Of a stretch of DNA of 33,027 nt, positions 1 to 33,027 are shown in pieces. The notes under the pieces are model-generated. The model was not told the origin of the DNA. It did not search any database and saw only the letters and a program-made list of their open reading frames with translations. The stretch is from Prevotella sp. (GTDB lineage Bacteria > Bacteroidota > Bacteroidia > Bacteroidales > Bacteroidaceae). The translations under genes were made by a program, and so were the position numbers. Positions within the stretch are counted from its first letter, which is position 1. The number at the start of each line of letters is the position of its first letter. The stretch is taken from positions 1 through 33,027 of the forward strand of contig JAFZSI010000018.1 in NCBI GenBank assembly GCA_017619445.1, in the 5' to 3' direction.

Positions 1-1749
1 GCTCAGGGTGGTATCAACGCTGCCAAGTGCTATCAGAACGATGGTGACTCTGTTTACCGTCTGTTCTACGATACCGTAAAGGGTGGTGACTATCGTGCTC
101 GCGAGGCCAACGTCTATCGTCTGGCTGAGGTAAGTAACAATATCATCGACCAGTGCGTGGCTCAGGGTGTTCCTTTCGCACGTGAATATGGCGGCATGTT
201 GGCCAACCGTTCGTTCGGTGGTGCCCAGGTGAGCCGTACGTTCTATGCCAAGGGACAGACGGGTCAGCAGCTGCTGCTCGGTGCCTATAGCTCACTGAGC
301 TGTCAGGTGAAGGCAGGCAAGGTGAAACTCTACACCCGTTATGAGATGGAAGATGTGGTCATCGTTGATGGTCGCGCCCGCGGTATCATAGCCAAAGACC
401 TCTGCACAGGTAAACTGGTTCGCTTCAGCGCCAATGCTGTGGTCATCGCTACTGGTGGTTATGGCAACACCTACTTCCTCTCAACCAATGCCATGGGATG
501 TAACTGCACCGCAGCCATCCAATGCTATCGCAAGGGTGCCTACATGGCCAATCCCTCTTACGTGCAGATTCACCCCACCTGTATCCCCGTTCATGGCGAC
601 AAGCAGTCTAAGCTGACGCTCATGTCAGAGTCGCTGCGTAACGATGGCCGCATCTGGGTTCCCAAGAAAATTGAGGATGCCAAAGCCCTGCAGGCTGGTA
701 CAAAGCAGGGTTGGGAGATTCCCGAGGAAGACCGCGACTACTATCTGGAGCGCCGCTATCCCGCTTTCGGTAACCTCGTTCCCCGTGACGTTGCTTCACG
801 TGCCGCCAAGGAGCGTTGCGACAAGGGCTTCGGCGTGAACAACACCGGTCTGGCCGTGTTCCTCGACTTCTCTGAGTCTATCAACCGTCTGGGTATTGAT
901 ATTATCATGCAGCGCTATGGCAACCTCTTCGAAATGTATGAGGAGATTACCGACGTATTCCCCGGCGACGTGGCCAACGAAATCAATGGTGTGAAATACT
1001 ACAAGCCCATGATGATTTATCCCGCCATCCACTACACCATGGGTGGTATCTGGGTTGACTACGAGCTGCAGACCTCTATTCCTGGCCTGTTTGCTATCGG
1101 TGAGTGCAACTTCTCTGATCACGGTGCTAACCGTCTGGGTGCCAGTGCTTTGATGCAGGGTCTTGCTGATGGTTACTTCGTGCTGCCTTACACCATTCAG
1201 AACTATTTGGCCGACCAGGCTGTATGGCCGAAGGTCAGCACCGATCTGCCTGAGTTCGATGAGGCAGAGAAGAAAGTTGATGCCGAGCAAGATCGTCTGC
1301 TGAACATCAAGGGTAAGCGTTCTGTTGACTCTATCCACAAGGAACTTGGCCACATCATGTGGGAGTATGTAGGTATGGGCCGCACAGCCGAGGGCCTGAA
1401 GACTGGTCTGAAGAAGATGCACGAACTGGAGAAGGAGTTCGACTCTAACCTCTTCGTTCCTGGCACTAAGGAAGGCCTGAACATCGAGCTCGATAAGGCT
1501 ATCCATCTGCGCGACTTCTTCACAATGGGCCAGCTCGTAGCTTTCGACGCCCTCTCTCGTAACGAGTCCTGCGGTGGTCACTTCCGTGAGGAGTATCAGA
1601 CCGAGGAAGGCGAGGCTAAGCGCGACGATGAGAACTACTTCTACGTTGGCTGCTGGGAGTACAAAGGCAAGGGCAACGAGCCCGAGCTCATCAAGGAGCC
1701 GCTGGAGTACGAGGCAATTAAGGTTCAAACCAGAAATTATAAGAATTAA
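1..1749 (+). CDS. frdA: Fumarate reductase/succinate dehydrogenase flavoprotein subunit, 5' truncated by window
   Basis: This is the catalytic subunit that interconverts fumarate and succinate at the inner face of the cytoplasmic membrane with covalently bound FAD. The frame is open from base 1, so the gene starts upstream of the window and the N-terminal FAD-binding motif is missing here; a GTG at 157 is internal. Visible family features are the QIHPT segment, the [10 protein letters not shown] segment that carries the catalytic arginine in this family, the [10 protein letters not shown] segment, and the GLFAIGE...[15 protein letters not shown]-binding region near the C-terminal third. The stop at 1747-1749 is 3 nt before a 58-aa ORF and about 180 nt before frdB. 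In Bacteroidales the membrane cytochrome b subunit usually lies upstream, outside this window. The family call is secure. The fumarate-reducing direction is inferred from the likely anaerobic host. Confidence 0.95.
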
Positions 1750-1752
1750 GAG

Positions 1753-1929
1753 ATGACGTTGAAAGAGCTTTTTTCAGAGTGGCAAGATCAGAAATGCCTA
1801 TTGATTGCTTGTATCATCTTAGATATAGCTATGATTGGTATGGGAAAGAGTTTATCTGTAGCAATCTCTGGGCTGTTGATGTTATTGTGTTTGATTTTAG
1901 CTTTACGCATCACTTATAAAAATAAATAA
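1753..1929 (+). CDS. 58-aa two-helix membrane protein wedged between frdA and frdB
   Basis: A complete ORF runs from ATG at 1753 to TAA at 1929. It starts 3 nt after the frdA stop and ends 2 nt before the frdB ATG, a spacing typical of translationally coupled genes. The protein begins with a charged stretch ([14 protein letters not shown]), followed by a hydrophobic helix at about residues 15-31, a short KS turn, a second hydrophobic helix at about 33-52, and a basic tail (RITYKNK). This predicts a helical hairpin with both ends in the cytoplasm by the positive-inside rule. It is visibly more AT-rich than the flanking frd genes. I do not recognise a family. Its position suggests an accessory or assembly factor of the membrane-bound fumarate reductase, but that is inference only. 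The alternative is a chance ORF in a spacer. Confidence 0.6.
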
Positions 1930-1931
1930 CT

Positions 1932-2690
1932 ATGGCAAAAAATATTAGTTTTACAATAAAGTTCTGGCGCCAGAACGGCCCCAAGGACCAGGGTCATTTC
2001 GATACTCACGAAATGAAGGACATCCCCGATGATACCTCCTTCCTTGAGATGCTTGACATCTTGAACGAGGAGCTCATCAACGAAGGCAAGGAGCCCTTCG
2101 TGTTCGACCACGACTGCCGCGAGGGTATCTGCGGTATGTGCTCACTCTACATCAACGGCACACCGCACGGACTCACCGAGCGCGGTGCCACCACCTGTCA
2201 GCTCTACATGCGCCGCTTCAACGATGGCGACGTGATTACCGTTGAGCCTTGGCGCTCTGCAGCCTTCCCCGTGATTAAGGACTGTATGGTTGACCGCAAC
2301 GCCTTCGATAAGATTATCCAGGCTGGCGGCTACACCACTATCCGCACCGGTCAGGCTCAGGATGCCAACGCCATCCTCATCCCCAAGGAGGATGCCGACG
2401 AGGCAATGGACTGCGCATCTTGCATCGGCTGTGGCGCTTGCGTAGCAGCATGTAAGAACGGCTCAGCCATGCTGTTCGTCAGCTCAAAGGTTTCTCAGCT
2501 CGCCCTCCTTCCCCAGGGTCGCGTAGAGGCCGCCAAGCGTGCCAAGGCCATGATGCTCGCTATGGAAGAGGCCGGCTTCGGTAACTGCACCAACACCCGT
2601 GCATGCGAGGCCGTCTGCCCCAAGAATGAGACCATCGCCAACATCGCCCGCCTGAACCGCGAGTTCATTAAGGCAAAGCTGGCTGACTAA
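1932..2690 (+). CDS. frdB: Fumarate reductase/succinate dehydrogenase iron-sulfur subunit
   Basis: This 252-aa subunit carries electrons between the membrane cytochrome b and the flavoprotein. The [2Fe-2S] ligands appear as C62, C67 and C70 (CREGICGMC) with C89. The second half has C164-x2-C167-x2-C170-x3-C174 and C219-x5-C225-x3-C229-P. By comparison with E. coli FrdB, C164, C167, C170 and C229 would hold the [4Fe-4S] cluster, and C174, C219 and C225 the [3Fe-4S] cluster. An extra cysteine at 161 precedes the motif. Length is normal for the family. It follows the 58-aa ORF by 2 nt and ends 10 nt before a perfect 11-bp terminator hairpin, so it is the last gene of the frd operon. Confidence 0.95.
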
Positions 2691-2700
2691 TGTATGTATT

Positions 2701-2733
2701 AGGTTGTGAGGTTATTTTGCCTCACAACCTTTT
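2701..2733 (+). terminator. Rho-independent terminator of frd operon
   Basis: Bases 2701-2711 (AGGTTGTGAGG) pair perfectly with 2720-2730 around an 8-nt loop, followed by a short T run. It lies 10 nt after the frdB stop. Confidence 0.9.
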
Positions 2734-2822
2734 CTCTCATCTCCATCGCTCCATTGCGGTGGTTGCTACCTTTATTATTTCTTACAGATTAGCGTTTCTG
2801 TTCGTACTTATATATAGATATT

Positions 2823-2990
2823 GAGCTTTTGCTCTTGTTCTTAGCATTCGAATACCGCCAAACATTCATCGCAAGAAGAACAAGCTGTTGAGAGTTCACG
2901 CTTGATAGGCGTGGACTATTCGTGCTTGTTTTTGCGAGAGGTCTACTTGGCGGTAACCAGAGTGCTGATAAGCATCGAATGGTTCCGCCT
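2823..2990 (+). ncRNA. Candidate structured RNA or leader element upstream of BspA-like gene
   Basis: The gap between frdB and the BspA-like gene folds into an extended rod with many matched segments. TTAGCATTC (2841-2849) pairs with GAGTGCTGA (2960-2968). TACCGCCAA (2853-2861) pairs with TTGGCGGTA (2947-2955). TCGCAA (2869-2874) pairs with TTGCGA (2932-2937). AACAAGC (2879-2885) pairs with GCTTGTT (2924-2930). A tip helix 2890-2901 pairs with 2909-2920 around the loop 2902-2908. A small GAGC-TTTT-GCTC hairpin (2823-2834) precedes the rod. Several pairs are G.U, which suits an RNA better than a DNA palindrome. The rod ends about 40 nt before the ATG at 3007, so it may be a 5' leader. It could also be an independent small RNA or a mobile palindromic element. 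I recognise no named RNA family. Confidence 0.45.
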
Positions 2991-3006
2991 TTTGATTTTC
3001 CATAAG

Positions 3007-4272
3007 ATGAAAAAAAGTATTTCCTGTTTATTTCTGATGTTGCTTTTCTCTGTTATTTTTTCTATATCAGTAAAAGCAGAAAATAATGTCATTATATCAT
3101 CTATTTCTACTAACGGTAACGATGGGGATGATGAGTATCATATAAATGATGTGATAGTAGAAACTGTTGATGGGGTGGAAATGGGGTTTATTGTAACATG
3201 TTTATCGCCAAAAACGGTGCAATTTGGAGGCTCTAAGTGTCAAGCCTTTAATCTAGGTAGCGGTATCAATCAGGAAACCTCTGGAAAAGTACGAATTCCG
3301 AGTGAAGTACGAGGTTTTCAAGTTACCCGTATAGCAGGTGGTGCTTTTTTTTGGTGTGAGAACGTTACTGAAATAGAAATACCAGAAACAATTATAGAAA
3401 TTGAAGAGAATGCCTTTTATTGTTGCGCTGGATTAAAATCATTGCATATACCCGCAAGTGTTGAGATAATAGAGGGAGCGAGGACTTTTTGGAGGCTTGC
3501 GGAAATTGAATCAATTACGGTAGCTGACGAGAACAAGTATTATAGTTGCCCACCGGGCAGTAATTGCCTTATCGAAAATGCTACAGGAACATTACTTCTT
3601 GGTTGCAAAAATTCGGTAATACCTAATAGTGTCAGGATTATTGGCCCATCTTCTTTTTCGCATCAAAAAGGAATAAATTCTATTGATATTCCAGAAGGTG
3701 TCAATACAATTGGTGATGCTGCGTTTTATGCCACAGGGCTTCGCCGTGTTGGACTTCCTAATAGTCTGACAACTATTGAAAGCATTGCGTTTGGCTGCTG
3801 TTTTAGCTTGAACCAAGTTAATTTGCCGCAATCATTAGAGTATATAGGAGATGGGGCATTTCACAATTGTATATTATTGGGGAGCATAATAATACCCGCT
3901 AAAGTCAATTATATAGAGCAAGACGCTTTTTTGTACTGTCCACTTAAAGAGATTATATCTTTAAGGCCAGAACCTATAGAAATATCAGATAAAGCATTCG
4001 TATATGATTATGATGATGACGAGGTACTTGATTATAGAACACAAGATAATGCCACTTTATATGTTCCCATTGGAAGTAAGGAAAAATATGAGCATGCAGC
4101 AGGGTGGAAGCTATTTAAGAACATCGAAGAGATGGATTTTTCGGCTATCAATTCAGTTTTGAAAGAAAAAGAAGATGATGAAATGTATTATAACCTATCT
4201 GGTCTTCGTTTGCAATCTATCCCTAATAAAGGTCTGTATATTTACAATGGGAAAAAACTATATGCCAAATAG
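3007..4272 (+). CDS. BspA-like leucine-rich repeat surface protein
   Basis: This 421-aa protein opens with a classic export signal (MKKSISCLFLMLLFSVIFS, processed near residue 24). It then contains BspA-type LRR_5 repeats of the pattern IPxxVxxIGxxAFxxCxxLxxIxIP between about residues 75 and 330. The tail (YYNLSGLRLQ...GLYIYNGKK) resembles the C-terminal sorting-like tail common in Prevotella secreted proteins. I chose ATG 3007 because the signal peptide begins there; the frame stays open back to a TTG at 2902, but that stretch lies inside the structured leader. BspA-like proteins often act in adhesion at the cell surface; a specific ligand cannot be read. The gene is AT-rich relative to its neighbours and sits beside a toxin-antitoxin pair, suggesting acquired DNA. 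Confidence 0.85.
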   Translation: MKKSISCLFLMLLFSVIFSISVKAENNVIISSISTNGNDGDDEYHINDVIVETVDGVEMGFIVTCLSPKTVQFGGSKCQAFNLGSGINQETSGKVRIPSEVRGFQVTRIAGGAFFWCENVTEIEIPETIIEIEENAFYCCAGLKSLHIPASVEIIEGARTFWRLAEIESITVADENKYYSCPPGSNCLIENATGTLLLGCKNSVIPNSVRIIGPSSFSHQKGINSIDIPEGVNTIGDAAFYATGLRRVGLPNSLTTIESIAFGCCFSLNQVNLPQSLEYIGDGAFHNCILLGSIIIPAKVNYIEQDAFLYCPLKEIISLRPEPIEISDKAFVYDYDDDEVLDYRTQDNATLYVPIGSKEKYEHAAGWKLFKNIEEMDFSAINSVLKEKEDDEMYYNLSGLRLQSIPNKGLYIYNGKKLYAK

Positions 4273-4301
4273 TGTGTTTCACATAGGGGGAAATCACTTC
4301 G

Positions 4302-4319
4302 GGCGGATTCAAATCCGCC
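4302..4319 (+). terminator. Hairpin after BspA-like gene
   Basis: GGCGGAT (4302-4308) pairs with ATCCGCC (4313-4319) around TCAA, 30 nt after the stop. No T run follows, so termination is uncertain. The core closely matches the stronger hairpin at 7741-7768, so the two belong to one hairpin family. Confidence 0.5.
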
Positions 4320-4332
4320 GCATACTGTGAAA

Positions 4333-4380
4333 TCAGAAAGAAAAAGAGCAGGAAAGGATCGCAACTCCTTTCCTGCTCTT
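4333..4380 (-). terminator. Terminator of the toxin-antitoxin operon
   Basis: AAGAGCAGGAAAGGA (4344-4358) pairs perfectly over 15 bp with 4366-4380 around a 7-nt loop. Read on the minus strand the stem is followed by a T-rich tract (TTTTTCTTTCT), 27 nt after the antitoxin stop. It may work in both directions. Confidence 0.85.
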
Positions 4381-4406
4381 ACTTTATCAATTTGGTATCC
4401 TCTAAA

Positions 4407-4730
4407 CTACCATAAGGCGACACGCCCCAAGCTTCCCAAGTCGAGACTTGCGGTTTTTACGCCAAGAGCCTTGAATGCCTTGACGATGGTGGCGAAGGTA
4501 ATACTTCGACCGCTTTCTATTTTGGAGACCTGAGCCTCTTGTACTCCCATTCGTTCACCAAGTTGTTTCTGGGTGAGTTGCTGTTGTTGGCGAGTATATT
4601 TGATGGCCATGCCAATTTTATATGCCTCAATTTCAGACTTTAATTTAGCCTCAAATTGGTCACGTCTTTTTGTACCCTTTTCGCCGACAACGGTGTCAAG
4701 CATTTCCTCGTGTGTATAAAAATTTTTCAT
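4407..4730 (-). CDS. XRE-family helix-turn-helix antitoxin (HigA-like)
   Basis: This 107-aa protein has an XRE/Cro-type helix-turn-helix at about residues 50-73 (LTQKQLGERMGVQEAQVSKI). It is preceded by a charged N-terminal region that resembles antitoxins paired with RelE/HigB-type toxins. Its ATG overlaps the stop of the toxin gene by 4 nt (ATGA), the tight toxin-first arrangement typical of higBA loci. Such antitoxins bind and neutralise the toxin and repress their shared promoter. A strong terminator follows. Which organismal function the pair serves cannot be read from the sequence. Confidence 0.85.
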   Translation of the reverse strand: MKNFYTHEEMLDTVVGEKGTKRRDQFEAKLKSEIEAYKIGMAIKYTRQQQQLTQKQLGERMGVQEAQVSKIESGRSITFATIVKAFKALGVKTASLDLGSLGRVALW

Positions 4731-5074
4731 TTCTTTTCCTTATTCTTTTCGTTAAAATACTCTTTTCTTATTGCTTTTGCTTTTGCAATCTCCTTGGCTG
4801 GGGTCTTCTTGGTTTTCTTTATGAACCCATGGGTGGCTACAACCAGTGTGTTCTCATCAGTATCCCAAAATGCCAAGAGACGATATTTGATACCATTATA
4901 GAGTGAACGGAACTCCCAAATGTCTGAACCTTCGAGCTTTTTAAACAGTTCATTGTCTGTAAAAATCATGCTCTTAGAGATGTTATAGACAATCTTGTCT
5001 TTTGCTTTCAGGGGTAACGATTTGAGAAAATCAATAGCCTCTTTGCTATATATGATTTTAAATCTTTCTTCCAT
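4727..5074 (-). CDS. RelE/HigB-type toxin (Gp49-like family)
   Basis: This 115-aa basic protein matches the Gp49/HigB toxin pattern. It has an N-terminal helix with LKSLPLKAKDKI, the core IWEFRSLYNGIKYRLLAFW strand region (about residues 52-70), VVATHGFIKKTKKTP (about 78-92), and a lysine-rich C-terminal helix with an EIAKA motif. Family members are ribosome-dependent mRNA interferases; that activity is inferred. I chose ATG at 5074 rather than the longer frame to 5107, because the extension overlaps the promoter-like TATCTTTG at 5095-5102. The toxin is the first gene, with the antitoxin overlapping by 4 nt. Confidence 0.82.
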   Translation of the reverse strand: MEERFKIIYSKEAIDFLKSLPLKAKDKIVYNISKSMIFTDNELFKKLEGSDIWEFRSLYNGIKYRLLAFWDTDENTLVVATHGFIKKTKKTPAKEIAKAKAIRKEYFNEKNKEKK

Positions 5075-5094
5075 TTCAATGTTCTTTGACAGTG

Positions 5095-5125
5095 CAAAGA
5101 TAAACAAACTTTCCGAAAATGGAAA
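5095..5125 (-). promoter_or_regulatory. Promoter of toxin-antitoxin operon
   Basis: Read on the minus strand, TATCTTTG (5095-5102) matches the Bacteroidetes -7 box TAnnTTTG. A near-consensus TTTC (5122-5125) lies 19 nt upstream, in place of TTTG. The ATG at 5074 is about 20 nt downstream. Confidence 0.55.
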
Positions 5126-5374
5126 GAATCCTTCGTTAAATTTGTTTTCTATTGCTATTTTTTTCTTTATACTTTTTGCATTCGCAATGTCATGGAGTTA
5201 GGGATGTTTCTCTGCCCCAACTTATTTATTCTTTTTTCGGTTTTCGTAATTAGTTGTTTGGGAGTCGTAAAGTGCCTCTTTAGGACAATAACCTACGTTC
5301 CTTCGTCCAAACTTCAAGCTAATCTTCCGAAATCATCTGAAACTTCAATTTATCACATTTTTATCTCTTTTTTA

Positions 5375-5405
5375 TTTGTCAGTTCAAAAAAAAGTGTTAC
5401 CTTTG
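5375..5405 (+). promoter_or_regulatory. Promoter driving the cobalamin riboswitch transcript
   Basis: TTTG at 5375-5378, a spacer of exactly 19 nt, and TACCTTTG at 5398-5405 form a perfect Bacteroidetes primary-sigma promoter. The riboswitch begins within about 10 nt downstream. Confidence 0.85.
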
Positions 5406-5411
5406 TGTCAT

Positions 5412-5645
5412 CTAAGGCGGTATCCAAAGGCTCTGTCTCACAGAGGCCGATGCTGGCGGATGAAAAGGGAATTGGGTGAAAATCCCAAACTATCCCCGTA
5501 GCTGTAAGTTCCCCTATTAAGGAAAGGGCTCTGCACAGACAAAAACGTCTAAGCCACTGAAAGATTTTGAGAAGTACAAAGTACAATCCTCAATAACACT
5601 TTCGGGAAGGCGCAGTAGCTTGGAACAAGTCAGAAGACCTGCCAC
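5412..5645 (+). ncRNA. Cobalamin (B12) riboswitch
   Basis: The region contains the conserved blocks of the cobalamin aptamer in the right order. These are AAAAGGGAAT with GGGTGAAAATCCC (5474-5486), the CCCCGTAGCTGTAA block (5494-5507), GCCACTG (5553-5559), GGGAAGGCG (5604-5612), and the 3' B12 box AAGTCAGAAGACCTGCC (5627-5643). It lies directly behind its own promoter and upstream of a gene remnant and a DUF4465-type gene. In this class adenosylcobalamin binding normally lowers expression of downstream uptake genes. The 5' boundary is approximate. Confidence 0.95.
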
Positions 5646-5798
5646 CTCAGAATTATCATCCAGGAGCTTTCGGGAGAAAAGATTCTGTTGTTGTTTTTTT
5701 CAGCCATCCATGTGTCTGGAAATGAACTTCTGACCGTTCTTCTTTCTGTTTGCCCCTGTACTTATCCATGAAACGACAAACAGGAATACAGAACAACA

Positions 5799-5924
5799 AT
5801 GAAAAATGCCATCTTTGCCGTCTTTCTGTTGCTTTCTGCAGCTAAAGTAGCCGCCCTGTCGCCCTACATCTATAAGGTTTGGGAATACTGCCCGGCCTCT
5901 CTTGGGGGGCATGGGAGGCTCTAG
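5799..5924 (+). pseudogene. Truncated remnant of a cobalamin-regulated secreted protein
   Basis: This 41-codon ORF begins with a clear export signal (MKNAIFAVFLLLSAAKVAAL) followed by SPYIYKVWEYCPA. From memory, that is the mature N-terminus of larger Bacteroidales surface proteins encoded next to B12 riboswitches, usually continuing as PAPGQF. Here the frame runs into a G-rich stretch (5895-5921) and a TAG at 5922, only 40 nt before the next gene. Most of the original gene therefore appears deleted. The G-rich stretch resembles the repeat found twice in the GH2 gene. A short functional leader peptide is an alternative but seems less likely. Confidence 0.6.
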
Positions 5925-5964
5925 ATTCGTTCCATATTTTGGGTAAACTATTATTTTAATATTT

Positions 5965-7734
5965 ATGACTATGAAGAAGATTTTTACTTTTGTGATTTGT
6001 GCCCTGTTGGCTACTGCTGCATGGGCCGACGTGATTACGTTGGACATCAACAAGCCGATGAATCCAGCGAGTTTGGAGTTTGACGACAACGGCATATGGA
6101 CCGGGTGTTACAATGACGAGGACTACACATGGCTTGAATTCGGCGGAGAAGATGGTGAGTTCATGCTTTCACATCTCATTGACGGTGAGGGAGCCTCGTG
6201 GGGCGGTTATTATTGGGACGGTTTTACGCCTGCCATCGGTGGCGACCAGGCAGACCATTCCGACAGCTGGACCACAAAGTTTGGCGGTTGCATGGCTGGT
6301 GGCGGCTGTGTCATCAATGAGGACGGCACCGTGTCGGCAGACCCAGAAAAGCCTTATTTCGTGGCTTACTACAGCTCATGGACCTACGAAGGGCCCAGCA
6401 ACCAGGTGATGTTTGTCGATAAAGACGGCAACACCGAGTTCGAGCCTGTTGGTGTGTATGTCTGCAATCATCCTTGGCCCTATTATGGGTGTGTGCATGG
6501 TGATGGTTTTGGCAGTCCATTTGTTGAGGGCGACTACTTTGAGATTATTGCCCATGGTGTTGCCAGCGACGGCAGCGAGACCACCGTCTCGATGAACTTG
6601 GTTGAGTTTACCGATGGTGAGCTGAAAGCCGTAAACGACTGGACGTTCTTCGACCTCTCAAGTCTGGGCAAGGTTGAGTCGGTTTATTTCACGCTGAACT
6701 CCACTGACATAGGAGACTATGGCATGAACACCGCCGCCTACTTCTGCATGGACAATTTCCAGGTGAAGGTTGCTGATTCGGGCGTTGAGCCTATTGTCAC
6801 CACGGGTAATATTCTGGACGTGACCAAATCGTTAAATCCCGAGACCATTGAGTATGACGAAACCGGCATGTGGACTGAGTGCTACAACGACGTGGACTAC
6901 ACATGGCTTGAGTTTGATGCTGAAGATGGCGAGTTCATGTTGTCGCATCTCATTGATGGTGAGGGAGCCTCGTGGGGCGGCATGTATTGGGACGGCTTTA
7001 CGCCTGCCATTGGTGGCGACAAAGTTGACCATAGCCGTACATACGACGGAGGCTGGACCAAGAACTTCAGCGGTTGCATGGCAGGTGGCGGCTGTGTCGT
7101 CAGTGAGGACGGTACCGTGACGGCAGACCCCGAGAAACCCTATATTGTTGCTTACTACAGTTCATGGACAACGGAAGGCCCCAGCAACCAGGTAATGTTT
7201 ATAGATAAAGACGGCAACACCGAGTTCGAACCCGTTGGCGTGTATGTATGCAACCATCCGTGGGCCTATTATAATTGCTTGAATGGTGACGGTGCTGCCC
7301 GCGCCTTTGCCGAGGGCGACTACTTTGAGATTACCGCCCATGGTGTTGCCGCAGACGGCAGCGAGAAAACTGTCACAATGAACCTGGTTGAGTTTACCGA
7401 TGGTGAGCTCAAGGCTGCCAACGACTGGACATTCTTCGACCTCTCAAGTCTGGGCAAGGTTGAGTCGGTTTATTTCACGCTGAACTCCACCGATACTGGA
7501 GATTGGGGCATGAACACCGCCGCTTACTTCTGCATGGACCGGTTTGAGGTGAAGGTTGGTGAGTCTGGCGATCCGACAAGCCTCTCAACGATGAAGGCCG
7601 ATAAGGTGGTGACCGCTGTCCGCTATTCTAATCTTGCCGGAATGACCAGCGACAAGCCATTCAACGGTGTGAATGTTGTTGTGTTTACCTACAGCGACGG
7701 CACCAGCAGCAGCAAGGTTGTAATCAAGCGCTAA
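5965..7734 (+). CDS. Secreted protein with two tandem DUF4465-type domains, under B12 riboswitch
   Basis: This 589-aa protein has a signal peptide (MKKIFTFVICALLATAAWA; an ATG at 5971 is an equally good start) and no lipobox cysteine. Two nearly identical domains span about residues 22-270 and 281-532. Each has a SHLIDGEGASWGG block, a VGVYVCNHPW block, an EGDYFEI block, and a DLSSLGKVESVYFTLNST...GMNTAAYFCMD ending characteristic of DUF4465. The final 45 residues (SNLAG...SSSKVVIKR) look like a C-terminal sorting tail. DUF4465-type proteins occur in Bacteroidetes corrinoid-uptake loci. I recall B12-binding surface proteins (BtuH) of this kind but cannot confirm the match. Binding of cobamides at the cell surface is therefore a hypothesis supported by the riboswitch. 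The domain duplication looks recent. Confidence 0.85.
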   Translation: MTMKKIFTFVICALLATAAWADVITLDINKPMNPASLEFDDNGIWTGCYNDEDYTWLEFGGEDGEFMLSHLIDGEGASWGGYYWDGFTPAIGGDQADHSDSWTTKFGGCMAGGGCVINEDGTVSADPEKPYFVAYYSSWTYEGPSNQVMFVDKDGNTEFEPVGVYVCNHPWPYYGCVHGDGFGSPFVEGDYFEIIAHGVASDGSETTVSMNLVEFTDGELKAVNDWTFFDLSSLGKVESVYFTLNSTDIGDYGMNTAAYFCMDNFQVKVADSGVEPIVTTGNILDVTKSLNPETIEYDETGMWTECYNDVDYTWLEFDAEDGEFMLSHLIDGEGASWGGMYWDGFTPAIGGDKVDHSRTYDGGWTKNFSGCMAGGGCVVSEDGTVTADPEKPYIVAYYSSWTTEGPSNQVMFIDKDGNTEFEPVGVYVCNHPWAYYNCLNGDGAARAFAEGDYFEITAHGVAADGSEKTVTMNLVEFTDGELKAANDWTFFDLSSLGKVESVYFTLNSTDTGDWGMNTAAYFCMDRFEVKVGESGDPTSLSTMKADKVVTAVRYSNLAGMTSDKPFNGVNVVVFTYSDGTSSSKVVIKR

Positions 7735-7740
7735 TTCTTC

Positions 7741-7772
7741 ATGCGGGCGGATGCAAATCCGCCCGCATTGTT
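7741..7772 (+). terminator. Strong terminator after the DUF4465 gene
   Basis: ATGCGGGCGGAT (7741-7752) pairs perfectly over 12 bp with 7757-7768 around GCAA, followed by TGTTT. It separates the B12-controlled gene from the amylase gene. Confidence 0.88.
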
Positions 7773-7819
7773 TATAAAGACCTTAATTCTCAAACCTCAA
7801 ATCTAACCAACAAAGGAAA

Positions 7820-9157
7820 ATGAAAATGAAAAAATTACTGTTTATTCTTGGTGCAGCCGTCGTTTTGCTGGCTGCCTGCGACCCCAAACAAACGAACAAG
7901 GGCGCCGACTTCGAGTTGCCCGCAGTAGATGACATTGCCATGTATCAGGTGAATCCCCGTGTGTTTGCCCCTGAGAAATCGCTGAATGCCGTTGCCGCCC
8001 GCATTGACAGCATCCGCGACTTGGGTGTGAATGTCATGTGGGTGATGCCCATCTATCCCATCGGCATTGAGAAGGGAAAGAACTCGCCCTATTGCATCAG
8101 CGACTACAAGGCTATAGCCCCTGAGTTTGGCACCATCGACGACTTCAAGAACCTGGCCATTGTCTGCCACGAGCACGGCATGGCCATTATCCTCGACTGG
8201 GTGGCCAACCATACGGCGTGGGACCACCCGTGGGTGAAGGACCATCCCGACTGGTACACCCACGACGAGAAAGCCGATACCATTATCCACCCGCGTCCGT
8301 GGGATTGGCTTGATGTTGCCGACCTGAACTACGACAATCAGGACATGCGCAAGGCGATGATAGACGCCATGAAATTCTGGATTGTCGAGGTGGGTATCGA
8401 CGGTTTCCGATGCGATGTGGCCGATGGCGTGCCAGCAGACTTCTGGAAAGAGGCCATCGACGAGTTGCGTGCTGCCGCCGGAAAAAGGAAGATTCTGATG
8501 CTGGCCGAGGGCAAGAATGTGGATAACTTCACGGTGGGCGGCTTCGACATGAACTACGGCTGGGACTACAAGGACTCGCTGGTGCACGTGTTCCGCGACG
8601 GACTGACCGCAGAAAATCTTTTCAAGGCCGACAAGGCCGAGTACGACAGCCTGCCTGCCGGCAAGAAGAAACTGCGCTTCACCACCAACCACGACCATTC
8701 CACCGAGGCCACGCCCTGTAAGGAGTTCACCAACGACCGCGGAGCCATGGCCGCCTACGTGGCAAGCATCTTCCCCCACGGCGGTGCCCTCATCTACGGC
8801 TCCCAGGAAGTAGGCTACCCCGAGCCCATCAACTTCTTCAAGTACGTGCCCGTGGACTGGACCGCCAAGCCCGAGATTTTCAAGGAGTACAAAGACCTGA
8901 TAGGGCTCTACAACGCTCATCCCGCGCTGCGCAAGGGCACGATGACCGCTTGGCCCGACAAAGATGTCATGGTGTTTGAAAAGAAACAGGACGACGAGCG
9001 TTTCCTCATTCTTGTCAACGTCCGCAACGAGCCCAAGACGGCGCAGATTCCCTCAACGTGGGCAGGCACGGAGACGACAGACATGATGACAGGCGAGAAA
9101 GCAAAGCTTGACACCACCCTCAGCCTGCAGCCATTCCAGTACTGCATCCTGAAATAG
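7820..9157 (+). CDS. GH13 alpha-amylase family lipoprotein
   Basis: This 445-aa glycoside hydrolase starts with a lipoprotein signal (VVLLAAC, acylated Cys20), so it is membrane-anchored in the periplasm or at the surface. The four GH13 regions are present: DWVANH (D126-H131), GFRCDVAD with nucleophile D199, LMLAEG with acid/base E230, and FTTNHDHS with H291-D292. The (beta/alpha)8 barrel fills about residues 35-350, and a short C-terminal beta domain follows. It should cleave alpha-1,4-glucans or related oligosaccharides; exact specificity cannot be read. A 12-bp terminator upstream suggests it is transcribed separately from the DUF4465 gene. No susCD genes are adjacent. Confidence 0.92.
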   Translation: MKMKKLLFILGAAVVLLAACDPKQTNKGADFELPAVDDIAMYQVNPRVFAPEKSLNAVAARIDSIRDLGVNVMWVMPIYPIGIEKGKNSPYCISDYKAIAPEFGTIDDFKNLAIVCHEHGMAIILDWVANHTAWDHPWVKDHPDWYTHDEKADTIIHPRPWDWLDVADLNYDNQDMRKAMIDAMKFWIVEVGIDGFRCDVADGVPADFWKEAIDELRAAAGKRKILMLAEGKNVDNFTVGGFDMNYGWDYKDSLVHVFRDGLTAENLFKADKAEYDSLPAGKKKLRFTTNHDHSTEATPCKEFTNDRGAMAAYVASIFPHGGALIYGSQEVGYPEPINFFKYVPVDWTAKPEIFKEYKDLIGLYNAHPALRKGTMTAWPDKDVMVFEKKQDDERFLILVNVRNEPKTAQIPSTWAGTETTDMMTGEKAKLDTTLSLQPFQYCILK

Positions 9158-9249
9158 CGTGCCCGCAAGCACGTTGGCGTTTGCGCCTCGCTGTCACGGC
9201 CGATTGGCTGGCCAAATGCCCGCTTTAATTTCCTATAACTAACAGTTAG

Positions 9250-9317
9250 TTTCATAAAGCATTGCTTTGCGCATAAATTTTCTAGAAAATTTGGAGCTAA
9301 ACCAATGCTTTGTGAAA
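9250..9317. repeat. 68-bp palindromic repeat, CTAG-centred family
   Basis: A 68-bp imperfect palindrome is centred on AAATTTTCTAGAAAATTT (9275-9292). The 34-nt arms match at 26 positions, including AAAGCATTG and TTTCA at the ends. Related copies with the same core lie near 19480-19610 and, in coding sequence, at 27232-27271. Confidence 0.75.
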
Positions 9318-9340
9318 CGGGTGTGAAACGTGGAAAATAC

Positions 9341-9567
9341 AACTCGCAGCTTTACGTTCAAATTTTCTAACCTGAATTATTCTTGGAGTTATCTGGAGTT
9401 AACTGAAGTTATCGCGGTTTTCAACCGCTCCGGGAGTTAACTGACAATACTCTAGCTATTGTCCGCTAACTCCCGCTAACTCCCGATGAATTCGCAGAAT
9501 TCATATAACTCCCACTAACTCCCGTGAATAATATAAGCTAAAGAATTTCAACGTAAAGCTGCGAGTT
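9341..9567. mobile_element. 227-bp MITE-like inverted-repeat element
   Basis: The ends are a perfect 18-bp inverted repeat, AACTCGCAGCTTTACGTT (9341-9358) and its complement (9550-9567). Inside, the left half carries GGAGTTA units and the right half the matching TAACTCC units, and ACAATA/TATTGT flank the centre. The whole element therefore folds into one long imperfect hairpin. Each arm also has its own small palindrome (GCGGTTTTCAACCGC on the left, ATGAATTCGCAGAATTCAT on the right). It has no ORF. Target-site duplication is not evident. With the palindrome at 9250-9317 it fills most of the 521-bp gap 9158-9678, where I see no gene. Confidence 0.65.
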
Positions 9568-9678
9568 ATGTTTGTGGCCTGCGGGGCCCGGAATCTGGTG
9601 TTGGGTGTTGGGGGTTAGGTGATGGGGGTTCTGCTTTCACCTCAACCCCTGTGCTCCTCTGTGCAACCGTTTCGGGTT

Positions 9679-10809
9679 TTATTTTGCGCCGAAGAGCTGG
9701 TCGAGCAGGGTATAGAATTCGGGATCTTCGCCAACAATGGTCTTAACGATTTTTCCGTCGGGGCCGAGGATGATTTTGGTGGGGAATCCCTGAATGCCGT
9801 AGTCGGCAAGCACCTTCGAGTCGCGCGGGTTATAGACGTGGAGCCACGGCAGCTCGTTTTTAGCCACGGCGTCGCGCCATTTCTGCTCGGGATCGTTGCA
9901 GTCGATGCCCAGGATTTCGAACTGTCCTTTGTATTTGTTGTAGTATTCTTTCATCTGCGGGAAGCCTTTGATGCACCATCCACACCATGAGCCCCAGAAG
10001 TCGAGGATGACGTATTTGCCGCGCAGGGAGCTGAGCGCGAGTGGGCGGCCGTTGATGTCGTTGAGGGTAAAGTCGGGAGCCTCACGGCCTGGTGCCTGCA
10101 GCTGCGACGACTGTTCCTCGGCCTTCTGTTGAGCCTCGTATCTGTCAATGATACCCTGGTAGAAGGGTTTCATGCGCCCGTTTTTCACATCGTTGCTGAG
10201 TAGCGCCACGGCCTTGCGCATCTTGTTTGCCGGCAGGTAGGTGATGGCGGCGGCAGCGGCCTCAGAGTTGCTGTGGGTACGTATGAAGTTGGTGACGGTC
10301 TGCTCCATCTCCTCGATGATGGGCTTGTTTTCTTTCTGGAACACCCGCGCTACGGAGTCTTGGGGTGCGCCGTTCATCAACATTGCGTTGCAGCGTTTTC
10401 CGAGCTCGTTTTGCTTGTCCATGACGGTGCGCCGTGCCTTGTCCAGCTCGTTGAAATCCTTGTAGAACTGCGAGCCGCTTATGTCGTAACTGCCGTTGGC
10501 ATCGCCGGTGAGCGTGACGCTCTCGCCGGGCACTGCCACGAAGTTGATGTTCACGCCATCCTGACCACGCATGAGTGCGGGACTGATGCAAAAGAGGCGG
10601 TCGATTTTGTCGAGTTTGAAGTCAAACTCAAACTTGCCGTCATTCACGACAACCGTCTGCGGGTTGTTCTCGGTGTCGGCGGTGAGCACGAGCAGCGTGT
10701 CGCCCGTGTTTTTCATGTTTCCTTTCACGTGGATGTTGTCTTCGGCAGCGCATCCAGTCTGAATGGCCGCGAGCATGGAAATGCTGATGATGATGTTTCT
10801 GATTTTCAT
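9679..10809 (-). CDS. TlpA-like thioredoxin-fold protein with N-terminal DUF4369-type domain
   Basis: This 376-aa exported protein combines an N-terminal beta-rich region (about residues 24-115, DUF4369-like), a helical middle (about 115-235), and a C-terminal TlpA/thioredoxin domain (about 240-376). The redox motif WCGWC gives C276 and C279, and the cis-proline is P343 (GFPTK). ATG 10809 starts the signal peptide; the longer frame uses a TTG inside the promoter. A cysteine at residue 20 (QTGC) could be lipidated, but the lipobox is poor. Such proteins reduce or rearrange disulfides in the periplasm, and may aid the cytochrome c maturation genes 6 kb away; that link is speculative. It is transcribed alone, divergent from dapB. 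Confidence 0.88.
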   Translation of the reverse strand: MKIRNIIISISMLAAIQTGCAAEDNIHVKGNMKNTGDTLLVLTADTENNPQTVVVNDGKFEFDFKLDKIDRLFCISPALMRGQDGVNINFVAVPGESVTLTGDANGSYDISGSQFYKDFNELDKARRTVMDKQNELGKRCNAMLMNGAPQDSVARVFQKENKPIIEEMEQTVTNFIRTHSNSEAAAAAITYLPANKMRKAVALLSNDVKNGRMKPFYQGIIDRYEAQQKAEEQSSQLQAPGREAPDFTLNDINGRPLALSSLRGKYVILDFWGSWCGWCIKGFPQMKEYYNKYKGQFEILGIDCNDPEQKWRDAVAKNELPWLHVYNPRDSKVLADYGIQGFPTKIILGPDGKIVKTIVGEDPEFYTLLDQLFGAK

Positions 10810-10842
10810 TTGTGAGGTTTGAGATTGTGATGTTTCTGCACG

Positions 10843-10850
10843 CAAAATTA
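10843..10850 (-). promoter_or_regulatory. -7 box of the TlpA-like gene
   Basis: TAATTTTG on the minus strand fits TAnnTTTG and lies 33 nt before the ATG at 10809. No clear -33 TTTG is visible. Confidence 0.5.
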
Positions 10851-10963
10851 GTTTAACATTCTTTATTTCGGGCAGATGTTATCATTTATTAATCTATTTG
10901 GCGCATGAAGTTTGTTTTTTTAACACAAAAAACGTTTGACGGGTGTTATTTTATGTTTTTTCC

Positions 10964-10994
10964 TTCGCTATTTCATTGGATTGCAGTATCTTTG
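10964..10994 (+). promoter_or_regulatory. Promoter of the dapB-lepB operon
   Basis: TATCTTTG (10987-10994) matches the -7 box, and TTCG (10964-10967), one base off TTTG, lies 19 nt upstream. The dapB ATG is 26 nt downstream. Confidence 0.65.
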
Positions 10995-11019
10995 CAAAGA
11001 TTTCTAATTCAGATACATT

Positions 11020-11763
11020 ATGAAGATAGCTTTAATCGGCTACGGCAAGATGGGCAAAATGATTGAGCAGATAGCCCGCAGCCGTGGTCACGAAATTGTG
11101 AGTATTATTGACATAGACAACCAGCAGGACTTCGACAGCCCGGAGTTCGCAAGTGCCGACGTGGCCATTGAGTTTACCGCGCCACAGGCCGCCTACGGCA
11201 ACTACCTAAAGGCGTGGGCTAAGGGCGTGAAGGTGGTTAGCGGCAGCACAGGGTGGATGAAAGACCATGGCGACGAGGTGCGCCGCGCCTGTGCCGCGGA
11301 GGTTGAGCCCGGTGTTGCCAATCCCAACCAACAGACGCTGTTCTGGGCCTCGAACTTCTCCATCGGCGTGGCCATTTTCTCGGCAGTCAACCGCTATTTG
11401 GCCTCGATTATGAACCAGTTTCCACAGTACGACGTGGAAATGGAGGAGACCCACCACGTGCACAAGCTCGACCATCCCTCGGGAACGGCCATTACGCTGG
11501 CCGACGAGATTGTGGAACGCATAGATCGCAAGCAGGCCTGGGCAGAGGACACCACCGACCCCTCGTTGCTGCGCGTTGACCACATCCGCCGCGGTGAGGT
11601 GCCCGGCATTCACACCGTCCGCTACGACTCGGATGCCGATATCATTACCATCAGCCACGACGCCCATTCGCGCAAGGGCTTTGCCTTGGGTGCTGTGCTG
11701 GCTGCCGAATACACCTGCGGACATCAGGGCCTGCTCACCATTAGTGACATGTTTAAATTCTAA
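11020..11763 (+). CDS. dapB: 4-hydroxy-tetrahydrodipicolinate reductase
   Basis: This 247-aa cytosolic enzyme reduces 4-hydroxy-tetrahydrodipicolinate with NAD(P)H in the diaminopimelate/lysine pathway, supplying peptidoglycan precursor. The N-terminal nucleotide-binding motif is GYGKMGK (residues 7-13). The substrate-binding and catalytic segment HHVHKLDHPSGTA (H145-A157) includes H145/H146 and K149 of the family signature HHxxKxDxPSGTA. The protein is slightly short, as is common in Bacteroidetes, where DapB lacks some N-terminal loops. It heads a conserved Bacteroidetes cluster with lepB and wbqC. Confidence 0.95.
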   Translation: MKIALIGYGKMGKMIEQIARSRGHEIVSIIDIDNQQDFDSPEFASADVAIEFTAPQAAYGNYLKAWAKGVKVVSGSTGWMKDHGDEVRRACAAEVEPGVANPNQQTLFWASNFSIGVAIFSAVNRYLASIMNQFPQYDVEMEETHHVHKLDHPSGTAITLADEIVERIDRKQAWAEDTTDPSLLRVDHIRRGEVPGIHTVRYDSDADIITISHDAHSRKGFALGAVLAAEYTCGHQGLLTISDMFKF

Positions 11764-11785
11764 ATAAGGAAGTTGAGATGATGGT

Positions 11786-11826
11786 CTAGATTATCTAGAG
11801 CCTCTAGAATATCTAGAACTTCTAGA
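11786..11826. repeat. Five 9-bp-spaced CTAGA repeats
   Basis: CTAGA occurs at 11786, 11795, 11804, 11813 and 11822, exactly 9 bp apart, each separated by four variable bases. The array sits between the dapB stop and the lepB ATG (11841). It has no obvious coding role. Confidence 0.85.
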
Positions 11827-11840
11827 AAAAATAGAAAAAT

Positions 11841-13283
11841 ATGATTGACAAAGAAAAACAAAAGCTGAACCCCAAAGTGCAATGGGCAAAGTTCATTGTG
11901 GTGCTTGTGCTCTACCTGCTGTTTCTCTACTGGGTGAAAAGCTGGTGGGGACTGTTGGTGGTTCCATTCATCTTTGATGTTTATATCACCAAGAAAATTA
12001 AGTGGCAGTGGTGGAAAGAGAGCGAAGGCCCTGTGCGCTTCATCATGTCGTGGGTTGATGCGTTGGTGTTTGCTCTCGTGGCCGTCTATTTCATCAACCT
12101 GTTCTTCTTCCAGAACTACGTCATCCCGTCGAGCTCGCTTGAAAAGTCGCTGCTCACGGGCGACTACCTGTTTGTAAGCAAGGTGAGCTACGGCCCCAGA
12201 ATCCCCGAGACACCGCTCACCATGCCGCTGACTCAGCACACGCTGCCCGTGTTCGAGTGCAAGAGCTACATCAGCTGGCCCCATTGGGACTACCGCCGTG
12301 TGAAGGGATTGGGCAAGGTGGAACTGAACGACATTGTGGTGTTCAACTATCCCGCCGGCGACACCATCTGCAGCAAACCGCAGTACCAGACGGAGTATTA
12401 CCAGATGGTGTATAACTTTGGCGAGGGCATCTACCAGCAGAACGTGGGAGCACCCGACTTTTCGGTGCTCAACAAGGTGCAGGAGTACGACCTTTTCAAG
12501 GAGGTGTATGCCATGGGCCGCCGCTACGTGCAGAACAATGCCATGGAGTTTGGCGAAATAGGCTGGCGTCCTACTGACCGCCGCGAAAACTACGTGAAAC
12601 GCTGCGTCGGTTTGCCCGGACAGACGCTTGAAATCAAGGACCGCATCGTTTATCTCGACGGCAAGCCCAACAAAGAGCCCGACAATGTGCAATATACCTA
12701 CAAGGTGAAACTGCGCCAGAACCTGCCCGACGATGTGATGAAAGACTTGGGCATTTCGATGGAAGACCTGACGAGTCTTAACCAGTTGGGTTACATGCCG
12801 CTCACCAAACGGGCCGTTGCCACACTTGCCGCAAGGAAAGACCTGGTGGAGAGCATTGAACTGAACACCGAGGCACGCCTGCAGGAGGTCTATCCGCGCA
12901 ATGCTGTAACAGGATGGACGCGCGACAACTACGGACCTGTGTGGATTCCCAAGAAAGGAGAGACCGTGAAACTCAGTATGGACAACATTGCCATCTACGA
13001 GCGGCCCATCAAGGTGTATGAGGGCAACGACCTGAAAGTAACCAACGGACAGATTTTCATCAACGGCACATTGGCCACCGAATACACGTTCAAGATGGAC
13101 TATTACTGGATGATGGGCGACAACCGCCACAATTCTGCCGACTCGCGCTATTGGGGATTCGTGCCCGAAGACCACATTGTGGGCAAGCCCATCTTCATCT
13201 GGTGGAGCAGCGACCCCGACCGCGGCGGCTTGGGCGGCATCCGCTGGAGCAGGCTGTTCAGGTGGGTAGATAATATCAAATGA
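11841..13283 (+). CDS. lepB: Signal peptidase I
   Basis: This 480-aa membrane peptidase removes signal peptides from exported proteins. Hydrophobic segments lie at about residues 18-32, 35-50 and 73-95. They are followed by the catalytic serine box VIPSSSLEKSL (S99, aligned with E. coli S90) and the lysine box YVKRCVGLPG (K253). The C-terminal box GDNRHNSADSRYWGFVP matches E. coli almost exactly. The spacing between Ser and Lys (about 150 residues) is much longer than in E. coli, as in other Bacteroidetes LepB proteins. Its stop overlaps the next gene's ATG by 4 nt, so the two are translationally coupled. Confidence 0.95.
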   Translation: MIDKEKQKLNPKVQWAKFIVVLVLYLLFLYWVKSWWGLLVVPFIFDVYITKKIKWQWWKESEGPVRFIMSWVDALVFALVAVYFINLFFFQNYVIPSSSLEKSLLTGDYLFVSKVSYGPRIPETPLTMPLTQHTLPVFECKSYISWPHWDYRRVKGLGKVELNDIVVFNYPAGDTICSKPQYQTEYYQMVYNFGEGIYQQNVGAPDFSVLNKVQEYDLFKEVYAMGRRYVQNNAMEFGEIGWRPTDRRENYVKRCVGLPGQTLEIKDRIVYLDGKPNKEPDNVQYTYKVKLRQNLPDDVMKDLGISMEDLTSLNQLGYMPLTKRAVATLAARKDLVESIELNTEARLQEVYPRNAVTGWTRDNYGPVWIPKKGETVKLSMDNIAIYERPIKVYEGNDLKVTNGQIFINGTLATEYTFKMDYYWMMGDNRHNSADSRYWGFVPEDHIVGKPIFIWWSSDPDRGGLGGIRWSRLFRWVDNIK

Positions 13284-13690
13284 ATACATCAGACACACAA
13301 CGCCGATGGTTGCTGCGACAGGCATTGTTGCTTGTCGCCACCTGTGCAGTGCTTGTGTGTCTGATGTTGTTAATCAGGGCATACGCCTTCACCATCTTTG
13401 CCGACAGAACGACGGGCGAGCGCGTGATTGTTAACCGGCTCAACCGCCAGCCTTTGGAGCGTGGCGACCGCGTGGTGTTTGAGCAGAACGGAGTCAGTTT
13501 CATGGGACTCGTGGAGGCTGTGCCAGGCGACACCATCACGCTTGACAACCAAAGCTATGTGATTCCCACCAAGTGCGTTTGTCAGAGCACAGAGTGCGCG
13601 GGCTGTCGCTTTTTCTTGATAAAGACAGCCCAAGGTAAAATGCTGACCAACTCATTGCACGTCACCGGCAAAGCGTATAAGATTTATTGA
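13280..13690 (+). CDS. S26 signal-peptidase-like protein lacking catalytic residues
   Basis: This 136-aa protein has one membrane helix (about residues 11-34) and a short S26-like beta domain (ERGDRVVFEQ and GLVEAVPGDTITL are recognisable). Where LepB has IPSxS, this protein has AFTIFADRTTGERV. Where LepB has KRCVGLPG, it has GLVEAVPG, so neither Ser nor Lys of the dyad is present. A cysteine cluster, C99-x-C101-x4-C106-x2-C109, sits in the inserted loop and could bind metal or form disulfides. Overlap with lepB by 4 nt suggests a partner or regulator of LepB. The exact role is unknown. Confidence 0.8.
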   Translation: MNTSDTQRRWLLRQALLLVATCAVLVCLMLLIRAYAFTIFADRTTGERVIVNRLNRQPLERGDRVVFEQNGVSFMGLVEAVPGDTITLDNQSYVIPTKCVCQSTECAGCRFFLIKTAQGKMLTNSLHVTGKAYKIY

Positions 13691-13709
13691 ACGGCAGGCG
13701 CACTGAACA

Positions 13710-14357
13710 ATGAACACAGCCATTCTTTCTTCGGCCTATTTCGGCCCCGTACAGTGGTATCAGAAGTTAGCACGCTACGAACGTGTGCTTATCGACCCGC
13801 TGGAGCCCTTTCAGAAACAAACCTACCGCAACCGTTGCATCATTGCCACCACCAACGGAACGCAGGCGCTCACTGTTCCCATCGTGCATCAGCCGTTAAC
13901 CGACACTAATCAGCTGCCAACCATGGAAGATATTCGTATCAGCGACCACGGCAACTGGCGGCACTTGCATTGGAACGCGTTGGTGAGTGCCTATGGCGAG
14001 TCGCCTTTTTTTGAATACTATGCCGACGACCTGCGTCCGTTTTTCGAGCAACGCTGGGAGTTCCTGTTCGATTTCAACCTGCAAATCACGCTGAAAATGT
14101 GCGAACTGCTCGACATCTCGCCGAACATTTCTTCTTGTACGTCTTCATTTGTTCAAGAGAATTCCCAGATTTCCGACTTTTACGCTGGAAACGACTTCCG
14201 CCAGTCCATCCGTCCCAAGCACCCGCTGCCCGACGCTGAGTTCCAGCCCAAGCCTTATTACCAGGTTTTCAGCCATAAACATGGCTTCTTGCCCAATATG
14301 AGCATTCTTGACCTGCTGTTCAACATGGGCAACGAAAGCATTTTTTACCTTATGTGA
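13710..14357 (+). CDS. WbqC-like family protein
   Basis: This 215-aa protein begins with AILSSAYFGPVQWYQKLARY and continues with a QTYRNRC segment and DHGNWRHLHWNALVSAYG...FFEYY, the characteristic blocks of the WbqC family. No signal peptide or membrane helix is seen. Some family members occur in O-antigen or sugar biosynthesis clusters, but the biochemical role here is not established. In Bacteroidetes the gene commonly follows dapB and lepB. It begins 19 nt after the S26-like gene, closing the operon. Confidence 0.88.
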   Translation: MNTAILSSAYFGPVQWYQKLARYERVLIDPLEPFQKQTYRNRCIIATTNGTQALTVPIVHQPLTDTNQLPTMEDIRISDHGNWRHLHWNALVSAYGESPFFEYYADDLRPFFEQRWEFLFDFNLQITLKMCELLDISPNISSCTSSFVQENSQISDFYAGNDFRQSIRPKHPLPDAEFQPKPYYQVFSHKHGFLPNMSILDLLFNMGNESIFYLM

Positions 14358-14453
14358 GGGTTTTTGCCACAACAATCGTTAAAAGTGGTTAATTGTAGTG
14401 CTGGTTTATACACTTTTTCTGAATTTTTGACAGGGTATAAGCCTTTTTGCAAC

Positions 14454-14461
14454 TATCTTTG
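14454..14461 (+). promoter_or_regulatory. -7 box of the nrf operon
   Basis: TATCTTTG lies 20 nt before the nrfH ATG. A TTTG at 14426-14429 is 24 nt upstream of it, longer than the usual 19, so the operon may need an activator. A dyad CAAT...ATTG lies at 14373-14395. Confidence 0.55.
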
Positions 14462-14481
14462 TGCAAATTAAATAAATATTT

Positions 14482-15099
14482 ATGCTTTCAGAAAAGCTTA
14501 AAGCTATAACCAGTGCTTTCTCCTATAAACAGAAAGTGGCTGTTGTCGTCATCTTGGGGGTGATAGTCGGCTTGGGTGCATTGTTTATGTACCTCTTGCG
14601 GGCTCATACCTATTTCATAGGCGACAATCCGTCGGCCTGCGTCAACTGCCACATTATGACGCCCTACTATGCCTCGTGGAGCCATTCCTCGCATGGGCGA
14701 ATAGACGACAAGTCAAACGGTGCTACCTGCAACGATTGCCACGTGCCCCATCAGAACCTTGCCGCGAAATATGGTTTCAAGGCTCTTGACGGAATGAAGC
14801 ATACCATCTATTTTGTGACCAATAGCGAGCGCCAGGCTCCCATGGCAGAAACGTTGACAGGCAAAGTGGTTATGGATAACTGTATTCGCTGCCACACCCA
14901 GCTGAATCAGGAATTTGTGAAAACGGGCCGAATTGACTTCATGCTGGCTCAGAAAGACGAAGGCAAAGCCTGCTGGGATTGCCATCGCAATGTGCCCCAC
15001 GGAGGCATGAACTCGCTCAGCTCAACACCAAATGCAGAGAGCCAGACTCCACTGCCGCCAAGCCCGGTGCCTGAATGGCTGCAGAAGATGATGAACTGA
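14482..15099 (+). CDS. nrfH: Cytochrome c nitrite reductase membrane quinol-oxidising subunit
   Basis: This 205-aa NapC/NirT-type tetraheme protein takes electrons from menaquinol and passes them to NrfA on the periplasmic side. One N-terminal helix (about residues 18-40) anchors it. Four heme-binding CxxCH motifs are present: CVNCH (53-57), CNDCH (83-87), CIRCH (134-138) and CWDCH (164-168). M59 after the first motif fits the methionine ligand of NrfH heme 1. nrfA follows 53 nt later, and two heme-attachment genes follow that. Confidence 0.95.
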   Translation: MLSEKLKAITSAFSYKQKVAVVVILGVIVGLGALFMYLLRAHTYFIGDNPSACVNCHIMTPYYASWSHSSHGRIDDKSNGATCNDCHVPHQNLAAKYGFKALDGMKHTIYFVTNSERQAPMAETLTGKVVMDNCIRCHTQLNQEFVKTGRIDFMLAQKDEGKACWDCHRNVPHGGMNSLSSTPNAESQTPLPPSPVPEWLQKMMN

Positions 15100-15152
15100 C
15101 AACAGGCTTGAAGCATTGACATAAACAGCAAATAAAGATAATCATAAACGAT

Positions 15153-16685
15153 ATGGAAAAGAAATTAAAGAAATGGCAAGGATGGGCTTTGTTCCTTGGA
15201 GCAATGGTCGTTGTTTTTCTGCTCGGCCTGTTCGTTTCGTCACTGTTGGAACGGCGTGCAGAGGTTGCGAGTGTGTTCAACAACAAGCGCACCGTGTTTG
15301 AAGACAGTATCATCGCCCAGAACGAGAAGTTCAAGGCCGACTATCCGCGAGAGTACGAGACGTGGGCAATGACCGAGGACACCACGTTCCACTCAATGTA
15401 TAACGCCAGCAACGAAACCGACGAGCTGGCCGACAGGCCTGAGATGGTCATTCTTTGGGCTGGATACGCTTTCTCGCGCCACTACAACACACCAAGAGGC
15501 CATAAGCACTGCCTGGAAGACCTGCGCAAAATACTGCGTACGGGCAACCCTGGCGTAGATGGCGACGAAGACATGCAGCCAGCCACCTGCTGGACATGCA
15601 AAGGCCCCGACGTGCCCCGCATGATGCGCGAGATGAGCGGCTCGAAGTCGGTGTTCGACCCCGCTAACTACTATGCGGCCAAGTGGAGCGACCTTGGTGG
15701 CGAAATCATGAATACCGTCGGATGTGCCGACTGTCACGACGCACGGACCATGGACCTCCGCCCAGCCCGCCCAGCCCTCTATGAGGCATGGCAACGCGCC
15801 GGAAAGGATGTGCGCAAGGCCAGCCACCAGGAAATGCGCTCGCTGGTGTGCGCACAGTGTCACACGGAATACTATTTCATAAAAAAAGACGACCCCGCCA
15901 ATCCCGGCAAGGCAAACTACCTGATGTTCCCACAGGACAAGGGGCTCACCTGTGAGGCAGCTGAGGAATACTACGACAGCATAGGTTTCTACGACTACAT
16001 CCACCCGCTGTCGAAAACACCCATACTGAAAGCACAGCATCCCGGCTACGAAATGGCCCTGCAGGGCATCCACGGACAGCGGGGCGTGTCGTGCGCCGAC
16101 TGCCACATGCCCTACAAAAGCGAGGGTGGGGTGAAGTTCACCGACCACCGCGTCACATCGCCGCTGGCCAATATCGACCGCACCTGCCAGACTTGCCACC
16201 GACAGGATGCTGAGGTGCTCAAGAAGAATGTTTATGACCGCCAGCGCATGACACGCGAAAGCCGGACAAAACTTGAGAAACAGCTGGCCGCAGCCCACAT
16301 AGAGGCCAAGTTCGCTTGGGAGAAAGGAGCTACGGAGGCCGAGATGAAACCCATTCTGCAGCTCATACGCTCCAGTCAGTGGCGGTGGGACTATGCCTTT
16401 GCCAGCCACGGCGCGTCGTTCCACGCACCACAGGAGGTGCAGCGACTGTTCAGCGACGGACTGGTGCAGGCTCAAGAGGCTCGTCTGAAGCTCTCGAAGG
16501 TTTTAGCCAAGCATGGATTCATCGGCGATGTGCCCATGCCCGACATCTCCACCAAGGAGAAGGCCCAGGCCTACATAGGCCTTGACATGCCCAAGCTGAA
16601 GGAGAAGAAGCAGAAGTTCCTTGAGCAGGTCGTTCCCAAATGGATTGATGATGCCAAAAAGAACGGCAAGCTCATAGAAATCTGA
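15153..16685 (+). CDS. nrfA: Ammonia-forming cytochrome c nitrite reductase
   Basis: This 510-aa pentaheme enzyme reduces nitrite to ammonium with six electrons in the periplasm. An N-terminal helix (about residues 11-31) serves as signal or anchor. The active-site heme is bound by the diagnostic lysine motif CWTCK (146-150). Four CxxCH motifs follow: CADCH (191-195), CAQCH (233-237), CADCH (314-318) and CQTCH (345-349). The GIHGQRGVSC stretch carries a conserved distal histidine, and the C-terminal helices (about 360-500) mediate dimerisation in the family. Length and motif order are normal. It is co-transcribed with nrfH. Confidence 0.97.
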   Translation: MEKKLKKWQGWALFLGAMVVVFLLGLFVSSLLERRAEVASVFNNKRTVFEDSIIAQNEKFKADYPREYETWAMTEDTTFHSMYNASNETDELADRPEMVILWAGYAFSRHYNTPRGHKHCLEDLRKILRTGNPGVDGDEDMQPATCWTCKGPDVPRMMREMSGSKSVFDPANYYAAKWSDLGGEIMNTVGCADCHDARTMDLRPARPALYEAWQRAGKDVRKASHQEMRSLVCAQCHTEYYFIKKDDPANPGKANYLMFPQDKGLTCEAAEEYYDSIGFYDYIHPLSKTPILKAQHPGYEMALQGIHGQRGVSCADCHMPYKSEGGVKFTDHRVTSPLANIDRTCQTCHRQDAEVLKKNVYDRQRMTRESRTKLEKQLAAAHIEAKFAWEKGATEAEMKPILQLIRSSQWRWDYAFASHGASFHAPQEVQRLFSDGLVQAQEARLKLSKVLAKHGFIGDVPMPDISTKEKAQAYIGLDMPKLKEKKQKFLEQVVPKWIDDAKKNGKLIEI

Positions 16686-16716
16686 GAAGAATGGAAGAAT
16701 CCTAAGAAAAAATGAT

Positions 16717-16724
16717 TACCTTTG
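16717..16724 (+). promoter_or_regulatory. Possible internal -7 box before the ccs genes
   Basis: TACCTTTG follows the nrfA stop by 31 nt. No -33 TTTG lies at the right spacing, so it may be a weak internal promoter. Confidence 0.4.
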
Positions 16725-16755
16725 TCGCGTAATGGCAGTGATTGCTGCCTCATGG

Positions 16756-16805
16756 CAACGCGGCGTGCCTTTGAACCAAGCAGAAGCACAAGGCGCGCCG
16801 CGTTG
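16756..16805 (+). promoter_or_regulatory. GC-rich hairpin between nrfA and ResB-like gene
   Basis: CAACGCGGCG (16756-16765) and GCCTT (16767-16771) pair with AAGGC (16790-16794) and CGCCGCGTTG (16796-16805), 15 bp with one mismatch. No T run follows. It lies 25 nt before the preferred ATG at 16831. Confidence 0.6.
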
Positions 16806-16830
16806 GCTAATCTGTAAATACCCCCTGCCT

Positions 16831-17724
16831 ATGTGGAACAAACCATGGACAATGAAAGAGGGCCTGACCATCGGTGCCGGCTTGATATGTGCGGGACTGC
16901 TGCTCGAAATGAGTGTCGGTGGAGTTGACTGGGATGCCTTTGCCTGGCCTGTCAACATCGTCGTGCTGGCAGGCTTCTTGGTTCTCATTACCGTCATTCA
17001 CCTGCTCAGGCGCAAAGTCTATGCCTTCCGTTTCCTGAGCACTTATCAGGCCGCCATTCCCACCATGCTCTATGCCGTGGTGCTCACCACCATCATGGGA
17101 CTCACACGGCAAACCGTCAACGGACAGTGGATTAACAACATGCTCAGCTTCTGGCCCTTCGTGCTCATCTATGTCTATATGGCCATGCAAGTGGGCTTGG
17201 TGGTGCTGAAAAGCCTGCGCCACATCAAAACACCCGGCAAGATAGTGGCCGCACTGTTCCATCTCGGCCTCTTCGTCGCCATGACCACCGCCACACTGGG
17301 CAATGCCGACATGCAGCGGCTGAAAATGATTACCGTTGCAGGCCAGCCCGAATGGCGCGCACTCAACGAGCAGCAACTCATCGTGGAGCTGCCGCTGGCC
17401 ATCGAACTGAAAAAGTTTATCATGGAAACCTACGACGACGGTTCGCCACGCCGCTTTGCCTCAGACGTTCAGATACTTACCAAATCGGGCAAAAACCTGC
17501 AAGCCACCGTCGATGTCAACAAACCCGCCAGTGTGGAGGGATGGAAAATTTATCAGTACGGCTACGACACTTCGATGGGCAAGCAAAGCAACGCCAGCAT
17601 TCTGGAACTGGTGAGCGACCCCTGGCTGCCTTTCGTCTATACGGGCATCTACATGATGCTTGCCGGTGCGCTGCTCATGTTCATCACAGGAGGCAGAAAA
17701 AAGAGGAGGGAGGAGAGAGAGTAG
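16831..17724 (+). CDS. ResB/CcsB-like cytochrome c biogenesis protein
   Basis: This 297-aa membrane protein belongs to the system II heme-attachment machinery, working with CcsA to deliver heme to apocytochromes c in the periplasm. Hydrophobic helices lie at about residues 11-28, 41-59, 76-91, 105-127, 138-157 and 266-287, and a periplasmic loop of about 100 residues ends in EGWKIYQYGYD, a ResB-type block. H143 lies in a membrane helix and could ligate heme. I chose ATG 16831 (MWNKPWTMKEG). The frame stays open to ATG 16732, but that region is a GC-rich hairpin just after a -7 box. The neighbours nrfHA are its likely clients, recalling the fused NrfI of Wolinella. Confidence 0.85.
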   Translation: MWNKPWTMKEGLTIGAGLICAGLLLEMSVGGVDWDAFAWPVNIVVLAGFLVLITVIHLLRRKVYAFRFLSTYQAAIPTMLYAVVLTTIMGLTRQTVNGQWINNMLSFWPFVLIYVYMAMQVGLVVLKSLRHIKTPGKIVAALFHLGLFVAMTTATLGNADMQRLKMITVAGQPEWRALNEQQLIVELPLAIELKKFIMETYDDGSPRRFASDVQILTKSGKNLQATVDVNKPASVEGWKIYQYGYDTSMGKQSNASILELVSDPWLPFVYTGIYMMLAGALLMFITGGRKKRREERE

Positions 17725-17730
17725 CATTTG

Positions 17731-17773
17731 TCCGCTAACTCCTGTTAACTCCCGCTAACTCCCGTTAACTCCT
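17731..17773. repeat. TAACTCC minisatellite between ResB-like and ccsA genes
   Basis: Four units of (G)(C/T)TAACTCC(C/T) follow each other at about 10-bp spacing, preceded by TTGTCC. The same TTGTCCGCTAACTCC string occurs in the right arm of the 9341-9567 element, so this looks like a partial copy. A C-rich ACACCC tract follows (17774-17795). Confidence 0.7.
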
Positions 17774-17801
17774 AAAACACCCAAACCCAACACCCGTAAT
17801 C

Positions 17802-18590
17802 ATGATTTCTTGGCAGCATTTCATCTTCTTTGCAGCGCCCGCCGTACTGCTGTGGGCGGCCGGAGCTTTTGTGGCCTGGAAAAACAAGCCGCGCACGGCC
17901 TATATCACTACCGTTGCTGGTCTGCTCGTGTTTTTCGCGTTCATATTGGCACTGTGGATGTCGCTCCAGCGCCCGCCCTTGCGCACCATGGGGGAAACGC
18001 GCCTGTGGTACTCGTTCTTTCTGCCAACGGCAGGCCTGATGGTTTATTCGCGGTGGAAATATAAGTGGATTCTCGCCTTTTCCTCCGTTCTTGCTTTGGT
18101 GTTTATCTGCGTCAATCTTTTCAAACCCGAAATCCATTCCACCACGCTCATGCCCGCATTGCAGAGTCCGTGGTTTGCACCCCATGTCATTGTCTATATG
18201 TTTGCCTACGCCCTGCTCGGCGCAGCTACTCTCATGGCCCTCTACCTGCTCTTTTTCAAAAAGAAAGACATCACCAACGACGAGCTTTCCATCACCGACA
18301 ATCTCATCTACATTGGTCTGGCCTTTATGACCTTCGGTATGCTCTTCGGAGCATTGTGGGCCAAGGATGCTTGGGGACATTACTGGGCTTGGGACCCCAA
18401 GGAAACATGGGCAGCCATCACATGGTTCGCCTATCTGGCCTATATCCATTTCCGGCTCGGCTATCCGCAGCGCGTCAGGCCCGCCCTTCTCTGGCTACTT
18501 GTTGCCTTTGTGCTGCTGCAGATGTGTTGGTGGGGTATCAATTATCTGCCAGCCGCTCAGGGCACCAGCGCGCACACCTACACCTCCTGA
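17802..18590 (+). CDS. ccsA: CcsA-type cytochrome c assembly protein
   Basis: This 262-aa polytopic membrane protein carries the heme-handling signature WGHYWAWDPKETW (residues 191-203), the WWD-type motif of the CcsA/CcmC/CcmF family. H128, H216 and H258 are candidate heme ligands. About eight hydrophobic segments can be seen. With the ResB-like protein encoded just upstream it would form the system II cytochrome c synthase. This serves the nine heme sites of NrfH and NrfA, including the unusual CWTCK site. It starts 77 nt after the ResB-like gene, across a repeat tract. Confidence 0.92.
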   Translation: MISWQHFIFFAAPAVLLWAAGAFVAWKNKPRTAYITTVAGLLVFFAFILALWMSLQRPPLRTMGETRLWYSFFLPTAGLMVYSRWKYKWILAFSSVLALVFICVNLFKPEIHSTTLMPALQSPWFAPHVIVYMFAYALLGAATLMALYLLFFKKKDITNDELSITDNLIYIGLAFMTFGMLFGALWAKDAWGHYWAWDPKETWAAITWFAYLAYIHFRLGYPQRVRPALLWLLVAFVLLQMCWWGINYLPAAQGTSAHTYTS

Positions 18591-18593
18591 TTT

Positions 18594-18646
18594 CCATTAC
18601 CTATCACCCATCACCTATCACCCAACAGCCATCACCCAACACCCGT
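18594..18646. repeat. C-rich ATCACCC/AACACCC tandem tract
   Basis: A degenerate 8-bp periodic, C-rich and G-poor tract follows the ccsA stop and runs into the LOG gene's stop, supplying its last residues (GVG). Similar tracts lie downstream of the ResB-like gene (17774-17795) and, on the minus strand, downstream of the TlpA-like gene (9598-9630). Confidence 0.7.
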
Positions 18647-19171
18647 TATTGCCTGTTCAAGTTCCTCCAAGTTGTTGACAACAATCAGATGGTCGCGTAA
18701 CGAGCTGCGTATAACGCCCTGTTGGTTCATCGTTTCGAGCATGTTGATGAGCGGATTCCAGAAACCCTTCATGTTGTACAGAATCACACGCTTCTGGTGA
18801 TAGCCTATGCTGGCTGAGGCTAACTGTGTGAACACCTCGTCGAGTGTGCCCACGCCGCCCGGCAGAGCTACGGTCACGTCGCTGTGCAGCAGCATCAGGT
18901 CCTTGCGGTCAGAGAGGTTGTCGCAGCGAATCTCAATATCCACATAGTCCGACTTACGCCCGTTTTTCTCTATGATGCTTGGAATCACCCCGATGGTGCG
19001 CCCGCCAGCCTCGTGCGCCGCCTTGGCCACACATTCCATCAGTCCCATGTTAACCCCTCCAAACACGATGGAATGGCCGTTTTTTGCCGCCCACCGTCCC
19101 AATTCCTTGGTTCTTTCAAAGTATTCAGGCTCCAGTTGCTCGTTTGCCGAGCAGAAAATACAAATCTTCAT
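18632..19171 (-). CDS. LOG-family nucleotide phosphoribohydrolase (TIGR00730 type)
   Basis: This 179-aa Rossmann-fold protein has the two LOG-family motifs: FGGVNMGLMECVA (about residues 37-49) and LPGGVGTLDEVF (about 103-114, matching PGGxGTxxE). Plant and some bacterial homologues release the base from cytokinin riboside monophosphates; others act on AMP or similar nucleotides. The substrate here is not readable. Its C-terminus (TGVG) is coded by a C-rich repeat tract. The gene is convergent with ccsA. Its promoter is formed partly by a tandem repeat (19217-19247). Confidence 0.88.
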   Translation of the reverse strand: MKICIFCSANEQLEPEYFERTKELGRWAAKNGHSIVFGGVNMGLMECVAKAAHEAGGRTIGVIPSIIEKNGRKSDYVDIEIRCDNLSDRKDLMLLHSDVTVALPGGVGTLDEVFTQLASASIGYHQKRVILYNMKGFWNPLINMLETMNQQGVIRSSLRDHLIVVNNLEELEQAITGVG

Positions 19172-19216
19172 TTTGCTTTATGTTTTTTCTTGTTTTGTCT
19201 TCAGCTCTTTGTGCTG

Positions 19217-19247
19217 CAAAGGTACGATTAAGTGAGCGAAAAACAAA
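19217..19247 (-). promoter_or_regulatory. Promoter of the LOG gene, with -33 box inside a repeat
   Basis: On the minus strand TTTG (19244-19247), a 19-nt spacer, and TACCTTTG (19217-19224) match the consensus fully. The -33 box and spacer lie in the first unit of the 83-bp tandem repeat. Confidence 0.8.
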
Positions 19248-19421
19248 AGGAAAGTCCCTTTTCTTTTGCTTTTCCGAACGTGAGTACCTTCGACGAAGTC
19301 AAAGTATGGATTAAGTGAGCGAAAAACAAAAGGAAAGTCCCTTTTCTTTTGCTTTTCCGAACGTGAGTACCTTCGACGAAGTCAAAGTTATGTATTAAGT
19401 GAGCGAAAAACAAAAGGAAAG
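19227..19421. repeat. 83/84-bp tandem repeat carrying promoter-like boxes
   Basis: Units start with ATTAAGTGAGCGAAAAAC at 19227, 19310 and 19394 (periods 83 and 84); the first two are full and nearly identical, the third breaks off near 19421. Each unit holds a near-perfect hairpin (CAAAAGGAAAG with CTTTTCTTTTG). On the minus strand the third unit start forms TTTG-N20-TAACTTTG (19383-19414), and the second forms a weaker version (19300-19330). The rest of the gap up to 19822 holds the palindromic repeats described separately, and no gene. Confidence 0.85.
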
Positions 19422-19467
19422 CCTTCTTTTTATGCGCCCCGTTTTCACAGAATCGCCATTTAGATTT

Positions 19468-19635
19468 CCAAAGCATTGCTTTACGAATGCAAAGCGTAGG
19501 TTTACGCATAAATTTTCTAAAGAATTTAAAACTATTGTTTGGGTTGCTATCAGATTCTCTAGAAAATTTGAATCCAAAGTATAGGTTTACGAGCGTAAAG
19601 TGATGGTTTGTGAGCATAAAGTGTATGTTTACGGA
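19468..19635. repeat. Cluster of CTAG-centred palindromic repeats
   Basis: Two copies of the palindromic family lie side by side. One is centred on AAATTTTCTAAAGAATTT (near 19511-19528) and the other on GATTCTCTAGAAAATTTG (near 19553-19570). They are flanked by repeated GGTTTACG/CGTAAA and CAAAG arms. The arms resemble those at 9250-9317. Confidence 0.65.
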
Positions 19636-19767
19636 AATATAGCAAAGGATGAGTTGTTGCCAAGCATGAAAATAGGCTTAGGAGTTTGATAATCAAATAT
19701 TTTTGCGTAGCTTTCACCTTGTCAGTACTGCGTCGTAGATACTCACATTCGGAAATATCCAAATAAA

Positions 19768-19799
19768 TTTGGTTTTTCTCTCACTTAGTTGTACCTTTG
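19768..19799 (+). promoter_or_regulatory. Promoter of the DEAD-box helicase gene
   Basis: TTTG (19768-19771), a 20-nt spacer and TACCTTTG (19792-19799). The spacer contains TTTTTCTCTCACTTA, nearly the same string found in the spacer of the LOG promoter. Confidence 0.8.
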
Positions 19800-19822
19800 C
19801 AGAAAATTTAAAATCATTCCAC

Positions 19823-21706
19823 TTGAAAACGTTTGAAGAATTGGGCGTTAGCGAACAGATTCGCCGCGCCATTGAGGAACTGGGCTTCGTCAGTCCGATG
19901 CCCGTACAGGAAGAAGTAATTCCCCATTTGTTGGAAAACAGCGAGCAAGACCTTATTGCACTCGCTCAGACAGGCACGGGCAAGACCGCTGCCTTCGGAC
20001 TGCCGTTGTTGCAGCGCTTAGACGTGGACGACAGGGCTACACAGGCGTTGATTCTTTCGCCAACGCGTGAGTTGTGCCTGCAAATCACCGACGACCTGCG
20101 CGACTTTGCCAGGTATATGCCCGAGGTGCGCGTGGTTCCTGTGTATGGAGGCACCGACATCATGCTGCAGATCAAGTCGTTGCAGCGCGGTGCGCAGATT
20201 ATCGTGGCCACACCTGGCCGTTTGCTCGACCTGATGGGACGCGGCAAGGTGCAGTTGGACAAGGTGCACAACGTGGTGCTCGATGAGGCCGACGAGATGC
20301 TGAACATGGGCTTCTCGGAAAGTATCAATGCCATTTTCGAGGGTATTCCTACTGACCGCAACACGCTGTTGTTCTCGGCCACCATGAGCCGCGAGATTGA
20401 GAAGATAGCCATGAACTATCTGCACGACCACAAGGAGATTGTGGTGGGTAGCCGCAACGAGGGCGCTGAGAACGTGAACCACGTTTATTACATGGTCAAT
20501 GCCAAAGACAAGTATCTTGCGCTGAAGCGCATCGTGGATTTCTATCCGCGAATCTTCGCTATTGTGTTCTGCCGCACGAAGATTGAGACGCAGGAGATTG
20601 CCGACAAGCTGATAAAGGACGGTTACAACGCCGAGGCTCTGCACGGTGACTTGAGCCAACAGCAGCGCGACCTGACCATGCAGAAGTTCCGCCGCCACTT
20701 GACGCAGTTGCTCATTGCTACTGATGTGGCTGCGCGTGGCCTTGACGTGGATGACCTGACGCACGTGATTAACTACGGCCTTCCCGACGACATTGAGAAC
20801 TACACACATCGCTCTGGCCGCACGGGCCGCGCGGGCAAGAAAGGCACGAGCATCAGTATCGTTCACTCGCGCGAGAAACACAAGATTCGCAACATTGAAA
20901 AGGAAATCGGCAAGGAGTTTGTGGAGGGTGAAATGCCCACAGCGCGCGAGATATGCAAGAAACAACTCTACAAGGTGATGGACCAGATACTGAAAACCGA
21001 TGTCGATGAAACGCAGATTGAACCGTTCATGGCCGACATCAGCCGCTATTTCGAGTATGTGGACAAAGAGGACCTCATCAAGAAGATTGTCTCCTTGGAG
21101 TTCGGCAAATTCCTGGCCTATTACGCCAGTGCGCCCGAGATAGAAAAGCCCGTTTCAGGAAAAAAGAGGAGAGAGAGTGCTGGGGGCAGGGGTCGCCGCA
21201 AGGTAGAGTCGGGCTACACACGCCTGTTCATCAATCTGGGCAAGGACGACGGCTTCTATCCCGGCGAGGTGATGCAGATGCTCAACCGAACCATGCATGA
21301 ACGCCAGGCCGTTGGCCACATCGACCTGCTCGGACGGTTCTCCTACATCGAAGTTCCCTCAAAGGACGCCCGTCGTGTGATGAAAGCGCTGAACGGCATT
21401 TATTATAAAGGCCGCGAGGTGCGCTGCAACGAGGCCGACGGACCGCAGTCTTCTCCCAATTCACCGATGAAATCAGGAAAAAGTACGCGCAAGACCCGTC
21501 GCGAAGACGATTTCGCTGCCAAATACCCGACAGATTTCACGGGCGGTCGCAGGAATGCACAAAAGAAAGCCAAACCAACAAAGAAAACTAAACAAAAATC
21601 CACAGCAAACGACGAATTCTTCGATGAAACCGGCAAAAAGTACGACTGGCGCGCACTGATGAACGCCGGCAACCCCACCTTGCGCAAGAAAGACAAAAAG
21701 GAGTAG
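19823..21706 (+). CDS. DEAD-box ATP-dependent RNA helicase with DbpA-like RNA-binding domain
   Basis: This 627-aa protein unwinds RNA duplexes with ATP, probably in ribosome assembly or mRNA turnover. In order it has a Q motif (GFVSPMPVQEEVIP, about 21-34), AQTGTGKT (48-55), PTREL, DEAD (154-157), SAT (185-187), HRSGRTGRAG and a C-terminal DbpA-like RNA-binding domain (about 475-550: YTRLFINLGKDDGFYPGEV...GRFSYIEVP). A basic Lys/Arg-rich tail ends the protein. The start is probably TTG 19823, giving M-KTFEELGVSEQ, as homologues begin with MKTFEEL. The longer frame to 19769 overlaps the promoter, and no upstream in-frame ATG exists. Confidence 0.92.
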   Translation: MKTFEELGVSEQIRRAIEELGFVSPMPVQEEVIPHLLENSEQDLIALAQTGTGKTAAFGLPLLQRLDVDDRATQALILSPTRELCLQITDDLRDFARYMPEVRVVPVYGGTDIMLQIKSLQRGAQIIVATPGRLLDLMGRGKVQLDKVHNVVLDEADEMLNMGFSESINAIFEGIPTDRNTLLFSATMSREIEKIAMNYLHDHKEIVVGSRNEGAENVNHVYYMVNAKDKYLALKRIVDFYPRIFAIVFCRTKIETQEIADKLIKDGYNAEALHGDLSQQQRDLTMQKFRRHLTQLLIATDVAARGLDVDDLTHVINYGLPDDIENYTHRSGRTGRAGKKGTSISIVHSREKHKIRNIEKEIGKEFVEGEMPTAREICKKQLYKVMDQILKTDVDETQIEPFMADISRYFEYVDKEDLIKKIVSLEFGKFLAYYASAPEIEKPVSGKKRRESAGGRGRRKVESGYTRLFINLGKDDGFYPGEVMQMLNRTMHERQAVGHIDLLGRFSYIEVPSKDARRVMKALNGIYYKGREVRCNEADGPQSSPNSPMKSGKSTRKTRREDDFAAKYPTDFTGGRRNAQKKAKPTKKTKQKSTANDEFFDETGKKYDWRALMNAGNPTLRKKDKKE

Positions 21707-21734
21707 GGTTGGCGAGTGGAATAAAAAGCTGAGT

Positions 21735-24299
21735 ATGAAACTGTTCAGAAGTTCAACGATGATTATGCTGTTTGTTCTGATGGGACTTACAGCATTAGCA
21801 GGTCCTTCCCGCGCTTTGCCGCAGGTGTTTCCTGTTGCCGTTTCCGACAGCGACAGTGTGGCCGTGAGTGCAAAGAAAGAAGAATCTGCAGAGAAGAAGA
21901 AGGACGACAAGAAGAAGCCTTCGGAATACGAAACCCTCATGAAGAAGAAAGGCACCGTGTTGCCTGGCGTGATGACCACGCGCCACATTGAGGGCAAATG
22001 GTATTTCGAAGTGCCCGACACGCTGCTCGGCCGTCTGTTCCTCGTTGTCACGCGATTCACTGGCGTTCCGCAGGACTTTGGTAAGTTCAGCGGTGAGGAG
22101 GTTAGCCGTTCGGCAGTTTATTTTGAGCGTCGCGACGACAAGTCGTTGATTCTGCGCAGCTACGTTCTGTCACAGCTGGCCGACAGTACCGACCGCATAG
22201 CAAAGACCTTGCGGCAGAGCACCGTTGACCCCATCGTTGCCTCTTTTCATATCATTGGCCGCGACTCCACTAAGACCTACTCATTGGTGGAAGTGACGTC
22301 GCTGTTTAAGAAAGACAACAACCTGACTGGCGTTCCCTCGGCGCAGAAAACACGCTACAAACTGCAGGCACTGGCCGATGACCGTACCTTCATTGACACG
22401 ATGAAGGTGTTTCCCACCAACATTGAAGTTATTACCACCCGCACCTATGGGGCACAGCCAACGCGCGCAGAAGCCTCGCAGACGGGCAGTGTGACCCTTG
22501 GCCTGAACACCAGCATTGTGCTGTTGCCCGCCGTACCCATGCGTCCGCGCTTCTGGGACAGTCGCGTGGGGTATTTCACCGACCGGGTGACCATCTTCAG
22601 CGATGAGCAACAGAAGTCGCAACACGAACAGATGGCCGCCCGCTACAGGCTTGTGCCGAAGAATGTGCGCAAATACATGCGTGGAGAACTCACCGAGCCC
22701 GTCAAGCCCATTGTCTATTACATCGACCCCGCCACTCCCAAACAGTGGGTGCCCTATCTGATTCAGGGCATCAACGACTGGAACGAGGCTTTTGAGGCAG
22801 CGGGATTCAAAAATGCCATTGTGGGGCGCGAATGGCCCAACGACCCGACGATGAGTGTCGATGATGCGCGCTTCAGTGTATTGCGCTATTTACCCTCAGA
22901 GACAGAAAACGCCTATGGACCCCGCATTGTTGACCCTCGCAGCGGTGAAATACTGGAGGCACACGTGTGCTGGTATCACAACGTGATGAACCTGGTGAAG
23001 AAATGGTATATGGTGCAGTGCGGAGCTGTTGACAAGCGTGCCCGCACCATGAAATTCGACGAGAAACTCATGGGTCAGCTCATACGGTTTGTGTCTTCCC
23101 ACGAGATTGGACATACTTTGGGATTGCGTCACAACATGGGAGCCAGTTCGGCAACGCCTGTCGAGAAACTGCGTGATAAGAAATGGGTGGAGGAGCACGG
23201 CCATACCGTATCTATCATGGACTACGCGCGTTTCAACTATGTGGCACAGCCCGAGGACGGCATCAGCGAGCGCGGTCTTTTCCCACGCATCAACGACTAC
23301 GACAAGTGGGCCATCAAGTGGGGCTATCAGTATCGTCCCGACTTTGATGACGAGTATAAGGAACTTGAGGGACTGAAGAAAGAAACAACCATTGTCCTGC
23401 GCGACAATCCGCGCCTGTGGTTTGGCGGTGAGGGACGCAATGGCGACCCGCGCGCACAGACCGAGGATTTGGGTGATGATGCCGTGGCGGCCAGCGATTA
23501 TGGCGTGAAAAACCTGCAGCGCGTGCTGAAGTCACTGCCCGAATGGACCCGTCAGGAGAACGACGACTATACCGACCTGAACGAGATGTACAAGGCTGTG
23601 CGCGACCAGTTCCAGCGCTACACCGGCCATGTGCTTACCAACATTGACGGCCATTATGTGAACAATCTGCCAGGCCGCGAGCCTGTGGAACCCGTGCCCG
23701 CCGCCAAGATGAAGAAGGCCATCGGATGGCTTGACCGTCAGTTGTTCGACGCTCCCATGTGGATGTATCCCGACAATTTGGTGTTCAAGACAGATATGAG
23801 CGTCTTCGGTGACATCACCCGCCGCTATACTTCGGTGCTCACAAGAGCACTCTCTGCCACTACCCTCAACCGCATTTATAACACCTCGTTGCTACGTGCT
23901 GACGCCTACAAACTCGACGCTTATCTTTCCGACCTGGCTGCTGCTGTGTGGAAAGAAGCAAAGAATGGTACAAATCAGAACGCAATGCGCGAGGAATGTC
24001 GCCGTGCCCTGCAGCGCATTTACTTGGACAAACTCAACGAGCTGATTAACCCAACAGAACCCAAACAACCGGCAGCTACCACCACACAACCTCAACCTTC
24101 GACACCCTCAACCAGTGGGGCAGCAGTGCTTCCACAAGGTAGTGCGGTGCTCTTTGCCATCAAGCACTTGGACATTATCGAGGCGTTTGCCCGCAAGCAG
24201 CTTGGTAAATGCGCAAGCGGTTCTGTTGAGGCTCTCCATTATGACGATGTGCTGCAACGTATCAAACTCATCCGTGAGCGTAGGACAACGGTGAAATGA
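21735..24299 (+). CDS. Zinc-dependent metalloprotease (DUF5117/DUF5118 type)
   Basis: This 854-aa protein has an N-terminal signal (MKLFRSSTMIMLFVLMGLTALAG) followed by a Lys/Glu-rich linker (about residues 45-65). The metzincin motif HEIGHTLGLRHN (H456, E457, H460, H466) marks the active site, and SIMDYARFNY a few dozen residues later is the Met-turn. The preceding 400 residues match large Bacteroidetes proteins with DUF5118 and DUF5117 domains. A low-complexity Thr/Pro/Gln stretch lies near residues 776-795. It probably acts in the periplasm or at the surface; the substrate is unknown. It starts 28 nt after the helicase gene, possibly in one transcript. Confidence 0.9.
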   Translation: MKLFRSSTMIMLFVLMGLTALAGPSRALPQVFPVAVSDSDSVAVSAKKEESAEKKKDDKKKPSEYETLMKKKGTVLPGVMTTRHIEGKWYFEVPDTLLGRLFLVVTRFTGVPQDFGKFSGEEVSRSAVYFERRDDKSLILRSYVLSQLADSTDRIAKTLRQSTVDPIVASFHIIGRDSTKTYSLVEVTSLFKKDNNLTGVPSAQKTRYKLQALADDRTFIDTMKVFPTNIEVITTRTYGAQPTRAEASQTGSVTLGLNTSIVLLPAVPMRPRFWDSRVGYFTDRVTIFSDEQQKSQHEQMAARYRLVPKNVRKYMRGELTEPVKPIVYYIDPATPKQWVPYLIQGINDWNEAFEAAGFKNAIVGREWPNDPTMSVDDARFSVLRYLPSETENAYGPRIVDPRSGEILEAHVCWYHNVMNLVKKWYMVQCGAVDKRARTMKFDEKLMGQLIRFVSSHEIGHTLGLRHNMGASSATPVEKLRDKKWVEEHGHTVSIMDYARFNYVAQPEDGISERGLFPRINDYDKWAIKWGYQYRPDFDDEYKELEGLKKETTIVLRDNPRLWFGGEGRNGDPRAQTEDLGDDAVAASDYGVKNLQRVLKSLPEWTRQENDDYTDLNEMYKAVRDQFQRYTGHVLTNIDGHYVNNLPGREPVEPVPAAKMKKAIGWLDRQLFDAPMWMYPDNLVFKTDMSVFGDITRRYTSVLTRALSATTLNRIYNTSLLRADAYKLDAYLSDLAAAVWKEAKNGTNQNAMREECRRALQRIYLDKLNELINPTEPKQPAATTTQPQPSTPSTSGAAVLPQGSAVLFAIKHLDIIEAFARKQLGKCASGSVEALHYDDVLQRIKLIRERRTTVK

Positions 24300-24383
24300 A
24301 TTGATAATTGAAATTGATAATTGACAATAGACAGAACTCAGATTAAATAACCTCAAAAACTCAAAACCAAAAGAATATAAACA

Positions 24384-25136
24384 ATGAAAAAAGCATTTTT
24401 CATCGCAGCGGCATTCACCATGAGTATGTCTGCCTCAGCTGCAAATACCGACACGCTGACGGTGCGCATCAATGGCATGCACTGTGAGCACTGTGCACAA
24501 AAAGTGAGTAAGACTCTCGAGAACACACTGGCTCTCAACGATGTTCAGTTCAACATGGAACGCCACACAGCCACTATTGCATTCGACCCGGCAAAAACCT
24601 GTGCCGACAGCATTCGTGCCGTGCTCGATGCTACAGGGCGCTACAAAACGTCGCCCTACAGTCGCGCTGATGTGATTCGGAACAAGATTGCCTTCAAAAT
24701 TGCTGACATGCACTGCGGCAAATGCGCCAACAGCATTATTGATGCCATCACTGCCATCGAGGGCGTTGACACCATTTCGCCCAACATGGCCGAGCAGTAT
24801 ATGACGTTCAGCTACGATGCCAACCGCACTGAGCGCAACATCATCCGAAAGACAATTGTCGATGCGGGCTTCACTCCCGTAAATTATTACGAAAGCGAGC
24901 AAGCATCCTACGTCTATTTCCTGCTGCCCGAAACGCAGGCCACAGCAGACACCGAGTCGCTGGCACTGGCTATCGATGGTGTTGACGACACCTGTGTCAA
25001 CCCACTCAAGAAGGCACTCGCCGTCACCTTTGATAATAAAGAAACCAGTCAGGAAAAGATTCTTGAGCAACTCAAGGCCGATGGTATTGATGCCGCGTTG
25101 CCCGCACCCCACGAGTGCAAGGAAGAAGCAGAATAG
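24384..25136 (+). CDS. Exported protein with tandem heavy-metal-associated domains
   Basis: This 250-aa protein starts with a signal peptide (MKKAFFIAAAFTMSMSASAA). Two ferredoxin-like metal-binding domains follow, with motifs GMHCEHC (C34, C37) and DMHCGKC (C111, C114), the MxCxxC pattern of CopZ/MerP-type proteins. A third region (about residues 175-245, ALAIDGVDDTCVNPLKKALAV) has the same fold pattern but only one cysteine, so it appears degenerate. Histidines next to the cysteines and the export signal suggest copper, zinc or mercury handling in the periplasm. It lies 84 nt after the metalloprotease gene and is closed by a terminator. No metal pump is adjacent. Confidence 0.85.
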   Translation: MKKAFFIAAAFTMSMSASAANTDTLTVRINGMHCEHCAQKVSKTLENTLALNDVQFNMERHTATIAFDPAKTCADSIRAVLDATGRYKTSPYSRADVIRNKIAFKIADMHCGKCANSIIDAITAIEGVDTISPNMAEQYMTFSYDANRTERNIIRKTIVDAGFTPVNYYESEQASYVYFLLPETQATADTESLALAIDGVDDTCVNPLKKALAVTFDNKETSQEKILEQLKADGIDAALPAPHECKEEAE

Positions 25137-25150
25137 ACATCAGTAGCGTC

Positions 25151-25196
25151 AACAAGCCGTTTCTCACCTTAACGATGGGAAAAGGCTTGTTTTTTG
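25151..25196 (+). terminator. Terminator after the heavy-metal-associated gene
   Basis: AACAAGCC (25151-25158) pairs with GGCTTGTT (25184-25191), with inner pairing TTTCTCACC/TGGGAAA, followed by a T run. It sits between two convergent genes. Confidence 0.85.
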
Positions 25197-25208
25197 TTTC
25201 TGCCCGTG

Positions 25209-28010
25209 TCAATAGGGCGAAATGTTGTTGAGTTCTTCCAACTGTTGTTCGTCTGTTGCGTTGGTCATCATGCTTTTCAGTTCGGAGAGCGACACTTGCG
25301 CCTTTGGATTGAAACTCTCGCTGTGCATATACTCGAGCACACTGCGGTAGAACTGTCGGCCCTCGGGCCAGCGCGCGGCCTCTTCCAGTTTGCTCATGCA
25401 CACCAGCAGCCGGCCTTTGCCCACGCTAAACTCCATGACAAGCCCCAGCTTGTGGCTGCGCTCAATGTTGTCTATCACCTGTACCATGGGGAAATAGTTC
25501 TGGGGAAACGCATCGAGAATCAGTGGGCGCGAGAATGTGATTACCGGCCACCACTGCCAGTTGGTGTGCTCATCGGTGGGAAAAGCGTTGAACAGCGCGT
25601 GGCGCGGATTGCACAGGATGCCCATGGTGCCAGGAGAAACCGTTTTTTTGTTGTTCTCGCAGATGGTGCGGAACATGCGGTAGTTCCAGTAGTCGGTCTG
25701 GAACAGCGGCCCCAGCGTATTGTCGGCCATTTCTGCAGAGTCGGGCATCCAGAGCACACGTGCGCCCCGTTTAAGTTTTTTGCCGATTTCATCGGTCATT
25801 CGGTTGGTAACCACAATGTCTTTTTTCAGTTTTTCCAACGACGGATTCTGCGGATACGACCACAGGTCATAGTGGTTCCAATGGTTCCCTTTGTCAATCG
25901 TCAGGCTAAGTCTCAGCTGCTTGGCCTCACCGTCATCAGTCAGTGGCAGGCTGATTTGCTGCACGTTGATGAGCCCTTCCTCGTCGCTGTCAATCATGAA
26001 GGTCTGTTCTTGCAGCGGTTTGTATAGATACTTGCCGTTGCTGTCATCCACCGCCCGCTGTGCAAGCACCAGCTGCAGCGTTTCACCGCGAAGAGAACGG
26101 CCACCGTAGTTGGCCACTTTCAGCGTGCCACAGATAGCCCCTTGTTCCCCGGTGGGGGTTGAGCTGCTCGTGAAGCAAAGACTGTCTGCCACGAACAGCG
26201 GCACCACATCTGCACAGAATCCGCTCCATGTCTCGGCGCTCATCAGGTGTTTTGTCTCCATGAAAGCGTCGAGAATACCCACATAAGCACTGCCCTGACC
26301 AGGATAATCCTGCAGGTCGAGCAGCTGAAAACCTGCCATCCGCTCGCTGCGCAGGTTCATTTCAATGTCAGCCTTGTACAACAATGCGCTCCAACGGCCC
26401 GATGCACGGTGGAAAGCCTTCGATTGGTTGGCCATACCTTTGGCGCGCAGCCGCCGTTGAAACTCCTCCAGGTTGTAGGGAGCCAGCACACCTTTATACT
26501 TTTTTATCTCATCGTAGTCGGGATAAATCTGAAACTGCCCAGTTTCATGTCCAATGACGGGAATATTGCACAAAGCCGCCGCATCATCGAAATTCGCCGA
26601 TGAATTGGGGCGGAAATGATTCAATATGCCGCCCTCAAAGGCATCCGCAAACGAGAAAGAGGCGCGTGTGTGGGTGTTGTAGCTTCCCCAGGCCTCACCA
26701 CCAACACGGCAGGTGGTGAAGTAGTCCATACCGGGCTTCGCACCCTGATAGCCCAAATAGAAGTTCGAGCCGAAAGTGTAGAGCTTGTCGGGTGCTATGC
26801 GTCGGAAATCTTCGATGAATTCGCCCATTTTCTCAATGCTTCCCCACAGTTCGTTGCCCAAAGCAAACATCACGAACGACGGATGATGGCCATACCAGCG
26901 CAGAATGTTCTCGCCCTCTTTGTGAAGATAGGCCATGAGTGTGGTATCCTTGGCATTGAAGTCACCCCAAAATGGCAGTTCGGGCTGCAGATAGATGCCC
27001 AGACGGTCGGCCATCAGGAAACAGGCCTCTGGAGGGCACCATGAGTGAAACCGTATGTGGTTGATGCCGTACTGCTGACAGGTTCGCAGGTATTTAAACC
27101 ACGACAATGTGTCCATCGGCACGTGCCCCGTCAGTGGCCAAACACAGGCATCGTGCTTGCCGCGCAGGAAGATACGGTGGCCATTGGCATAGATATGCTG
27201 CCCACGTATGGAGAGCTTTTTACAATGTGTGGGTTTAGCATCAAATTCTCTAGAAAATTCAACGCTAAACCTATCCTTTGCGATGCTAAAGTCTGCTGTT
27301 ATGATTTCAATGCGCCCAATTATGCCGTTCCAATTGGTCTGTGTGTCTTCGGTGCAGGCGTGTGAATTGGCGAGAATCTGCTGCGGCATGTGGGCTGCGC
27401 TGTTGTCGATGGCAATGGTCAGCGTGTGGGTGCCGGGTTTAAGCCCTTGGCCAAGCAGATAGACCTGCGGGGTGCTGATGTCGGTGCTGCTGCCAGCCTC
27501 ATGGCCGTCAATCCACACGGTGGCGGGCTTGGTGCGCTCCAGGAACAGATAGACGTACTTCTGTTTCCAGTTTTTGGGAATGTCAAATGTGCGTCTGTAC
27601 CAAGCACGCCCCACATAGCTGTAGCGACGCGACAGGTGGGTGGTCTCAACCCCTCCTGGCCTCCCCAAAGGAGAGGAAATCTTAAGGTTTGTACACGGTG
27701 TGCCTTTAGATAATCCGCTCACGCTCGGCCAACTCCAAGCAAGCTTGGTTGGCTCTCGCTTAATCGCGGATTTCTGGTTGGTGTCGGTAGTACCAGGCAG
27801 ACGCACAGTGTCGTCGAGCGGAGACGTAAAAGAAAGTTGACCTTCCGGGTCAAGGGCAAACTGCCACTCTCCCGAAAGGTCAATACGTTGTGTGCTGTTA
27901 ACCCCTCCTGGCCTCCCCAAAGGAGAGGAAATGTCTTGTGCCGCGACGGCAGTGGCAGAAAGCCACGCCATCAGCACAAGCATAATACTTCTAAAAACTC
28001 GTCTTTTCAT
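25209..28010 (-). CDS. Secreted GH2 glycoside hydrolase with in-frame repeat insertions
   Basis: This 933-aa exported enzyme has a signal peptide (to about residue 24), a GH2 sugar-binding domain (about 44-235, with LPGTTDTNQ and YVGRAWYRR), and a TIM barrel with GNELWG (acid/base E387) and IGHETGQFQ (candidate nucleophile E489). Specificity, galactosidase-like or other, cannot be read. The gene is odd in three places. SSPLGRPGGV occurs twice (residues 28-37 and 112-121), coded by an identical 33-bp repeat. About 35 extra residues (83-121) interrupt the sugar-binding domain. The immunoglobulin-like domain expected between IGRIEI (232-237) and the barrel (from about 265) is replaced by about 25 residues coded by a palindromic repeat. 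It starts 9 nt after the endonuclease gene. Activity is uncertain. Confidence 0.85.
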   Translation of the reverse strand: MKRRVFRSIMLVLMAWLSATAVAAQDISSPLGRPGGVNSTQRIDLSGEWQFALDPEGQLSFTSPLDDTVRLPGTTDTNQKSAIKREPTKLAWSWPSVSGLSKGTPCTNLKISSPLGRPGGVETTHLSRRYSYVGRAWYRRTFDIPKNWKQKYVYLFLERTKPATVWIDGHEAGSSTDISTPQVYLLGQGLKPGTHTLTIAIDNSAAHMPQQILANSHACTEDTQTNWNGIIGRIEIITADFSIAKDRFSVEFSREFDAKPTHCKKLSIRGQHIYANGHRIFLRGKHDACVWPLTGHVPMDTLSWFKYLRTCQQYGINHIRFHSWCPPEACFLMADRLGIYLQPELPFWGDFNAKDTTLMAYLHKEGENILRWYGHHPSFVMFALGNELWGSIEKMGEFIEDFRRIAPDKLYTFGSNFYLGYQGAKPGMDYFTTCRVGGEAWGSYNTHTRASFSFADAFEGGILNHFRPNSSANFDDAAALCNIPVIGHETGQFQIYPDYDEIKKYKGVLAPYNLEEFQRRLRAKGMANQSKAFHRASGRWSALLYKADIEMNLRSERMAGFQLLDLQDYPGQGSAYVGILDAFMETKHLMSAETWSGFCADVVPLFVADSLCFTSSSTPTGEQGAICGTLKVANYGGRSLRGETLQLVLAQRAVDDSNGKYLYKPLQEQTFMIDSDEEGLINVQQISLPLTDDGEAKQLRLSLTIDKGNHWNHYDLWSYPQNPSLEKLKKDIVVTNRMTDEIGKKLKRGARVLWMPDSAEMADNTLGPLFQTDYWNYRMFRTICENNKKTVSPGTMGILCNPRHALFNAFPTDEHTNWQWWPVITFSRPLILDAFPQNYFPMVQVIDNIERSHKLGLVMEFSVGKGRLLVCMSKLEEAARWPEGRQFYRSVLEYMHSESFNPKAQVSLSELKSMMTNATDEQQLEELNNISPY
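27232..27271. repeat. CTAG-centred palindromic repeat inside the GH2 gene
   Basis: GGTTTAGC (27232-27239) and GCTAAACC (27264-27271) flank an AAATTCTCTAGAAAATT core, symmetric about 27251.5. It is read in frame in the GH2 protein as the SVEFSREFDAKP segment. It belongs to the same family as 9250-9317 and 19468-19635. Confidence 0.75.
27648..27680. repeat. 33-bp direct repeat, copy 1 (in GH2 gene)
   Basis: Identical over 33 bp to 27900-27932. The minus strand reads SSPLGRPGGV in frame (residues 112-121). The CCTCTCC...GGGGAGG core can fold back on itself. Next to it (27714-27766) is a second palindrome-rich stretch, CCAACTCCAAGCAAGCTTGG, also in frame. Confidence 0.85.
27900..27932. repeat. 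33-bp direct repeat, copy 2 (in GH2 gene)
   Basis: The second identical copy, 252 bp from copy 1, coding for SSPLGRPGGV just after the signal peptide (residues 28-37). The G-rich end of the remnant at 5895-5921 resembles the same repeat imperfectly. Confidence 0.85.
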
Positions 28011-28019
28011 CCGCGAAGA

Positions 28020-29801
28020 TTACTTCACTACCTTCTTGCCGCCAATGATATACACTCCGCGCGGCAGTGTGGCGGTGGTGGTCACCATCTGGCCGTTGAT
28101 GTTGTAAACCTTTGCACTTTGAACTTTGACCTTTGAACTTTCAATGCTCTCAATGCCGTCGCCGGGGCTTTCCGAGGTTTGGATGTAGAGAGCCACAGGC
28201 TGCTGGCTGCTGCCCTGCTTGTAGCAGCGGAAGCGCATCTGGTCGTTGGCTGTATTGAAGCGGATGGCATACGAGGTCTTCTTGTTGATGATGTCGGCAT
28301 TGCCGTCACCGCCGATGCTGATGCTCCATTGTGCAGAGGTGTCATCGCCCGAAGAAGCCGTCTCAATGTTGTTCTTCGTTGCACTGTGTGCCAAGTAGGT
28401 GTCGCCACCTGCGCAGATGGTCCAGTTGTCGTTGCTCAGCTTTGTGAGAACCAGCGGCAGGCTGCCCTCCTCGATGGTTTCATCGGTGATAGTGACGCTC
28501 TCACCGTTGTTTGCCTGGTCGGCGGCAACACTCATGGCATAACCATTCGAGCTGCTTTCCTCAAAGACGAGCAGGTAGTTGGCTCCGCTCACCAGGTCGT
28601 CGGTGCTGTTCACACGCACATAGCTGCCGTCGCCAGCAGGTGGATTGTCGCCACCCGGCTTAATAGTGAACTTCTGCTCGGCTACGGCACTTTGACCTTC
28701 ATCGGTCACGGCAATGGCCTTGACAGTGGTAGTTTCAGTTATGTCGAACGGCTCTGTGTAGAGCTCGCTGTCAGTGGTAGGTGTGCTGCCGTCGAGGGTG
28801 TAGTAGATGCTTGCGTCATCGGCGCAGCTGATGGTGATGGTGATACTGCCGTCCTCGTTTGTATAGCTGTCGAAGGTGGGCTTAGCCAGGTAGGCCACGC
28901 TGCTGTCGTAGTTGTCGTAGCTGAACGGCTGGTCAACCTTGTCGCCCCAGATATAGTCTTCCAACCCCGGGTAATCCACGAAGGGGTTGCGGTTATTCTG
29001 CACCTCATAAACAGCGTTGTTTCGGGCAATCTCAATTTCATCTACGGGATCCAGTTCCGACCAGCGTAGTAGCATGTCAAAATACCACTGTTTGTAAGGC
29101 TGGTATTTTGTGCCTCCGTTGTGGTCAATCACGACTGCAGCCGTTGCTGAGGCGTCGTTTTTGCCCTTCCAGTTCAGAATGAGATTCTCGTAACACGTGG
29201 CCATGTAGAAGTAGATGCGGGCAATGTCGCCCTTAATTTCGTCGTTCGGCTCAAACACAGTGCCCGTGTAGCCAGGTGTCTTGCACGTTCCCTTCAGGCA
29301 ATAGGTGTATGACCATCCGCTATTCACGCTGCCCACCTCGGCAAGAGGCAAGTCACCGCGCAAATTGTTCAGTTTAGAGTCCGTGGGCACCACATGCACG
29401 ATGTCGCTTTTCATGGGCGATGCTTCCTTGAACCAGCTCTGTGGAATGAGGTGCTCCTTGTTCCAGCCACCGCTGTTCCAGTCGTAATTGGAGGTGTTGT
29501 CATACCAGTCGCGCAGCTTGCCATCAGCCCGCTTGTCGGTGGTTTTGTACTTTTCTTCCAGATTTTTGTAGGGAATCGTGGTGTGATTCTTAATGATATT
29601 GAAAAGTGCAGTCTTCAGTTCTGCACCGCTCAGTCCGTCGGCGTTCATGTAATACGAGCCGCTGCCATTGGGTGCGGCCTTATGAACGGTCGTGTTCTGA
29701 TGGGAAAACGCCGAACTCTTTGAACCGCGAATGTCCTGGGCGCAAACAATTACGCCTAACAGTCCAAAGAGGATTGTGGTAAAAAGGTATTGTTTCTTCA
29801 T
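28020..29801 (-). CDS. Secreted endonuclease I with chitobiase-like domain and C-terminal tail
   Basis: This 593-aa protein has a signal peptide (MKKQYLFTTILFGLLGVIVCAQ) and an endonuclease I domain (about residues 45-290). The catalytic region is WNKEHLIPQSWF (E116, H117), with SDIVHVVPTDSKLNNLRGD (about 132-150) and EPNDEIKGDIAR (about 185-195), the metal and DNA-binding blocks of this family. A chitobiase-like beta domain follows (about 302-385, YYTLDGSTPT), then a beta-rich domain (about 390-550). The tail VYNINGQMV...GVYIIGGKKVVK looks like a sorting signal. It likely degrades extracellular DNA, either for nutrition or from biofilm. I chose ATG 29801 because the signal peptide starts there. 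A short AAAGTTCAAAG repeat (28108-28143) codes for the KVKVQSAKV linker. Confidence 0.9.
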   Translation of the reverse strand: MKKQYLFTTILFGLLGVIVCAQDIRGSKSSAFSHQNTTVHKAAPNGSGSYYMNADGLSGAELKTALFNIIKNHTTIPYKNLEEKYKTTDKRADGKLRDWYDNTSNYDWNSGGWNKEHLIPQSWFKEASPMKSDIVHVVPTDSKLNNLRGDLPLAEVGSVNSGWSYTYCLKGTCKTPGYTGTVFEPNDEIKGDIARIYFYMATCYENLILNWKGKNDASATAAVVIDHNGGTKYQPYKQWYFDMLLRWSELDPVDEIEIARNNAVYEVQNNRNPFVDYPGLEDYIWGDKVDQPFSYDNYDSSVAYLAKPTFDSYTNEDGSITITISCADDASIYYTLDGSTPTTDSELYTEPFDITETTTVKAIAVTDEGQSAVAEQKFTIKPGGDNPPAGDGSYVRVNSTDDLVSGANYLLVFEESSSNGYAMSVAADQANNGESVTITDETIEEGSLPLVLTKLSNDNWTICAGGDTYLAHSATKNNIETASSGDDTSAQWSISIGGDGNADIINKKTSYAIRFNTANDQMRFRCYKQGSSQQPVALYIQTSESPGDGIESIESSKVKVQSAKVYNINGQMVTTTATLPRGVYIIGGKKVVK

Positions 29802-29882
29802 AATTAGTATTATTTTGGTTATTCTCTGTTTTAGTTTCAGTGAAACACCAGTCACAAGACGGCGAAACGTGCATTCATGTTG

Positions 29883-29913
29883 CAAAAATAATCAGAAAAA
29901 CAATAACTTCAAA
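29883..29913 (-). promoter_or_regulatory. Promoter of the endonuclease-GH2 operon
   Basis: On the minus strand TTTG (29910-29913), a 19-nt spacer and TATTTTTG (29883-29890) match the consensus. A leader of about 75 nt precedes the ATG at 29801. Confidence 0.8.
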
Positions 29914-29931
29914 GGAAAATAACCGAAATAT

Positions 29932-29962
29932 TTTGTAGATATCAATCTTTTATATACTTTTG
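29932..29962 (+). promoter_or_regulatory. Promoter of the EamA transporter gene
   Basis: TTTG (29932-29935), a 19-nt spacer and TACTTTTG (29955-29962) match the consensus; the ATG is 32 nt downstream. It lies back to back with the endonuclease promoter. Confidence 0.8.
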
Positions 29963-29993
29963 ACTACCAAAAACTGAATAAAGACTATATTTT

Positions 29994-30914
29994 ATGGCAT
30001 ATTCAGGTGAACTGATTTCTATAGGTGTGGCGTTCTCATGGACAGCAACGGCACTCTTGAGCGAGTTTGGCAGCAAGCGGCTGGGCAATCTTACGCTCAA
30101 TGTGTTGCGCATGGCCTTGGCGCTGCTGTTCTCGTTGGTGCTGTTTGGTGTGGTGACGGGTAGCCTTTTGCCTCCTGGCGCTTCTGTTGAGGCTGCGGGT
30201 TGGATGCTGCTTTCGGGTATTGTGGGCTATGTCATTGGCGATTACTGCCTGTTTCAGTGCTACATCATCATCGGTTCGCGGTTTGGTCAGCTTTTCATGA
30301 CGCTTGCCCCATTGTCGGCAGCCCTGACGGCGTGGGTGGCTTTAGGTCAGCAGATGTCGCCGATGAGTGTGGTGGCCATGTTTGTTACGCTTTTCGGTAT
30401 TGGCATTTCTGTGCTTGGACGGGGTGAGCATCACAAGGTTTCCTTGAAATTGCCGTTGAATGGTGTGCTGTTTGCCATTGGAGCCGCAGTATGTCAGGGC
30501 GTGGGACTGGTGCTGAGCAAGATAGGCATGGACCATTACGAAGCAACCGCCAGTATGCCCGAGTGGCTGGTTCCTTTCAGTGCCAATTTCTACCGTTGTA
30601 TTGCAGGCATCATCGGTTTTGGATTATTGCTGTATTTTCGCGATGGATTCGCCCCTTTGCGCGAGGCCATGCACGACCGCAAGGGACTGACCGCAGCCAC
30701 AGCAACTACCATTTTTGGTCCTTTCGTGGGCGTTGGTTTCTCACTCATGGCTGTGCAATATACGGCAGCAGGCATTGCCTCCACGCTGATGGCAATGACC
30801 CCCATTATTATTCTGCTGCCGTCTTATTGGCTTTTCCACGAGAAGATTACGTGGCGTGCAGTTGTTGGTGCAATTATTTCTGTCGTTGGTGTCAGTTTGT
30901 TTTTCCTCGCATAG
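29994..30914 (+). CDS. DMT-superfamily (EamA) transporter
   Basis: This 306-aa inner-membrane protein shows about ten hydrophobic helices arranged as two EamA repeats (about residues 5-140 and 155-305). Typical features are the GYVIGDYCLFQCYIIIGSRFGQLF stretch in the first half and the ASTLMAMTPIIILLPSYWLFHEKITW segment in the second. The latter is the conserved end region of EamA repeats, with the HEK turn. Such proteins export amino acids or other small metabolites; the substrate is not readable. It is a single-gene transcription unit convergent with adenosine deaminase. Confidence 0.92.
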   Translation: MAYSGELISIGVAFSWTATALLSEFGSKRLGNLTLNVLRMALALLFSLVLFGVVTGSLLPPGASVEAAGWMLLSGIVGYVIGDYCLFQCYIIIGSRFGQLFMTLAPLSAALTAWVALGQQMSPMSVVAMFVTLFGIGISVLGRGEHHKVSLKLPLNGVLFAIGAAVCQGVGLVLSKIGMDHYEATASMPEWLVPFSANFYRCIAGIIGFGLLLYFRDGFAPLREAMHDRKGLTAATATTIFGPFVGVGFSLMAVQYTAAGIASTLMAMTPIIILLPSYWLFHEKITWRAVVGAIISVVGVSLFFLA

Positions 30915-30929
30915 CCCTCGCTTTTTGCA

Positions 30930-30975
30930 TAAAATCTTCACGTTCGGCAAAGAAAACAAGTTTTCTATGCTCTCA
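30930..30975. repeat. Degenerate copy of the 83-bp repeat family, with hairpin
   Basis: CACGTTCGGCAAAGAAAAC...CTCTCACTTA resembles the CACGTTCGG...CGCTCACTTA element of the 19227-19421 array. It contains AGAAAAC/GTTTTCT (30951-30966), which could act as a weak bidirectional terminator between convergent genes. Confidence 0.5.
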
Positions 30976-31998
30976 CTTACTCAGATTTTTCAGTTCCGCT
31001 TTTTCTGCATCGGTGATGAAAGCATGGTTGATGGCATTCAGCACCATTGTCTCGGCCTGAGTGGCAGTCAGGATGCCCGCTTCATGGAGCTTCTGTAGTT
31101 CGTTTGCTACGGTGGTGTCTGAAACGGTCATGTTGTCGGTGTTGATGCAAATGGCAACACCGTCGTTAAGGAACTGCTGCAACGGATATTGGCTGAGTGT
31201 GGTCACTTCTTCGAGTGCTTTTGTCTGCATGTTGCTGGTGGGGCAGCATTCCAGACAGATGTCCCTCTGCTTAAGCAATTCCTTGGTCGTTGGGTCGTTG
31301 TAGGCACGAATGCCGTGGCCTATGCGCCGCGCTCCATATTCTATGGCCAGTTGCATACTCTTCACACCATCGGCCTCACCGGCATGGATGGTGAAAGGCA
31401 GACCCAAGTCTCTGGCTATAGCAAAGAGTTCGCGGTATTTGGAAGTGGGGTAGAGAGCTTCGGCACCTGCCAGGTCTGTGCCACACACACCTTGTCCTAA
31501 GTATTTCTTTGCCAGTCTGACGGTCTCTGTGTTGAGGGCATCGTTTGTTTCACCGCGCATGCAACTTAGAATGATGTTAGCCTTGATGCCGTTCCGGCTA
31601 TTGGCCATTCCCTTTTCAAGTCCTTGCAGTGAGGCGCGTACCACCTCATCCTGTGTCAGTCCTTTGCGCAGGTGCTTCTGTGGTGCATAGCGAATCTCGG
31701 CATAGATGATTCCCTGACTGTCAATCCTTTTCACGAGGCTTTCCATCGCGTATGCGATGGTCTCATGGCTTTGCATCGTAGAGCCAGCCAGGCGGAAGCA
31801 TTTCAGATAGCTGTTGAGGCTCTCGCAATGGTCAGGACAGGTGAGGTTTTGCCTCAATTCATCGGGATTTTGGGGCACTTCCACCCCTTCCATTGCTGCC
31901 ATGTGAACAATGTCATCAGGAGTGAGTGAGCCGTCGAGATGCAGGTGCAGGTCAACCAGCGCATAGTCTGTAGCTTTAAATGCATTTGTATTTTTCAT
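30973..31998 (-). CDS. add: Adenosine deaminase
   Basis: This 341-aa cytosolic metalloenzyme deaminates adenosine (or a related aminopurine) to inosine in purine salvage. Zinc ligands are visible as H18 and H20 (HLHLDGS), H205 in TIHAGE, and D288 in NTDN. E208 of HAGE is the likely proton shuttle, and H228 in IGHGI the catalytic histidine. The NTDNxxVSxT form (rather than NTDDP) is found in many bacterial members. I chose ATG 31998. The frame is open to 32211, but the extension overlaps the neighbouring DUF2442 gene and the TACCTTTG promoter box. Related adenine deaminases are the main alternative. Confidence 0.9.
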   Translation of the reverse strand: MKNTNAFKATDYALVDLHLHLDGSLTPDDIVHMAAMEGVEVPQNPDELRQNLTCPDHCESLNSYLKCFRLAGSTMQSHETIAYAMESLVKRIDSQGIIYAEIRYAPQKHLRKGLTQDEVVRASLQGLEKGMANSRNGIKANIILSCMRGETNDALNTETVRLAKKYLGQGVCGTDLAGAEALYPTSKYRELFAIARDLGLPFTIHAGEADGVKSMQLAIEYGARRIGHGIRAYNDPTTKELLKQRDICLECCPTSNMQTKALEEVTTLSQYPLQQFLNDGVAICINTDNMTVSDTTVANELQKLHEAGILTATQAETMVLNAINHAFITDAEKAELKNLSK

Positions 31999-32025
31999 CG
32001 CAAAGTAGGTTTTAGGTTGTTGTTG

Positions 32026-32033
32026 CAAAGGTA
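32026..32033 (-). promoter_or_regulatory. -7 box of the adenosine deaminase gene
   Basis: TACCTTTG on the minus strand, 28 nt before the ATG at 31998. No clear -33 TTTG at standard spacing. Confidence 0.6.
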
Positions 32034-32077
32034 CAAAAAATAATGAATATGTGGGCGAACAAAAAAGGTTTAGTTTT

Positions 32078-32494
32078 TCAGACTGTTTCCAGTTCGCGTG
32101 CAAAGCCGTGGAGAGTGTTACGGATTTGTGCCACCCGTTGTTCGCTTGGCTTGGAGATGCCGTAGATGTAGCGGGCCAAAAGGCTTTTGTGGATGCCCAT
32201 AGCCCTGGCAACTTCCGAAATGTTCAGCCAAGGCAGGCGTTTGAACATCTGTGCCACCTCGTTTTGGTCGTTGGGTTCTGTTGTGTCGTAGAAGCTGGAA
32301 ATGTGCATGTCTGCGTCTATGTCCTCCCACCTGATTGCTCTCCCTTCGTCCTCAATGGTGTAGTTGTTGCGCTGTTCGGAAGTGGCCTCTTGTAATTCAG
32401 GGTATGCCTCTAACGGACGGCTAAGCACATTGCCTTCCGTTGTTCTCATGTAGATGCGGTTTCCCTCGAACCACAAATTCTTTATTGTTTCCAT
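32078..32494 (-). CDS. DUF2442-type protein with C-terminal helix-turn-helix
   Basis: This 138-aa protein has an N-terminal DUF2442-like region (about residues 3-70, ending IRWEDIDADMHISSFY) and a C-terminal XRE-like helix-turn-helix (about 90-115, LNISEVARAMGIHKSLLARY). It follows a DUF4160 gene by 11 nt. DUF4160/DUF2442 pairs recur in bacteria and are thought to resemble toxin-antitoxin or partner modules, with the helix-turn-helix protein as repressor. Its function is not experimentally established as far as I know. Confidence 0.8.
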   Translation of the reverse strand: METIKNLWFEGNRIYMRTTEGNVLSRPLEAYPELQEATSEQRNNYTIEDEGRAIRWEDIDADMHISSFYDTTEPNDQNEVAQMFKRLPWLNISEVARAMGIHKSLLARYIYGISKPSEQRVAQIRNTLHGFARELETV

Positions 32495-32505
32495 ATCTTA
32501 TTTGT

Positions 32506-32745
32506 CTATTGGTTATCAAATCTTTTATACCATTCTGCAATGAACATTTCTCTGTATATTTTGCAAGTTTCTACTGCCATTCGCATTTCGTTTTCTTTCA
32601 GTCCATGATTATAGACGACAGTTATTTCTGGCTCCAGTTCAATCTTGGCCAGCTTGCCGCTATGCTCCACATGGACATGAATGGGGCGATGCTCGTCTAA
32701 ATAGAAAAAGAATCTAAGTCCGAATATTCTCAGCAATGTTGGCAT
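32506..32745 (-). CDS. DUF4160 protein
   Basis: This 79-aa protein begins MPTLLRIFGLRFFFYLDEH, followed by PIHVHVEHSGKLAKIELEPE, the conserved DUF4160 blocks with a histidine-rich HxHVEH segment. It is the first gene of a two-gene unit with the DUF2442 protein. A promoter with a palindrome in its spacer lies just upstream. The histidine-rich motif could hold a metal or be catalytic, but no activity is known to me. It could be the toxin-like partner. Confidence 0.82.
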   Translation of the reverse strand: MPTLLRIFGLRFFFYLDEHRPIHVHVEHSGKLAKIELEPEITVVYNHGLKENEMRMAVETCKIYREMFIAEWYKRFDNQ

Positions 32746-32761
32746 GGCTTCTTTTTGTTCG

Positions 32762-32793
32762 CAAAAATAGGTATAAATTTTTATACTTCCAAA
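32762..32793 (-). promoter_or_regulatory. Promoter and putative operator of the DUF4160-DUF2442 pair
   Basis: On the minus strand TTTG (32790-32793), a 20-nt spacer and TATTTTTG (32762-32769). The spacer holds the dyad GTATAAA-TT-TTTATAC (32771-32786), a plausible operator for the helix-turn-helix partner. Confidence 0.65.
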
Positions 32794-32901
32794 TATTCTT
32801 CGCTTAAATCTGCTTTCACTGGGGTTGTTTTTTATAAAAAACCCTCACACTCCACAAAAAACTTTCGTCTTTCATCTTTCGTCTTTTACCTGTTGGTTGA
32901 A

Positions 32902-33027
32902 TTAGAATAATGCATACTTAACTTGCCCTATGGGCCTATGATTGAGAAGATTGAAATACTGCAACATGGTGAAGGCCGCGACCTTAGCAGCCATTCTTGC
33001 GAAGAGACCAGCAGGTTTCTTTGCGTA
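32902..33027 (-). CDS. Transposase C-terminal fragment (IS982-like), cut by window end
   Basis: The minus strand is open from the window edge to a TAA at 32902-32904 and reads YAKKPAGLFARMAAKVAAFT followed by MLQYFNLLNHRPIGQVKYAL. This pattern, with NYAK...K(I/V)xAxTxLQYxN...IGQ(I/V)KYAL at the very C-terminus, resembles IS982-family transposases from memory. The rest of the gene lies beyond the window, so it is unknown whether the element is intact. No terminal inverted repeat could be identified with confidence in 32746-32901. That stretch holds an AT-rich palindrome (32827-32842) and a CTTTCGTCTTT tract. Confidence 0.6.
   Translation of the reverse strand, partial: YAKKPAGLFARMAAKVAAFTMLQYFNLLNHRPIGQVKYALF

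Follow-up and report, generated by a model that had tools for sequence, protein, structure and literature searches.

Invasion of coding sequences by repeats that are read in frame is already a known phenomenon, described for the Rickettsia palindromic elements (RPEs) and for intragenic REPs. The RPEs of Rickettsia and Wolbachia are described, in the available text of the reports concerned, as palindromic repeats of about 100-150 bp that form several families and occur, in frame, within a wide range of unrelated conserved genes; in the sole case tested, an RPE-bearing guanylate kinase, the protein was made and was active (PMC2229807, PMC10969869, PMC3767692). The intragenic GTAG/CGTC REPs (Di Nocera 2013) are 20-40 bp palindromes, present singly or as inverted dimers, which according to the accessible part of that paper lie inside ORFs of several species, including repair and tRNA synthetase genes. 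The same text reports CGTC REPs in Bacteroidetes also, the mover being not known, and gives CCTC as a frequent variant of the REP tag, most such REPs being intergenic (PMC3733652). A further system that bears on the present work is VsrA of Caulobacter, a DUF559 protein predicted to be a Vsr-like mismatch-repair nuclease; the available text on VsrA mentions neither repeats nor insertion into other genes (PMC12907096).

The DNA analyzed here is a 33,027-nt stretch of Prevotella sp. contig JAFZSI010000018.1, the whole of which is called the window. It contains a gene for a GH2-family enzyme that carries four inserts. A Pfam scan of the ORF gave matches to Glyco_hydro_2_N (PF02837; 31.2 bits, E 2.6e-7, above the cut-off of 28) and to Glyco_hydro_2_C (PF02836; 19.7 bits, E 5e-4, slightly under the cut-off of 21), and in our reading the N terminus of the protein resembles a signal peptide. 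The source genome is a Prevotella-like, fragmented draft of 2.87 Mb in 81 contigs that is 85% complete. The preliminary description held that the gene contains an identical 33-bp repeat twice and that its reading frame stays open through all of the inserts, and both statements were confirmed: the two copies are exact, the 933 codons are uninterrupted across the four inserts and residues 122-933 match homologues free of stops. Judged from the frame, the inserts would be translated.

Table 1 Features of the GH2 gene and further copies of the CTAG core in the window.
Feature	Position	Strand	Description
GH2-family enzyme gene	25209..28010	-	933-aa ORF without stop; Pfam matches; 57-65% identity to 29 aligned genus homologues
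33-nt GC-rich palindromic repeat, copy 1	27900..27932	-	ISSPLGRPGGV, residues 27-37, directly after putative signal peptide
68-nt palindromic element	27706..27773	-	KSAIKREPTKLAWSWPSVSGLS, residues about 80-102
33-nt repeat, copy 2, identical to copy 1	27648..27680	-	ISSPLGRPGGV, residues 111-121, upstream of ETTHLSRRYSY
CTAG-centred palindrome	27222..27284, outer limits estimated	-	IAKDRFSVEFSREFDAKPTHC, residues 243-263
CTAG core, other window copy	9275..9292		0 mismatches
CTAG core, other window copy	19510..19527		2 mismatches
CTAG core, other window copy	19552..19569		2 mismatches

The inserts were compared with an alignment of 29 genus homologues, from which loci L320-L325 were left out. 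Copy 1 of the 33-nt repeat was absent from all 26 homologues that cover its site, and the 68-nt element and copy 2 were absent from all 27 that cover their region. The expectation that homologues would lack the inserts thus held for the 33-nt copies and the 68-nt element. The CTAG segment lies in a linker at the place where other homologues have an Ig-like domain. As this linker is variable among homologues, no empty site is demonstrable for the CTAG hairpin, and the segment is no clean insertion into a conserved stretch. A nearer relative of the gene, with an empty or a filled site, was not found among the 398 genus genomes searched (best non-self identity 64-65%); 41 of these genomes, the source genome included, had matches at E <= 1e-300, with alignments beginning at residues 100-122. 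The residue ranges first proposed for the inserts proved to be near the actual ones, with one exception: residues 103-110 (GTPCTNLK) seem to be native rather than part of the 68-nt insert. For the CTAG palindrome an 18-bp stem, counting G-U pairs, is predicted at 27232-27271; as DNA the palindrome is imperfect, 32 of 40 positions being self-complementary. Folding gave z -4.7 for a 71-nt stretch with the CTAG palindrome and z -2.8 for a 101-nt stretch containing the 68-nt palindrome, and the two 33-nt copies folded alone were unexceptional (z -0.07 and -1.1).

Each of the three segments that had been called repeat-derived belongs to a family dispersed in the genome. The main family consists of a ~31-nt unit, CTCCTCCCCTTYGGGGAGGYCGGGAGGGG, which with its flanks makes up the 33 nt found in the GH2 gene. 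All six frames of the unit are stop-free, and the peptides that they encode are Ser/Gly/Pro-rich or charged and linker-like. The 33-nt core, with up to 3 mismatches, matched 8 sites in the 2.87-Mb genome versus 0 for a reversed control, and a broader pattern of the family matched 20 versus 0. With gene contexts assigned from ORFs, 19 of these 20 copies are read in frame within an ORF of 200 aa or more (4 of the 19 in paralogous tails), and nine host ORFs in this genome have confirmed Pfam domains. These counts, together with the inserts missing from covering homologues, support the suggestion that repeats of the Bacteroidales can enter coding sequence in frame. A contig search with a commoner consensus found the unit repeatedly across the Bacteroidota, in at least 115 stretches, several of them from the same genomes; the exact pattern of the window variant gave no stretch in the genome contigs. 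The unit has sharp ends and random flanks, both in the 20 copies of this genome and in 99 phylum copies, which come from 80 of the 115 stretches listed. Matches with up to 3 mismatches numbered 72 in 48 loci, overlapping stretches being partly double-counted, and 50 of these lie in ORFs of 200 aa or more. Among the matches listed for the phylum, 50 of 120 unit copies fall in predicted genes versus 1908 of 2300 random positions, and hence the unit does not target coding sequence. Inverted pairs of the repeat, about 59-157 nt apart, occur in several genomes. Some of the cases from genome G152 are doubtful ORFs that surround inverted pairs, and the argument does not rest on the G152 cases.

A check of coding versus intergenic copies, which the preliminary description had called for, gave a mostly coding result in this genome for the 33-nt family but rarely coding results for the other two. 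The 68-nt element had 26 genome matches, its own included, at E <= 3e-10 and 84-100% identity, and the GH2 insert is 97% identical in DNA to its two best copies elsewhere. Only 3 of the 25 copies examined lie within predicted genes, and the GH2 copy alone is convincing; a general coding role of the 68-nt family was rejected, since L047 probably precedes the true start and L061 is a short, doubtful ORF. The 18-nt core of the CTAG palindrome occurs at 334 genome sites versus 1 for the control, the GH2 copy having 2 mismatches, and 1 of the 15 exact copies examined lies within a predicted gene. The two families would be separate, mainly intergenic palindromes that arrived in the same GH2 gene, and we propose no mover for them.

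The ~31-nt unit is also found in housekeeping enzymes. The CTP synthase of this genome holds the unit in frame and is 75-90% identical to the enzymes of 29 other genomes (dN 0.10-0.15; dS, computable for 5 of 7 pairs, was 1.4-2.1). Across the 30 genomes loop A is 8-50 aa long and loop C 19-56 aa, the inserts in the loops varying from species to species, and a loop A was found that carries a gene-free 74-nt inverted pair, in which arms of 31 nt with 4 mismatches enclose a 12-nt spacer. Copies of the unit lie also within LeuRS, CarB, iPGM, TsaD, HemW and MetRS, some of them in cultured strains, and the same kind of insert was seen in a single-contig genome. Cultured strains with inserts of this sort include Gillisia limnaea DSM 15749, in HemW, and Psychroflexus curvus, in LeuRS.

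A DUF559 (Vsr-like) nuclease lies in frame within several enzymes (LeuRS, ABC-F, MazG, an epimerase and an aminotransferase) and occurs as a fusion with guanylate kinase, in this genome as well, and with IspF. Many DUF559 copies are flanked by GC-rich inverted repeats that resemble the ~31-nt unit. Inverted repeats at a score of 16 or more were present at 14 of 25 fused loci versus 38 of 600 swapped flanks, and at 13 of 17 mostly free-standing loci versus 32 of 272, leaving 11/25 fused and 4/17 free-standing loci without a pair at that score. The motif E(V/I/L)DGxxH is retained in 42 of 43 DUF559 copies. Pfam scans (E <= 1e-5) of four LeuRS and ten fused proteins found no Hint or intein family, and thus the nuclease appears to remain in the host protein. 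At one site in LeuRS, locus L270 has a repeat pair where L250, L262 and L284 carry DUF559. Among genomes, DUF559 was present in 28 of 34 that bear the repeat versus 93 of 166 that are repeat-free (Fisher p 0.004, with phylogeny and completeness uncontrolled), 6 of the 34 being without it, and among stretches listed for the repeat alone 7 of 115 have DUF559 matches, one of them weak. Five loci have a unit free of mismatches no more than 400 nt from DUF559 (L250, L160, L311, L145 and L217, the last two being the same place), and all of them were fetched for the repeat; in the 20 loci fetched for DUF559 a unit lay near the nuclease in L330 only, with 4 mismatches. The adjacency is therefore partly an effect of locus choice. 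DUF559 flanked by similar repeats may move the repeats; kinship of the 33-nt unit to the DUF559 terminal repeats, a weaker proposal, is drawn from their architecture and from a small number of adjacent cases to which the repeat itself had led.

It is highly probable, in our view, that the repeats found in frame in the GH2 gene are copies of short, dispersed palindromic elements, which settle in the loops and linkers of proteins; the main ~31-nt unit may be kin to the ends of a DUF559 element. Since the unit is open in six frames and encodes linker-like peptides, an insertion with a net length divisible by three would lengthen the protein slightly and probably leave it working. Copies of the repeat would have moved into the coding sites, and those that broke frame or fold would have been removed by selection. 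With less assurance, the ~31-nt unit may be related to the terminal repeats of a DUF559-encoding element, the Vsr-like nuclease of which could supply the cutting step, and inverted repeat pairs lacking DUF559 may be MITE-like or emptied forms of that element. A larger proposal, to which we give rather less than an even chance, is that the Bacteroidota harbor a class of mobile element composed of a DUF559 nuclease between GC-rich hairpin terminal repeats and built so that translation passes through it in frame. Entire elements, emptied pairs and single repeats would settle unspliced in essential enzymes, the nuclease becoming a permanent host domain and the repeats its linkers, and the 33-nt repeats of the GH2 gene would be single ends.

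Other explanations were weighed against in-frame copies of dispersed repeats. Slippage or templated repair could copy abundant repeats into loops with no dedicated mobile element, and unrelated repeat-like strings, including the heptamer-like NSSLFTLHSSL, NTQHPTP and IDNGQLTIDNS, do fill the same kinds of loop. However, the sharp ends and random flanks of the ~31-nt unit in 99 phylum copies among the matches listed, and the inverted repeats surrounding a nuclease that retains its motif in all but one of 43 copies, make this account rather unlikely. That the repeats are REP/REPIN-type elements moved by a RAYT (Y1 tyrosine transposase), the in-frame copies being ordinary by-products, seems improbable. 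The unit is palindromic and in the 20-40 bp size range, it forms the inverted pairs noted above in several genomes, and intragenic REPs are described in the accessible part of PMC3733652, but the consensus has neither GTAG nor CGTC on either strand. Moreover, the present genome (G000, 85% complete) has no Y1_Tnp above the cut-off, its one match being sub-threshold at 20.8 bits, and G026, with 21 repeat copies and 99% completeness, has no Y1_Tnp. Among 24 hand-picked genomes Y1_Tnp was above the cut-off in 8 of 12 that bear the repeat versus 7 of 12 that do not. RAYT was rejected as the mover, given no Y1_Tnp over the cut-off in this genome and no clear tie to repeat load in the 24 picked genomes.

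The GH2 gene might instead be a decaying pseudogene or an assembly chimera, and the draft is indeed fragmented and incomplete, but the 933 open codons through four inserts, the stop-free alignment of residues 122-933 and the occurrence of the same kind of insert in cultured strains and a single-contig genome make this very improbable. We give least credence to the notion of native loops, ancestral and variable, that resemble repeats only through chance or bias. Although the CTAG segment lies within a linker variable among homologues, several results speak against native loops: the exact 33-nt duplicates inside the gene, the two best matches of the 68-nt insert elsewhere, at 97% DNA identity, the reversed-pattern controls of 0 and 1, and the absence of inserts from homologues. 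For the 33-nt and 68-nt inserts these results already refute the notion.

In the literature searched, which reached little into subscription papers, we found no report of the Bacteroidota family or of in-frame DUF559 insertion. If our explanation is true, protein-invading repeats are not confined to Rickettsia and a few REP-rich species, and a group abundant in the gut, the rumen and the sea would have a phylum-wide source of new loops, linkers and whole inserted domains, with a possible role offered for the DUF559 family. In practical terms, repeat-made segments in Bacteroidota enzymes can be mistaken as native by gene callers, alignments and structure predictions, and the CTP synthase loops are a natural series ready for gauging the cost of an inserted repeat.

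The resemblance to Rickettsia palindromic elements that was first remarked on holds for the kind of event and not for membership, as length and host group differ. Like RPEs, the Bacteroidota palindromes lie in frame in genes of conserved proteins and are missing from homologues, whereas their units, at about 31-33 nt and 68 nt, fall short of the RPE length, and the main unit is open in six frames and has a candidate nuclease partner; the two are likened by kind of event alone. As a 20-40 bp palindrome dispersed in the genome the ~31-nt unit is like a REP, but its consensus has no GTAG/CGTC tag on either strand. CCTC is present, yet a stem that opens with GC pairs and a 3-nt loop set the unit apart from the CGTC families that the available text of PMC3733652 describes. 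REPs are mostly intergenic, in contrast to the 19 of 20 copies that are coding in this genome, and the association with DUF559 is a further difference. The gene-free 74-nt inverted pair looks like a small relative of a DUF559 element with similar ends, as MITEs are of an autonomous partner, although the putative partner here is a PD-(D/E)XK Vsr-like nuclease rather than a standard transposase. The nuclease shares its DUF559 domain family with VsrA of Caulobacter. As with homing endonucleases and inteins, a nuclease domain lies in frame in essential genes, LeuRS being hit repeatedly, but the Pfam scans at E <= 1e-5 showed no Hint or intein family, and the DUF559 insert is bounded by repeat-like linkers.

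Three kinds of repeat-derived segment are translated within the GH2 gene, the product of which gave GH2 matches in Pfam, one above the cut-off and the other slightly under it. The preliminary description had noted an identical 33-bp repeat present twice, and both copies proved exact. Folded alone, neither copy showed an excess over shuffled sequences (z -0.07 and -1.1). Better folding than shuffled was given by a 101-nt stretch containing the 68-nt palindrome (z -2.8) and by a 71-nt stretch containing the CTAG-centred hairpin (z -4.7), in which 32 of 40 DNA positions are self-complementary.

Features of the window and of two further loci of its genome (G000)
Feature	Position	Strand	Remark
GH2 ORF	25209-28010	-	933 aa
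33-nt repeat	27900-27932		ISSPLGRPGGV
33-nt repeat	27648-27680		ISSPLGRPGGV
68-nt palindrome	27706-27773		in GH2 gene
CTAG-centred hairpin	27232-27271		in GH2 gene; 18 predicted pairs, G-U counted
CTAG palindromes elsewhere	9275, 19510, 19552		
TTAACTCCCGC-type repeats	9453-9514, 17722-17783		
Translated simple repeat IESSKVKVQSAKVYNINGQ (CTTTGAACTTTGACC type)	near 28100-28150		in gene 28020-29885(-), linker before C-terminal tail
Tandem ~83-bp repeats	19217-19480		about three copies, upstream of DEAD-box helicase gene (named by eye)
Gene with internal duplication	5965-7734		blocks of 218 and 300 nt, 80-83% DNA identity
L123, G000 contig C49	3-4499		single 1499-aa frame, LacZ-type GH2 into alpha-L-fucosidase domain, several repeat-derived segments
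L346, G000 contig C70	60300-63500		guanylate kinase with N-terminal DUF559 domain

Alignment with 29 homologues from the genus (57-65% identity) showed the inserts to be absent: the first was present in 0 of the 26 homologues covering its site and the second in 0 of 27. We read the second region as TNQK, 22 residues (66 nt) of palindrome, GTPCTNLK, 11 residues of the 33-nt repeat and ETTHLSRR, an order in which each insertion would be a multiple of three. GTPCTNLK resembles native linkers such as GFPCTNKQ in homologue L027. The palindromic inserts described earlier were both found. The CTAG segment has no clean empty site: it sits where other homologues have an Ig-like domain and the clade of this GH2 (L010-L028) has a short variable linker instead, and other species carry their own repeat-like fillings there (tandem GRPQG units in L032, SSLFTLNSSLY-type strings in L012 and L014). 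No closer GH2 relative was found among the 398 genomes searched.

Counting in G000 (2.87 Mb) showed each of the three kinds to be repetitive there. The core of the 33-nt repeat was found at 8 places with up to three mismatches and a wider pattern of the family at 20 (control 0 for each), the 68-nt element gave 26 matches at E <= 3e-10 including the GH2 copy, and the 18-nt CTAG core AAATTTTCTAGAAAATTT occurred at 334 sites (control 1). We know of no mover and no function for the CTAG-centred palindrome. At other G000 loci TTAACTCCCGC-type runs directly precede the 68-nt palindrome, which suggests that run and palindrome form a composite element. In other G000 genes (L003-L006) the position of the IESSKVKVQSAKVYNINGQ-type linker is taken by other repeats.

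That such repeats can enter coding sequence was borne out by the 33-nt family, of which 19 of 20 copies fit the frame of an ORF of 200 aa or more (all contexts read; a raw count), the exception being L118. The hosts are the GH2 of the window, a GH3, a LacZ-type GH2 and a ketoacyl synthase (2 copies each), BspA-like C-terminal tails (4 copies, not independent because the tails are paralogous), a further GH3, a further GH2, a response regulator (between receiver and LytTR domains), a tetratricopeptide-like protein, CTP synthase, an alpha/beta hydrolase and a GH53 tail. Pfam backs the domain identity of nine host ORFs; the BspA-like and tetratricopeptide-like proteins were named by eye.

The CTP synthase gene is probably single and needed, since G000 (85% complete) gave one match at E <= 1e-20. 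In an alignment from 30 genomes the 29 other proteins were 75-90% identical to it over the matched part (dN 0.10-0.15 and dS 1.4-2.1 in the five of seven pairs with a computable dS). In L165, L167, L168 and L182 the match crosses a stop, beyond the conserved end by the reading frames used. Loop A ranged over 8-50 residues and loop C over 19-56, and a third loop is filled in four genomes. The longer fillings vary with the species and look like translated repeats. In G000 a 74-nt inverted pair of GC-rich hairpins (31-nt arms, 4 mismatches, 12-nt spacer) makes up loop A, and one unit of the 33-nt family stands in loop C next to a more diverged unit.

A contig scan found the unit in at least 115 stretches, some sharing a genome; by title, 114 of the 115 listed are Bacteroidota and one is given only as bacterium. 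Cultured strains of Gillisia, Aequorivita, Psychroflexus, Salegentibacter, Flavobacterium and Breznakibacter carry it. Conservation spans ~31 nt with sharp ends and random flanks (99 distinct copies from 80 of the 115 stretches), and none of the six frames has a stop. Of 120 distinct copies from the listed stretches, 50 lie in predicted genes versus 1908 of 2300 random positions, and thus the unit is depleted in genes yet tolerated in frame. The frame giving SSPxGRxGG is used by 28 of the 50 genic copies. Among the host proteins, named partly by Pfam, are LeuRS, CarB, phosphoglycerate mutase, TsaD, HemW and MetRS.

The four LeuRS loci noticed among the first 80 listed stretches each carry DUF559 (PF04480), a Vsr-like nuclease domain, as an in-frame insertion (E 5e-33 to 1e-37). 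In the genus DUF559 was found in 121 of 200 genomes, including G000, and 45 of the 150 copies listed lie within ORFs of at least 280 aa. We read 26 fused cases, fewer than those 45: 22 came from the genus genomes, and the LeuRS loci and L311 from the repeat-fetched stretches. DUF559 lies inside LeuRS (three sites), an ABC-F ATPase, MazG, an epimerase (two genomes), a DegT aminotransferase (single-contig genome), an AAA helicase and a GAF protein. As a fusion partner it precedes IspF, an amino-acid kinase, a methyltransferase-like protein and, in L346 and five other loci, guanylate kinase. Ten of the hosts were named by Pfam and the others by eye. The motif E(V/I/L)DGxxH is intact in 42 of 43 copies. 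Edge linkers (PLPSGGVGGG, APSNSPKGGE and similar) are GC-rich palindromes, and in L346 two copies of the element's end repeat face each other in the linker between DUF559 and guanylate kinase, with a third upstream. With L311 left out, 200-nt flanks matched in inverted orientation (score >= 16) at 14 of 25 fused loci versus 38 of 600 swapped pairs, and directly at 4 of 25 versus 2 of 600. For 17 mostly free-standing loci, inverted matches numbered 13 versus 32 of 272 swapped. LeuRS site 1, a short native loop in chain 1h3n (Thermus), appears to have been filled on more than one occasion, as its DUF559 copies fell on three separate branches of a quick midpoint-rooted FastTree tree (support values unread). 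In L270 this site holds an inverted repeat pair without the nuclease.

We infer that the cutting step would most likely be supplied by DUF559. DUF559 matched in 7 of the 115 listed repeat-fetched stretches (863 kb; L237 weakly), against a rough expectation below one at the density of the genus, although densities in other groups may differ. In L250 a unit free of mismatches to a degenerate pattern directly adjoins DUF559, and in L160, L311 and L145 such a unit lies no more than 160 nt from it. All four were located by way of the repeat; among 20 loci fetched for DUF559, L330 alone had a unit nearby, with four mismatches. In L340 the terminal repeat, AGCCCCCTCCGACCTCCCCCCGACGGGGGAGGC, shares the arm-GA-hairpin layout of the 33-nt unit. 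DUF559 was present in 28 of 34 genomes with the repeat versus 93 of 166 without (p 0.004, kinship ignored). Movement by a RAYT is not supported: among picked genomes, Y1_Tnp occurred in 8 of 12 that have the repeat and in 7 of 12 that lack it.

In-frame palindromic inserts are already known, both as Rickettsia palindromic elements (RPEs; PMC10969869, PMC3767692, PMC2229807) and as intragenic REPs, short dispersed palindromes that include a CGTC class, reported for Bacteroidetes and lacking a known mover (PMC3733652). The literature searched held no report of the ~31-nt Bacteroidota family or of in-frame DUF559 elements, and a new element class may possibly lie behind these repeats.
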